This document shows, piece after piece, positions 1 through 64,000 of a DNA stretch of 64,000 nucleotides. Below the pieces are notes generated by a model. That model searched no databases. It saw only the letters and a list, made by a program, of their open reading frames with translations, and had not been told where the DNA came from. This DNA is from Diprion similis (Eukaryota > Arthropoda > Insecta > Hymenoptera > Diprionidae), in assembly GCF_021155765.1 (NCBI RefSeq), contig NC_060110.1:496001-560000 (forward strand). The letters are read 5' to 3'. Position numbers and translations under genes: made by a program. Position 1 is the stretch's first letter, and each line of letters begins with the position of its first letter.

Positions 1-545
1 ATTATATTAAAAATAGATTTGGCAACCAAGCGAAATTAATGTACACTGATACCGATAGTTTAGGATATCACATCACCGTCCCTGACTTATACCAGTGTAT
101 GGAAGAGGACTTGCATAATTTCGATACATTTGATTTTGTCAGTCGATAACGCTTACGGAATGCCTTTAGCGAATAAAAAAGTCCTCAGCTTAATGAAGGA
201 TGAAAAGAACGGTCGAATAATGTTAGAATTTGTATAATTAAAAGCAAATTTGTATTTATTTCGAGTTTTAGGAGATAAGAACGACAAAAACGTGCTAAAG
301 GGGGGATTAACATTAAGAACAATAACGTTTAATGATTATTTGGGGTGTACTTTTCAACATGAAAATCTGATGAAAAGTCAAAACCTAATATTGAGTCAAA
401 AGCTATACATATATGCTATACATAAAAGCTATATATACTTCATATACTGTAGAACAGAAAAAGGTGCCACTGAGCTGGAATGACGACAAGCGGATCGTAT
501 TTCACAACACGACCGACACGCTTCCATGGGGCTATAATAGCATGG
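1..545 (+). pseudogene. Protein-primed DNA polymerase B, C-terminal part, broken
   Basis: The first 75 bases encode the family B polymerase motif YTDTDS, the catalytic-aspartate motif of protein-primed polymerases. Later blocks, including SWNDDKR and DTLPWGY near 470-530, match the C-terminal part of Polinton polymerases. An in-frame stop follows near 148, there are frame changes around 150-250 and 350-480, and an AT-rich insertion lies near 400-450. The product would have copied the element's linear genome using a protein primer. It cannot encode a working enzyme here. The N-terminal part lies left of the window. Confidence 0.8.
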
Positions 546-704
546 ACCTTATATATACGCTTTGGCTCTGTAAGTACCGCATCGCAGTCTATAAGGTATG
601 AAATATATAATTGTACAATGATGTATACACACATATAAGGTTTAAAATAAATACGCATGCCTCTTTTCGATAAAATCTCATTTATTTAATTAATAATGAT
701 GTTA

Positions 705-1990
705 CATGTCAGATTCATTTATCCAACTGTTGTGTGTAATGTCAAAACCTAAACATTTCACGTACAATTTTTTTCCACGCTTCTTGAGAACCTTCTCCAC
801 ATGATAGATGTCTGGATGTTCAACCTTGAGGAGCTCCTGTTCGTAGAAACCGCCGGCAATGGGTTGATTTTGATAGTCTTTGAGCTTGTACGTGACAGGA
901 TGAGTATTTTCTGTTAAATAAAAGTTTGACACACAGAACTGTCTCGTTGGTTCGGGCTACGCCCGAAACGCTCGGGTGAGAGCCGAAGCCAGCTTGCTGG
1001 TCTGGCGACGCCACGCTCCTCAGTGTGCATCTTGCAATACATCCGAACACCCATTAACGTTGCGTTAAATAAAACGTTTTTGCTCAACAGTTGAGTCTTT
1101 TAATTCTGTATCCAACCACCTCCCTACCTCACACGCACGCTGTCTTATCATTTTCTACTTGGCTTATTGTGAATATTTCAGTCGGCCAATTGAGAGTGTA
1201 ATCTTTCTCAAAGACGTTTTTGAATTTGTTGATTCGAACTTTGTCACCAGTTTTGAACTTTGCCGGTTTGCTAGGTTTCGCTCGAAGCCCTACGTACGCT
1301 TGAAGTAATAATAGTCTTTCGTTCGCAACGGTGACATCCGAAGGTTTCATTCATATGGTTCGGTGTTTGGTGTTGTTGTAAGCCAATACTAAATCAGATA
1401 AGATGTCGAGTCACTTGTAGCTTCTTTGCATACTGAATCGCTTCCACATTTTACTTTTCAGCGTACGATTAAAGCGTTCACAGATCGAAGCTTTCGAATT
1501 GCTGTACGTGGAGTAAAGTTTGATTCCATAGCATGACATAAGAAACTCAAATTTTGAGGTGTCAAATTCCGTTCCTCTATCGACGTGTAATTTTTACGGT
1601 ATACACCCTTGAACTAGCACAGATTCCATCGTCTGTGTAACATCATCCCCGAATTTGCTCTTTATCGGTACAGCCCACGCATACTTTGAAAAAATATCAA
1701 CGACTGCGAGCATATACTTGTAGCCTTTGTTTTGTCCAGCGTACGGCATCATATCAACAAGATTTGCCTGCCAGGTCTCGTCGATGCCGCGCACGTCGAT
1801 ACGTCGACGTGGGTAATTCCGGCGGGCAGGCTTATGCAGTTTCGTCACCAGTGCTAGACTTTCCTCATTCATCTTCCAATGCTCTTAGTCTGGTGTCCAA
1901 TTCGGAAATAATTTCACCGTTTCGAATCGACAGGTCTCTGCCTGTTTTAAAATCTGTGTAGAAGGTGTCCAAGGCTTTCCCCGTGGTGAT
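705..1990 (-). pseudogene. Polinton integrase (retroviral-type DDE, chromodomain tail), interrupted
   Basis: Read on the minus strand, the core domain begins near 1990. The block at 1594-1872 carries an RNase H-fold integrase core (WQANLVDMMPY, then a YMLAVVDIFSKYAWA strand). The third catalytic residue lies in a CERFNRTLK motif near 1480. An SH3-like region (GDKVRINKF) follows at 1150-1260. A chromodomain-like tail (VEKVLKKRGKKLYVK) lies at 705-905, and such tails are typical of Polinton integrases. Stops occur near 1430 and 1350. About 225 bp of unrelated DNA (roughly 908-1135) separates the SH3-like region from the chromodomain. The gene is convergent with the polymerase gene. Confidence 0.82.
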
Positions 1991-2266
1991 CTCCAAAGCT
2001 TTGATCATTTGATAAAGATTGTCAATTTATTTTCACAGCAAATTGAATTTTCGTCGTAAGATTTTCAAAGTTATAGCATTGTTTGGCTCCGCGGGATCTG
2101 CAATGTTGCACGGTCTTTTGTTTTGTATATCGTAATGCCCGTCTGCTGTTATTTAAAACCCGACACCTGGAGGACCACGAGTGCTCGCAGCTGTGTTTTT
2201 GTTCAGCTGACGCCAAAACACGTCCACGCTCATCTCGTAAATGATTGCAGCAAGGGCGAGAGTCGA

Positions 2267-3205
2267 CTAATAAATGATTCCAGCTTCCCGTAATTCTTCG
2301 AGAATCGATATAATTTCATTGTTGTGACTTCTATTCCCAGCCGCTTGAGATGCCATAAGCAAACGAAGACGTTCCACCAACTCGTTAGCGTCGTCCCAGA
2401 AAATATCATCTGTTTGAACACCTTGCCGAGTAACCCAAGCCTGAGGTAGCAAAACACATTTGCCTGTACGCTTCAACATCTGTGATGATGATGATGATGA
2501 TGGCGATGATACACCTTTGCCTAACGTAGAAATATTGAGCAGCTCTGCAATTAAATGCTTGAATTTGGCGCTCGAAGTGTTTCGGATAGGCTTGGTGGCG
2601 CTGTAATACTTTCTGTGGGCATTTGTTGCGAGAAGGATATTATTGTAAGTCTCCTTGTGGTTGGGGGTAACGAGAGCGCTGCTGGGCATCTTTTTAAACA
2701 ACAACTTCAGCAGTCCTTGAGTTTTCGGGTAGAGCGTACCACCTATGCGAATGGAATTCCGCTCGAAGCTTATCGGTGAGTCACCAACCATCAGCCCGAC
2801 AGTAGAAAGACTCCGCACCCCGTCACGGTATCCAACTCATGCAAGTCTTTGTTTGTTGTTGAGCATTTCGAGATATTCATCTTCTGATCTCACCGACGAT
2901 TCTGTGATAGTTTGATCATCTTCCTATGCAGTTGCAAACGAATCTTCTGCTTCTGATTCCATTTCATTCGTCTGCTCATCCTTTGTTTCAGTTTTAATTT
3001 CTTTCTTTACCTCTTCCTTGACGAATTTCGTGCTACCTCAAGAAACACTGACCAATTTCTGCAGTGGGGTTACAACATCCTTCATTATTTCCTGCAGCGA
3101 CTCTTTTCTCGTCTTGAGGATTCTATGCTTACGACGAATTGCATTACCCGCTTCAGTAATATGATGTAAGACTTCTTATTCCTTACAAATTTCCTGCATG
3201 TTGGC
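2267..3205 (-). pseudogene. Polinton-associated hypothetical protein (DUF8207-like), broken
   Basis: The 183-codon open block at 2267-2818 contains FWDDANELVERLRLL and ends EELREAGIIY, a signature I recognise from proteins encoded beside the ATPase in insect and cnidarian Polintons. A serine run and a predicted unstructured stretch precede it. Upstream on the minus strand (2820-3205) a charged, probably coiled-coil N-terminal region continues in the same general frame with several stops. Molecular function is unknown. Its position between integrase and packaging ATPase agrees with other elements of this type. The family name is from memory. Confidence 0.6.
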
Positions 3206-3256
3206 ACGACTAGCTCTGCAACGCTACTGTTTCGTTTTCTTCAATGATCGTGTATT

Positions 3257-3960
3257 TTATTTCCCCGTCATGTTTATGAAATTGTCGAATCCCTTCCTAT
3301 ATCGACCATTATCGAACTCTCTATCCTTGTCAATCACAACGAACCCATATTTCTCACCATTCCAGCATATCATACACAAGTCTTTAAACTGTGTGTACGG
3401 CATATCAGTGTTCACATGCTCGATGTATATGTGTCTCAGGTACATTTCGCTTGTTTGAATAAGACCAGCAGGTTGGTGTTGTCGCGCACGAGATGCTTTG
3501 GGATTCGAGCGTACGTCTGACAAAGATAGAAACAGTTTACGTCATGATATCTACCCATACAGAACTGTGCGCGTATGTTGTCCTGCTTCTCGCACGCTAC
3601 GTCGTCGAATATCATGATTGAGTTAGGTGGCATTTCTTTTGTTGCAATGACGAGCTTATGCTCGCTGAAGGGGAAGTACTCAACACCGTCGAAGCTTTCA
3701 AGCACTTGACTCAGAAACTTGTATTTCTGTTGATTGAGAGATTTCGAATAAACGTAAAGGTTCTCAAGCCTCAAACCGTTTGGATGTGTTATAAGTGCAA
3801 ATAATGCATTGGTTTTGCCATAGTTAGAAGGTCCGCAAAATACCGCACGTACACTACTCTGCAACAGTTCACCGTAACGTTTTTGCTGTTTCTTACTTTG
3901 CTGCGTAAATTTGTCAAAGTTTTCTACAGGCAGCTTGGTTGATTGTGTCTTGAATCTCAT
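3257..3960 (-). pseudogene. Genome-packaging ATPase (FtsK/HerA-type), frameshifted
   Basis: The first 174 codons (3436-3960) hold a Walker A motif GPSNYGKT near residue 43 and a Walker B-like strand SIMIFDDV, in the order seen in A32/FtsK-HerA packaging ATPases of Polintons and related viruses. The C-terminal part (HVNTDMPYTQFKDLC ... VIDKDREFDNGRYRKGF) is in another frame at 3257-3523, with the frame change near 3440-3460. The product would have pumped the element's genome into capsids. It lies next to the hypothetical protein gene and is divergent from the phospholipase/protease gene. Confidence 0.82.
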
Positions 3961-4035
3961 CTCGAACGTGACTGGCTGGATTTTCTATAAATGCATCGTT
4001 TATAATAACTTTCCCGCAGTCGAAGAGCCTACATA

Positions 4036-5208
4036 ATTGTGCACACACGCGATCGTAAGCCATCCTCGAAAAAGCGATCACATGGGAGAGGTTTGATGAA
4101 CAGCATTATCAATAAACTCCTGATCGAGTTGCATGTTCCCGGTTATCAATACTGCGGTCCTGGTACGAAGTTGGCGAAAAGACTCGCGAGAGGCGATTCT
4201 GGTATCAATCCTCAGATTGACAGCGTCCAGGGAACACGATGTAGCTTATTCGAAAAATCGTGAGAGCCTTGAGGCTAGAAGTGCCGAGGACAAAATATTA
4301 GCTGAAAAAGTCTGGAAACGGGTTCTTGCAAAGGATGCAAGTTTGGGGTAAAAAGCAACCGCTTCAGCTGTAGCTAACACGATGAAGGGGAAAACAAAGT
4401 TAGTCATGGGGTGTTGAAAACCGAAGAACGTCCCCTTGAACAAAATTATATGCGCGGCGAAACAGTCTATGATTTCGAGCCACAACACAAAAACAAGCAT
4501 TAAGTCTGCATTTAAAGATGCTCGAGAAGATGTGAAAAAAATGGCGTCAAACATAACCTTCGATAACCACGCATTCTACCGGTACCCTTAAAGGTTGGTG
4601 GATTTCTACCTTTTCTCATACCTATATTTGCCGGTCTCAGCGCTACGAGTGAGTTAACAGGGGGTGCTGCTTGGTATAGCGGAGGCTGTGAACGATGCGA
4701 GCGCGGCTAAACGAGAATTTGAGGTATCCAAACGACATAACAAAACGATGGAAGCGATCGCGTTAGGTAAAGGTCTCCACCTGAAGCCGTACAAAAAGGG
4801 TTTTGGTCTTTGACTTTCAAAAAACTAAATGTAAAGCTACCACGTCGAGCGTCAACTAACTGGGATTTGTTGAAGTATGCAAAAATGATAAAAATTCTAT
4901 ACTTCCGAGGTGTTTTCATGCGCAACGAAATGCCCAAAAACGGACCGCGTAAAAACGAGACAGCTGTCGTTAATCTTGACGATAAGGATGGTCCCGGGAC
5001 ACACTGGGTTGCGTACAAGAGACGTGGCAACGATGTCGTTCATTTCGACAGTTTCGGCCACCTTCAACCTCTGTTCGACCTCGTGAAATATCTCGGTGTT
5101 GGTAGCGTTAAGCACAATGATAAAAGATATCAGGATTACGATACATTCGATTGCGGACACCTCTGTTTGAAATTTCTAAGCGGTGAGCTATATAAACATA
5201 ATACGTAA
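4036..5208 (+). pseudogene. Phospholipase A2-like domain followed by adenain-type cysteine protease, broken
   Basis: The N-terminal part (4100-4340) carries a parvovirus-type phospholipase A2 signature: a calcium-loop-like YCGPGTKLAKRL followed, after a frame change near 4215, by the catalytic-type HDVAYS. A small-residue/charged linker (about 4540-4800) with stops follows. The C-terminal part, open at 4810-5208, is an adenovirus-type maturation protease with GTHWVAY (His), HFDSFG (Asp) and DCGHLCLKFL (Cys). In Polintons and adintoviruses these parts process capsid proteins and breach membranes. At least one frameshift and several stops make it non-functional as a whole, although the protease block alone is uninterrupted. 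Confidence 0.82.
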
Positions 5209-5575
5209 TTTAATAATGTCAGTCCAACACTTGCAGTTATGGATGATTTATTTACGTTAACGATATCGGGAACGTCTACGATTCTCGAAGCACAAAATTT
5301 TCCTCCGATCGAACTTGCTCTCAACAAAAATTACGTCCTCGGTCTTTCGAATTGTTAACCTTCAATTTTATTCCTAACGTTGACGTCGGTCACAATAAAT
5401 TGTACGTCGGTGATGAAGTAGTCACCATATCTACCGGCAGCTATGAAATTTAGGATATTGAAAAATACGTTCAAAATGTATTAAAAAAATCTGACGATTC
5501 CATCGGCCAGCTTCTTGGATTTACACTGCACGTATTGGCAGCTAACCAAACTCACCACTCGGATATCGCTCGTTC

Positions 5576-6594
5576 TGCGTGAAACCGTACACTCAATTTT
5601 AAGCAATGATTTCGATTTTTTTTAAATCTTACAGGCGCATTTTACTGATGAAATAATGGGACACGTGTTTCGCAAAAAATTGCGATTTTCCTTGAAGAAG
5701 ATATGCATAGTTGAAAATTGCAGGAAATCACAAAAAACGTCGCGCATGCGTCATTCAAACTGCGGTATCTTCGAATCCATTAGTCGTACAAAATAATGCG
5801 ACAGATCGATTTTGAAGATCTTGAGTCATTCTATGCAGTGATATATTTCAAATTTGCGTTTGACATTATTAAATAGTTATTATTTTGTTGATAAATTTCA
5901 TTTGCTATTTTCATCATCAACTCACCAACTTAAAATTTTTCAAAAAATATCAACGTGTTCCCACCTCAATCCTGACGAAACAGTCAAATTTGAAAACGAG
6001 TTCGAATGGGGTAAATTTTTTTTTATTGTTCGAAAAGAGTGGGACCGCGCGGCGCGGAGGCTTAACATGTCGCACGGTGTCGTCGCGCAGAGTACCTACG
6101 TTTACACAGGGACGATAGATAAAGCAGAAATAGCGTAACACGTAAATTAACGAATCAAGTGAGTGTTTATTTTTTTTTTTTGCACACATTTGCAATAGTC
6201 GATTCAATCGCTAATGATGTGATTTTTACGTCAATTTTGTCGTTTTTGTTTGGAATAAATGAATGATGGAATAAAGTTCAGCGAATCGTCTTCGCTTTCT
6301 GGAAGCGGTTTTGGAGTTTTTGAGCTTCCGTTTTATAATCATCAAGAAAAAAGAATTCAGTATTAATAGTTTTAATATTTTCGTTAACCCACATGAAAAA
6401 TTTGGCAGGGTTATTGATCGGGTTGTTTATATTTTGCTAATTCGCTCTTGCAGCTAATCTTTTGATTGTGACTCCTAAACCGTCGCAAGGTCCTTTTTCA
6501 TGCGACGTAGTGACTTTAATGTATGATTCATTTATTCCAAAAGAAAACGACAAAATTGCAGTAAAAATGGCGTCATTAGCTATTGAGTCAACAA
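5576..6594. mobile_element. Insertion in the penton-like gene with internal inverted repeat
   Basis: Sequence here interrupts the penton-like reading frame. It contains an imperfect inverted repeat: about 6195-6285 against 6507-6592, roughly 80% identical by eye, with about 220 bp between the arms. Both arms translate to similar peptides (VDSIANDVIFTSILSF / VDSIANDAIFTAILSF) in their own directions. Near the outer edges, atatcgctcgtt at about 5567 is repeated inverted at about 6594. No transposase is seen. It may be a foldback or MITE-type insertion, or a local inverted duplication of Polinton DNA. The remaining part, 5600-6190, shows no recognisable gene. Confidence 0.45.
6195..6592. repeat. 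Imperfect inverted repeat pair, ~85-bp arms
   Basis: The arm at 6195-6285 (gtcgattcaatcgctaatg ... gtttggaataaatgaatg) is the reverse complement, with scattered differences, of 6507-6592. Differences include substitutions that look silent or conservative when the arms are read as protein. This suggests the duplicated stretch was once coding. Confidence 0.7.
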
Positions 6595-6884
6595 CGAGCG
6601 ATATGCCTGTCGCTATTCTCAAGGTCAACGCGTTGCAAGTCGAATGCAGCATTACAACGGGTGCCTACGTTAATGAGCACAAGGTGCATACTATTCATGA
6701 ATTTTTCTTTATCGTTCCACCGGGATATAAGATTGTGGAAGTGCCGTAGCACGTCATTTACCTTCCGACCACCGTCAAGACCATAGATCACGTACATCTT
6801 CGGTTAGACGATCAAGACGGAAACCTGGTTAATTTTCGCGGGGAAGTTATAACTGTGAGACTGCAGATCAAATCGCAATAAAAG

Positions 6885-7058
6885 ATGGGTATTGCATATA
6901 ACAGATTACCTAGGAAGAGTTATAATAGGTCATCGACATATCGCGATCAAGTCAGTCGTCGACCGATTCCCCAACCGTTAACACGTCGGAACGTGGAGTT
7001 CCTGCTAACACTGGGTCTGAAACTGACACCGTTTAGAAAGGTCATTTCCGAGAAATAA
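6885..7058 (+). CDS. Short basic ORF upstream of major capsid gene
   Basis: A 57-codon open frame starts with ATG at 6885, directly after the end of the penton-like gene, and ends with TAA at 7056-7058, 38 bp before the capsid ATG. It is rich in arginine, lysine and serine in its first 35 residues and ends LTLGLKLTPFRKVISEK. It is uninterrupted although its neighbours are broken. Short arginine-rich proteins next to capsid genes are common in Polintons and adenovirus-like systems, where they can condense DNA. That role is only an inference from composition and position. Confidence 0.4.
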   Translation: MGIAYNRLPRKSYNRSSTYRDQVSRRPIPQPLTRRNVEFLLTLGLKLTPFRKVISEK

Positions 7059-7095
7059 AACTGCAATTTTGCTGTTTCGTTGTCTGCTACGTACC

Positions 7096-8129
7096 ATGGA
7101 GGAGGAAATCTTAAGCATTCAAACGCCTGTCGTTTTCGATGAATCAATCGCACACCAAGAAATACATGCGCACAAACCGTACGCATCGTCAACTTTTAAC
7201 AACAGCGATGAGATTCGAATCACCGTTCAGCATCAGGATTTATGCATACTACCGAGCAAGAGTTCGCTGCATATCTCTGGAAAGTTGGTCAAATCGGACG
7301 GTACTGCAGCAGCGATCACAACCTTGGTCAATAACGCCATCCTGCTATTTGTTCGAAGATGTACGGTACGAACTAAACACTGTTGAGATTGATAAACGCA
7401 AGAACGTTGGTCTAACCAGACTGCTGAAGGGTTTCGCTTCGCTCAACCCTGGGTCAGAGTTGACTTATGGAAAACGCTGGATGGCTGGATGTTCAAGAAA
7501 CGAAAAAATTAAGTGACGCCGATGGTAACTTTGACGTAGTTATTCCCTTGAGCATGATATTCGGCTTTGCCGGAGACTATCGCAAGATCATCGTTAACCC
7601 GAAGCATGAGCTGATTCTAACAAGATCAAAGAGTGATTCAAATGCCATCGTTCAAAGTCAAGAAGAAGACTTTAGCGTCCTGATCGATCAAGTAGAATGG
7701 TTAGTACCGTACGTGAAGCTCTCGGATCAACGAAAAATTGCGCCGTTAAATTTCATCGAGAAAGATACGCCCGTCTCCATGAGTTTCCACAGTTGGGAAC
7801 TGTAAGAATATCCTCTGCTACCAGCAACCACGAAACACGTGTGGATTGTGAAAATGTTCACCCATTTGGAGAAACCACGATTTGTTATTCTCGGTTTCCA
7901 AACGAATCGAAAAAACAAAGCCGGCATAAATGCCAGTCATCTTGATCACTTTAACATCATCGACGTCAAGCTCTTCTTGAATTCCGAGTATCATCCGTAC
8001 GGTAACCTGAACTTCGACATGAGTCATAATCGCTTCGCACCGCTGTACGAGATATCCGTAAACTTTCAAGCCACCCATTACGGTGTAATAGAACTCGAAC
8101 CTTTACCATCCTCTCGAAGAAACCTGTAG
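7096..8129 (+). pseudogene. Major capsid protein (double jelly-roll), frameshifted
   Basis: ATG at 7096 begins MEEEILSIQTPVVF. The frame ends at 7386 and the next conserved block, FEDVRYELNTVEIDKRKNVG, is in another frame from about 7340. Further frame changes lie near 7480 and 7805-7830. The segments together match, in order, the double-jelly-roll major capsid proteins of insect Polintons (DVIPLSMIFGF-type and DQVEWLVPYV-type blocks, then HPYGNLNFD near the end). At least three frame disruptions mean no capsid can be made. It is the last gene before the right edge of the element. Confidence 0.75.
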
Positions 8130-8212
8130 GAGATTGAGATTGTTTAATTGAGTCGTCACTGACGATGTATCGCACAATCCATCCGGCTTCGCGCGGTTGG
8201 CTGTTTTATCAG

Positions 8213-8458
8213 TGTAAGCGCTCAAATTTCGCGATTATATGCATCTTGTATGCGCTCACGCCGCGCCCGGCGAGAAGTCAGGTAGCGAGTCTCAATACTG
8301 CCTCCCTACGTAATGCACACATATTCTAACTTGTTAGCCTATACATAGATCTAACACTATTGATCAAAACTCTTATTTTGTATTGAATTCGTACTTAATT
8401 CTATTTTTAATAAACCGTATAATACACTGTTCATCTCTGTGTGTAATTCTTCATGACA
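8213..8458 (+). repeat. Left LTR of an old gypsy-type element
   Basis: The segment starts tgtaagcg and ends catgaca, contains an AATAAA-type polyadenylation signal near 8410, and is followed directly by aatttggtgatcctgcccgg, a primer-binding-like start. It lies at the sudden end of the Polinton. No second copy is present in the window; the partner LTR would have been to the right of 26.7 kb, where a Copia element now begins. Boundaries come from the TG...CA rule only. Confidence 0.5.
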
Positions 8459-9810
8459 AATTTGGTGATCCTGCCCGGATTCGGTTTAAACCAACGAACG
8501 CGGCGCGTGTATAAAACGGCCAAATCGCAGTGACTAACTTTGGAAGTGAGGGAATAAATTCAATAAATATACGCGCTTCGTGTTTATAAGTGATTATTAC
8601 GTATTGTACTTAAGAAGGAATAGAGCGAAAGGTCGCCTTGCGTAGACAATCAAGAACTGAGTGTAGACCGCTTGACTCTACACTGGACAATATTTACAGT
8701 GAACTTGTGTATTTATTAAAAAGGTAAGCACGTATAAATTCTGCACTCATTAGATATAATGAATTTTGCATTTAAATAATCTAAGTGAAGTGAAATAAGA
8801 ATAAGGACACTCAGACTCGAACTGTTCTCATATTCTCACCCCCGGTGCCTGTCAGAGATTCCAGGATAACAAAGCCGCGTACCGACAGCTACAACAATCT
8901 TCGACTGTCATGTCATGGCTACTCCTAACGTAATTACAAGCATTTTGTTACTTACTCGAGTCACCATAAACGTATCAAAGAAAGTTGTGATTGAAATTGG
9001 GAATTTGATGGTCAAACTTGAAATATTCAAATAAATAAGGTCAAAACTTGACTCAAGGTAAATTAAAAATAAAATCACGATGGATTTAAACGAAAACAAT
9101 GATCGAAGGTCAGCAATATAACTCCTACTATTGCTGAAACAGCAGATGATGGAAAGGAAATACTTCGAAAGGAGATTCTAGGATTTGACAAGCCAAATGA
9201 CGCAGCTTGTAAATAGGCTCCAAGAAACCACCGAACGTAATGATATAGGTTGAATGGGTATATACAGTCTTAGTCTAGACCGATTAAACGAGGAGAGGTT
9301 AACCGCGCGTCAACTTGCTCGTCGTGATGACTTGCCTATAGAAGACCTGTTTTATTGAATTACGAAATCAAGAACGCTGTGAACGCGAATTCATCCGTTG
9401 CAATAATGTAGAAACAAATCTAAACACCGAGATAGCTCCAAAATGCAACAAGCAGATAATCAATTAACCATTGAAAATCGGCAAGAGGAAGCTCATACGA
9501 ATATTGATATCAATCAGGAAACGGTCGATCACTATTATCGTTTAACAACTAATGACAACCCGAATGTTTCTAATATTTCGAGACCTCGCGGTAATTATAC
9601 CGGAGCGATACCGCGAATTCGATTGGATACCGCGCGTCTCGTAGAATCGGAGATAGAAGGTCCTACTCAGGTAGCTCCTTCAATCGTAACAAACCCACCA
9701 CGTGACTCGGCATTATACGAGCTCGATCAGAACCGATTGCTGCCGCCAACACCACGAATCAATGAGACAGGCGCTCCAGTCGATTTAGACTGGGGTCATC
9801 AAGGTATTAA
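8459..9810 (+). mobile_element. Old gypsy-type element, 5' leader and decayed gag
   Basis: After the LTR there are about 600 bp of leader without a gene. A gag-like reading frame then begins near 9080 (MDLNENNDRR), with several stops. It is open from 9443 (QADNQLTIENRQEEA ... GAPVDLDWGHQGIKG). The frame leaves recognisable sequence at a TTAA at 9807-9810, where another element starts. The gag assignment is by position and composition. The same element probably continues at 25.04-26.73 kb with protease and RNase H remains. That link is inferred from order and orientation. Confidence 0.5.
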
Positions 9811-9880
9811 GGGGAGGTATACACCTAGATGGTCGAAAAAATCGATTTTTTTGCATCTTCTTGAAGTTTACGGTCCCCAG

Positions 9881-10272
9881 TGTTACGTCTCGAAGACGTT
9901 ACATTGCTTTCCCAGTCTCACAGTTACCCTACACCCAGTCCTTATCCTCGCCTAGTCAGCATGCCCATCTCTCGCGACCAGCTAGGTCTTCATGCCCGTG
10001 TAACGTACTTCACTTCAATCCCAGTTCCCACTCAAGCAACACACAAGACTTTTCTCGGTAACTGACTCGCTAACGTCAATTCAAACCTTTATACTAAATC
10101 AACACTGTTATTCTACCCGTGTCTCAATTCTCTTCCTGCACTGGGGAAAAGGACGCACGCAAGTGCATAAACGACGTATACGAACCCCTAAATAACCAAA
10201 TAACATCTTGGCTGGGCGTAGAGTAGGTTTCGGTTACCGCTCGACGTAACCTACGCAACCTACCCCATAACA
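9881..10272 (+). repeat. 5' LTR of the macro-domain gypsy element
   Basis: 392 bp, starting tgttacgtc and ending ccataaca. It is nearly identical to 23451-23847; visible differences are a few substitutions and small indels. Confidence 0.95.
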
Positions 10273-10275
10273 TTC

Positions 10276-10287
10276 TGGTAGCAGCGG
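10276..10287 (+). promoter_or_regulatory. Primer-binding site, initiator-Met tRNA type
   Basis: Three bases after the 5' LTR the sequence reads tggtagcagcgg. Eleven of twelve bases agree with the complement of the 3' end of initiator methionine tRNA (TGGTAGCAGAGG), which primes minus-strand synthesis in several LTR elements. Confidence 0.65.
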
Positions 10288-10348
10288 TTTTGCCGTCGAC
10301 CTACCCTTTGTGCAGTGCTTCGGAAAATCTACGCTAGAAAAGTGTTAA

Positions 10349-11586
10349 GGGGTAAGGCCACTGTAACGGTCCAAAAAGAAAGGTTTTTTCACGAATTTTT
10401 TGCTTCCGAAATTGAAGGTAATTGAAAAAAAACTTTTAAGGGTGTTATCGGGCATACATTAAACTTTATTATCCAATTTTTTTACAGCGAAAAAAAAACA
10501 AAATGGCGGTTCCACAGCCATCTTCCCGGGGCATGTTTTGCTTGCAGGGCTCCGCGGCACGCAGCACCACTGCTGCACTTTTGAATCTAGAACAAAAAAA
10601 AAAAAAACCGTTAATCTAGAGGGTTATAGCTAGAGAATGTCGATCGGATTTTAAAAAGTATTAATTTTTGTGGATTTGGCGTGCGTTTGAAAAAAAAAAA
10701 TGATTTTTTACGAAAAAAACGGCTAGTTTTTTGTTAATAAAAAAACAATAAATAAAGTTATTGAAAATCCCGATCGACATTCTCAAGATAATGTTAATGT
10801 TCACATCTGGTAAAAATTTCAAGTAAAAAAAATGAAAATTGTTCGAGTGATGCTGCGTGCCATTTTGAAAAACCGTGTTTCGAGAAAAACGCGTTTAAAG
10901 TTTTACGACTAGTTTTTTATGGGAAAAAATTAAAAAAAGGAGGTAAAAAAAATTTGTACCGTTAGTCTGCAATTCCAGCACCATACATTTGTCCTTCGAT
11001 GGCCAAATTTTCGTCTTCTTCGTCTTTCCTGGTCGATTTTTGGAGCGCGCGCGCACTTTTTGCCGCGTCGCTCAGAGATGCCTCGGCGTGCGTGATGCGT
11101 TCGGCGTCGGCTTCGATGCAGAAATTATATAATTGGGCACCAATTTCCACCTCCAACATCTTGAATATTTGCAAGACGTTGGTAAGGCCGCCATTGAATA
11201 TGATATCCGTCAGGGGTCGTCGTTTCATCCCGCCTGATCGACGCCGCGTTGGATACGCGGTTTTCGTACCTTTTTTTCCAAGATACACTCGATCACCCAT
11301 TTCAACTAACGCGTTCGCAAATTTTACAGTGAAATCGGAAAAAAAAACCACGGAAAACACGCAAAAATCGTCACTTATGAAGAATAAATCGCTCTTTACT
11401 GTGCGCTTGCTGCAGCTAAACTAACGAAATTTTTCTTCATAATGCTCAAAAGGCTCGAAAGGACACGTGGAACAAAAATTGTTCTCGCACGGGACCTTTT
11501 TTTTCTTATTCTAAAGGGTTTAAACTATTTTTTAAGCCAATAAAAAAAAAATCGATTTTTCAAAAAATTTACAGTGGCCTTACCCC
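10349..11586 (-). mobile_element. TTAA-flanked, internally deleted Kolobok-like transposon
   Basis: The element has perfect 18-bp terminal inverted repeats (ggggtaaggccactgtaa at 10349; its reverse complement ends at 11586) and a TTAA duplication on each side (10345-10348 and 11587-11590). It sits in the leader of the gypsy element. On the minus strand it retains only the C-terminal part of a transposase. The rest is A/T-rich with homopolymer runs and no gene. TTAA duplication fits Kolobok or piggyBac; the protein remnant favours Kolobok/Mutator-like. Confidence 0.85.
10962..11190 (-). pseudogene. C-terminal fragment of Kolobok/Mutator-like transposase
   Basis: On the minus strand a stretch reading GGLTNVLQIFKMLEVEIGAQ, then YNFCIEADAERITHAEASL and a terminal YGAGIAD matches the C-terminal end of the transposase family also present at 24.82-25.04 kb. 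The open frame extends to 11360, but the extra N-terminal residues do not look related. The catalytic domain is missing, so this element would need a transposase supplied elsewhere. Confidence 0.6.
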
Positions 11587-11590
11587 TTAA

Positions 11591-12071
11591 TACGCAAAAC
11601 TCCCGATACCATATCAATAAGTAATAGCCACGTCGAGAGTGTTCGCCGGCAGATCAAGTGTGTACCTGACAAATGCAGAACTCGCAACGAACTGTGCAAC
11701 GAGTGGAAATATACGGACGACAGCCGAGTTATACCACACATCATCTTTCGGAACACAAAATTGTGATTAGCCCCCACCCCTTTCTGGACCCCTACGACGC
11801 TGGAACAAGAATCTGGACCCAAGATTGGCATCACTCAGATACCTGGAACACCAAACCGAGACTCTTCAACACGCAGCGGACTTCCCCACCTACACCCTCC
11901 TCGTGCCGACGGACGACGTGCATCACCTCTTCAAGTCTCACCTGTCTTCAGTCGCCTACAACCATGCTGTACCTTGTGTTTGTGTTCATCTTTGCTCTGT
12001 AAGTTCGTTGTAATCCTTAGTAAAAAGTTGATATTTATCCCTGTACCCATTGCCCATCTACGAAAATCGAT
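11591..12071 (+). other. Gypsy leader, no gene seen
   Basis: This is the 5' leader of the macro-domain gypsy element, continuing after the nested TTAA insertion. Short open frames here have no recognisable features. The gag start lies at 12072. Confidence 0.6.
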
Positions 12072-13192
12072 ATGTCACCAACTAATGAGACCGGTTCATC
12101 TTTTTGGTCGGTAAAAGACGTCTTACTGACGATCCCTGCGTTCGATGGCAACAACATGCCCTTTGACCAATTTGTGGAACAATTGCGCCACGTGGAAACT
12201 CTTATTAGAGTTTCAGACAAAATGACCCTTGTTAAATTTGCACAATCAAAAATTACCGGTCCCGCTTTCCGATATTTAGTAGGCATTAATTGCAACGACG
12301 TCGAAGACCTTATAACGGCCCTCAGCCGAGCATACCGTCCGAATATCCCCGTACGTCAATTATCAACTTAATTAGATAGAATTACCCAACAACCGCGTGA
12401 GCGCATCATCGATTACTCATGCAGAATAAGAGTACTTAATATCAAACGAAATAAGCAAAGCTATCGAAAAAAAATACCCGCAAGACATAGCAACCGCCTT
12501 GCTAAATGACTTAAGAAAAGACACTGCTAGAACGTTCATTAGAGGGCTTAGACCAGGATTAGAGTGGAGAATAGCTACCATCAGACCAATTTATCAGACC
12601 TTTGATATCGCCGTCCGGTTCGCCGAAAGCGAGGAGACCGAGTTAAATAACCGTCAAATGCAATCCTTTGCACAATATTGTACCCCTCCTACACCTATGT
12701 ATCCCCCAATTTCCCTCTCTGCCTGCCAAAACGATGCCCCCCCACCTCAGGTGTCCATAAACCCCTCCCTCATTCCCCCTCTAATGTCATTGCCCACACC
12801 TGGTTACGCGCATCAGCAAGCGCCCCGTATCGAACCCATGTCCTACGCCCAAGCCCTCGGTGCAAGCACCCTCGCGCCTCCCGCAGATCGAACGAGGACC
12901 GATTATTTGCCAATTTTGCAACCACCGAGATCACCCGATCACGGAATGCCATCGCCTGCAATATACAAGATACTGTACCAAATGTCGCAGAATGGGCCAC
13001 TTTTACAATGAGTGCAACCAACCCAACAGAAGCGAACAACTGTACTGCGATAACTATAAGCGCAGAGGCCACACATCAGACCAATGTAGATCTCCCGCGC
13101 GTAATAATCAAAACCGTGTAAGTTCGAATCAACATTTAAACGGCAACACTACCCGCGGAGAGAACGCGCCCGCGAGCTATGCAAACAACTAG
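12072..13192 (+). pseudogene. Gag of macro-domain gypsy element, frameshifted
   Basis: ATG at 12072 opens MSPTNETGSSFWSVKDVLLT, a retroviral-type capsid-like region (IPAFDGNNMPFDQFVEQL). A stop at 12369 and a frame change lead into 12499-13011 (RTFIRGLRPGLEWRIATIRP). A proline-rich linker follows. A second frame change near 12880 leads to three zinc knuckles at 12917-13095: CQFCNHRDHPITEC and CTKCRRMGHFYNEC are complete CX2CX4HX4C motifs, whereas the third (CDNYKRRGHTSDQC) has lost its second cysteine. Gag would assemble particles and bind RNA. This copy is broken. Confidence 0.85.
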
Positions 13193-13242
13193 CGTTCCGA
13201 TCCACAAGCCACATCTTAATAACAGCTTAAGCTGATCCCCCT

Positions 13243-14031
13243 TTAATTTCAATCGATACCCCTGAATTGACAAAGATTTCTAAATTTATTATCGACACCG
13301 GTGCAGACGTAAACTTAATCAAAGAAAGTTGTGTTAAGCCCCTCGTACGACGCACCACAGACGAACGTTTGACATTAACTGGTATAACGGATGAAAAGAC
13401 GGAAACCATTGCAAAAACGGAAATATGCTTTAATAACAACTCCCATACCTTTCACTTGGTCCCTGACTCATTCCCAGTCCCACATGACGGTATTTTAGGC
13501 CAACCTTTTTTACGAAAAGAGAAAGTAACTATCTCGTCCAACTCAAACTCGGTAATGCTTGGATCCTCATTGCCAATCCACTTCAGCAAAGTCGAACAAC
13601 CTCCTCCTGAAACCACTCGTGTTATTACAATACAGGCCCGCACCGCGAAAGTCATCCCGATAATAGTTGCAAACCCAGATATCAAAGTAGGCTACCTTAA
13701 ACGCATTAATTTAGGCAACAATGTTCTTTGTGGTGAAGCAATAGTTCGAAATCAGAACGGCATCGTTTATTCCTACGTGTTCAATTGCAACGAATCTGTC
13801 GTAGAGAAAGCATCTCCAACGGTAACCCTGGAAGAATTCGACGAACCACTGAGCACAGCCATGCCCGAAATTACGTCTACCCCGCCGAATAATTCCGACA
13901 AAAATAATGGACAAAAATCCCCCCTTCCTACCCAAACCACTTCTCATAATAATTCATTAATTCTTTCTACTAATAACCACATATCCCGCCCGCCTCATTA
14001 CCCCCCCCCCCCCCCCCCCCCCGTTTTTTAG
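13243..14031 (+). pseudogene. Aspartic protease region of gypsy Pol
   Basis: The frame contains FIIDTGADVNLI (active-site DTGA) near 13290 and the flap/hydrophobic strand DGILGQPFLRKE near 13490, typical of Ty3/gypsy proteases. It continues through a linker to a proline run at about 14000-14025, encoded by a tract of about 18 C residues. Directly after the tract the frame re-enters reverse transcriptase, with about 150 expected residues missing. The product would cut the polyprotein. Confidence 0.85.
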
Positions 14032-14989
14032 TTTCGGACTAAAAAACGCCCCTGCCACGTTCCCAAGGCTCATGGATCAAGTTCTACTAGGCCTACACGG
14101 CAACGAAATGTTCGTATATTTAGATGATATAGTAATTTACGCCCGAAACCTAAAAGAACATGAGATTAAATTCCGAAAGTTAATGAAGAGACTAACTGAC
14201 GCTGGTTTGACTCTGCAGGCAGACAAATGCCAATTTCTGCGCAAAGAAGTCGTTTACCTCGGTCACTTGATAACTGAGTCGGGAGTAAACCCTGACCCTA
14301 ATAAATTAGTAGCTGTAAAAGAATACCCGGTCCCCAAAAAACCCAAAAATGTTAGACAGTTCCTTGGCCTGCTAGGCTACTACCGTAGGTTTGTCCCGAA
14401 TTTCGGAAAAATTGCGAAATGCCTTAATAATTTAACAAAAAAAGATACTCCTTTCAATTGGACATCTGAGCACCAATCTGCCTTCGAAACTTTACGTGAT
14501 TGTTTATGCACGGAATCAATCCTTCAATACCCTGACTTCAGCAAGCCGTTTACGCTCACTACCGACGCGTCAAATTTCGCCATTGGTGCAGTTCTAAGTC
14601 AAGATAAGGATGGCGCCGACCTACCGGTAGCATACGCATCCCGAGCACTCAAATCCGCTGAATTAAATTACTCAGTGCCCAATAAAGAATTCTTGGCCGC
14701 GTACTGTAGTATCAACCATTTCCGTCCGTATATCTATGGCCAGAAATTTACTTTAGTGACAGACCATGAGCCACTCAAATGGGTAAAAAGCGTCAAGAAA
14801 CCGAATTCCCGTTTACGACGTTGGAGTTTGGAACTGGCAGAATATGATTTCGATACAAAACATAAATCCGGCAAATCTAATACCAATGCCGACACTCTGT
14901 CCAGAAACACGCCCCCCGACACCGCCCAAATCCTCCCTATAGACGCAAAACGCCCCCGTCCCACGACTGAATCCTCTAGCGACAGATAA
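14032..14989 (+). pseudogene. Reverse transcriptase (N-terminally deleted) and RNase H
   Basis: The frame starts in the palm (SFGLKNAPATFPRLMDQ) and includes the catalytic YLDDIVIYA near 14120, the thumb (FLGLLGYYRRFVPNF) and RNase H with TTDASNFAIGAVLSQ, KEFLAAYC and LVTDHEPLKW. It ends in ADTLSRNT followed by a short basic tail and TAA at 14987-14989. The finger subdomain is absent because of the deletion at the C tract. A +1 shift of frame just before the stop would join it to the macro-domain frame, which is open from at least 14982. Confidence 0.88.
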
Positions 14990-15104
14990 AAAAAAACGCA
15001 TTAAAAACACTCATCAGTTCCCCCGACGACCCCGACAGACCACAGACGAACCTACAAACCCAGCCCCACTGAAATACCCAAAAACCTCCCATCCCACCTA
15101 CCAC

Positions 15105-16712
15105 ATGATATATTCCTCCGGTTCTTCTGATCTTTCAGATGACGAATCCAGCGATAAAGAAACCCCGACACCTTCTAAACCCCCTGCCGTCGCCCCCCCA
15201 TCGATCCCGACGCACCGCCATCCTAAACGCCACCGTGAAACATACTCTCCGACAAATTCTGGTCCACATAAAAGATCGCACCTGAGCTACTTCTCAGATT
15301 CCCCCTTTAACTCAGATGACCTACAAACTCCGGAAACCGACTCAAAAACAGATGACATTGAACCAGCCACCGACCTACCGGACTCTCCACATACCCACAC
15401 CCCCTCGTACAGCGATTTCCTTCTAGAAAGCGAAACTTTTCCCACTACGCGTAATAAACGTATTAAAGAAATAAAAGCTGACCTATTACAACAAAAAGAT
15501 AACCTGGCTCATTGTATATCAGCTGACTGTCAAATCTCGAAAAGAATCGCGTCGCAGCTAGCAGAACGTAAATTCATAAACCGCGAACAACTCAGAGAAT
15601 ACGACCCGTCTGTGACCGACGTTATTCCTACCGCTCACGGAAACCGGAAAATTTATAACCTAGTTACAAAGCAAAAGTACAGTGACAAACCCTTGCCACA
15701 CGTCTTTTTTGATACCTTGGTCAACTTTAGGAAAACCTTGGAAGAAGATGGTGTAACATCTGTCTCGATCCCGTTAATAGGCTGCGGACTCGACAAACTA
15801 GAATGGAGCACGGTGCGCAAAATGATCCACTATATTTTCAAAGATTCAAAAATGAATATCACCGTTTGTCGCCTTGACCCTCCGCTTTCAACCCCCACAC
15901 ACCACGACGACACAACGGTGTCCGTTGATAACGCCTCACCTGACCCCATCCCTTCCACATCTGGTAACCCCGCTCCTTCTCTTCGTCCGCCGCGTGAGAA
16001 ACCGCAACTTCCTACCAAATCAGTCGCACCTCTTGCGACCCCACCTCCCCTCCCAGCCACGAACGTCGTCATGCCTCCGCCTGTAGGACCCCCGCGTCGT
16101 GCTAAGAGACGCCGAACAGCTGTTCCCAGGCCAGCGAACTCTACTACTCACCACCCTCCACCTCCTCCCTCAGTACCCACACTGGCCTCTGATGACGACA
16201 ACAACTCCAACTTGCTCACGGATACCGAATACCATACATGCGCCCAACAATCCGACTCCGATATGGAAACCACACACTCTGACCATGACATTGATCCCAA
16301 TGTTGACGACGATTTGATCGATACCTCCCACGATTTCACGAACTTTGTTGACAACTTGGACGACATACCGGTATCTGACAATGTCAAAGACACCAATGAT
16401 GGTCTTTTGATGCTCAAAACCAATTATGCACACTTTATATCAACAGACTGCTCTTGGACTAAAGGCATACCATCACAACTTGCCCACGATAATATCGTTG
16501 ACCCAGATATAGTTATGAGGCCCCGTCCACAGAAATTTGATATTATCGAATCCGAGCACAACAACCGACGGATTTTTACTCTAGTACTAAAATCAAAAGA
16601 ATCAGATGAAAGCAACCTATATGATATTTTTCAACTCTTGTCTAAACTGAAAACAGTCTTGACCGATTCAATTCCGAAATCCCTTGCTTTCCCAATAACG
16701 GACGATAGTTGA
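15105..16712 (+). CDS. Pol segment with tandem macro (ADP-ribose-binding) domains, OARD1/TARG1-like
   Basis: The 535-codon frame, open upstream to at least 14982, lies between RNase H and integrase. Residues 1-115 are acidic and proline/serine-rich. Residues about 118-257 form a macro domain close to OARD1/TARG1: LAHCISADCQISKRIAS, YNLVTKQK with Lys189, and SIPLIGCGLDKLEW with Asp230. These are the positions of the Lys-Asp pair used by TARG1 to release ADP-ribose from proteins. The phosphate-loop GxG-type glycine is replaced by Arg147. A proline-rich linker follows. Residues about 428-535 begin a second, degenerate macro domain cut by TGA. ADP-ribose hydrolysis by a retroelement is inferred, not shown. 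Confidence 0.8.
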   Translation: MIYSSGSSDLSDDESSDKETPTPSKPPAVAPPSIPTHRHPKRHRETYSPTNSGPHKRSHLSYFSDSPFNSDDLQTPETDSKTDDIEPATDLPDSPHTHTPSYSDFLLESETFPTTRNKRIKEIKADLLQQKDNLAHCISADCQISKRIASQLAERKFINREQLREYDPSVTDVIPTAHGNRKIYNLVTKQKYSDKPLPHVFFDTLVNFRKTLEEDGVTSVSIPLIGCGLDKLEWSTVRKMIHYIFKDSKMNITVCRLDPPLSTPTHHDDTTVSVDNASPDPIPSTSGNPAPSLRPPREKPQLPTKSVAPLATPPPLPATNVVMPPPVGPPRRAKRRRTAVPRPANSTTHHPPPPPSVPTLASDDDNNSNLLTDTEYHTCAQQSDSDMETTHSDHDIDPNVDDDLIDTSHDFTNFVDNLDDIPVSDNVKDTNDGLLMLKTNYAHFISTDCSWTKGIPSQLAHDNIVDPDIVMRPRPQKFDIIESEHNNRRIFTLVLKSKESDESNLYDIFQLLSKLKTVLTDSIPKSLAFPITDDS

Positions 16713-16795
16713 GGTGAACTCGATCCTCGTGTTATCCGAAAACTCTTATCTTACCTTTTCGCAGACTTACAAATTCCAATCACGCTTTGCCGCAA
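16386..16795 (+). pseudogene. Second, degenerate macro domain
   Basis: YAHFISTDCSWTKGIPSQLA aligns with the start of the first macro domain and keeps a KGI loop. FTLVLKSK keeps the lysine position. The catalytic loop is altered: GCGLD of the first copy corresponds to DDS-stop-G, with TGA at 16710-16712. The same frame continues after the stop with VIRKLLSYLFADLQIPITLC, aligning to the last helix and strand of copy one. The domain had probably lost catalysis before the nonsense change. It may be an internal duplication of copy one. Confidence 0.65.
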
Positions 16796-17867
16796 CACGA
16801 CTGTCACCCCAGACGAATGTTTACGTAAAGAAATAATTAAAGAATGCCACGAATCGATAATTGGCGGTCATCAAGGCGTCACAAAAATATACAACCGCAT
16901 TAGACAAAAATATTTTTGGCCGCACATGAAAGAACAAATCCAAGACTTCATAAGAACTTGTGAGAGTTGCCAAAGGAGAAAACTAGTAAGAGTAAAAACC
17001 AGGTTGCCGAAGGTGATAACAGATACTCCTGCCGATGCATTCGACAAAGTAGCACTAGACATCGTTGGACCTCTCCTCCTTACTAAATCAAACAACAAAT
17101 ACCTTTTGACGATACAATGCAACTTGACGAAATTTCTGGACGCCAGCCCTTTACCTGACGCCACTGCCAAAACAATAGGTGCAGCATTCGCGAAAGAATA
17201 CATTACACGTTACGGTGCCCCTCGAGCAATACTTACAGACCAAGGACAGAATTTAATGAGCACAGTCATTAAGCAGCTTTGTAAACTCTTTAAAATAAAA
17301 CAAATTCGAACTACAGCTTAGCGTCCACAGTCTAACGGATCGCTAGAATGCAGTCACCTTGTTCTCACCGAACACGTCAAGCATTACACGAATGCTGGTA
17401 AAGACTGGGATGAATACATCCGCTTTGCTATTTTCTGTTATAACACCGCGAAGCACGAAGGCCCTCACTTCACTCCCCATCAGCTAATTTTTGGTTCCCA
17501 TGCCAGACTTCCGACAGACGCGAACCCTGCCAGCGCTTACACCCGTTCCTACGATTCCTTCCTTCTAGATTTAATCTCCAACCTATCCAGCATACGAAAA
17601 AACGCCGCGGCTAACCTCATTTTAGCAAAGCACCGTTCCAAGACGTACAATGACCGTCGTACCAATAACCAAAATTTCGAAGCAGGTCAAAAGGTCTATC
17701 TACTAAACGAAACCCGATCTAAATTTGACGACCACTATAAAGGAGCATATACGATCAAGCGTATAATTGACGATATCAATGCCGAAATTTTCATCACCCC
17801 CCATAAGACCAAAATTGTCCATCTGAATAAACTCAAATTAGCACAGGAAGAGAATGATTCAAATTAA
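16713..17867 (+). pseudogene. Integrase of macro-domain gypsy element
   Basis: The frame continues from the second macro domain. A zinc-binding region has HESIIGGHQGVTKIYNRI with CESCQRRK. The core has LDIVGPLLLTKSNNKYLLTI and LTDQGQNLMS. The region of the third acidic residue comes after an in-frame TAG at 17319-17321, in PQSNGSLECSH, where the glutamate is kept. The C-terminal part has NFEAGQKVYLL and DDHYKGAYTIKRI, a gypsy-type SH3-like tail, and ends at TAA 17865-17867. One internal stop is visible. The enzyme would insert element cDNA into chromosomes. Confidence 0.88.
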
Positions 17868-18317
17868 ACCCCCTTTAGAAGCCAACAGCCGTATATTATC
17901 AATCTACCCGTAACATGCATCGCCTCACCACCAACCTCAGCTATGGCGGAATCGCCTTGCGTCCCTCTCAGCAGTTTTCTTTTACTACAAATTCTCATTA
18001 TTCAGTAAAATCTGAAAAGTATACTCTTGCTGTAAATCCAGGCGGACACGCCACAACCTCGACTCACGTCATCTAAGACCCCAAACCCTTTCCTACCATG
18101 TCATTTCCCACCCTCACCTAGAAAATAGGCCATTCCCTAACGACCTGGCTCCTCGCACTTCGTCGCTGCTCCGAGCTCATTCATAAATTGAAATGATGAA
18201 AATATCCAAGCTACGACAACACCCACGTAAACTGCCCCGCGATCAGAGCCTTGACGCTAGTTCCGACTCCCTCTTCATCTGGACAGACTAAGCCCTCTAC
18301 TACAGACTTATAAGAAC

Positions 18318-20168
18318 TGTGACGAGGTTTTTCGCCGCTCTTGTTCACCCGGAGAAGTTCCCAAGAGTTAACCTGGTGCACAATGATTCGGCAACCTGCG
18401 ATGCAATCTGCAGTTTACCAAAGCTATCTCGAAATTTTGTTGGGCGCCTGGCGTGATAAACACGCCTCGAATCTTTACCTTCGCAATTCCTCGGCTATCC
18501 TTCTCTATGCCAGGTAGCTCAGTACCGCGGAGAGGGGGTGGGTAGTTTTGCGGAGAGAAAGAACGGACACTCGACACGATACAGAATTTAACAAAATAAA
18601 ATAAAATAATATATTCAAAAAAAAAAAAAAAATTCGAAGCGATACAAAACAAAAGGAAAAAGGCCTCCCGCGATTCCACAAACAAAATAGAAAGAAAATC
18701 AAATCTTAACTAGACCTTAAATCTACGTGCGCTAGTCGCGTTCCTCGTCTCAACGAGATCAACAAAACAAAAATCAAAATACAGAAAATCGACAACGATA
18801 CGAACACGCTACTCGTGATCGTCCTTCCCTTAATTATAAATATCGGCGCTATTCGCCAAACCCGAACAGAATTATCGCGCTAATCGCAAAACATACCCTA
18901 CAAGTACTCGACAGTAATTCTTACTTAACAACTTAAATCGAAGCGATTAATCGCGACGCATCCGAAACTTTACTATCTTCTGAAACAAATCAAACAAGGA
19001 AACCAGAAATAATAACCCAGCCAAACAGAGCGCTCACACTTAGCGATACACGACCTACACGAGAGGTGACACTTTCTGAACACGCGAACGCGACTTGACC
19101 CTGTGCAGCGGAATTTGGGCTGCTCGCAAATAACGAAACGAATGACTCTACTCAACATGTACAATAGCCAAAATTGACTCGATACGTTATCGCAAAAAAA
19201 AATCAAGCTCCGGCCACCAACCAAGGAAATCGGCAAACGAATTTCGAGTATTGTTTGACCCAATTCAACATGGCCAACCGTTACCCGGTGCGCCGACCTA
19301 AACCGTTCTCGAAATTTGTCCGCAAAGAAGCAATAGCGCTTACCGCAATGAATCCAGACCCGAAAAATCTCCGTCACGATAATTGGACAATAGTCCCGTC
19401 TTCCGCGAATCCCAAAATTTTAACACCAATCGCTCAACTCTCTCAATAACCCAAAAAACTATCTTTACAAAATTTTCGCAGCCTTCGCTAGATTCAGCAC
19501 CAGGAATGTGTGTTTCTCAAGTCTCCAAGTGTCCTGCTTCGTCACGCCGAGCCAAAAATTCAAACCGAGGCGTTGTCGTTTCCGAAATTTGACGAATCTT
19601 ATTGGGTATCGAATTACGCGACTCTTAAATTCTAGCTTATCGCTAACGTCGGTTTCCGCTGTCGCGGCTCGCAGATTGGTCGTTGGACTCTCCGGTGTTC
19701 AGTCCTCGTCAGTGGCGTAGAGGCAGCACGATCGTTGGCATGATGGTGTATCGCGAGGAAGGCAGGCTACGGTTCGCTGGCCAACAGCGGGAATCTCGTC
19801 CGCCTTGGTTTCCCTCGCGGCAGAGCTCGGCGTTGGCGCTCCCTCCGTAGCCTCGTGTGAGACCCTTCGCTCGCGGTGTATCCTCCGTTGAGGTCTCTCT
19901 TTACGGCCGGTTCCACACTCTCGAATTCGTCGTCTATCTCCCTGGTTGGTGTCGCAAATACTCAAAACAAAATTGAACAAAAAGACCCTGTAATACTCCA
20001 TTCGCTACCCTGTAAAGGGTCCCCTCTCAGTGTTTCGGATGCGTGACCCTTGTCCTGGCGCTCTTTACGAATTAGATAATCATTCTTGTCGCGAAATCCC
20101 TTGTTAGAGCCCCGCCTAAGGTTCGGGGAGCCACTTGTAACGAGCATCAAAAAAAATGCCACGTTACA
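18318..20168 (-). mobile_element. 1.85-kb LTR-type insertion with 4-bp target duplication
   Basis: The insertion starts tgtgacgagg and ends cacgttaca, and the bases gaac precede (18314-18317) and follow it (20169-20172). It contains no recognisable protein gene. On the minus strand, cgttaca near 20132 is followed two bases later by tggctccccga, resembling a tRNA-Asp-type primer site, and ggcgcccaac lies near 18450. It may therefore be an LTR plus remnants of an internal region, or a long solo LTR. TG...CA ends and the duplication are clear; the internal interpretation is not. Confidence 0.6.
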
Positions 20169-20530
20169 GAACATACCCATTGTTATGCCCAAATATCGTT
20201 TAATAAAAACGTCTCGAATTACACTATTATAATAACCGTATTCCGTATCACAATCAAAACCCTAAAATTATAATTTACCTATAATCGTATTTATACTATC
20301 TACAATTATACCCCTGACATTGTCATTTAACTTTGATTGTATCTAGGGTAAGTTCGGGGTAGATGGCCATAGTTTTTCCAAGGTTCAGTTAAAATAAAAC
20401 TACATTTATATAGACTGTAATTATTATTTGTATTTAAACTCTGAATATTATACTATAAATTGAATAACAAAAATCTAATAATTTCTAATAGGATCAACGT
20501 TAAAAACAATAAAATTTGAAAATCACAACT

Positions 20531-20565
20531 GGCCATCTCTCCCGGCGCGTCCGGGAGAGATGGCC
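20531..20565. repeat. Subterminal hairpin, pogo left side
   Basis: Perfect 15-bp arms, ggccatctctcccgg and its complement, enclose cgcgt. A third, near-identical site (gggagagttggcc) follows at about 20577. A similar hairpin lies at 22608-22641 near the other end. They are likely transposase-binding sites. Confidence 0.7.
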
Positions 20566-20599
20566 TTAGTAGTACGGGAGAGTTGGCCAGTAAATACTT

Positions 20600-22519
20600 C
20601 TACTGTTTCTCCTTTTTCACCGTGCATTTTTTGAGTTTCAGTTCTCTTTTTTTCCTTTGTCCGCATTTTGAACACATGTTGTCAAATTCAGTGCAATTCT
20701 CGTGCAACCTAAGTTGGCAAATGATACACTGAAGCCAGTCTTCGATAAGATGTGTTTCGAAATAGTTCTCTCCACAGCCCACACAGTTTTCTTTTTCTCT
20801 CCCTTCACCCTTTTTGTCTGATGTATCGCATAGAACTGGCTGTTCTTCATCGCCGCTGCTGTCAGATATCATTCTTTTGGCATACTTCATATCTTCTTTA
20901 CATTTTCTCATTTGAATGTGTTCTTCTGATGTTAGGAGTGTGCCGACTTGCTTAGCCCGTTTACGTACTTCGAAAACTTTTTGTGAAACAGGAGATATTT
21001 CCATTAAAATTCGCGTTGGAGTTAAATCTGGGACGTCATTTTTATTTGGTGGAGTTCTTGAGGTCGACGACAGCATCGCGGCAACTTGAGAACCACTGCT
21101 AATCATGTTCTCAGTAGGACTTTTCTTCGGAAACATTTCAGGGTTTGCGTTTGAGATTCGGTGTTCCTCAGCACAAAAGGTTTGCTCAGAGACTGTAACA
21201 GACTCGCTTACTGGCTCTTCTGAAATTCGTGAAACTTGTTCCAGGTTTGTTGATATCGAATCTGTAATTGTAGCTGGGGAGTCTTTTTGAGAGGTCGATG
21301 TGAGTTCCCTTGGTTCTTGTGTAAAAGCATAGTCTGGGATTGCGCTTGGATTGAAAGGACTGACTCCGGTAGCTTTGAATCCTGTAATAGCATTCTCTGC
21401 AGAAGCTGCTTTTCCCCACGCTTTATTAAGCAATGTTCCGAACGACAGTCTTGTAATACGACGACCAGTATTTTGTTTCAGCCACAGTCGGCATTGTTCG
21501 TAGAAATGGGTTTTCAATGACTTGAACACTGCACGATCCAACGGTTGAAGGTAGTGAGATGTGTGACTCGGCATTGATAGCAAAACTATGTCATTTTTTT
21601 CTGCGTATTCCAACATTTCAACAGAATTGCAATGAGTTGAATGGCCGTCCAACAACAAAAGAACTTTTCCTGCAGGTTTCCTTGAGACGAAGTGTGTTTC
21701 CAACCATTCCAAAAATATGATCGAAGTTATGTATGCAGACTTCTGAGACATAAAAATCCTCGATCCAGGAGGCATTCCGTCCTCAAACTCAGCTTTTTTA
21801 TTTTTACCCTTCATTATGCAAGCAGGTGGCAAAAAAGTTCCTTCAGCACTACAACAGGCTATAACAGTTATTGTCTCTCCTTTTTCAGTCGATGTAACTG
21901 TCGACACAGCTTTGGACCCCTTCTCAGCAAGTACATATCCAGGACGGTTATTCAATTGAAGCCCTGTCTCATCCATATTGAAGATATGACTTGATTCCAA
22001 CATCACGTCGTCGACCGTCAAAACATTTTCCAGAAGCTTAAAATAAGCGTCCACCTCCGCCTTGTTCATAGCAGTCGATCGCGCTAACGAAACACCTTCT
22101 GACTTCCTGATTGCAATATCAGGGTGCCTACTCAAAAACGATCGTACGAAATCGTAGCCTGCTTTTCCAGTTTCTTTATTGAATCTGTGATTTAAATTCA
22201 ATTGTTCAGCCAGCAGGTAAGCGACCTTTCTGACATCATCAATCGTTAAAGGAAAACCTTTCGCTTGCATGACTTTAATGTGGTTTGCGAGCTTCCTTTC
22301 ATTTTCGTCGCCAAAAAAGCAAGTTGGTCCCATAGGTCCTTTTTTGTCGTTATTGTTTTTGAAACGCATTTCTAAGGTTTTCCTTGGAATTTGATAGGCT
22401 TTGGCAGCTGCATAAACTGACATTTCACCATTTTTCAAAGCGTTTATTGCAGCCTTTAATGACTCTTCGGTCCATTTCCCTCGGGTAGCTAAAGCTTGTC
22501 TTTGGTATTTATTTGGCAT
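20600..22519 (-). CDS. Pogo-type transposase with C-terminal PHD-like zinc finger
   Basis: This is an uninterrupted 639-codon ORF. Residues about 12-55 form a Psq-type helix-turn-helix (SVYAAAKAYQIPRKTL), followed by a CENP-B-type DNA-binding region to about residue 145. The DDE_1 catalytic core has Asp183 (NMDETGLQLN), Asp291 (LLLLDGHSTHCNS) and Asp328 (HYLQPLDRAVF), the last two separated by 36 residues. Residues about 400-560 are serine-rich and unstructured. The C-terminus (about 570-620) has CVGCGENY, WLQCIICQLRLHENC and CSKC, a PHD/RING-like finger that could read chromatin. The ATG at 22517 fits the family N-terminus. It would cut and paste this element at TA sites. Confidence 0.92.
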   Translation of the reverse strand: MPNKYQRQALATRGKWTEESLKAAINALKNGEMSVYAAAKAYQIPRKTLEMRFKNNNDKKGPMGPTCFFGDENERKLANHIKVMQAKGFPLTIDDVRKVAYLLAEQLNLNHRFNKETGKAGYDFVRSFLSRHPDIAIRKSEGVSLARSTAMNKAEVDAYFKLLENVLTVDDVMLESSHIFNMDETGLQLNNRPGYVLAEKGSKAVSTVTSTEKGETITVIACCSAEGTFLPPACIMKGKNKKAEFEDGMPPGSRIFMSQKSAYITSIIFLEWLETHFVSRKPAGKVLLLLDGHSTHCNSVEMLEYAEKNDIVLLSMPSHTSHYLQPLDRAVFKSLKTHFYEQCRLWLKQNTGRRITRLSFGTLLNKAWGKAASAENAITGFKATGVSPFNPSAIPDYAFTQEPRELTSTSQKDSPATITDSISTNLEQVSRISEEPVSESVTVSEQTFCAEEHRISNANPEMFPKKSPTENMISSGSQVAAMLSSTSRTPPNKNDVPDLTPTRILMEISPVSQKVFEVRKRAKQVGTLLTSEEHIQMRKCKEDMKYAKRMISDSSGDEEQPVLCDTSDKKGEGREKENCVGCGENYFETHLIEDWLQCIICQLRLHENCTEFDNMCSKCGQRKKRELKLKKCTVKKEKQ

Positions 22520-22607
22520 CTGAAATTAACGTAAACATGTTTTCTCAATTCAAAAATTATAAAAACATCGCTATTCATAGTAAGGCCATCACACCCTGAC
22601 CGAATGT

Positions 22608-22641
22608 GGCCATCTCTCCTAATTTTCGGGGAGAGATGGCC
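22608..22641. repeat. Subterminal hairpin, pogo right side
   Basis: ggccatctctcc and ggagagatggcc face each other around a 10-bp spacer. It mirrors the hairpin at 20531-20565 and further ggccatctc copies at 22950-22975 within the terminal repeat. Confidence 0.65.
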
Positions 22642-23450
22642 ACACTAGCCACGAGACAAAATGTATGAGTTCTTGTGGTTATTTTGAGGTTATGTTCAAG
22701 CTCGACTCATGAGCCGTTCCGAAAACACTTGAAATTATATTATTTTTCAAAAGCTGGCCAACCAGAACTGGTAACATGAACTCCTTAACTAATTTTCACA
22801 CGAGGCAAAAGAAAACAGGTGGATTTACTTACCTTTGGTCATTTAGTCGCAAATATTTTTGCGCGCAGATCTTCGTACGCACGACTTGAAGCGAACTGAG
22901 TGATAACTAGCGACACTAAGCGAGTGTTTATAGAATTTTTTTGAGTTGGCCATCTCTCCCTTAAGGCCATCTCCCCCGGACTTACCCTATACTATCTACA
23001 ATCTAAACCCTAAAAATTATAATTTAACTATAATCGTATCTATACCATCTACAATTATACCCCTGACATTGTCATTTAACTTTGATTGTATCTATATTAT
23101 CTACAATCAAAACCCTAAAATTATAATTTAATTATAATTGTATCTTTATAATCCTAAAATTATAATTTCACTATGATTGTAATTTCCCTATCACGGTTAT
23201 GTAACTACTACATACTTAAACTATGAAAACATATCTATTGTTACATTCAAAATTTGAAAAAAAACAAACATTTCTGCTAAAAATGTATACTAACCCGCTT
23301 AAACGGGCATTAACCCTAGGCGCTATATTCTTTAAGGCAAACTATATTGTAATCTTTCGTAAGTGAGTCAGTACATTACCCAAAAACTCGGTTTTCCTTC
23401 GAACATTCGGCTCTGTACCCTCACCGAATGTTCTTCCCGAAGGGGGGGCG

Positions 23451-23847
23451 TGTTACGTCCCGAAGACGTTACATTGCTTTCCCACAGTCTCACAGTTACC
23501 CTACACCCAGTCCTTATCCTCGCCTAGTCAGCATGCCCATCTCTCGCGACCAGCTAGGTCTCCATGCCCGTCTAACGTACTTCACTTCAATCCCAGTTCC
23601 CACTCAAGCAACACATAAGACTTTTCTCCTCGGTAACTGACTCGCTGACGTCCATTCAAACCTTTATAATAAATCAACACTGTTATTCTACCCGTGTCTC
23701 AATTCTCTTCCTGCACTGGGGAAAAGGACGCACGCAAGTGCACAATCGACGTATACGAACCCCTAAATAGCCAAATAACATCTTGGCTGGGTGTAGAGTA
23801 GGTTTCGGTTACCGCTCATCGTAACCTACGCAACCTACCCCGTAACA
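23451..23847 (+). repeat. 3' LTR of the macro-domain gypsy element
   Basis: 397 bp, tgttacgtc ... cgtaaca, matching the 5' LTR. It is preceded by a purine tract and followed by the ccag target duplication. Confidence 0.95.
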
Positions 23848-23916
23848 CCAGAATTACTGGTCAAAATGGAAAGTTAATATTTCGAGAAAGAAGCCAGTTA
23901 CAGCCGAAAAAGTGAA

Positions 23917-25038
23917 ATGGGTTTTGCGGCACCGAGCCGACAGGCAGTGGGGGATGGCGACTCTAAGACGTACACGGGAATAGTAAATGCGAAACCGTAT
24001 GGTGATCAGATTGAAATTGTAAAAAAAGAATGCGTGGGATACGTTGAAAAGCGAATGGAAACCCGTCTGCGCGGATGCAAGAAAAACAATCCTGGAATCG
24101 GGGGCAAAAACAAATTGACGGCAAAGCTTATAGATAAACTGAGCATTTACTATGGTTTAGCTATTCGCAGAAACTGTAACTCTAAGGATGACATGAAAAA
24201 AGCAATATGGGCAACATTCTACCATTACGGCTCAACAGACACCAAGCCTCAACATCATTTCTGTCCCGAAGGTCTCGAATCGTGGTGCAAGTGGCAACAA
24301 GCGAAAGCTAAAAAATAACTGAAAAATTTCCGTCACGATTATTCTGCATTGCCAAAAATGGTGTTAAATGTCATCAAACCAATATACGATGATCTCAGCA
24401 ATGACAAATTGTTAGAACGCTGTGTTGGCAAATATACCCAAAACTGCAATGAGAGTTTCAACCAACTTCTTTAGAAAATAGCTCCGAAAACGATGAACAG
24501 CGGGGCCAAAATCGTTAATATTGAGAATGAGTGATCACGCATTTTTGTACGCGACTGTACGGTCACTGTAATTGTACGCTGACTGTACTAGCAAGACTCG
24601 AGAGGAATGCGCGGGAGAAGTTGGTGTCGCGACAAGTGGCCGTTGGCCGTCGCATAGCGTATGAGCGTTTTTCAGTTTTACGAAATCCGAGCGACAGAGC
24701 ACATTCCTTTATATCTACATACTTACCGTTGAATATTTTTAATAAAGAAATTATACGTGTTATTAGCAACGAGCCGTGTATTAATTTTCCTTCTTTCCTG
24801 CGCAATCCGTACTCTACATTAACAGTTAAAATTGCTGTATTTCTTGCAGCATGCACGTTCAGCAATGGTGTCACCTTATTATTGGAAGTTATGAACATGT
24901 TAGGAATATCGGTTGGATCAGGAGCGCACTTGTACGCTGCGCAAGATAACGAAACTCGCATAGTGAAAGCCGAGCCGCAAGCGCAAGAACAAACAAAAGA
25001 AGGTCAAATACGGCGCCAACAGCAAAATTTAGAAGCTA
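23917..25038 (+). pseudogene. Kolobok/Mutator-like transposase, C-terminal two-thirds, interrupted
   Basis: The block 23917-24318 (GFAAPSRQAVGDGDSKTYTG ... HFCPEGLESWCKWQQAKAK) and its continuation to 24525 (IYDDLSNDKLLERCVGKYTQN then ESFNQLL) match a transposase-like family I know from insect genomes, with the conserved QN.ESFN motif. A stop follows at 24316 and another at 24472. Near 24525 the frame is interrupted by about 290 bp of unrelated DNA, then resumes (KIAVFLAACTFSNG ... GSGAHLYAAQDNETRI) to about 25038. The N-terminal third is absent. It is a dead copy. Confidence 0.6.
24527..24816. mobile_element. ~290-bp LTR-like insertion in the transposase relic
   Basis: The transposase frame is lost at about 24525 and recovers at about 24817. 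The intervening DNA begins tgatcacgc, ends ctctaca, and has an AATAAA-type signal near 24740. This is the form of a solo LTR. I could not find a convincing target-site duplication, so the edges are uncertain by several bases. Confidence 0.4.
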
Positions 25039-26265
25039 TGAACTCGAAGTCTGCGTTCTGAAGCAAGTCCCAAGTTTATGCGCAAGGCATCGCACCATAC
25101 ACGCGAAGATTCCAGGTACAATAAGGAACCTCAACGAACTCGCCAAGGTCGACTTCTTGACCGCCAGCGTCTGTCCATCACCACGATGAAGCAAAACAAG
25201 TAGAAGATCGAGGACTTCGGAGATGCGAATGGCACACCTGTAACGAACATCGCACTGCTCATGAACAATAAACACTCTGTCATAATTATGGAATTAAAGG
25301 ACTCTACAGCCGCAACTGCTACGCTCCGCGTAGACCACAGAATGATCAACGCCCTGTTACCAACAGAAATAATAGAGACGTAAATTTTCGAAACGCCAGC
25401 CTCAAAGGCAAACCACCCAACGATCAGGTAAATTATACGTCAGAGGAACCCCTGTCAGAGGAAGAGGAAACGGAGAGTGAAGAGGACCAAGTAGAGGAAG
25501 AGTAACAGCAGGAGCCCGCGTGTGTTCAGTTTCACAGGGACTGCTACAGCGTGTTTGATAAAATTTGGAGAGACAAAGAAGGGAGTAGCCCTTATGGTCG
25601 ATACCGGCGTATCAATGAAACTCATAAAAAGAAAGGTTATTTATCCGTCCGGTTATTTAAAATTTCCTTTAAGCAGGCAAAGCACTGAATATCCGAATGA
25701 AATTGCTGCACTAACCCACATGGGGCTAAAGGACGAATTCGTCATAATACCAGATGATTATCTTCCAGACGAGAAACACGGAATCATGGGAAACCCATTC
25801 ATGAGGAGACGAGACTTTCAGCTGAATGCCTCGACGCTCGTACTGAAGAATAAAATACATTACCATCCCAGCGATCGGAAGATTCGATTGAAACCAAATT
25901 CGGTAAATAAAATTGCCATCGACACCGACGAGTGGAATCACGATCTCATGTTACGCATGGTCTATACGGAATGCCTATGGAAAATATCCCAGTTCTATTG
26001 TGCACACAAACAATCATGGTACTGCTTATGGATTCAATACCACCGGCGAAGATGAAGATATCGAGCTAGGACTGGAGAACGTCCAAGTCCACGAAACAAA
26101 GAGCATATCAACCCAAGGTGTATAGCAACAACCACGTGATGAAAGAGAGCAGGCCCACAAACATACTATTGACTTGGAACATCTACCTGAGGAATACGAT
26201 AAAGAAATTTGGAATATTCTCCAGGATATCAGTAATATCTTCGCTGTACAGGAGGGAGACATGGT
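25039..26265 (+). pseudogene. Old gypsy-type gag end and aspartic protease, broken
   Basis: Degenerate gag-like sequence (SRYNKEPQRTRQGRLLD) runs to about 25500 with stops. An open block from 25522 contains LMVDTGVSMKLI, an aspartic-protease active site, and DEKHGIMGNPFMRRRDF, the second conserved strand (about 25770). The frame breaks at 26056 and continues shifted (EHLPEEYDKEIWNILQDIS) up to 26265, where unrelated DNA starts. Orientation and order fit the element whose LTR lies at 8213. Confidence 0.65.
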
Positions 26266-26570
26266 GTAACGTTGTTACCGGTCCTGGTCGGTCGGATTAC
26301 CCTTCGGTGGCGGTTGCACCCCCCTCCAGCCGGATGCTCAGAGTCGACCAGGGTCAGTTTAGGAAGGAGTAGGGTAATTGAAATAATTGGACACTTTATT
26401 AGAGTAATAATTGTAGTTTATTCATAGCGTCATTTTGATCACTAGGAGAAACAGAAATACAAAAGCGTATGCTGCAATCAAGTTGGTTTCTCGTAATAAA
26501 TAATTATAACTAACATATATATATATTTACAACAGATCGAAGAATATCTTTACGTACTAGACAGGATATG
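26266..26570. other. Unassigned insertion between protease and RNase H remains
   Basis: Recognisable pol sequence stops at 26265 and resumes near 26595. The DNA between begins tgtaacgttgttaccgg and contains a short (at)n run and AATAAA-like signals. It could be part of an LTR but no matching end or target duplication was found. Confidence 0.35.
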
Positions 26571-26732
26571 ACGGGTATTAAATCGGCGGTGCCGGTACGG
26601 ATAACCCTGAAAGAAAAACTGATCACACCACCAATACTTGTGAGATCAGACCGAGCGAAAAAATACGTCGTAACTACCGACGCGTCAAACGATGGAAGCC
26701 GTACTATCTCAAGAAGGTTACCCCGTATATTT
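26571..26732 (+). pseudogene. RNase H fragment of old gypsy element
   Basis: ITPPILVRSDRAKKYVVTTDASNDGS is the start of a gypsy RNase H domain (catalytic Asp in TTDAS). The reverse transcriptase that should precede it is missing, and the frame is cut at 26732 by the Copia LTR. Confidence 0.65.
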
Positions 26733-27006
26733 TGTTGTAAAGTAATAGAGCGATAAGTGAAGGTCTATCTATATAGATGGATTTTAGGTTGAGTTGACTC
26801 TCTAGACTACAACTTGTCCATGGTCTTTTATCTTTCTTCATTGAAGCATCGTACTTCTACCTTGCAACGATGTGACGCCATTATATATGTACGTGGCTGT
26901 AAAGACGCTGTGCTAATATCTTTGTTTTGCAATGTTAATAAATATATAATAAAGGGATAAACAGTATTGCTAATTAGATCCTGTCCGAATCAAATACTTT
27001 GCAACA
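26733..27006 (+). repeat. 5' LTR of Copia element
   Basis: 274 bp, tgttgtaaagta ... ctttgcaaca, with AATAAA near 26950. Its first about 124 bp recur at 32606-32729 with few differences. Confidence 0.85.
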
Positions 27007-27020
27007 GGTTATGGGCCCAG
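27007..27020 (+). promoter_or_regulatory. Copia-type primer-binding site (internal initiator-Met tRNA)
   Basis: ggttatgggcccag directly follows the LTR. It is complementary to the anticodon-stem region of initiator methionine tRNA (CTGGGCCCATAACC). Drosophila copia is known to use this half-tRNA priming mode. Confidence 0.85.
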
Positions 27021-27093
27021 AAGAGTATTAATCTACGAAGCAATCGGTTTGTTCAAGAATTGTGAAAACGTGTGCTGTGACCGTTAAACAAAA

Positions 27094-27714
27094 ATGGCAG
27101 AAGCTGCGAGCAATAGTTCAAAACTTTATGCTGGTATACAAAAACTCAAAGGGCGTGACAACTATCAGGACTGGAAGTTTGATATGGAAAATTTTTTAAT
27201 TTTTGCAAATTATTGGATATTCATTACAGGCTATCCGGAAGATAATCAAACAAGTGACCAACAAAGAATTGCCAAAGACAATAGAGCACGCGCATTGATT
27301 TGCCTAATGGTAGAGCCATGTGTTAAACCGTACATCACGTTAACCAAAACAGCGAAAGAGGCATGGACAGCACTTGAATGAGCCTTCGAAGACAAAGGTG
27401 TAAATCGTCGAATAGGTTTATTACAAGAACTGTGTTCAGTGAAGCTTGAGAGTTATCAAAACATGCAAGACTACGTGAATGCTTTCATGTCAATTGCCTT
27501 AAAACTCAGTGCTATAGGAAAACCTGTGAACGATGAGATGCTTGGTGTTCTGATGTTAAAAGGTCTAACGAGTGACTACCAGCCTATGATAATGGCAATG
27601 GAGAATTCCAACGTAGAAATCTCTAGTGATTACATAAAAACAAAATTATTGCAAGATCAAAACTATAAAGGCGCTGCAAACTCAAGTAACGAAGACTTGG
27701 CTTTAAAGCTTTAA
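27094..27714 (+). pseudogene. Copia Gag (UBN2-type), one in-frame stop
   Basis: ATG at 27094 (MAEAASNSSKLYAGI) begins a Copia-type gag. GRDNYQDWKFDMENFL is the usual early motif, and GVNRRIGLLQELCSVKL and MLKGLTSDYQPMI lie further along. The frame is the same on both sides of a TGA at 27379-27381, so a single nonsense change divides it. The frame is lost at 27712, just before the zinc knuckle, which is in another frame. Confidence 0.85.
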
Positions 27715-27739
27715 AAGGAAATCGAAGAAACCTAGATGT

Positions 27740-28198
27740 TTGACATGTGGGGCATGGGGCCACTCGAAACCGGACTGCCCGAAGAAAACCAACAACGAGG
27801 TGAAGCCTGATCCGAAGAATACCAACGTGGATAAAAAGGGTAAAGACCGAGCACTTCTTACAGCGCTAGGAGTAAACACTCATTCTGACAGTTGGTACGT
27901 GGACTCAGGAGCTTGGAATCACATGACTTATAAGAAGGAATGGATGCACAACTATTCCGAACATTCTGGTGTCGTTCATGAAATAACAGTAGCAGGTAAC
28001 GGCAAAGTTTATAGCAATGGCGTAGGTGTAGTTCCTATTAGCGTTAATTCCAATGATGTTACAACTATATCAGATATCTTATATGTCCCAAATCTTTCTG
28101 CTAAACTGTTATCAGTCAGTAAAATGATCGAAAAGGGACTTACTATCGTTTTGACAGAAAAGATTGTACAATTTATGACGCAGAAACTTGTAATATAA
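27740..28198 (+). pseudogene. Copia zinc knuckle and aspartic protease
   Basis: The block starts with CLTCGAWGHSKPDC, a complete CX2CX4HX4C knuckle. The protease active site follows (WYVDSGAWNHMTY near 27895; DSGA in place of the commoner DSGAS/C) with the second strand LSAKLLSVSKMIEKG. It ends at 28198 by frameshift; the pre-integrase region continues in another frame. Confidence 0.82.
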
Positions 28199-29330
28199 AT
28201 GGCGAAGTTATAGCAACAGCTGTTAACTCTAACGGCGTATACAGTCTAAACGGTAACATCAGGGAACTTGCAAACTCAGCCAGTGCGGAACCGAGTCAAC
28301 AATTATGGCACAGTAGGTTAGGACATTTAAACAAAGTCAGCATGAATCTTTTAAAAAATGGTCTAGCTACAGGTGTAAACTACGCAGAGGAGACTGACGA
28401 AAATGCCTGTATTTCATGCCTTAAAGGCAAGATGACAAGGAAACCATTCAAGAATCAGAGACACGTGCAACACAGATACTGGAGCTATTACATAGCGACC
28501 TTTGCGGGCCATTTCAAGTCGGATCGTGGAGCGGAGCAAGATAGATGCTCACTTTTGTCGATAATCACTCCAGAAAAGTATTTGTGTTCTTTCTAAAAAG
28601 AAAGGATACGGTGACAGAAACATTAAAAACTTTCAAATCAATGATAGAGAACCAGACTGGAAAGCGGATCAAGCGACTTCGTACAGACAATGGAGGTGAG
28701 TACTGTAATAACGAGCTCCAGAATTTTCTAATATCCTGTGGAATCAAGCACGAATTAACTGTACCTTACACTCAACAGATCACCTCACAAGAAACTTCCA
28801 GATGCAACTCCTCAAGAAATATGGACTGGTGAAAAAGTTAATCTGAGTCATTTAAGAGTTTTCGGATGTCCAGCTTATGTCTTCATTCCAAAAGAAAAAC
28901 GTCAAAGGCTGGATCCCACGAGCAGGAAGCACATATTCGTAGGATATTGTGAAGAAACTAAAGGGTATAGACTACTAGATGCTGAGGACCTGACAAAAGT
29001 TGTACGTGCGAGACACGTAGAATTTCTGGAAAAACAAGATTCACCTTTCGAAGACAGAAGCATCCCACCAGTCAACAAGGTACCTTTGTCAGATTTACTA
29101 TTGCCTGAAGAGAGTGAGAGAATGCTAAACAATGATGGAGATATGAGGCCAGAAAATTTGGAAGAAAACTTACAAGAGGAACAACATTTACATCAAGAAG
29201 TTGTAGAAATTAGAGACAATGAAGATGTGAACCCTGAACACGAACGAAGATATCCACTAAGGGATCGTCGGCCCCGAAACAAAAGAGTGCCCCGACCATA
29301 TGCTATTTCAAGCAATAACTGACTTTGCGG
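28199..29330 (+). pseudogene. Copia GAG-pre-integrase and integrase, frameshifted
   Basis: LWHSRLGHLNKVSMNLL and CISCLKGKMTRKPFKNQ (28300-28450) form the HHCC region. After a frame change near 28480, MLTFVDNHSRKVFVFFLKRK and RLRTDNGGEYCNNEL show the integrase core with its second aspartate. The third catalytic residue region is disturbed near 28790. Further segments (FGCPAYVFIPKEKRQRLDP near 28870; KLFVGYC-like GYRLLDAEDL) and an acidic linker ending RYPLRDRRPRNKRV continue in another frame to about 29320. Confidence 0.8.
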
Positions 29331-29401
29331 AGCCAAATTCATATTCAGAAGCAGTCTCAGGGCCAGATAAAAGGCAATGAAAGCTTGCGATTCAAAAGGA
29401 A

Positions 29402-30410
29402 TTGAACTCTTTTCAAGAAAATGACGCCTGGACATTTGTTAACAATCCTGTCGACAAACCAATCGTGAAATGTAAATGGATGTTTAAATTGAAAAGGGAT
29501 GCAAATGGTAACGTAAATCGTCACAAAGCCAGGCTAGTAGCTAAAGTTTGCAGTCAACATTACGGTATTGATTATTTCGAAACATTTTCTCGAGTTGTTA
29601 GATATTCATCGATGAGAATGCTTCTGCCCTAGCAGCAGAGAAGAACTTGGAGATGGATCATCTAGATATTTGCACAGCATTCCTCAATGGAGAGCTCCAA
29701 GAAGAAATTTATATGTCACTACCAGAAGGACTAGAAACCAAAGAACACGAGGATAAAGTTTGTTTGCTTAAACGTTCTATATACGGTTTAAAACAAGCAG
29801 CTCGTGCATGGAATGTGAAGGCACACGAAGTCCTAATGCAACTAGGATTTAAAAACTCAAAGCATGAACCATGTGTATACATGAAATTTGAAAACGATTT
29901 TGGTATAATACTAGCGTTATACGAGGACGACTTCTTCTTACTCTATAAAGACAAGGAAGGAGCTCGGATTTTGAAGGAAAAATTGCATAATAAATTCAAA
30001 ATGAAGGATTTGGGACCGGTTACGCACTGTCTAGGTATGCAAGTTACACGCGATAGGTCAAAACATGAAATTAAAATAAGCCAATAACAGGATATCCTAG
30101 ATATTCTAAATAAGTTTGGAATGATAGATTGTAAGCCTATAAACAGTCCTATAGATGCGAACATGAAACTGAATAATCCCCAATAATGATAATCAAAGTG
30201 CACATAAAATTGCTAGTAACCCAATATGTTACACACGGACAAAGCACATAAGTGTTCGTTTTCATTTCATAAGAGAAATGATTGAAAAAGGTGAAATAAC
30301 ACAGAAATATATGCCTACAAGTGAAATGATAGCTGACATTTGCACAAAAGGTTTGAATGGCCCTAAACATATGCTGTTAACAAAAGCTTTAGGCGTACTA
30401 TAAGATATAA
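29402..30410 (+). pseudogene. Copia reverse transcriptase and RNase H remains
   Basis: KCKWMFKLKRDANGNVNRHK and YGIDYFETFSRVVR open the reverse transcriptase. A small break near 29630 is followed by LDICTAFLNGELQEEIYM, RSIYGLKQAARAWN and a catalytic motif ALYEDDFFLL. The usual YVDDL is thus YEDDF, with Glu at the second position. The frame stops at 30087. Only the end of RNase H remains (HISVRFHFIREMIEKGEI and TKGLNGPKHMLLTKALGV, 30180-30400), so several hundred bases are deleted. Confidence 0.85.
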
Positions 30411-30505
30411 GTTTAAAATAAGGAGTTCAATATAAGAATTTAATCCACATGTAATGCCAAAGAAAAATTTAAAATGTTTATTCCAAGTCAGAGTTATTGC
30501 CTTAA

Positions 30506-32002
30506 GGTGCCGCTGACCTGACTTGAAAATATCAAATCGTGACGTCATAAATACGTGCAGCGCCTCTGAACGTTGAACGGTGAACTAAGGCCGCTGATTT
30601 CATTGGCTTGTTCTGTTAGATCCAACCAATGATGTCAGTTACAGATCGAAACATACTTCTTGTGGACCATAAACGGGCTGCTGTCACATGAAAAACGCGT
30701 ATGAGGGATTCTCCACGAAACCGGCCACTTTTTTTTCGACTATCTCAGATCTTTCCCATAATTGGGTATATGAAAGTACTACTGAAAGGCACTCTGCGTG
30801 ATTTTTTTCAGATTTTTAAATTCATTATTTTGGAAAATGCCATTTTTTTTCAAATTAATATATCTCGGAAACTTGAAGTAACTGAAAAAAAATGTCTCCA
30901 CATAAAAGTTGTATTTTTGTGTAAGCTTTCGAGCAGATGACTTGAAATAATTTTCACGTTCCGGTAACGCTGATTTTTTACGAAAAAAATTGGAAATTAT
31001 TTTTTTATTCAAAAAAAGGCCACTTTTTTTTTGCTGAAAAAATTACAGGGTCTTTCAGTATGTCTGACGATATCACGAAAAAATCACCAGAGTGGCACCG
31101 CCAGAGGTTTCTGTATAAAAAAATTAATTTGTGTGGTTTCATTTTTTTACCCTAGAACCTCGATCCGAAAACCACGCAAATTAATTTTTTTATACCGGAA
31201 CCTCTGGCGGTGCCACTCTGGCGATTTTTTCCTGATATCTTCAGACATACTGAAAGACCCTGTAATTTTTTCAGCAAAAAAAAAGTGGCCTTTTTGGAAT
31301 AAAAAAATAATTTCCAATTTTTTTCGTGAAAAATTAGCATTACCAGAACGTGAAAATTATTTCAAGTCGTCTGCTCGAAAGCTTACACAAAAATACAACT
31401 TTTATGTTGAGACATTTTTTTTCAGTTACTTCAAGTTTCCGAGATATATTAATTTGAAAAAAAACGGCATTTTCCAAAATAATGAATTTAAAAATCTGAA
31501 AAAAATCACGCAGAGTGCCTTTCAGTAGTACTTTCATATACCCAATTATGGAAAAGATCTGAGATGGTCGAAAAAAAAGTGGCCGGTTTTGTGGAGAATC
31601 CCTCGTATACGAATCGAGCTATGTTTACAAAAAAATAACTGATAGTATAAGTTTTCCCGGATAACGTGTGTGCTTTTGTACGTGTGAATCTCCCTGGCGA
31701 GGGTGAAAGAAATTGTGGAACAGTGCAATCAGTGAATATTCAACATGCGGTAGCTCCGATCGGCCATGTTTGTTGTCGCGTGATTTTATTCACTTCATCA
31801 TTCTTTATTATAAACATTATCAGCGATTTGCCTGAGCAGTGACTGAGATTCACACGTACACTATTATTCAAGCTACGATTTAAAATATTTCCAAATAAGA
31901 TTCATACTCTCGTTATCGCAGGATTCGTATAGGCTTTTTCACCCAATTTCCCCGCTTCTGACGTCACGAAATATATATATGACATGCCAGGTCAGCGGGG
32001 CC
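30506..32002. mobile_element. TTAA-flanked non-autonomous transposon next to Copia 3' end
   Basis: Ends are inverted and related: ggtgccgctgacctg at the left, reverse complement of ggccccgctgacctg at the right. Similarity continues to about 47 bp, including cgtgacgtca. TTAA lies at 30502-30505 and 32003-32006. There is no transposase. The 902-bp palindromic element at 30703-31604 is inserted in it, so the original length was about 590 bp. The flank outside the two palindrome arms (31609-31950) has no gene. Confidence 0.7.
30703..31604. mobile_element. 902-bp near-perfect palindromic (foldback) element
   Basis: Two arms of about 437 bp (30703-31139 and 31168-31604) are reverse complements with only scattered differences and a loop of about 28 bp. 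The ends read gagggattctccac and gtggagaatccctc. The flanks are gtat on both sides (30699-30702 and 31605-31608). Each arm contains mirrored open frames that are artefacts of the palindrome. No transposase is encoded. Confidence 0.85.
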
Positions 32003-32006
32003 TTAA

Positions 32007-32594
32007 GGACGTTCACAGGTAAATCGACTTTCTATAGATTTTTTTAAAATTTGAACCACGCGTTATTTATAACATCCTGAATGCACTTACAAAATTTCAA
32101 GGACCTCAGCCATACCAAAGTGGAGATGTTTGTTGTTAAAATTACGAGTTTATACACGTAAAGTATAGCCGAGGCATGAGCTAGAGAGACATTTTAATTC
32201 GCAACAATTCGAATTTTCTATAGATTTTGATAAAAAACTGCATTATGATAGGTGATGATATTAGGAACAAAATGTAAAAAAATAGAAATATTCAGCCATG
32301 CCGTTCTTACGTAATGGCGATTCAAAGTTATAAATTCGACGGTATTTTCGACCGTGTAATACCATGGAGGGGATGACGCTGTGGCATAGCGGCAACGCTA
32401 CTACCTGCGTCGCTCTAGGGGTACTTGTGTCAGTGTATATGTATAGGGCGCGCCACAGCCTTATTTGCATTGGTGCGTAGTGTCCGTGCTAAGAGTTTTG
32501 GAGTAGGAGGGGAGCGGCGCGCTATACACAGCGCAGTTGAACCAAACCGAGCGTATGCCAAACTTTTGTCTCCGATTGTCACCTGTGAACGTCC
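32007..32594. mobile_element. TTAA-flanked MITE, 588 bp
   Basis: ggacgttcacaggt at the left is exactly inverted at the right end (acctgtgaacgtcc). TTAA is present at 32003-32006 and 32595-32598. The left TTAA is shared with the right edge of the preceding element. No gene is present inside. Confidence 0.82.
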
Positions 32595-32605
32595 TTAAGG
32601 GCGAG

Positions 32606-32729
32606 TGTTGTAAAGTAATAAGGCAATAAGTAAAGGTCTATCTATATAGATAGATTTTAGGTTGAGTTGACTCTCTAGACTACAACTTGTCCATGGTCTT
32701 TTATCTTTCTTCATTGAAGCTTCGTACTT
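32606..32729 (+). repeat. 3' LTR of Copia element, truncated
   Basis: About 124 bp match the start of the 5' LTR (tgttgtaaagtaat ...). It is preceded by ttaagggcgag, a purine-rich primer tract. Matching stops at about 32729, where LINE 5' sequence begins. Confidence 0.82.
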
Positions 32730-33191
32730 CGAGTGCTATTGACGAGTGACGACTGACGACATGCGAGTGTCATAGCTCCGGAGCATAGTTTGATTTTCCT
32801 AGCGCTTTTTCGCCTCGTTGCGTCCTTTTTTTTATCGTTATTGTGTTCGCCATCCGTGTTTTACAATAAGATCTATTTTTTTTTACGAACCGAGCTCACG
32901 AACCTCTGGAATCGGTACATATAATCTCCGCACCACGTGGTAAGGCCAGTTCCGCCATAGCCCTAAGAAGATTGGCCGGATCCGCCGCCGGGATCTGATC
33001 GTTTCGCAGGACCGGAGGATTGAAATAAAGTTTGGTGTACTCCTTTCTTTCATATCCCCGTCTGGACCTGGGCAAGGGATCCGATCGTTTGTGGCGTTTC
33101 CCCTTTCTCTTGGTGTTGTTTCTTCAATTTTTCTTTTTTCCTATTTTTGTTTTTTTTTTGTTTTTCTCCTTTTTTCTCTTTTTATTTATCA

Positions 33192-33686
33192 AAGCTAAGA
33201 CGCCATGTATGCGTTGAGCTCCGGCAAACGCATGCGGAAGGCGACTCCATGTACGCGGCAGACTTTAGCGCCACGCCACGTACGGAAATCGAAGATGCGT
33301 GGTAAACATATATACAAACGATAACTACATAACCTAAAAAAAAGGAATACTCTATGACAATAGTGGAAATTGATTAATATTCATCACTTCCATCTTTGCT
33401 GATGTTATTGATACCTGGTTTGTTTTGTACGACACAACCTACGTCGACTACTATTATTTTTTGAGTCTTGGCAGATTCCGAATGGCCCAGAAGGTTCTCG
33501 ACTTTAGCCGAATGACGTGCGGTGACGTGCGGTACTGCGGAAAAATTAAAATATTTTGATCTCAACGCAGTGCGGTGCGGCATGCCGGAGGTTGCCGCCA
33601 CGTTGCCGCTGCCGGACTTGCGCCGGGCTCCTGATTGGCCACCGCAGCATTTGCCGGAGCTCAACGCATACATGGAGTCTTAGCTT
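33192..33686. mobile_element. MITE in LINE 5' region, 495 bp
   Basis: The inverted ends of about 38 bp begin aagctaagacgccatgtatg and end with the complement (catacatggagtcttagctt), one mismatch in this stretch. It lies between the LINE leader and ORF1. No convincing target duplication was found, so the superfamily is unknown. Confidence 0.7.
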
Positions 33687-33701
33687 AACCATCTTCCCAT
33701 C

Positions 33702-34607
33702 ATGGCTACTGTTTCTACTTCTTCCGATCCTTCCGATCCAAAAAGACCCAGGGACTCCTCTGAGGAGACTCCCGGCTCATCCGATTACCCTCCAAATAAG
33801 AAAGGTTCGGTTGAAACTACTCCGTGGGTTCCTTCTATTAGAGTGAGAAACAATAGATATGCCCAGGGTAACTGCGCTCCACTCCTAGTTCAGGTTTTTG
33901 ACAAAAAAGGTGGCAATCTCGGGAATTTGCACTCCATGAGTTTTGGGAAAATCTTAGATAGTAAAGAGTTACTTAAAGGGGTTATCAATATCAAATCTTC
34001 TGGGATTAATCGCTATAATGTTTTTTTTGACAATGTTGCGGCCGCAAATTCCCTTGTAGACAAAGGAATTGAAAGCCTCAAGTCTTCCCTTGACGCTTAT
34101 ATCCCTGACGGGTGTGTTTATAAAATGGGGCTGATCAGGGGAGTTGACCCTTCTCTTACTGAGTCAGATATCTTGGACAACATTAAGGTTCTCGGGGATG
34201 ACAATGCTTCTATTGAACACGTTGAGAGAATTCCATGGATTTATAGAGACAGCGAAGGTATACACCACAATGAAAATTCCTCTCGCATAAAAGTTTTCAT
34301 CAGATGTCATGCTCTGCCTGATAAAGTTGCTATTTATTTAAATGTCAGGGATGTAGTTCCCTATATTTCATCAGTTGAAATGTGTAAGAGATGTCTACGT
34401 TTTGGTCACGTAGAATCTCAGTGTCGCGGGAAGGAAAGATGCATGAACTGTGGTGATCTCCACAATGAAAGAGCTTGCAAATTACTTAGAACTCCTATCA
34501 ATGCAAAGTGTGCTAATTGTGAAGGCAATCATAGAGCCTCAGACAAAAATTGTCCGGTCTATATTAAGGAAAAAAGGGGTAGTCCGCGAGAGATTTTTCA
34601 AATCTAA
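33702..34607 (+). CDS. LINE ORF1 (RNA-binding Gag-like protein)
   Basis: ATG at 33702 (MATVSTSSDPSDPKRPRD) begins a frame of 301 codons. The N-terminus is serine/proline-rich. The middle resembles an RRM-type domain (VYKMGLIRGVDPSLTESDIL ... SSRIKVFIRC). Three zinc knuckles follow: CKRCLRFGHVESQC, CMNCGDLHNERAC and CANCEGNHRASDKNC. This is the standard form of Jockey/I-clade ORF1, which coats LINE RNA. The ORF probably continued to 34987; frame changes near 34600 and at the 14-C run (34681-34694) cut it short. Confidence 0.85.
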   Translation: MATVSTSSDPSDPKRPRDSSEETPGSSDYPPNKKGSVETTPWVPSIRVRNNRYAQGNCAPLLVQVFDKKGGNLGNLHSMSFGKILDSKELLKGVINIKSSGINRYNVFFDNVAAANSLVDKGIESLKSSLDAYIPDGCVYKMGLIRGVDPSLTESDILDNIKVLGDDNASIEHVERIPWIYRDSEGIHHNENSSRIKVFIRCHALPDKVAIYLNVRDVVPYISSVEMCKRCLRFGHVESQCRGKERCMNCGDLHNERACKLLRTPINAKCANCEGNHRASDKNCPVYIKEKRGSPREIFQI

Positions 34608-34987
34608 TGCCACTAAGGGATCCAGTAAATCGGTTCCTTCTCTTCTTAACACTGCCAATTCATCTGTACTCAATAGTCAGTCCCCCCCCCCCCCTCCATT
34701 CTTCAGGCCCTTCTTTGCTGGTGTCCCATGTTCCTGCGTCTGGGGACCTTGGTGCAATACCCCAAAAAAAAAATTCATCTAAGCTTTCTTCTGCTCCTTG
34801 TAATTTTGATAGCAGCTCGAGGAGGAGCTTCGTGTCTTCTTTTGATGTTAGTGATGAGTTTTCATCCACAATTATTCCTACCCAGCATACTGATGATTCT
34901 TCATCTCGTATGGAAACTGAATACATTTTGAATACCTCCTCAGTGTTCCCTCTCTCATCGGATTCTGAGTTTAATATTAAAGATTAG
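34608..34987 (+). pseudogene. C-terminal tail of LINE ORF1 after frameshifts
   Basis: Serine/proline-rich sequence continues after the ORF1 stop (SKSVPSLLNTANSSVLNSQS). After the C run it changes frame, ending EYILNTSSVFPLSSDSEF, then stop at 34985-34987. Such low-complexity tails are usual after the zinc knuckles. Confidence 0.5.
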
Positions 34988-35877
34988 GTTGGGACCGAGA
35001 TACCCAGGGGTAGTGACCACTTCACTCTATATATTCAAATCGGTAACGTCCCCATTCAAAGATTTTCATGCAGGGCTAAAATACTCAATAAAGTTAACTG
35101 GTCTAATTTCAATAAATCATTCTCCACCAAGATATCTCGTATCCCTGTTGAAGATACCGATGTAGGTTCTATCTATTCACAATTTAATAATGTTTTATTT
35201 GACTCTCTTCAGGACGCAGGTGGGGGTATTCCTGAGCCTTCACCTCCAGAGAGGCGCTCTCCTCCGGCGGCTCCCTGGTGGACTCCCGAATGCTCTGTTC
35301 GTGTGGCTGCCAGGAGGGCTGCTGCGGGGGAGTTCGGGAATTACTCCACCCCCCAAAACCTGGAAAAATATAATGTCGTTGCTAGAGAGATTAAAAATTT
35401 TCTTCAAGAAGCCAAAAGGAAGGGTTTTCGGAACTTCTGCTCTACTTTGAGTCCTCAAACTTCTTTTGATGAAATCTGGGGTTCGATAAAAGCATTTAAA
35501 AGGTGTTTTCATATTCCTAAGTCGATCACATGCTATTCTCCTGATGACCAATGTAATGCTGATGCTTTATATAAGGTTTCCGTTTATTATGCTGAGGAAA
35601 AATTTTCCTTACCTGATCCTGGAAATTCCGATCAAGTCCTGGATGCCGACCTAACTCTAGAGGAACTGAAATGGTCAATTTCTCATTCCAAACCCTACTC
35701 AGCACCCGGCATGAATTTAATTACAAATGAATTGCTGACATGACTTCCTCCAGCGGGTGTTCTTTTTCTTTTAAATTTATTTAATAAAATTCTTGATTCA
35801 GGTGATTTTCCAGAGGAATGGAGACACTAAATTGTTTTCTTCATTCCTAAGCCCGGATCTAAGGGCTTTAGGCTTAT

Positions 35878-37299
35878 TGTGACGTCCCGGAGCGAATGTT
35901 TAATAAAAAAAAACAAATTCTCTATTTTTACAGTCGCGACCGACACGTCGCCTGAGAGTCTAAGGAGCCCTATTTTTATTTGTGGGACCCGGGCCCCTGC
36001 TACGGATTATATTTTACGGGTTTTCTTTTGGAAGAATGAGACTTTATGGAATATAGTAACGTGGAATGTTTTTACTTACTTTTTAATCAATCGTAATAAC
36101 CTCAGGTATTGTGATCACCTGCTGGGTGACCTCGTGGACTACTCCGTCGTCGGAATGTGTTGAACTAGGGCCTGGATCTGCCCGTAGAGGAGACTCTTAA
36201 TTGTGAATTGGATAACTTCGAATTTGGGTATTTCACTGACTTTAGTTTTTAAATATTTTCTAAGAAATGAATACACTTTGTTTAACTTTTGGGTCTGTAA
36301 CCCATATATTGTTACAAACTCTTTCAATTAAATCTTATGAATAAATGTACAAGTGATGATGAAGTTACACGTTAAAGTTAATATTTAAGATTAATATTCA
36401 AGAGAACAAATTTTGAAGCGTGTAGACAGAACAAAACTCGGCGAAGAAGTGAGGAGTCCGCGCTCCGCAGTCGACCGCCTCGGCCGTGTGGTGGGAGGTG
36501 CTTTTGCGAATGGCCGCTTCCCTTTCTCCAGTCCGGGGGTTCCCGCGTGGCATTCCCACTCCAAGATGGCGGTGGTCCGAGAGCCTGAGAATGTTTATTC
36601 GACTCGGTTCCCGGGCGCCGGGCTATCGCCTTATTGATAGATACTTAATACTTGTTTATCTTGGCATAAACATTTAGAAATCGTGGCCGCGAGTTTATTC
36701 TACTATAAACGTTTATGAATTGTAACCAAAAGTATATTTTAATATAAACGTTTACAAATCGTGTGGTCAATTGTATATTGAAATATAATTATTTACTCGG
36801 TGTACACCAACGCTCTTGGATGTGGCTTTTCTTTGACGCGAGGTACACTCGTCTCCTTAGATATTGTTTGATATTATTCTCAATACATTTTCTTAGTTAA
36901 TATAATGATATCCATTATTGTATGAATATCGAGTATTGTTACTCGCAACTTAGTTATAATTCTAATGATTATATATTTTTTCCCAATAATACAGTTTTTT
37001 AGCGGTATTACAAATTTAATATACGTATGTGTGTCTATGTATGTTGCAGAGTGAAGACGGAATAAGATGGTCGCTGAGAATCTCATGAGACGAGCCATAT
37101 TCGTATGCATTATATTAATGTTATTTCTCTTCCATGTTATTTCGTCTTCTTTATAATGAATAAAATATATAAGCAAAAATTATTATGTGTACCTTAGTTA
37201 ATACACAATATTTCCACAAAGGGTAAGAAAGAGAGCATCAGTATTATAATGTATATAGTTGTGAAAAATATATATAGGACGTTACCTGGGGACGTCACA
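35878..37299. mobile_element. 1.42-kb probable solo LTR in LINE ORF2
   Basis: The ends are tgtgacgtcc and ggacgtcaca, exact inverted complements. The preceding ttat and following ctat look like a 4-bp duplication with one later change; removing the insertion restores the LINE frame. No coding sequence of note is present. The shape (TG...CA, 4-bp duplication, long non-coding) suits a long gypsy LTR. A DNA transposon with 10-bp inverted ends is an alternative. Confidence 0.6.
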
Positions 37300-38212
37300 C
37301 TATCTCTCTTTCTTCTGTCATATTGAAAACTTTAGAGCGTATCATCAACTTCAGACTACTTTGGTGGGTCGAAAACCGTAACATTCTCCCAAAATGTTTT
37401 TTCGGATTTAGGAAGGGGAAATCGGTTACGGACAATATCTCGGTTCTTACCTCTGATATCTACTTAAGTTTCCTACGGAAAGAATATCTTGCCGAAATTT
37501 TTTTAGACATTGAAGGAGCCTTCGATAACGTCATTCCTAAAATTTTAATTCAAAATCTTGCAGATTCAGGACTTTCTGACAAACTCGTTAGGTTCATTGG
37601 TAACGTCATCCGGTCCAGAGTTCTCCACGGTAGATCCCAGGGGGCAGACCTCGGGGTCAGGTTTACCTTCCTCGGTCTTTCTCAGAGCTCCGATCTGAGC
37701 CCAATCCTATTTAACCTTTACATCAGACAAATTCTCAATAATATTGAGCCATATACCAAAACCATAACCTATGCCGATGATGTGGTCATTTACTTCTCTC
37801 ATCGGACGTTAAATATAGCTCTAGAGATTGTTTCATCTTCTCTAGATACCATCTCTGCTTGGCTGCTAAACAGAGGTTTAGCCGTAAGTCGTAAAAAGAC
37901 ACAACTTTGTATTTTTACTAAGAATCATATCAATAACTTTCCTATTTCTATCAATTTTCGAAACTCACCTATTCATAACCTCCCGTCGCGTCAGTCAGAT
38001 TTTTAGGGGTTTTCCTTGACCAAAAGTTACTTTGGAAAAAGCATATCGAATATACCAGGTCTAAGGCCCTCCAGGCTGTTTCTATTTCAAAAACTATTTC
38101 TGGATTTTCGTGGGTTGGGTACCCCTCCACTATGCTCATCATTTATAAAGGGCTTATCAGGGCCATTTTGGACTGAGGGGCCCAATTTTTTGGTAGTCCC
38201 TCAAGATGCCAC

Positions 38213-38519
38213 CATAGACTTATAGAGATAGACTGCGCGCTCCGTGCACCGAGCTGAAGCCTAACGTAGAAAGAGAAGGCACCAGCGGGAGTCCGACCTC
38301 TCTCTTGCACGGACGAAAGAGTGGGGAGCAGCCGGAGCAGCGCCGCGAGCAATAAGGCAAGCGGGGAGGTAGTTATCAAGATAGGACTAGAGACACGCTG
38401 TTTCCCCCCACCAAGTCGTCGATTAAAGTGAGAGGTCGGACTCCCGCTGTTGCCCTCTCTTTCTACGTTGCGCTTCAACTCGGTGCACGGAGCGCGCAGT
38501 CTATCTCTATAAGTCTATG
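38213..38519. mobile_element. 307-bp MITE with 8-bp target duplication
   Basis: gatgccac precedes (38205-38212) and follows (38520-38527) the insertion. The inverted ends are catagacttatagagatag and its complement, continuing for about 90 bp with good identity (cgcgctccgtgcaccgag ... gggagtccgacctctc). An 8-bp duplication suggests a hAT, P or related superfamily. There is no gene. Confidence 0.88.
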
Positions 38520-38645
38520 GATGCCACTTAGCAAGGCTCGATGCCGTACAGTCTATGGCTATTAAGATCTGTCTGGGCTGCCTCAAATCCACCCCCAACA
38601 ATGTTGCTCACCACCTAAGCGGTATCATTCCCTGTTGGGTTTTAA

Positions 38646-38817
38646 TGTAGGGTTAAACAAAACGGATTAATCATAAGCGTAACTTTATTTGTTTTACATC
38701 GAATGTTAATGGCCGCTGGTCGGGCCGAGACTGACCCCTGGCGCCACCGCCACTCGGGTCAACGTCTCACGTTTCTTACAAACGCCGGTTAGGGGCGCCA
38801 CTCACCCGCTCCCAACA
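38646..38817 (-). repeat. 3' LTR of minus-strand gypsy element
   Basis: 172 bp; on the minus strand it starts tgttgggagcgggtg and ends accctaca. It follows a purine tract. Its partner is absent. Confidence 0.72.
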
Positions 38818-38868
38818 TCATCCTCCCCAGGATGATTCGATGTCGTCGTCCTCGTTGCCCAGGATGGT

Positions 38869-40251
38869 TTAAGACAAGTCGTATGTTATTTTATTAGGGT
38901 CCAGAGTCAGACGCCTGGGTGGAGCGCGTTGGCGCGTAGAGCGTCGCGGCGTCGCTGGCGGCGCGGGCACTTCCAGACATACATGGTCTTGTGGCGGTTC
39001 GGGGAGTATGTTCAGCGCACCTGGTTGATGATGATCTTGAGGCATATCATGCGGCTCTTGCTGCAGAGGTTCTAAGGTTTCAGAGCCTGCGTTGATGGAG
39101 GTTGTCGGGCTCGATACAACAGAATTGTATGACGATGTTTCTGGTGTCGATGGGCGTATGGGTATAGCTGTTCGTTTCGTTGTTCTAATCGGGCTCCAAT
39201 CTCTAGGACAATGTTGAATGTCCGGTCCCGTACCACCCCTCCACATGTGATTTCTATGTCGTTCTACCAGGCGACCATCGCTTAAGCGGACTTTGGATTT
39301 ATTTGCAGCTGCCACTTTCTCTAGTCGTCCCCGCTCACGCTGCCCCTCCCGCAGTTGTACGATGACGTTGTCACCGACTACGAGGTTTTGTCGTTGCGCT
39401 CCATGGTGTTGATCGAATTGTTGCTTCATGTCACTAGCTTGTGCTATCGCTTTCGCCGATGGAGACTGTATCTTTGGCGGTAACAATGCCGACAAAGGTG
39501 ATCTTATTGTTCTTCCGAAGAAGATATCTGCTGGTGGCTTTCCTTCCGGTGCGGCGGAACACGGCGTATAGTGATAGCTGAACAAGAATTCTTGCAGATG
39601 TTTCTTCCACTCGTTTGGTTCCTTCTTTATCGCTCTTTTTACTGTGTCTACCATCCGCTCGGCTTGACCGTTGGACTGAGGATGTCCCACAGGGCTGAAT
39701 AGGTGCGAGATACCCACTTCTTGACAGAATCCTCGAAACAAACTGCTCGTGAATTGGGTGCCGTTATCGCTGACTATCATCTCTGGAGCCCCGTATCTTG
39801 ACACGAATTCGCGACACAACTCTACTGTCCGCTCGGCCGAGATCGTGTTCGTGACCTCCACTTCTATAAACTTCGAGAACGCATCCACGAAGATGAGCAG
39901 ATACTGATTGTTGATTGGCCCCGCGTAATCAATGTGGACACGCTCGAGTGGTCGCGATGTGGGAGGCCACGGCTGCAGTGGTTCCTTCACGGGTAATTTT
40001 TGAGCGAGAGCGCATGGGTTGCATGCCCGCACGTATTGTTCCACCTCGTCCGTCAGTTGGGGCCAGTATACGTACTGTCGTGCTAGTTCTTTCATACGTA
40101 GAATGCCCGGGTGTCCTTTGTGTAGGACTTCAAGGACCTTTTGTCGCAGTATTTTCGGTATTACGACGCACTCGTTCATCATTATCGTGCCTTCGATGAT
40201 CGACAGCTCTTCCCGTCGCTTCGCATACGCTGCCAACTTAGTGTCTTTCAT
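38869..40251 (-). pseudogene. Integrase block of minus-strand gypsy element
   Basis: The 460-codon open block has the zinc-binding region (HKGHPGILRMKELARQYVYW with CNPCALAQK), the core with VHIDYAGPINNQYLLIFVDA, IVSDNGTQFTSSLF and HPQSNGQAERMV, and an SH3-like end (LVVGDNVIVQL). All three catalytic acidic residues are present. The block is separated from RNase H by an in-frame stop (40252-40263), so it would not be made as part of Pol. Confidence 0.88.
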
Positions 40252-40263
40252 GTCCTCTTTCTT

Positions 40264-41484
40264 CTAGCCGGAGCGAATCTTCTCCATGATAATTTGCATA
40301 GTTTTATCTTCCACTGTCAATTTTTGTAATTTCGCTCGTGTTTCGGGCCCGAACTGACCAGTGATGCTGTCCCGAAGCTGGTGCATTTCCTCTTCAATCC
40401 TCCATGCCGTGGCAACCTGTAGCTCCTCGGCGTTGTCCTTGCGGAATTCAGCTATCAGTCGTGACAAAGCGTCGGCTTGTCCAAACTCCGTTGTTTTCAC
40501 GTATTCGATGGTGAAATTATAGCCGAGTAGACGCAATGCCCAGCGCTTGAGCCTGGCTGCCGTTATTGCTTTGAATCCGGCACAGTTGTCAGTCCGGAGA
40601 AGGGCTAGGAGTGGTTTGTGGTCCGTTTGTAGAATGAACTCGCGGCCCCAAACGAATTTATGCAACCGTTCCACGGCTACTACGAGAGCCAACGCTTCCT
40701 TTTCCAGTTGGGAGTAGTTACGTTGTGCCTCGGTTAGACTTTGCGACATGTGGTATACAGCCCTCTCTCGTCCATTATCATCGCGTTGTAGGAGGACACC
40801 TCCGATCCCCGTGGCGCTCGCGTCGGCCGCAACGACAAGTGTCTTGCTAGGATCGTAATGTTCTGAGAGCAGTGGACTGAGCATCACCTCTTTGATGCGG
40901 GAAAAAACTTCTTTTTGTTGTTCCGCCCACTGCCAGGGTTGCCCTTTTCGCGTGAGTTCTTCGATTGGTCCTTTCAGCTCGTATAGATGTGTAACGAATT
41001 TACCGTAATGATTGACCATCCCCAGCAGACTACGAGCTTCGTTGTCATTTCGTGGAGCTGGCATTTCGGCGATCGCTCGAGTTCGCTCTGGGTCTGCCTG
41101 AATTCCGTCGGCATTGACTAATAGTCCAAGAAACGTTAGATTCGCTACGGCGAATACGCATTTGTCGATGTTAAGTATGAAACCACGGTCTTCCAAGTGT
41201 TCGAGTGTTTGGTAAAGATGCTTATCGTGTTCTTCTCGTGTTGAACCCATGACGAGTACGTTGTCCAGGTATGCGAATGTGCCCTGCAGACCAGCCAGCG
41301 TTTGATCCATGCATCTTTGAAAAATTGCTGGAGCTGTCTTGATACCAAACGGTAGCCTTTTAAATTTCAATAAACCCTTGGGCGTAACGATGGTGGTTAT
41401 CGACTGGCTCTCTGCGGCTATTGGTAATTGCAAGTATGCGTCACTCAAATCCAATCGGCTGAAGTATTTGTTTCCGTTGAGCAT
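40264..41484 (-). pseudogene. Reverse transcriptase palm and RNase H, altered catalytic site
   Basis: The 406-codon block reads FSRLDLSDAYLQLPIAAES, LPFGIKTAPAIFQRCMDQTL and then FAYLDNVLVMG, where the canonical YLDD has become YLDN, removing one catalytic aspartate. RNase H follows with VVAADASATGIGGVLL, YSQLEKEALALVVAVE and LQTDHKPLLALL. It ends with a stop at 40262-40264, just before the integrase block. The frame joins gag-protease by a shift in the 41445-41484 overlap. Confidence 0.88.
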
Positions 41485-43170
41485 AGCGAAAACGCTTTCG
41501 ATATGGGTAATGGGTATTTGTCATCTTCTAAAGCCCGATTTAGCCCCGTCGAATAGTCAGCGCAAATTTGGACTTTCCCTGATGGTTTCTTGACGGTTAC
41601 AATCGGCGTCGTCCAGTCAGAAAACTTCACCGGTTGTAGTACGTCCAGGCCTTGAAGCCGGCTTATCTCATCTCCGACCGCTTCTACCATCGCGAACGGT
41701 ACTGAACGACAGGGTAAGTGTACGCTTGTGCTGCCCTCCTTGAGTCGGAACGAGACTTCGAAATTCCGACACTTTCCCAACCCCTCGACGAATAGGGCGG
41801 GGAAACGATGATGCATTTCCGTGCTGAATCCTTTTTTGTTTTGATTTTCGGTAAATTGCGGTCGCGATGAGTCTGTGCCTTTAGATATCGCGAAAGTAGT
41901 TATTGACCCCGAACTTTCCTGTGCCGTGGAATTCTCGGTTTCCTTTTCACGAGTCTCAGATCGATTACGGAACCCCGCCAATGGTTTTTCCCATAAGTCC
42001 AGTGCGTCGACTGCATCCAACCCGAAAAGGTTCAGACTCGGTGTTTTGGCGACGTGAATGTCGATTATGCCGGTTTTGTTGAATGCTGCAATGTCACTTC
42101 GGAATCGACCAAGAAGCTGCATGCCTGAGCCTCCCGCGTGGTTGACGATGGTCGGGGGAATCAGCGATGGCTTATTCATTGCCTTCCACATATTTGTTCC
42201 GATGACCGTAATATCTGATCCACAGTCCAGTTGCATGCGAATGTCGATGTCCCGTAGCGTCATGTCGAGAAATACCCGGCGGTTCTGGTGTGACACGGTT
42301 AACTTTTGTACGGTAATGTGATTATTACTCAGTACTTCCTTGGCCCCGGATTGGCAGACTTTCGCGATATGACCTTTTTTCGAACATTTGTGACACACTG
42401 CTTCTAGGAATGGACTCTCAGAACGTTGGTGTTTCGCTCCACACCCACGGCACTTTAAAACCATATCCGCCGTGCCATCGCTTTCCACCGTGTCTGTTTC
42501 CTTTTTTTGAACGAGATTCTTCCGTATGGCGTGAACGTTCAACGGTGTTGTTGCCGACGGATTTTCGAATGCTTTGACTTCGGTGTCCACGCGTTCACTC
42601 GCCACAACTTTGTCCATAAGCGCGAACAGTTTAATTTCCGGCTCCGCGTCGAGAGTTTTAAGTAGTAAGCGTTTGATGTGCGCGTGTTTATCAGAGAAAC
42701 AAAAACTCAACACGTAAACGATTACTCGAAACTCGTCCACGGAACAATGATCAAAGTCGAATCGCGTACAGTTATCGTTTACGCGGCACGCGTGTTCGGT
42801 CTGCGTCATCGAGTCGTTATGCCGGTAGCACAGATACTCGATACGTCGTCGTATCACTGACCGAGGGTCTTTGAACAGATCTGTCAGTGATGCAACGAGT
42901 TCCTCAACCGTTTTCGTCAGAGGGTCGTCTGGTGATAGTCGTTCTCTGATTTGTTTTTGAGCTTTTGGTTCCAAAGATTGGAACAATAGCCGTGTTTGCA
43001 TTTCCACGGGAAGAGTAGCATCGTCGGTGCCCAGGATGGCACGGTAGTTTTCATGCCATTCTTTGAACGAATTTATTGTCCCCTCCGCGTCGTTGACCGC
43101 GTATTGTGTTATGCGTTTGCGAAGCTCGTAACGTTGCGTGTCATCTTTGGACGGTGGGGGGCTTGACACC
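41445..43170 (-). pseudogene. Gag-protease and start of reverse transcriptase, N-terminally truncated
   Basis: Minus-strand frame: a gag region (FKEWHENYRAI, QKQIRERLSP, LTDLFKDPRSV) is followed by a knuckle CHKCSKKGHIAKVC and a protease with LDCGSDITVIG, where the usual DTG/DSG is DCG. The reverse transcriptase fingers include WTTPIVTVKKPSGKVQICAD. The first part of gag is missing, and residues before about 43165 come from adjacent DNA. A frameshift near 41460 breaks reverse transcriptase. Confidence 0.85.
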
Positions 43171-43271
43171 CCGCTATGAATAACAATTTCATTTAAAATT
43201 TTATTCGTAACAATAAATATCATACAATACGGAAAACATAATATTGCAAAATACGTTGAACTTATCCTTAA

Positions 43272-44258
43272 CTAAGAGTTGCATACGGCTCTTGCAAACG
43301 AAGATTTGTCTGCTAGTGGCCTATTATAAAAACGGCCAAACACTTGTGACGCCCCTGACCAGCCTGCTGTTCTATAAATTGTTTCCATATTGAAACCTTG
43401 GCGTGCAGCCGCTGATGTAGAGGCGTGTCTAGTACTATGGGCCGCAAAGGTCCTGTCAATGCCACTGTCGTTGAGGACTTTTTTAATCCAGTGGCTAATC
43501 GTTTGAGATGAGGCATGAGTATAAGGCGCTTTAGTAATGACGATCAGAAAAGGATCCCTGGGCGAACTAAGGGCTTTTGATCTATCTAAATAGTCGCGTA
43601 GGGTTTGTACTGGACAAAGCTGAAGTTTCTCCTTAAATGCCGGAATGATAAACCGGGGTTGATTACGATTCAGGCCTGAAGTCTTAATTCTATCGGGGAT
43701 TTCGATCCGTATTTTATCCTCTAGAAACCGAATGTTCTCGACTCTGATAAAAGACAATGTCTGAACTCTTTGAGCCGTAATAAGAGATAAAAGTACAACC
43801 AATTTTTTGGATAATTTCTCGAATGATAATTCTGAATTTGGGTAAAATTGAGAAATGTGGTCCACGACTTTACTTGGATCCCAGGTTTCGTTATACTTGG
43901 GTCTGGGTGGTTTTTGAGTTGCAAATCCTTTCATAAATCTTTTTACAAACTGATCCTGGCCTACGTTAGTCATGGTTATCAAGGAAATGGCAGAACGATA
44001 TGTATTTAACGAACTGTAAGAACCTAAGTTTGTTGCACATATTGTCAAGAATTCCAACACCGATCTTCGAGGTGGAGAGAAAACCGAAACTTGTGTATCT
44101 TGACAAAATTTCCACCAAAGTGAGACTGGCCTCTTGTATTGCTTTAATGTTGCCTGGCTTAAGGAGGCCATAGTAGTATCTAGTGCCGATCTCGGTACAT
44201 CTTGGAGGAGGAAGGCTTTCCTGATAATCTGGTCGCTACCAGGGAAAGTGAGCGCCAT
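43272..44258 (-). CDS. Tyrosine recombinase of DIRS element
   Basis: 328 uninterrupted codons. An N-terminal core-binding region (ATLKQYKRPVSLWWKFCQDT) precedes the catalytic domain, with the first arginine in TAQRVQTLSF, the HxxR box in AAHSTRHASTSAA and the tyrosine in FGRFYNRPLADKS. All conserved catalytic residues are present. The start overlaps the RNase H frame (44180-44258), as in other DIRS elements. It would recombine circular element DNA into the genome. Its intactness is notable because the rest of the element is broken. Confidence 0.9.
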   Translation of the reverse strand: MALTFPGSDQIIRKAFLLQDVPRSALDTTMASLSQATLKQYKRPVSLWWKFCQDTQVSVFSPPRRSVLEFLTICATNLGSYSSLNTYRSAISLITMTNVGQDQFVKRFMKGFATQKPPRPKYNETWDPSKVVDHISQFYPNSELSFEKLSKKLVVLLSLITAQRVQTLSFIRVENIRFLEDKIRIEIPDRIKTSGLNRNQPRFIIPAFKEKLQLCPVQTLRDYLDRSKALSSPRDPFLIVITKAPYTHASSQTISHWIKKVLNDSGIDRTFAAHSTRHASTSAAARQGFNMETIYRTAGWSGASQVFGRFYNRPLADKSSFARAVCNS

Positions 44259-44573
44259 GTTGGAAAAGATTGTCTGAAAGGAGAAGATAATAAGTCTATA
44301 TCAGGGCTGAAATATACAGGCTCAGATATAGATAAGCTCTTAAAAAGAGGAAACCAAGCTTGAGAGGGCCAATGAGGGACTACAAGAACTCCCTCCGCCT
44401 TATCTCCAGTAATTTTTCTCAACGTTCTCATAATGAGAGAAAACGGGGGAAAAGCATAAAAAAAGAAACGGGACCACGAGACCGTAAATGCATCTACTGC
44501 TGCAGCTGGCGGATCTGGGAACCATGAGAAAAAGGTCGAACATTTAGTGTTATTAAGGGTGGCAAATAAGTCC
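44180..44573 (-). pseudogene. DIRS RNase H C-terminal region
   Basis: DLFATLNNTKCSTFFSWFPD, then FFFYAFPPFSLIMRTLRKI and LVVPHWPSQAWFPLF, continues the RNase H block at 50255-50910 after the gypsy insertion. The WP.QPWYP-like motif is typical of DIRS. The frame ends in the overlap with the recombinase. Confidence 0.85.
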
Positions 44574-44577
44574 ATAT

Positions 44578-44803
44578 TGTAGGAATAAGCAAATGCGCTC
44601 CAGGAAGTACCGATAGTATATATATATGTATTCTCAGAGGTCCCACACTGGTGGTGGGGGCGCCTCGAGAGCTCAGTGTTCGACGAGCGGTCGAACGGTG
44701 CGCTACGCTGAGAAGGGGGCTGTTTGTGTGACGATCAAAAATAAATAAAATTGTATTACCCAGTTAACGCGTGCGTATATTACTTTTCAAATCCGGACCT
44801 TCA
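44578..44803 (+). repeat. 5' LTR of young gypsy element
   Basis: 226 bp, tgtaggaataagc ... cggaccttca, with an AATAAA signal near 44740. Confidence 0.95.
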
Positions 44804-44806
44804 AAA

Positions 44807-44822
44807 TCAGAAGTGGGATTCG
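44807..44822 (+). promoter_or_regulatory. Offset tRNA-Leu primer-binding site
   Basis: tcagaagtgggattcg starts four bases after the LTR. It equals the complement of tRNA-Leu from the acceptor stem inward (tRNA end ...CGAATCCCACTTCTGACACCA), but the first five bases, complementary to the CACCA end, are not matched. So the primer would pair internally to the tRNA 3' end. Confidence 0.6.
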
Positions 44823-44849
44823 GAAGAGACGGTCAGCTGTGTGCTTTCG

Positions 44850-45055
44850 ACGAACTCAAAACATTCGCCGAGCTGTGTGCCGCAAAAAAAAAAAAAAAAA
44901 GTTGTATGCTGTCGCTCTAGCTGTGTGCTTCGACAAGCTTCAAGAACAATCGTGCTGTCGTTCTAGCTGTGTGCTTCGACGGGCCTCGAGAACATTCATT
45001 GTGCTGGGTGCCGTGAAAAACAATAAGAATCGTCGTTACGCTGTGTGCTGCGACG
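44850..45055 (+). repeat. Degenerate tandem repeat in the gypsy leader
   Basis: The phrase agctgtgtgcttcgac, or a close variant, recurs about four times (near 44870, 44925, 44965 and 45040), each followed by a purine/c-rich stretch ending agaaca or similar. The spacing is roughly 45-70 bp. One run of 18 A (44883-44900) lies between. Confidence 0.55.
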
Positions 45056-45297
45056 TAATTTGGTGCTGTTAAAAACATTCGGGACTGTGCGACGCCGGTG
45101 GTTGTAAGCGACAACGAAAAAGTCGCTCGACCGCGTTTTTCTCGTTCGAGACGCCATATTGGTATTCATGCGCGCGGGCCGAACAACGCCACAACGCCGT
45201 GCGCTCCGCGGAGTGTAGAGATTGGACAAAGACTGCGTATACAATTTGTGACGGTAAATGAGAGTGCGTGGGTTCGAATCTAAGCAAATAATACGTT

Positions 45298-48200
45298 ATG
45301 GATCCAAATAAACTAAAAATTGTACAATTAAAAGAGGTACTTCAAAGGCGACAGTTACCTACGGGAGGACGAAAAGCCGATTTAATATATCGTCTGCGTC
45401 AATTAGATCCTACGGACGCGTGGGTCAACGAAGCTCAGCAAGTTATAGACCCGGCAATGCTAGCGAATAACGACGATTCTCGGGCGAACGATCAAATCAC
45501 CGAGGATTACGAAAACGAGCAAAGCCGTGTCGAGGATAATAATAATGGTTACGGCGGTAGTGTAGTAAACGGTGGCCGAGCCGGGGCGACCTTCGGTGAC
45601 GACGGTGAGCAATCGCGAGTAAACGAAGTCGATAACACCAGAGACGAAAGTTTCATCAACAACAATAATCGAAGAGAGGTCGTCGCCGATGTTCATCACA
45701 GCGCAAATACGTTTGATCAGAGAGAAGCGTATTTTATGCAAAGAGAGAGAGAGCTAATGCAGCGAGAGATAGACGTGCTAAGGCGTGAGAGTGCTCTACT
45801 AAGAGCCTCCCCCCAACCGAGTACATCGTCGACGGTGACATCTCGCCCGCAAATGAGTATCAAAAATGTAGGTGAGTTGTTGAGTGAGTTTAACGGATCG
45901 GGTGCTGATTTCGAACGGTGGAAAACGCAAGCAAACCTGCTTCGAACAACGTACGAGCTCGAAGATAATTCAGCTAAGATCATGGTGGGTTCCAAGCTTC
46001 GCGGAAGGGCTTTCAATTGGTATCACTCGCGAGTAGAGCATTTTACGATGTCGTTCGATGAGTTACTCAAGGAGATGGGAGTTATGTTTGACCAACGGCT
46101 CTCGAGACTCGAGCTGAGAAGAAAATTTGAGGCCAGGGAATGGCGCCGTAACGAGATGTTTAGCGATTATTGCCACGACAAGCTCATTCTTGGCAACCAG
46201 GTTCCTGTGGCCAGCGAAGAGATGATCGACTACATTGTAAACGGAATTCCGTCGGAACAGCTAAGGGATCAAGCTCGAATGCACTCATTTTCTTCGGTCA
46301 ATGAGCTATTGAGGGCTTTCCGGAAAATCAAACTGGAGGTTCCAAAGCAGCAAGGTCCAAAGCGCGATTTCTCGACCAACAAAGACTCGAAATACAAACC
46401 TCGAAATGAGCAAGATCAAGTGTCTCAAGTAACCACGTCGAGCAAGGAGACAGCTGAAAAAAACAAAGCAACATCGCGCGGTAACGTCAAGTGTTACCGG
46501 TGTGACGGAACGGGCCACTATGCAAAGGATTGCAAAAATCCAGCGAGGTCAGACGATCACGGCCGATTCTCCAAAGGAAACTCCGGCAAAACCGACCAAC
46601 GGCAGATTGGTTGTGTAAGCAACGATTCCGAACGAGAAGACTCATCCGGGGACGAAGACAACCTTGAGGACGAAGAAGCCCGCGGCGACGACGAAATACT
46701 ATTCGTCGATCTGAACACCAAAGTAAGCGACGATTTCCAGAAGGTTGCCGAGCTCAACATTAGGGACACCGGTAGATTCTCTTCAACGGTCAGGATAGAT
46801 ACAGGGTGTCCAATAAGTTTGATCAAGGAACAGTATGTAAGTAGTCAAAGCGTTCAACCGGCGAATTGCGTCTGGCAGCGATATCACGGACTAAACAAAT
46901 CGAGATTGCTTGTAATCGGGGTTGTTGTTGCTCAAGTTACTTTGGAAGGTGATGCTAGGCAGGTTACTCTTGGGGTCGTGACGAATGAGACAATGTCTCC
47001 TCCGGTTTTACTGGGTAGAGATACGTTGAAGTTGTTCGGGTACGAGCTTACCAAAAGTTTGATGTACGACAAAGCGGTATCGGAAATACTGAATATCGAG
47101 ATCGGACCAGAATCCGTTACCGATAATCTTCGAGTAAATCCGAGCGTTTCCGAGTCTCATCGCGTTAAATTCAAGAAAATATTCGTCGAGAACTATGAAA
47201 AACCGGAAAGACCAAGCACTCCGAAGGTGCAAGCGGAAGCTCATATCGTCTTGAAAAGTGAACAGCTCGTTCAGTTCGGTCCTCGTAGACTCGCGTACGC
47301 GGATAAGGCCAAGGTCAACGAAATACTGGATCGATTAATGGAGAGGGGGATAATTCGAAAAAGTACGTCCGAGTATAGCTCTCCGATCGTTTTGACTCGG
47401 AAGAAAAATGGTGAGATCAGAATGTGTATCGACTTTCGAGCACTGAATAAGATCATGGCACGAGAAAATTACCCATTGCCCTTAATCGAAGACCAGTTGG
47501 ACGAATTGCGAGGTAAAAAATATTTTAGTGCGCTCGATTTGAAAGACGGGTTTTATCACGTCGCCATGGCTCCTGACTCGGTTCGATATACGTCATTTGT
47601 CACTCCGATGGGACAATTCGAGTTCGTACGCATGCCATTCGGCCTTAAAATCGGCCCGCAATGTTTTCAAAGATTTATCAACGAAGTCATGGCTGACCCG
47701 ATCAAATCCGGTCAGGTTATCGTCTACATGGACGACATATTAATTGCCACCGAAACCCTCGAGCAGCACCTCGAGACTATAAGAGAGGTATTTGTGACGC
47801 TGGCCCAGAACAAATTGGAGCTACGGCTCGATAAATGCGTTTTTCTATGTACCGAGATCGATTACCTGGGGTACAGAGTTGACCAAAAGGGACTAAGTCC
47901 AACCCGAGGTGGCATAGAGGCGGTGCAAAACTTTCCTGAGCCCAGATCTATCAAGGAAATTCACAGTTTTGTCGGGCTTGCGTCATATTTCCGTAAGTTT
48001 ATCGCGGGATTCTCGGTTATCGCAAAACCACTGTACAGTCTACTCAAAAAAGATGCAACGTTTACGTTCGGTGCCGCGGAAAAATTGGCGTTCGAGAGTC
48101 TGAAACAAAAACTCACGGAGGCTCCAATATTGGCAATCTATGATCCGCATGCGTCCACCGAGTTACACTGCGACGCGAGCTCACACGGTTTCGGTGCGGT

Positions 48201-49788
48201 ACTATTGCAGCTTCAGCCAAGCCATATTATGCATCCGGTTTTCTATTTTAGCAAGCGTACGACTGAAGTCGAGTCTCGGTATCATAGCTTTGAGCTAGAA
48301 ACCCTCGCGATTGTTTACGCGTTGCGCCGGTTCCAGATATACCTTCAAGGCATTCAGTTCACCATCGTTTCTGACTGTAGCGCGGTGACACAAACGTTAG
48401 AGAAACGCGATATTAATAATCGGATAGCTAGATGGAGCATCGAATTGCAAAGTTACGATTTTAAAATCGTTCATAGACCGGGATCAAGCATGAGACACGT
48501 TGATGCTCTGAGTCGGTCATTTGGCATTCTGGTCGTTGACGATAATCCCTTCAAATGGAACCTCATGGTTTGCCAAAAGAAAGATCCGAAGATTTACGAA
48601 ATCGCGCAAAAACTCGAGAAAGGTCAGGACCCGCTTTTTGAACTTCGGGACGGTTTAGTATATCGGAAACAAGGAGACGATCTCCTGTTCGTAGTGCCGC
48701 AACAGATGGAAATAAACGTGATGATTCATTATCATAACGAGACAGGCCACGTAGGAGCTGGTAAAATGATAGAATCGATCCGACGTACCTACTGGTTCCC
48801 GCGAATACGCGAAAAATGTGAGGAGCATGTTCGGCATTGCCTGAAGTGTATCTCATTCTCTCCGCCCTCGGGAAAGAAAGAAGGCGTTTTACATCCGATT
48901 CCAAAAGGCAATATTCCGTGGCATACCTTGCACATCGACCATTTCGGGCCGGTGGATCATCGCGTCGCGATCAAGAAACATATTTTATTAGTCGTAGATG
49001 GGTTTACGAAGTTTGTTCGCCTCTATCCGACGAAAAGTACTTGCTCAAAAGAGGTCGTCGATAGTCTGCAACAGTATTTCCAAAGTTACAGCCGTCCCCA
49101 GGTAATCGTCTCTGATCGTGGGACCGCCTTCACATCGCGTGAGTTTGAAGATTTTGTCACCGAAAATAAGATAAAGCACGTTCTGATCGCAACCGGTTCC
49201 CCGCAGGCAAATGGACAGGCTGAGCGAGTAAATCGTGTACTTGCGCCGATGCTCGCTAAGTTAACGGACAATTCAAGTCGCAAACAATGGTACAAGATGT
49301 TAGTAGACGTTGAATACGCGATCAATAACACTGTAAATAGATCGACCGGGCAAACCCCAAGCCAATTGTTATTTGGAGTCGATCAGCGCGGCCCCAACAT
49401 TGACGCCGTTAAAGATTTTGTCCGCGACCACGTAGGTACTGAGATTCGCGATCTTGATAATATTCGTTCCGCGGCTGAAAAAAAAACATGTCAGGCACAG
49501 GCTGATCAAAAAAGGGCATATGATAAGAAACATAAACAACCGCGCGTGTATACAGTCGGTGATTTAATCTCGGTCAAAAACTTCGATAGCACGCCCGGAA
49601 TTTCAAAGAAAATGATACCGCGTTACAAAGGCCCGTATGAGGTAATCGAAGTCCTTCAAAATGATCGATACAAAGTGGCTGACGTTGACGGGCTCCAAAA
49701 TACTCAGCGACCATACGAAGGTATATGGGAAGCCGATAACATGCGCCCGTGGTTGTCCAACGACACATCGCGAACCGAGAATAATTGA
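45298..49788 (+). CDS. Gag-Pol polyprotein of young gypsy element
   Basis: 1,496 codons without interruption. Residues about 5-40 (LKIVQLKEVLQRRQLPTGGRKADLI...) form a SAP-like helix-extended-loop-helix. An asparagine/arginine-rich linker and an RE-rich coiled-coil region (about 140-165) follow. Gag then has a knuckle CYRCDGTGHYAKDC (about 399-412). Protease: IDTGCPISLI (Asp about 501). Reverse transcriptase: VYMDDILIA (about 808). RNase H: LHCDASSHGFGAVLL. Integrase: HNETGHVGAGKM with CLKC, then core residues Asp1214, Asp1273 and Glu1309, spaced by 35. The C-terminus has the SH3-like KMIPRYKGPYEVIEVL. Gag and Pol are in one frame, so no frameshift is needed. Confidence 0.96.
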   Translation: MDPNKLKIVQLKEVLQRRQLPTGGRKADLIYRLRQLDPTDAWVNEAQQVIDPAMLANNDDSRANDQITEDYENEQSRVEDNNNGYGGSVVNGGRAGATFGDDGEQSRVNEVDNTRDESFINNNNRREVVADVHHSANTFDQREAYFMQRERELMQREIDVLRRESALLRASPQPSTSSTVTSRPQMSIKNVGELLSEFNGSGADFERWKTQANLLRTTYELEDNSAKIMVGSKLRGRAFNWYHSRVEHFTMSFDELLKEMGVMFDQRLSRLELRRKFEAREWRRNEMFSDYCHDKLILGNQVPVASEEMIDYIVNGIPSEQLRDQARMHSFSSVNELLRAFRKIKLEVPKQQGPKRDFSTNKDSKYKPRNEQDQVSQVTTSSKETAEKNKATSRGNVKCYRCDGTGHYAKDCKNPARSDDHGRFSKGNSGKTDQRQIGCVSNDSEREDSSGDEDNLEDEEARGDDEILFVDLNTKVSDDFQKVAELNIRDTGRFSSTVRIDTGCPISLIKEQYVSSQSVQPANCVWQRYHGLNKSRLLVIGVVVAQVTLEGDARQVTLGVVTNETMSPPVLLGRDTLKLFGYELTKSLMYDKAVSEILNIEIGPESVTDNLRVNPSVSESHRVKFKKIFVENYEKPERPSTPKVQAEAHIVLKSEQLVQFGPRRLAYADKAKVNEILDRLMERGIIRKSTSEYSSPIVLTRKKNGEIRMCIDFRALNKIMARENYPLPLIEDQLDELRGKKYFSALDLKDGFYHVAMAPDSVRYTSFVTPMGQFEFVRMPFGLKIGPQCFQRFINEVMADPIKSGQVIVYMDDILIATETLEQHLETIREVFVTLAQNKLELRLDKCVFLCTEIDYLGYRVDQKGLSPTRGGIEAVQNFPEPRSIKEIHSFVGLASYFRKFIAGFSVIAKPLYSLLKKDATFTFGAAEKLAFESLKQKLTEAPILAIYDPHASTELHCDASSHGFGAVLLQLQPSHIMHPVFYFSKRTTEVESRYHSFELETLAIVYALRRFQIYLQGIQFTIVSDCSAVTQTLEKRDINNRIARWSIELQSYDFKIVHRPGSSMRHVDALSRSFGILVVDDNPFKWNLMVCQKKDPKIYEIAQKLEKGQDPLFELRDGLVYRKQGDDLLFVVPQQMEINVMIHYHNETGHVGAGKMIESIRRTYWFPRIREKCEEHVRHCLKCISFSPPSGKKEGVLHPIPKGNIPWHTLHIDHFGPVDHRVAIKKHILLVVDGFTKFVRLYPTKSTCSKEVVDSLQQYFQSYSRPQVIVSDRGTAFTSREFEDFVTENKIKHVLIATGSPQANGQAERVNRVLAPMLAKLTDNSSRKQWYKMLVDVEYAINNTVNRSTGQTPSQLLFGVDQRGPNIDAVKDFVRDHVGTEIRDLDNIRSAAEKKTCQAQADQKRAYDKKHKQPRVYTVGDLISVKNFDSTPGISKKMIPRYKGPYEVIEVLQNDRYKVADVDGLQNTQRPYEGIWEADNMRPWLSNDTSRTENN

Positions 49789-50028
49789 TTCGATAATACC
49801 GATCGTACGTACGAGCAACCCAGTATTTTTATGTAAACATTGTAACCATTTAAATGTATAACTAGATGTAAGGTGAAAGTTCTTGTTTTAATGAAAAAAA
49901 AAAAAAAATATATATATATATATGTATACACTAGAGGTAAGACAAGATTTCCTGTTATAATGAAAAAAAAAAAAAAAAAAAATTGTGTCCACAAGTTCGA
50001 GGACAAACTTGGGTCAGGCCGGCCGAAT

Positions 50029-50254
50029 TGTAGGAATAAGCAAATGCGCTCCAGGAAGTACCGATAGTATATACATATGTATTCTCAGAGGTCCCACACT
50101 GGTGGTGGGGGCGCCTCGAGAGCTCAGTGTTCGACGAGCGGTCGAACGGTGCGCTACGCTGAGAAGGGGGCTGTTTGTGTGACGATCAAAAATAAATAAA
50201 ATTGTATTACCCAGTTAACGCGTGCGTATATTACTTTTCAAATCCGGACCTTCA
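50029..50254 (+). repeat. 3' LTR of young gypsy element
   Basis: 226 bp, one difference from the 5' LTR. The preceding 3' untranslated region has two long A runs (about 49894-49908 and 49963-49982) and an (ta)n stretch. Confidence 0.95.
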
Positions 50255-50910
50255 ATATCAAACTTGCCAAAAATAAGGTTAACTTTCCTAAATGCATAAT
50301 CCGCCAACTCCCACTCAGTCTCTTCCGATAAAATTCTTGACTCTTCATCGGCAATAAAATTTCGGCTCGAACTAATATGAGATGCGAAAATCCAAATGTT
50401 TTTCTTTTCGTACCACTGCCATATTTCCTTGCTCAGAGTCGACAGGTTTGGGAATTGAATGCTACTCATCTTGTTAATGTAAGAAATAGCAGTGGTGTTA
50501 TCGATTCTTAAAAGTATCTGGCATGACTTGAGATCTTTTACAAAGCACTTCAACCCGTAAAAGGCTGTCTTTAGTTCGAGAAAATTAATCTGATAATTCT
50601 GCTCTACCAAATTCCACCATCCACGGGTCTTTTTCTTTTCCCAAGCGGCACCCCAACCCGAACGAGATGCATCTGAATAAATTTCCATCTCGTAGTAGTC
50701 GTCTCTGATTGTGCTGGAAGTACTGTTTATGTTATTGATCCACCAATTGAGATCTGCAGCTAACAGGGGGGCTAAGGTCATTTTAGCTTCGTAATTACTA
50801 TAAAATTTGTCCAATGCTAAAATTTTTTGTCTCTCCAAGATCTTTGTGTAAAGGAAGCCATATTTAACTGCTGGACAGGCTGCAATCAAAAATTCCAATG
50901 AATTGGGCAA
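50255..50910 (-). pseudogene. DIRS RNase H, main part
   Basis: MEIYSDASRSGWGAAWEKKK carries the first RNase H aspartate. INFLELKTAFYGLKCF, LLRIDNTTAISYINKM and FASHISSSRNFIADEESR follow, a typical DIRS order. The frame then runs into the gypsy LTR at 50254. Upstream (LPNSLEFLIAACPAVKYG) joins reverse transcriptase by a frame change near 50940. Confidence 0.88.
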
Positions 50911-50939
50911 GTTCCCTAATACGACAAGAATTTCTGTTC

Positions 50940-51745
50940 TTAAAACTCACTGCCAGATTCAAGATCTTTGTCCGTTTTTCTGCTGTCAAGCTAATTGACA
51001 TCAACTGAGAATTTATAATAAATCCCAAGAATTTTTGTTCTGTCGCTGGTAATAGATGAGACTTATCTAAATTGATCCTAAACCCTAGAGACTGTAAGAG
51101 TTCCCTGGTAGCACAGACGCTTATTTGGCATTTTTGACTACAAGGTGCTAAAAGTAAAAAATCATCTCAATAGTTTACAGACTGAAAACCCTGTGATCTT
51201 AGTGAAAATAAAACAGGCCTCATAATTTTCGTGAACACGTAGGGTGCTGTACACAATCTAAAGAGTAAGCAATTAAATTCGTAAATAACGCCCTCGAATT
51301 TGAATCTTAAAAATTTTTTAAGATGTGTATCTATTGGGATCGTGAAATAAGCATCTTCAAGATCAATTGTTGCCATGAAACAGTCTGGGGAGATTAATCT
51401 AATTACAGTTTTCCAGTCCTCAAGTTTGAAATGTGGAGCAACCATGAACTTATTCAGTTTTTTCAAATTCAAGATAAATCTTTTCCCTCCATTGGGTTTA
51501 TCAATCAGAAAAAAGGATGATACAAAGCCTTCCTCGACCGGTAAACAAGTTGAGATCGCGCCTTTCGCAATCAATGTTTGTATCTCAGTTATACAAGCTA
51601 ACCTATCTTGTGGAGAAAAGGGTTGAATTTCAGGAATCTTGTATTGAATTGGCTTAGAAATAAAAGGTATTTTATAACCCGAAATTGTCTCAAGGACGGC
51701 CTGATCTGACGTAATATTGAGCCAGTTTTCATAAAAGGAAGCAAG
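50940..51745 (-). pseudogene. DIRS reverse transcriptase with a stop inside the YxDD motif
   Basis: The frame runs GYKIPFISKPIQYKIPEIQP, FFLIDKPNGGKRFILNLKKL, MATIDLEDAYFTIPI and FRLCTAPYVFTKIM. The catalytic motif reads Y-stop-D-D, with TGA at about 51164-51166, where a leucine or valine would be expected. The same frame continues beyond it (DDFLLLAPCSQKC ... LGFRINLDKSHLLPATEQKF). A single change thus ends the protein at its active site. Confidence 0.85.
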
Positions 51746-51771
51746 ACAACCAGCTATAAGCTGTACCTGGT

Positions 51772-52800
51772 CTAATGACGACGTTTGTTGTAATGGTTGC
51801 GACGAGGGCTGCGGTGTGGAGATTGATGATAATTGCTCTGAAATTTTTGTTCCCCTGACAATGTGCCGAATTTCTTGTAATTCGTGCGGTAATTGTTGTT
51901 CGTCTTGCCAGGGGATTTCGCATTTAAAGGTTCACTGTGTTGGCGAATTTCCTGTCGACCTGTTGTTTTTCGAGATATTAAAGCAGCCTGCGTCGTTTTG
52001 ATAAGATCCTTAGCTGATCTTTCCATAGCGAGGGTATTTTTGAAACGGTCCGAAAAATCCTCGCCAAAGAGAAAAGCACCAATCTCACCCCCTTCAGACA
52101 CCTGTTTGGCTGTAAGGCTCAGGTGCGGGATGATACACTCTCTACGGGAGAGACAAATCTCGTGATGTACGTCCACTAGAATTCTGCCTGCCTCACCCAG
52201 GGTTGTAGTAAGTTTGGTGAAATCTAAGTCAAAGTCTTTATCAATTTCTTTTCTCAACAGGTCTGAAAAAACTTGTCCAAGAGCACAGAGTCCAGTTCCC
52301 AGCTGAGTCTGGATGTCCACCTGGTACCCATCTCTTTTAGTGATAATTCCAGCTTTTGACGAAAGTAATGCCGATTGTATCTCTTTATTTATCGGTGGAG
52401 CTCGAGATAGTTCAAAGTTGTTTGGCGTAGGAAATTTTGATATCAGGGCTTGTTTTTGGTCCTTTGGAATACCGACCCTGATAATGTTGGACCAGGCTTC
52501 GGATAGAGGAGTGAATAGGTCCGGGCCTGATGTACTTTCTATCTGCATCTGACCAATGAATCTACTCGCTATTTCACGTGATAAATTGTCCATTTCTGGA
52601 TCCTTTTCCGGGCTGGCTGGGGACTCGGTTAGCAGAGGCCTCTGGTTCTGCGCCTCAACTATAAAAAAAACGGAATAACGCACCAAATGATTGGCTGTCA
52701 ACAAATTTTTAGAGGCTTTAGCTTCAGAATTTGATGCAAGACATGAGCCTTGACTGTACGAGACTTTAGCCTCAGAATTTGATGCAAGACATGAGCCTTT
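51772..52800 (-). pseudogene. DIRS gag, central and C-terminal part
   Basis: The open block from about 52680 inward has FPTPNNFELSRAPPINKEIQ, LGTGLCALGQVFSDLLRKEI, GRILVDVHHEICLSRRECII and FLFGEDFSDRFKNTLAMERS, recognisable DIRS gag motifs, and ends in a basic, histidine-rich tail. The first 45 residues include a repeated segment, GSCLASNSEAK, twice, caused by a direct duplication at 52730-52800. The frame differs from the N-terminal piece. Confidence 0.8.
52730..52800 (-). repeat. Direct duplication of ~44 bp in DIRS gag
   Basis: ttagc(t/c)tcagaatttgatgc and gcaagacatgagcct occur in both copies, about 44 bp apart, with few differences. The duplication lies exactly where the two gag frames meet. 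Confidence 0.7.
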
Positions 52801-52808
52801 GACTGTAC

Positions 52809-53278
52809 TCAATGATGTGTCGTACCTCTCGGGTGATGATCAACACCATCTCTTAGTACACTGTCTCGAATTCCACTTCTCGAGTGGTGCGAGTTCCTCG
52901 AACGGGAATCGCGATGTTCGGTATGAGCTTCCCTGCATGATAGCCGTGATGGTGATCGGCTTCGAGATGAACCAAAATGGCGATGGCGTCGTTCATGGCG
53001 TCCTCGCTCTCGAGAATGTTCTTGGCGTCCCTGACTGGAACGGGGACGCGAGTTGTGTTGACGGGAACAATCACTATCCAAGCATAAGTTTGAATACCTC
53101 GAGGGGCTCCTGGAATCCGCATTTTCTCGTCGACGGAGATATCCTTGTCCGTACCCGGCACGCTCTCTTTTTAGGTCCGCCACCTCACTTTGTAGACACT
53201 TTAACGCGTCTATAAGCATCTTTTCGGTTGGCCGAACCGACGATGATGGGGTGCCCTGATCTATCGGATCATTAGGCA
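52809..53278 (-). CDS. DIRS gag N-terminal part, arginine/serine-rich
   Basis: ATG at 53276-53278 (MPNDPIDQGTPSSSVRP) begins about 156 codons. A short leucine/glutamate helix (LIDALKCLQSEVADLKRERA) precedes a long RS/RH-rich region (RSRSPSRLSCREAHTEHRD). The stop is at 52809. RS-rich N-termini are seen in DIRS gag and could bind RNA or target the nucleus. It probably was continuous with the block at 51772-52800. Confidence 0.6.
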
Positions 53279-53520
53279 TCCTCAAAGGATAGTGAGCAAT
53301 AAAAATATAGAAATGAAAACGAACGGAGTAACACGCGCCTGTGTTTACGATCGCACAGCAAAACGTAATGAACAAAAGAGGAATGACGGAGCCGCTGCGA
53401 TTTGGAGTGCAAATTTTCATTTCTTTGAAATTGCTGTGATACGATCATGCAATTGGCGTTACTACAAGTTGATCTCAGAGGACGAGACGACGTAGTACAA
53501 TTACGATCGAACTTCACATA

Positions 53521-54993
53521 CAGGTAAGTTCGTTTGATCGTTCAATTATATCGGTATCAACCATGCCAGGGTGTATAAGGGGTGTGAACACAACTTCGGT
53601 ACAATAAGCATAGCCGTAGGCGCCTGCACCCCAGCTCTCCCGTGGTCTCGCACGCGCCGATTTTCGGACTACAATCAACAACAAATGATTTTAATAAAAA
53701 TTAATGAAATGCATTGCATACGTGCAGTCAAAATTTTTTAATATATACGATAATATTACTGTTCAAAGCTAACTGATCAATAGACTGAATCCCATTAAGT
53801 CCTCAATTCTATAAAATATGCAATTAAACTGCAATTGGCGAAAAAAAGTTACAAGTCCGGTAGGTTGGCAATATTAAACAATCATCGTCGATGCACAATT
53901 CCGATGCACAATTCCTTTTCTCTCTATCTAATAAAAAAATCCTGCACCGCACAGCAACAGGTAAAAAAGATTATAATAACAATAGTATACGCATGAAGTT
54001 GGCGGTGGGGTGAGACGCCGGATACAAAAAAAAAGCATCTAGCAAACAAAACTTACTATGTTCATACAGTATGGTTTATAACAAGATGTGCGCTGAGAAG
54101 TCGAACGTGGAGTATTTTCAAATAAAATCATTTAATAATAAAATTGCTTTTGCTATGAAGTTAGTGTCAAGTGATTGACAGCTGTCATCGGGTGTTTATG
54201 ACAGTCTTTGACAAATATATTTATAGTTATCTGTTTATGACACACAGAAAATAAATATGCAAACGAGAATTTAAAAAAAAATTGAGTCCATTGATTGATG
54301 ATAAGAGATGGTTTAGGAGACGGAATTATTACACGGGATGACACACGTCTCGAACAAGTATGACCGTTTCGATAAAAATACAATGCGAATGTGCCCACGG
54401 AGTACGTAACACTAGGAATGATGTTTCGATATCACTACACGAAACAGCGAGGTTCCAAATTCACGACATATACCTACTTGCTGAGAGAGATCGTAGGGCT
54501 TGGGGTTCTTTCCTAATTTCACGGCAGAGACTGGAAATATCTAAGTTGTTCTTGAATTTTTATTGTGTCTGGTTTCGGTAATTTGGCAGCTTTTTTTACA
54601 TTTCACATGTTTTTGCCTAGATTAGATCTATTCATTTATTTTTGGGATAACAGAATTTTCCCAATAAGTGGTCAAGATAGTTTATGATCTAATATCTATA
54701 TTAAGTTTAAAAATGTTATTTTTACAAAAGCTTAAGGTTCTCGAAAAAGAGGTGGAGTTAACAATATCGTCGTATCAATATACATATAGGTTCAGTATCG
54801 CTCTGATATGGTAGATGCCCAAGTTGAAATCCAACATGATTGGGTTCAGCCAGAATATGGTTCACGTGACTAGTGTTTTTTTTGCGCGCCTCAAGAACTT
54901 GTAAACTGAAATCTCCATGCAGCTGTAAAAATGACATTCCAACTTATTTTTGGTACGACATAATTCTGTTTCACCTTCCTCAGTTTTCTCCAA
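53521..54993. other. Intergenic, nothing recognised
   Basis: AT-rich DNA beyond the DIRS 5' region. No gene longer than about 80 codons, no known motif and no clear repeat was seen, except a short doublet gatgcacaattcc at about 53890-53915. Confidence 0.5.
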
Positions 54994-55608
54994 GAACTAT
55001 ACTAATCGTTTTAATATAATTATATAATAACAATAGCATAAAATTAATATTTTAATTGAAGCATTTACTTTTCTGGTGATCAATGTTACTGCTTCAATTG
55101 TTTGTTAACAAGGCATGACAAGAATAATACAAATTTATGAACCGACACAATTTTTTCTTTCACCGGGTTTCCTTTTTGTAAAATGCATAAAAATCATGGA
55201 ACTATACTAATCGTTTTAATATAATTATATGATAACAATAGCATAAAATTAATATTTTAGTTGAAGCATTTACTTTTCTGGTAATCAATGTTACTGCTCC
55301 AATTGTTTGTTAACAAGGCATGACAAAAATGATACAAATTTATGAACTGACATAATTTTTTCTTTCACCGGGTTGCCTTTTTATAAATTACATAAAAATC
55401 AAGGAACTATACTAATCGTCTTAATATAATTATATAATAACAATAGCATAAAATTAATATTTTAGTTGAAGCATTTACTTTTCTGGTGATCAATGTTGCT
55501 GTTCCAATTGTTTGTTAACAAGGCATGACAAAAATAATACAAATTGATGAACCGACATAATTTTTTCTTTCACCGGGTTTCCTTTTTATAAAACACATAA
55601 AAATCCGT
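54994..55608. repeat. Three tandem copies of a 205-bp satellite-like unit
   Basis: Units begin gaactatactaatcg at 54994, 55199 and 55404, spaced exactly 205 bp. Each contains caattgtttgttaacaaggc and tttctttcaccgggtt. They are very similar, with few substitutions. Single-copy-like DNA follows to about 55939, in which nothing was recognised. Confidence 0.9.
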
Positions 55609-55939
55609 ACAGTATCATTTAGAGTTTTCTTTAAAAAAAATTCTTATAAAATTGCCTTTTTTCACGCCCAGTTACCCTTAAATATTGATTTCTTGATAAT
55701 TCATACTTTGGTCATGATACTTTTTTCTGTATTATGATATGATGAATTGAGTTATAATTCAACTAACCAGGTAATCAATCACGTAACTTCGAAGAGTTTG
55801 TTTAGCATTCACGTTTTCATTTCACTCATAAAAGCTTACCGTACCACTTCAACGCTCATTCAAAAATAGGCTTACTAAATTAATAACTCCTGGACGTTCG
55901 TATTTTTACTTGATTGTGCTCGTAATTTAGTATTATTGC

Positions 55940-55987
55940 CAGTATATTTCAAAAGTAAAACAGAGTGGTTAAAGTGCATATGTATAC

Positions 55988-56021
<34 letters not shown>

Positions 56022-56171
56022 GTATACATATGCACTTTAACCACTCTGTTTTACTTTTGAAATATACATATGTGTATATATGTATATATATATATATATA
56101 TATACGTATACATATGCACTTTAACCACTCTGTTTTACTTTTGAAATATACATATGTGTATATATGTATAC

Positions 56172-56207
<36 letters not shown>

Positions 56208-56255
56208 GTATACATATGCACTTTAACCACTCTGTTTTACTTTTGAAATATACTG
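55940..56255. repeat. Palindromic (TA)n-centred repeat cluster
   Basis: cagtatatttcaaaag at 55940 is exactly inverted at 56240-56255. One inverted and three direct copies of a ~50-bp block (catatgcactttaaccactc ... gttttacttttgaaatat) are joined by (ta)n runs. Frames read through this region are translation artefacts of the dinucleotide repeat. It may be a MITE amplified in place. Confidence 0.8.
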
Positions 56256-57841
56256 TATATTTTTTTTTTTTTTTTTTTAATATACTTTTGAATAAATATA
56301 TATATATAGTTGAAGCGAGAAGTAGGGTGCAGTCGGTTATTTTGAGACACAATAAAGAAAAATGTTCCTGCTCTCGGTATTGCGGTATCGACGACAGGGA
56401 AAGATCCTTATCCAACTTCTTGTTCCGTTGGTATTCTCCGTGCTGATTATTTCTCCGATGCTGCACCTCGACATTCACTCATTGAAGTCCTTGTACTGAG
56501 AAACCTATATGGCGATGGTCCTCATCCCTAATTCCCATACTGGGTCCATCAGGCTAGCGTGGTCCGTTACGATAAGCTTGCCGTCACGTTGCAGTCCATT
56601 GATAAGTCATGAGCGGTAATACAATCACGACTTGCTTGATAATCAAGTAGCTGGTATGATTTATTCGGTTCCAGTCTAATAAGATTCGACAGTAGGAGGC
56701 TTTTGACGTGTTTTTAGCACAGCCCTGTACGCCGTTGACGAAGTATTCAAGCGGTTGTAGCGGTATCTTGCTGATTTGGCTTCTGGCTTAGAAGTCTATG
56801 TAGTTGGAGTTTTTTGCTGTGCTTCACTTACGACTCTGTACACAGTTGAAATAGTTTTTTGACTGGTTGTACGTTCGTGTCGATCTGATTTGGAAGTTCT
56901 GCGATGCGGTTTTCAGTTTCCACGATACGATGATCTCAAACACAGTTCTCGTAGTATGATATACAAAGTAAGAAAATAAACAAAATAGTAGCTTACTCAA
57001 TAACTTTCTTATAGTCTAAGCTACTCGGTACTTTGAAGTATTGTACCTTCCTCGTTTTTATCGCTTCTGGGTGGAGTTAGGAATGCGTTACTTTTGCCCT
57101 TGTGTCGGTGTGTGAAATACTGTACTTTTATAGTCGAACACTCGCATACATGTGGTTGTAATGTTTTGTGTTCCGCTTTGAGGCGAAACGATTCTAGGTC
57201 AGTAAACATTCGGTACGATAATCTCATTGTGTAAATATTGGATGTTGGTTGGATTGAATTTTGTGTACTCCACAAGTTGGGTCCATTTATTGAATCTACT
57301 GCAACCACAGTAATACAGTGCCATGAATCGTAGACACCTTCTGTGTGTAAACTGATTGCTGATTGCGATAGTCTGAATTCAATCAATTTTAATTGCTTAC
57401 CACTGTAACGTGGCATTTCTCACGTTATTCGGAAAGTGGTCCAAGCAAGTGTTTCGGTCGCGGCCTGGGAGGCTTACAATTAGTAGTCAGAGCACACAGT
57501 GGAGAATTTTCACGAAAATGTGGCCACAAGTCACAAAACGAACTTTCCCATGCAGGTATGAAAACCCGAGGTATTGTTTAAGAACTAGTTTCCGTCCAAA
57601 GTCCTGGCTGCCCCGACGTTTTATTTTTACTAGAAACATAGTCTTTCAGATATTTCAGTTCAAAGTTACCCGTCATTCTCTTCTTGAAGCTAACTTTGAA
57701 CACTTGTAACTCAACAGTGTAAAGTGATAATCAATTTTAACAAAATGGATACTCTTCTTCATAGACGGAGAGCTGGCTACATGAAATCGCTTGTCACCGA
57801 TAACATGGTTTATGCCTACTTCAAAAGGGGTCCCCTTGGTG
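56256..57841. other. Unassigned, nothing recognised
   Basis: A run of 19-20 T at 56260-56279 is followed by about 1.5 kb without a supported gene. Several open frames of 60-130 codons occur (for example 57021-57416, minus) but show no known motif, and both strands look alike in this respect. Confidence 0.45.
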
Positions 57842-60166
57842 TAGCAAAGTTCAAATCGTGTTGGCTGCCAGCGTGGCTCCGTGGCTTAAAGCGGGGACGG
57901 ACGGTCAAATATGTCAAATTTTGATATTAAAATTTTTTGTAAGATACATGGGTTATAATCATGAAAATAGCTTTTATTTATTATTAAGAAACGCGGAAAA
58001 TCTGCTAATGGCTAAAGTGCTGGCTGTCAGCATGAAAGTGGCGTAAGATTTGGAAATGAAAAAACCATCACATACATCAATTGCGATTGATTGAATATTA
58101 TATATATTTATTTAGAAAACCATATGCAAAATGGCAAACAAAAGAACCGTGGCTAAAACCGCGACAGACAGTTATCAACAGCGTGCTGTTTCTCGAGCGC
58201 TTTCAGCGAAATTTCACTGCATTTTCGATTTAAGTATAAAAAATTAAATGTAAGTACAAAAAATTCGTTTATTATTTTAAAGCTTAATAAATATGCCGAT
58301 GTAAATTAATTTTTATAGATTGATTGTTATTTTCAATGCAATAAAAGTATAAAACGTGAATAATAACATAAATAAATAAAATAGAATTTAATAAATTGTC
58401 ATGTTGATATTATTGTTGTTATAACCCAATTTTCATTTAAACGGTCAGTTCAGCGTCCAAGAAAAACAACAGTTTTACTTGACTTCGATCAATGCTACCA
58501 ATATGAGGTTGTTAATGAGAACGTTTCATTCTCAATCAACGATAAATATACACTTGAGTGTCACGAAAAAGCTGATACAAAAGTTGTATACCTTGCATGT
58601 GGTATTGAATCAAAAGCTAATATTACAACAAAATGCTCCGATATGGATATATTAATTATAATGTTAGCTAATATGAATCATGCACAAGATGGTATTAAAA
58701 TTTGGCGTTGTATCAAGAGCTTGGGGAATTATTTTGCAAATTAGCAGGATTTCACGCATTAACTGGATGTGATTTCAACCCGACAGTGTTTCGCAAAGGA
58801 AAGATACGGCCTTTACAAGTACTCAGAAAGAGCGAAGATTTCCAAAAAGCAGTCAACGAAATAGGCTCTTTCCCGTCCTTGAAAAAGTCATCTGCAATTT
58901 GTAGAGTTTCACAACTCTCGATTCAGTGAATAGCACTCGGTTTGCATTATTTTTGAAAAAATAGAGAGCAACAATCTAGATGAACCATTTCAAAAAAAAA
59001 AAACGGGTCGTCTGTAAAGTCGGTTTACGGACAATAATTTTACGTGATAACGTCATAAGAAAACATTGATGAAAAATTGCATACTTTTATGAATTGAATT
59101 GAATTATTATCACTGAATTATCATTATTTTGTATAATACAAAGAAGGAGTGAATCGAAAATTACAATTTTTCCGATAATTTTTTTTCGTGTCTCGCTCTC
59201 GCTTGCACGCTCGGCTCAGGCGGAACGTTACTATGAGTCATGCTTTTTCGTAAGTGCAGCCGGCGTTCATCGATTTATAAGACATTATCACGTCAAAAAA
59301 GTTACACAATTTTGATGCTTCATCATTCCACCCTTTCATTCGGAATTGACGTAACATCTGTTGAGATCGTGGTTTATTACAACAATATCGAGAAGCGCGT
59401 ACAAGAAAGTACCAATATGTTCAAAGCCAGAGAATTGTGGGTAGATAATCACCGATGAAAAGTACATGTTCAAATGGTTTGATGGTCGGCCGTTACTAAG
59501 CACAGTGAAGGATGTGATTGATGAAGAGCCCATTGACGGTAAAATATTTTTTACACATGTCACAGAATTTTTTTTTTTAGCTTAAATACTTAAAAATTAT
59601 AATATGTTCAAGGTGACGGTGCGAAAGTCGACTTGGAGGAAGACTCCGTTTGCGAGTGCGAGAATCTGCAATACTATGAGTTGGATATAAATAGTGAAGC
59701 CGAACAGCATATAAGCTACCGCTTTTGTTATACAATAAGAATATAAATATATGTAATATAAAATTGTATTTATGTATTTACATATAATCTAATCAGCTGC
59801 GAGCGTTCGCTGAAAGCATTCGAGCAACAGCGCGCTGTTGGTAACTATGTCTACCGCGATTTTAGTCACGATTTTTTGTCTGCTATTTTGCATAGGGCTT
59901 TTTAAATGAATAAATATAATATTGAATCAATCGGCATTGATGTATGTAATGATTTTCTCATTTCAAAATCTTACAGTGCTTCAGCCATTAGCAGATTGTC
60001 GGTCAACAATTTCTCACGTTTTTTAATAATAAGTAAAAGCTATTTTCATAATTATAACCCACGTATCTTATAAAAATTTTAATATCGAAATTTGACCTAT
60101 TTTGCCGTACGCCCCCGCTTTAAGCCATGAGTTCACGCTGGGAGACAAAACGATTTGATCTTTGTA
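57842..60166 (+). mobile_element. DNA element with ~340-bp inverted repeats and a decayed internal gene
   Basis: Left 57842-58210 and right 59806-60166 are reverse complements with roughly 75-80% identity by eye. Shared blocks include tggcttaaagcgggg, taagatac.tgggttataat and aacagcg.gctgtt. Weaker similarity may extend outward to about 57740 and 60250. A decayed gene lies between. The target duplication was not found because the outer ends are vague. The superfamily is not recognised. Confidence 0.65.
58451..59745 (+). pseudogene. Decayed gene with HExADT ... CSDxD motif, unknown function
   Basis: TTVLLDFDQCYQYEVVNENV, ECHEKADTKVVYLAC and TTKCSDMDILIIMLANMNHA (58460-58690), then after a frame change CKLAGFHALTGCDFNPTVFR (58740-58800), form motifs I know from insect and cnidarian proteins of unknown function; the acidic pattern resembles PIN/FEN-type nucleases. 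Weak continuation (MFKWFDGRPLL, about 59465) is followed by a possible GT...AG intron (59540-59580) and an acidic end, DLEEDSVCECENL. Frameshifts and stops show decay. A nuclease role is a guess from acidic motifs. Confidence 0.45.
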
Positions 60167-61634
60167 TGATGAAAAGCTTTTTTCTGTAGCCAGTTCTTAG
60201 ACTATCAACGTATGATGTAGACAATTTTGCCTATTCAATCAATCAAATACAATCGAAAAAAAATATTTTTCATCCACGTTTACGTTATAATCTAACGATT
60301 ATCCTAAAAAGTGTCTTCGTTCGGAAATTGACTTTGCGTAGACTTTTAGTACGTAGTGCGGCGAGACCCGGTCCTTGTTCTTTTTTTAAATTGTAGCTTC
60401 GAATATCAGCTTTCGATGGTGTGTCACGGAGAGTGCGCTGAGGTATGAGGCGCGTTCCAGAGCATGTTTTGTAAGTGTATGCGTGTTCCGAGAAAACCCT
60501 CCGAGCTTGCGCGCTTACCCCTAGCTGCCTTACCCTATATACACGGAATAGGTCGCCTTGTTATTCTGATACTAGATTTGAAACATAAATATATTCTTCA
60601 TGAAAATTCTGATACCTGATTTTAGCATATGTATTCAGAACGCCAAATCCTTATTTTAATGAATTATAACCAAATGCACAAAGGAGTCGCATATTTCTAA
60701 TCTTATTTCCGATCACTATGCCATTTATAATTAATGCTAAATGCTATTCTTTCCTTGTAGATTCTGAAACTACCCTTATCATATTCCAACGGAGGGAGAT
60801 CTTTTCAATAATGCAGAAGTACTTGGCCTTAGAGAGCAATGAAGAATTTGTTTACCATATTACCGAAGAATAATGATTTTCCTCGAAAATTTGGGAACCT
60901 ATTTCCCATATTTTGAGTCCTGCATTTTGTCTCGTCTTCTAAATTTTGGTATCAGATTTATAATAAGTGACCCCGAAACACGGGCAAAGTAAATTTGCAA
61001 TCGAATTTTTTCCGAAATTCTTGTTTTAACTAGCCTCATTGGAGACGCCATTTTGTTTTTCCAAATTTTGAGGTACTTGTAAAACGTATACCAAGTATAT
61101 CAAATTTTCCGAAATTTCGGTGATACCCTGATTTATGGCCAGGCACGTTTTCGTGAAAATTCCCCACTGTGAAGCAGTCGCCCGGAAAGCCAAAGGTTGC
61201 AGGTTCAAATTCCGGTCCAGTTCAAGTCGTGAAATATTTTTTCTGGACCCACGAAAATGCACGTCACACCACTTATTGAGATAAAAACAGTTACAGCTGG
61301 TCGCCAAAGATATCATTTTCACTTTGCATTTAGGGATTCAAAAAATGAATCCAGCAGACTTCAAATTTTTGTGTAATGTCCAGTTTTTTTTTCAGAGTAT
61401 TGGGTAAATCAGAATTTATTGCTTCGTATATTCAAATAAAGACGTCAGTTCTTGTATTTGACGTTTACACAACACGACTCGACTTTGACTTCGTGAATCT
61501 AATATTTTCCTCATTCTCATCAAATGAAAATTTGACGTGATTACGCCAGTGTTTCATTTTCATAATTATTCTGGGCAAATTGAAGTTACGTGATCGATCC
61601 CCGGTCAGATAATATTTAAAAATTGTCATTACGC
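60167..61634. other. Unassigned, with a possible tRNA-derived SINE fragment
   Basis: No gene is supported. Near 61165-61215 the plus strand reads gaagcagtcgcccgg and ggttgcaggttcaaattcc, with a B-box-like ggttcaaattc, 10 of 11 positions to consensus. This could be the end of a tRNA-derived SINE, but no A box or tail is convincing. Confidence 0.35.
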
Positions 61635-61908
61635 TCAGCTGGAAATGTTAATTAAAGAACGGATGGTAATAAGAGCAACGGCTACTGTAATGAGCGGAGG
61701 CATTAAATACTGGTATTGAGAGGGATAGCCAATTCCAGTGACTGCCAGCGCTGTCCATCCTAGTATTCGGATTATAATCGCGATTGCTTGTGAATAGTAA
61801 TCAGGTGTGCTGGGAGGAATCCATTTGATGCCCGTCGAACCACAACCAACTAAAATTATCCAGCAAGTCTTTAAGAGAGGATCTTCTGTGCTCAATTTGA
61901 CACTGAAT
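61635..61908 (-). CDS. Putative terminal exon of a multi-pass membrane protein
   Basis: On the minus strand a polypyrimidine stretch and cag (ttttttcag, ending at 61909) precede a 90-codon open frame with good hydrophobic character: TCWIILVGCGSTGIKWIPPS, then AIAIIIRILGWTALAVTGIG and YLMPPLITVAVALITIRSLI, three likely membrane segments. It ends with TGA at 61635-61637. I do not recognise the family. The upstream exons would lie to the right, beyond about 61.9 kb, possibly beyond the window. It is unlike the transposon ORFs here and may be host coding sequence. Confidence 0.4.
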
Positions 61909-64000
61909 CTGAAAAAAGGTACGACTTGAGTCTAATGCACTCATCAATTTTGGTATACACAAAATTTCAAGATTATATCGGATTACAGATACTTGTAAAT
62001 GATGGCAGCGATTTCATAAAATTACTTCCATAAACTTCAAAATATTTTACATTATTAGAATGACTTTTATGCATTCCAAGAGATTATCAGTGAATTGTAT
62101 GATTTCATTAGATTGCAATGATTTGCTGTAATTTCCAGAGATCTCGAGGATTAGATACGAATTTCATGAAGTTTCAAATGATTTCGATGGATGGCGAATA
62201 CCGGTATTCAAAATGATATTTTTTTATTATACAGTGTTCATGTTTCTCCCGAGATGATCATTTTGCATTAAGTACCAAAGAAATTTTTTTTTTTTTTTTC
62301 ATTTATCACACTCGAAATGTTTTTAGGTTAAATTGAATACTGCTTAATTATCCCGTGGACAAACTGATTTTCTGATTTTGAGAGAATTATCGTTCATCCC
62401 AGAAATACTATTGCCAGAGAAATGATGCAATGCTTTTGCTACTTATGGTATATAACAATTAGTGACTCATTTTCATGTCCCCAGAGGAATGGCACACAAA
62501 TCCGATGACGATATTTCTTTTTCTTAGGTGAGGTGTTTATGCGATATTCACTTTTTTATGTATCTGCTTCTGAGGAATGTTGTGAAGATCGATCAGTTGC
62601 AGAAAATATTTATGATTCTAATATACAAAAATTATAAATACGTTCCAAGCTTGCCATGGTGTAAAATGACCTGATTATAACGGGCGAGAGAACACAGAAA
62701 AATAATGGCTAACGTCATTTAAAAAAATCCTGTCACTGAGAACATTTTAAAATACTCTTAGCTAATATATTTTGGAAAAATCTGCAAATTTTTCGCAATT
62801 ACCAGAGAAAAGCTTCATTACATGCAAAATTATCATTTTGGGTAAAATGTAATGATAATTACATTACCAGTGAAGCAGGGAAAAATTCCTTGCTCGTTTC
62901 AATCTTCGAGCTCACAAGAACAGTAACCCAGGTGTACTTTACTGATTTTCTGCATTCTGTGATATGTTTTAGGAATTATCTTTAGGGGTTACATCTCTTA
63001 TTGTTTTGAGGGTAAACTATAAGAGTAGCCTTGACCTCTTGAAGAGCCGAAAAAGTACGTAAAATAATATGTGTCTAATGTTTTTTGATATACTGCAGCA
63101 TGCATTGACGTAGAGGAATAAATAGAGCATGGACCCCCACTTGTATGTAAGTTGTTTAATCCAGCGAATGAGGAGGACAAGCGGGAGAACATTTACGCCC
63201 TCGCTCTGTCCGCGCATGCGTATAAATCTTTTTTTTAGTATTATTATGGCGACTGTTTCATTTAACTTTTCATTGGCCAGCTATATTCTCAATCACGCCT
63301 TTGGCCATCTAGGAACATTTCGTCCTAAGCTGTTTTTACCCACTTATGGGTGAGCGGAAATTCTAGAAAAATTGAGGTTGTTTTTTAGTATTCCGATAGC
63401 CATGATAATAAAATATTTAGTGATGTAATAAATAACAATAAAAAATCGAGTGGAGTGACCATTTTACTAAAACAATCTATATCTCGGATCTAAAGCGTTG
63501 AAAAAAATATTCTAGGGATTAACATTCGAAAATATGTTCATTCAAATAAACCTGATGGTATTGATCCTGGCTTAAAAAACCTGTTTATATATAGCTGTCT
63601 GAAAAGACGGTATTTTTTAGCTACAAATTGCAATAAAATTGAAGTATTATTCAAAGAATAAACTTTTTATTAGAAAAAAAATTTAATTCTTATTTATAAA
63701 GAGTAAATTTTAATGTGAGGAGATCTAGAAGAAAATGTTTACAGAAAAAAATCATAAAATTTATATGAATAATGAGCCTCTTCTTCACATCCACTCTTCT
63801 CTGCTAAGCTTACTTCATCATACGTTACTGGTGGATGATGCCGCAAAAGGTAACAACTTTGGTTAATTTTATCCTCCATATTTTCAAACATACCTATTTT
63901 TTTTCGTATAGATCACTGTAAATGATTTTTTTTCAGTTGGTTAATGCTGTTAAAAATTTCAAATTTAATAAGGAAATACAAAGTTTACAAAACTGTTACT
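61909..64000. other. Unassigned AT-rich DNA, possible intron of the flanking gene
   Basis: There is no supported gene or transposon. If 61635-61908 is an exon, this may be intronic. A poly-T run lies at 62285-62300. Open frames at 62998-63217 and 63129-63353 have no recognised motif. Confidence 0.4.

What the first reader, a model, noticed from the sequence alone, without database searches (positions are those of the whole stretch)
15105..16712. OARD1/TARG1-like macro domain inside a Ty3/gypsy Pol
Seen: between RNase H and integrase lies an ORF with a macro fold (LAHCISADC, LVTKQK, LIGCGLDKLEW). Established: macro domains bind or hydrolyse ADP-ribose; TARG1/OARD1 uses a Lys and an Asp, both present here (Lys189, Asp230). 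Inference: the element may reverse ADP-ribosylation, for instance PARP marks placed at cDNA ends or an antiviral PARP response. I do not know of a described gypsy lineage with this arrangement.
Basis: partly seen in the sequence, partly recalled or inferred. Interest (0 to 1): 0.87.

Follow-up and report, generated by a model that had tools for sequence, protein, structure and literature searches.

The report
Jumping gene carrying an ADP-ribose eraser
A family of virus-like jumping genes in a sawfly-like insect carries, inside its own enzyme chain, a copy of the cell's TARG1 enzyme that removes ADP-ribose marks plus a dead partner copy, which suggests that insects may use ADP-ribose marks against jumping genes and that the jumping genes erase them.

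The parts
9881..10272 (+). 5' LTR (TGTTACG...TAACA), preceded by target-site duplication CCAG at 9877-9880
   Evidence: blastn 95.2% over 398 columns between 9880-10272 and 23450-23847; ends and duplication read
10342..11593 (.). nested DNA transposon with 48-nt inverted repeats (75% complementary) and TTAA at both ends; not part of the element's own anatomy
   Evidence: ends
12024..13189 (+). Gag in broken frames (12024-12368, 12430-13008), with a CCHC zinc-knuckle region in 12785-13189
   Evidence: frames; zf-CCHC hit only weak (E 0.13); Gag assigned by position and reading
13231..14028 (+). aspartic protease (DTGADVN)
   Evidence: Pfam RVP E 2e-5
13961..14986 (+). RT C-terminal part and RNase H; RT N-terminal half missing
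   Evidence: RVT_1 E 1.9e-12 from profile position 135, RT_RNaseH E 5e-38
15462..15866 (+). macro1: TARG1-like macro domain with K189 (15669-15671) and D230 (15792-15794)
15867..16379 (+). linker; the equivalent in the intact copy L031 is Pro/Ser/Thr/Asp-rich with a basic cluster RRAKRR
   Evidence: (L031:6030-6545), for the window
16380..16796 (+). macro2: degenerate macro domain, in-frame TGA at 16710-16712 in this copy, ends beside the integrase zinc-binding domain
   Evidence: structure of the intact relative
16713..17864 (+). integrase (H2C2 zinc domain, catalytic core, C-terminal part), broken by TAG at 17319-17321; its frame piece begins inside macro2
   Evidence: (H2C2 and rve on 16926-17321), frames, homology of both pieces to L031
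23451..23847 (+). 3' LTR followed by target-site duplication CCAG at 23848-23851

Best explanation
The feature is part of the Pol polyprotein of a clade of Ty3/gypsy LTR elements. It is a tandem of two TARG1-type macro domains between RNase H and integrase. Macro1 keeps the fold, the pocket motifs (AHCIS, GCGLD) and the Lys/Asp dyad, so it most likely is a working mono-ADP-ribosyl hydrolase. Macro2 keeps the fold but has lost the GCGLD loop, so it is most likely a pseudo-enzyme that serves as an N-terminal extension of integrase and positions macro1. Proposed action: macro1, delivered in the particle with RT and integrase, strips ADP-ribose that host PARPs place on the element's own replication intermediates (phosphorylated cDNA ends, integration gaps, or integrase and Gag), so that cDNA synthesis and integration are not blocked. 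Shown: the domains, motifs, predicted folds, intact multi-copy Pol frames, purifying selection, association of this domain class with gypsy pols at three positions. Inferred: activity, substrate, particle packaging, benefit to the element.
Against: No activity data. RNA viruses also carry macro domains that match this model (Kadipiro virus VP8, Frankliniella flavi-like and negev-like, thrips virga-like), and they have no DNA ends. In the sampled loci of families G and H only the degenerate domain was found (for H the stretch behind integrase was not read), so catalysis may not be needed in every family. Some relatives have lost catalytic motifs: L054's middle domain and P0033 lack the Asp, L055 and L056 have a changed glycine loop. 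Pooled over family A copies, selection on macro1 is weaker than on RNase H (pN/pS 0.309 against 0.094). L066 in the same clade has no macro domain. I could not check that the host has PARPs.
Confidence: 0.5

Rival explanations
1. Counter-defence in the cytoplasm: macro1 is an eraser, but its target is host antiviral ADP-ribosylation of proteins or of RNA ends, as proposed for coronavirus and alphavirus macro domains (abstracts in the listings), not cDNA ends.
For: Macro domains that match the model occur in insect-associated RNA viruses and a tombus-like virus (P0046). Position in Pol is variable, as for retroviral dUTPase (PMC5408684, passage), which fits a diffusible activity.
Against: Fusion beside integrase with a basic cluster in the linker and TARG1's DNA-end activity point to DNA as well. 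No insect antiviral PARP was examined here.
Confidence: 0.27
2. One reading: the tandem binds ADP-ribosylated chromatin or DNA-damage sites and directs integration there, as chromodomains are thought to direct chromovirus integrases (recalled).
For: Macro2 adjoins the integrase zinc domain in L031, L032, L033 and L061, one long-frame copy of each of four families, and in family F. Macro2 selection in B is purifying (dN/dS 0.158) although its catalytic motif is lost.
Against: The dyad of macro1 is kept, and related domains occur in pols away from this place (P0037, P0064). Macro2 lost the ADP-ribose loop, so a reader role would rest on macro1.
Confidence: 0.13
3. Structural spacer only: the domains were captured by chance and serve as a folded linker of integrase, without a role in ADP-ribose biology.
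For: Sampled loci of families G and H showed only a degenerate macro2, and the linker in family A evolves almost freely (pN/pS 0.960).
Against: Conservation of active-site residues in macro1 and probable repeated capture of the active type.
Confidence: 0.08
4. Artefact: host DNA joined to this copy, or an assembly error.
For: The window copy is decayed and nested with other transposons.
Against: Same arrangement at many separate places of the genome; RT-RNase H-macro1 in proteins of Neodiprion lecontei (P0001) and Neodiprion virginianus (P0060), and the whole order with both macro domains and integrase in P0059 from a separate assembly.
Confidence: 0.01

Closest known systems
TARG1 / OARD1 / C6orf130 (terminal ADP-ribose glycohydrolase 1)
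   Same: Fold, Lys84/Asp125 dyad, best structural and sequence match
   Different: Cellular enzyme, split by what reads as an intron in this host (L046); here unsplit, inside a retroelement polyprotein, followed by a dead copy
Fish endogenous retroviruses with macro domain ORFs (Basta et al. 2009, as cited in PMC4977317, passage read)
   Same: LTR retroelement that took up a macro domain gene
   Different: Vertebrate epsilon-like retroviruses, described there as additional open reading frames; class of macro domain unknown to me, as the original paper is not held
dUTPase in retroviruses and bdelloid rotifer LTR elements (PMC5408684, passages)
   Different: Different enzyme; no ADP-ribose chemistry
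m6A demethylase (AlkB) domain in orchid Ty3/gypsy (PMC9289625, abstract and one section)
   Same: Captured eraser of a nucleic-acid mark in Ty3/gypsy, proposed there to reflect host surveillance
   Different: Additional ORF with an AlkB-like domain in 25-kb plant elements; activity shown there, not here
Viral macro domains (coronavirus nsp3, alphavirus nsP3; RNA viruses)
   Same: Macro fold used by parasites of the cell

Membership tests
TARG1-type macro domain hydrolase | Macro fold closest to TARG1 | tested here: met
TARG1-type macro domain hydrolase | Catalytic Lys84/Asp125 equivalents (macro1) | tested here: met
   K189 and D230, invariant columns in 22 rows; dyad from PMC9411070
TARG1-type macro domain hydrolase | Catalytic Lys84/Asp125 equivalents (macro2) | tested here: not met
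   GCGLD replaced by TDDSLGG, SKSGDT or SKSGK in A, B, C; E keeps GSGFD but has T for K
TARG1-type macro domain hydrolase | De-ADP-ribosylating activity | not testable with these tools
   needs protein assay
Ty3/gypsy LTR retrotransposon | Pol order PR-RT-RNase H-IN | tested here: met
   one frame in L031 (tblastn with the window's pieces); Pfam on P0059 for RT, RNase H and integrase H2C2
Ty3/gypsy LTR retrotransposon | Paired LTRs with TG...CA and a short target-site duplication | tested here: met
   window CCAG; L031 identical LTRs with TTAGG by my reading of the ends (the script's comparison at the ends of the longer identical repeat gave no match)
Ty3/gypsy LTR retrotransposon | Placement in a tree of named gypsy lineages | not tested
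   no named reference lineages at hand; own-genome tree only
Chromovirus-type targeting integrase | Chromodomain on integrase | tested here: inconclusive
   no Chromo hit (window integrase frame 16926-17321) or (pieces up to the IN core); integrase C-terminal ends not scanned
Insect retrovirus with envelope | Envelope-type ORF after Pol | tested here: inconclusive
   family C (L033) has the C-terminal part of a viral fusion glycoprotein, PF24664 E 4.2e-72; not looked for in the window family

The most novel reading that the evidence does not exclude
ADP-ribosylation by host PARPs is an unrecognised barrier to LTR retroelements in insects, and this gypsy clade answers it with a macro-integrase: an active TARG1 domain yoked to integrase by a dead TARG1 paralogue, with the active half replaced at least once by fresh capture of the host TARG1 gene.
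Probability: 0.35. Interest if true: 0.9.

Novelty: new variant of a known kind. Interest (0 to 1): 0.78.

Why it matters
Whether nucleic-acid ADP-ribosylation restrains mobile DNA is open. A mobile element that keeps a TARG1 domain under selection, and lineages that took one up separately, point to the question and supply a compact protein domain on which it can be tested. It also adds an ADP-ribose eraser to the enzymes (dUTPase, AlkB) that LTR elements capture.

Tried and rejected
Chance or artefact: rejected. Host fragment in this copy only: rejected. Viral contig collection: 9 stretches matched a pattern, none encodes a relative. Macro2 sequence alone against the PDB: no hit; its homology was shown by profile and structure instead. 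Viral structure library: 104 matches at E 0.001 or better, 50 shown, about half without a name; no named row among them is a retroelement. Idea that the RNase H-integrase spacer of another gypsy pol (P0064) is also a hidden macro domain: not supported (hhalign probability 0.1). Idea that macro2 comes from the degenerate macro unit of the host TARG1 gene: weak only (hhalign probability 50, E 1.6e-4). One capture for all macro1 domains: rejected by AU test p 0.007 under one model; I chose the group after a first tree, and long branches are present (F_Ma 2.06). Rows C4_M1frag, C_M2, C2_M2 and F_Mb_part (fragments) were dropped from the tree; in the first tree (LG+G4) C_M2 and C2_M2 grouped with macro2 of A, B and P0059 at 80. 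Family F: I first took its two macro hits as lying between RNase H and integrase; a check of coordinates puts both behind integrase, and a profile of macro2 finds a third, degenerate one before integrase. Tally of RNase H loci against macro hits (hand-copied lists, macro rows not all copied, strand not tested): 47 of 49 at 84% identity or more; 30 of 51 at 55-62%; 1 of 2 at 51-54%; 1 of 48 at 44-50%. By the strands that last one lies on the opposite strand. Family-G hits on the same strand account for 14 of the 24 loci without a macro hit in the three upper bands. Of the ten left, C10:2907583 has a weak macro2 (E 0.011); nine remain without. Repbase could not be searched.

Full report
1. What is there. 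The window holds a decayed LTR element from 9881 to 23847, with LTRs 95.2% alike and a CCAG target duplication. Two DNA transposons are nested in it: a TTAA element at 10342-11593 and one marked by a DDE_1 transposase gene at 20600-22519 on the minus strand. Its Pol region reads protease, the C-terminal part of RT, RNase H, then the reported ORF, then integrase. The frame is broken between RNase H and the ORF, at a TGA (16710-16712) and at a TAG (17319-17321).

4. Intact relatives. The window's own genome (269 Mb) was searched (150 of 240 candidates scored, so counts are lower bounds). Long unbroken Pol frames: eight copies of the window's family A (1801-1802 codons), with both macro domains listed in all eight; six of family B (1841), where I checked macro2 in one copy (L032); six of family C (1676-1724), with macro2 in six of six. 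A fourth family, G, has four frames of 1896 codons with macro2; in the one copy read (L061) no macro1 was found in the 658-residue linker. Family F (C14:3856948-3860841, minus strand) has RNase H, then macro2, then integrase, then a degenerate and a broken catalytic-type macro domain. One family A copy (L031) has its LTRs in an identical 445-bp repeat and, by my reading of the ends, a TTAGG duplication, so the arrangement moved recently. Proteins of Neodiprion lecontei (P0001) and Neodiprion virginianus (P0060) show RT-RNase H-macro1, and P0059 from an unnamed assembly shows the whole order with both macro domains and integrase. This suggests that the genome is of a diprionid sawfly or a close relative; that is inference from protein names.

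5. Lineage and control. Of 150 scored RNase H places, macro hits lie within 4.5 kb downstream of 47 of 49 with identity of 84% or more, 30 of 51 at 55-62%, 1 of 2 at 51-54% and 1 of 48 at 44-50%; the last is on the opposite strand (hand-copied lists). Family-G hits account for 14 of the 24 places left in the three upper bands. A tree of RNase H plus integrase separates the six sampled macro-less gypsies from the macro-bearing families at 100; deep branches on the macro-bearing side have supports of 51 to 76, and one locus without macro (L066) falls inside it.

6. Selection. Between two B lineages dN/dS is 0.057 for macro1, 0.043 for RNase H and 0.158 for macro2; between the window copy and L031 it is 0.15, 0.04 and 0.65, and 0.57 for the linker (Nei-Gojobori counts in a script). 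Pooled over family A copies without stops, pN/pS is 0.309 for macro1, 0.094 for RNase H, 0.606 for macro2, 0.960 for the linker and 0.601 for a 44-residue piece of integrase. These copies include post-insertion decay, and the L012 row seems to hold misaligned stretches.

7. Origin. In a careful tree of 42 macro domains the macro1 rows of A, B and E and five macro2 rows form one group (95/92). The macro1-type rows of family C fall with the two host TARG1 units and F_Ma (98/92). Holding all macro1 rows together is rejected (p 0.007). So I infer one older capture with duplication, and a later capture or replacement from the host gene in family C. The host TARG1 units are split in two pieces about 130 and 520 bases apart, where the Athalia protein P0062 is continuous, which reads as an intron; the element copies are unsplit.

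8. Elsewhere. The same type of domain lies before RT in P0037, and behind a protease-like stretch in its relative P0049, so the order protease-macro-RT is put together from relatives. It lies after integrase in P0064 within one 1222-aa ORF, and after what I read as integrase in P0034 and P0036, where Pfam reported only Macro. These come from unnamed contigs. The variable place compares with that of retroviral dUTPase (PMC5408684, passage).

9. How it works. TARG1 removes ADP-ribose from phosphorylated DNA ends, and D125A abolishes this (PMC5725667, passages). PARP1-made DNA ADP-ribose at telomeres is removed by TARG1 (PMC11102865, abstract). Element cDNA has free ends and is joined to the genome through gaps, so an eraser carried next to integrase is a natural reading. 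But RNA viruses carry macro domains that match this model too, so protein or RNA targets are possible. I give 0.5 to an eraser acting on the element's own intermediates, 0.27 to a wider counter-defence, 0.13 to a reader that guides integration, and 0.08 to a spacer. Whether the host has suitable PARPs was not checked (family search unanswered).

10. Known or new. Fish retroviruses with macro domain ORFs are reported (Basta et al. 2009, cited in PMC4977317, passage; original not held). An AlkB eraser in orchid gypsy elements is a parallel (PMC9289625, abstract and one section). No paper on a macro domain in a gypsy Pol was found (open-licence papers only; some searches showed 25 of 534, 15 of 39 and 12 of 64 papers; beyond the papers named here the hits were seen as listings). 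I file it as a new variant of a known kind.

Noticed in passing
L046 (G000:C2:13508800-13513000): The host TARG1 locus is an array: active-type unit, degenerate macro-like unit, active-type unit, the active-type units split by what reads as introns; Athalia rosae LOC105684241 (P0062) has active-degenerate-active-degenerate.
   Followed up: partly
L033:8677-9603: Family C carries the C-terminal part of a Monjiviricetes-type viral fusion glycoprotein (PF24664, E 4.2e-72) after Pol, so at least one macro-bearing family is retrovirus-like.
   Followed up: no
L061:567-2540: Family G has a 658-residue Ser/Thr/charged linker without a Pfam hit between RNase H and macro2, within a 1896-codon frame.
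   Followed up: no
L051, L067 (G000:C14:3856948-3860841, minus strand): Family F has three macro domains: a degenerate one before integrase, a degenerate one and a broken catalytic-type one after it; the catalytic-type one grouped with family C and host TARG1 in the first tree (75).
   Followed up: partly
L054: Three macro domains in a row in a broken relative of family C.
   Followed up: no
P0006, P0008, P0010: TARG1-like macro domains in proteins with DNA ligase or Y-family polymerase domains from unnamed contigs (Pfam names recalled from accessions), which fits a role of this domain class at DNA ends.
   Followed up: no
P0046: Macro domains that match macro1 in RNA viruses (tombus-like, Kadipiro, flavi-like, negev-like).
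   Followed up: no
window 14534-16796 against L031: Synonymous differences fall from 58 of 110 sites in RNase H to 20 of 86 in macro1 and 4 of 90 in macro2: the window copy looks like a recombinant of two subfamilies.
   Followed up: no
window 14001-14022: A run of C marks the place where the N-terminal half of RT is missing; deletion or assembly collapse.
   Followed up: no
window 20600-22519 (-): A 639-aa open transposase frame (HTH_psq, Tc5 DNA-binding, DDE_1) lies between Pol and the 3' LTR.
   Followed up: no
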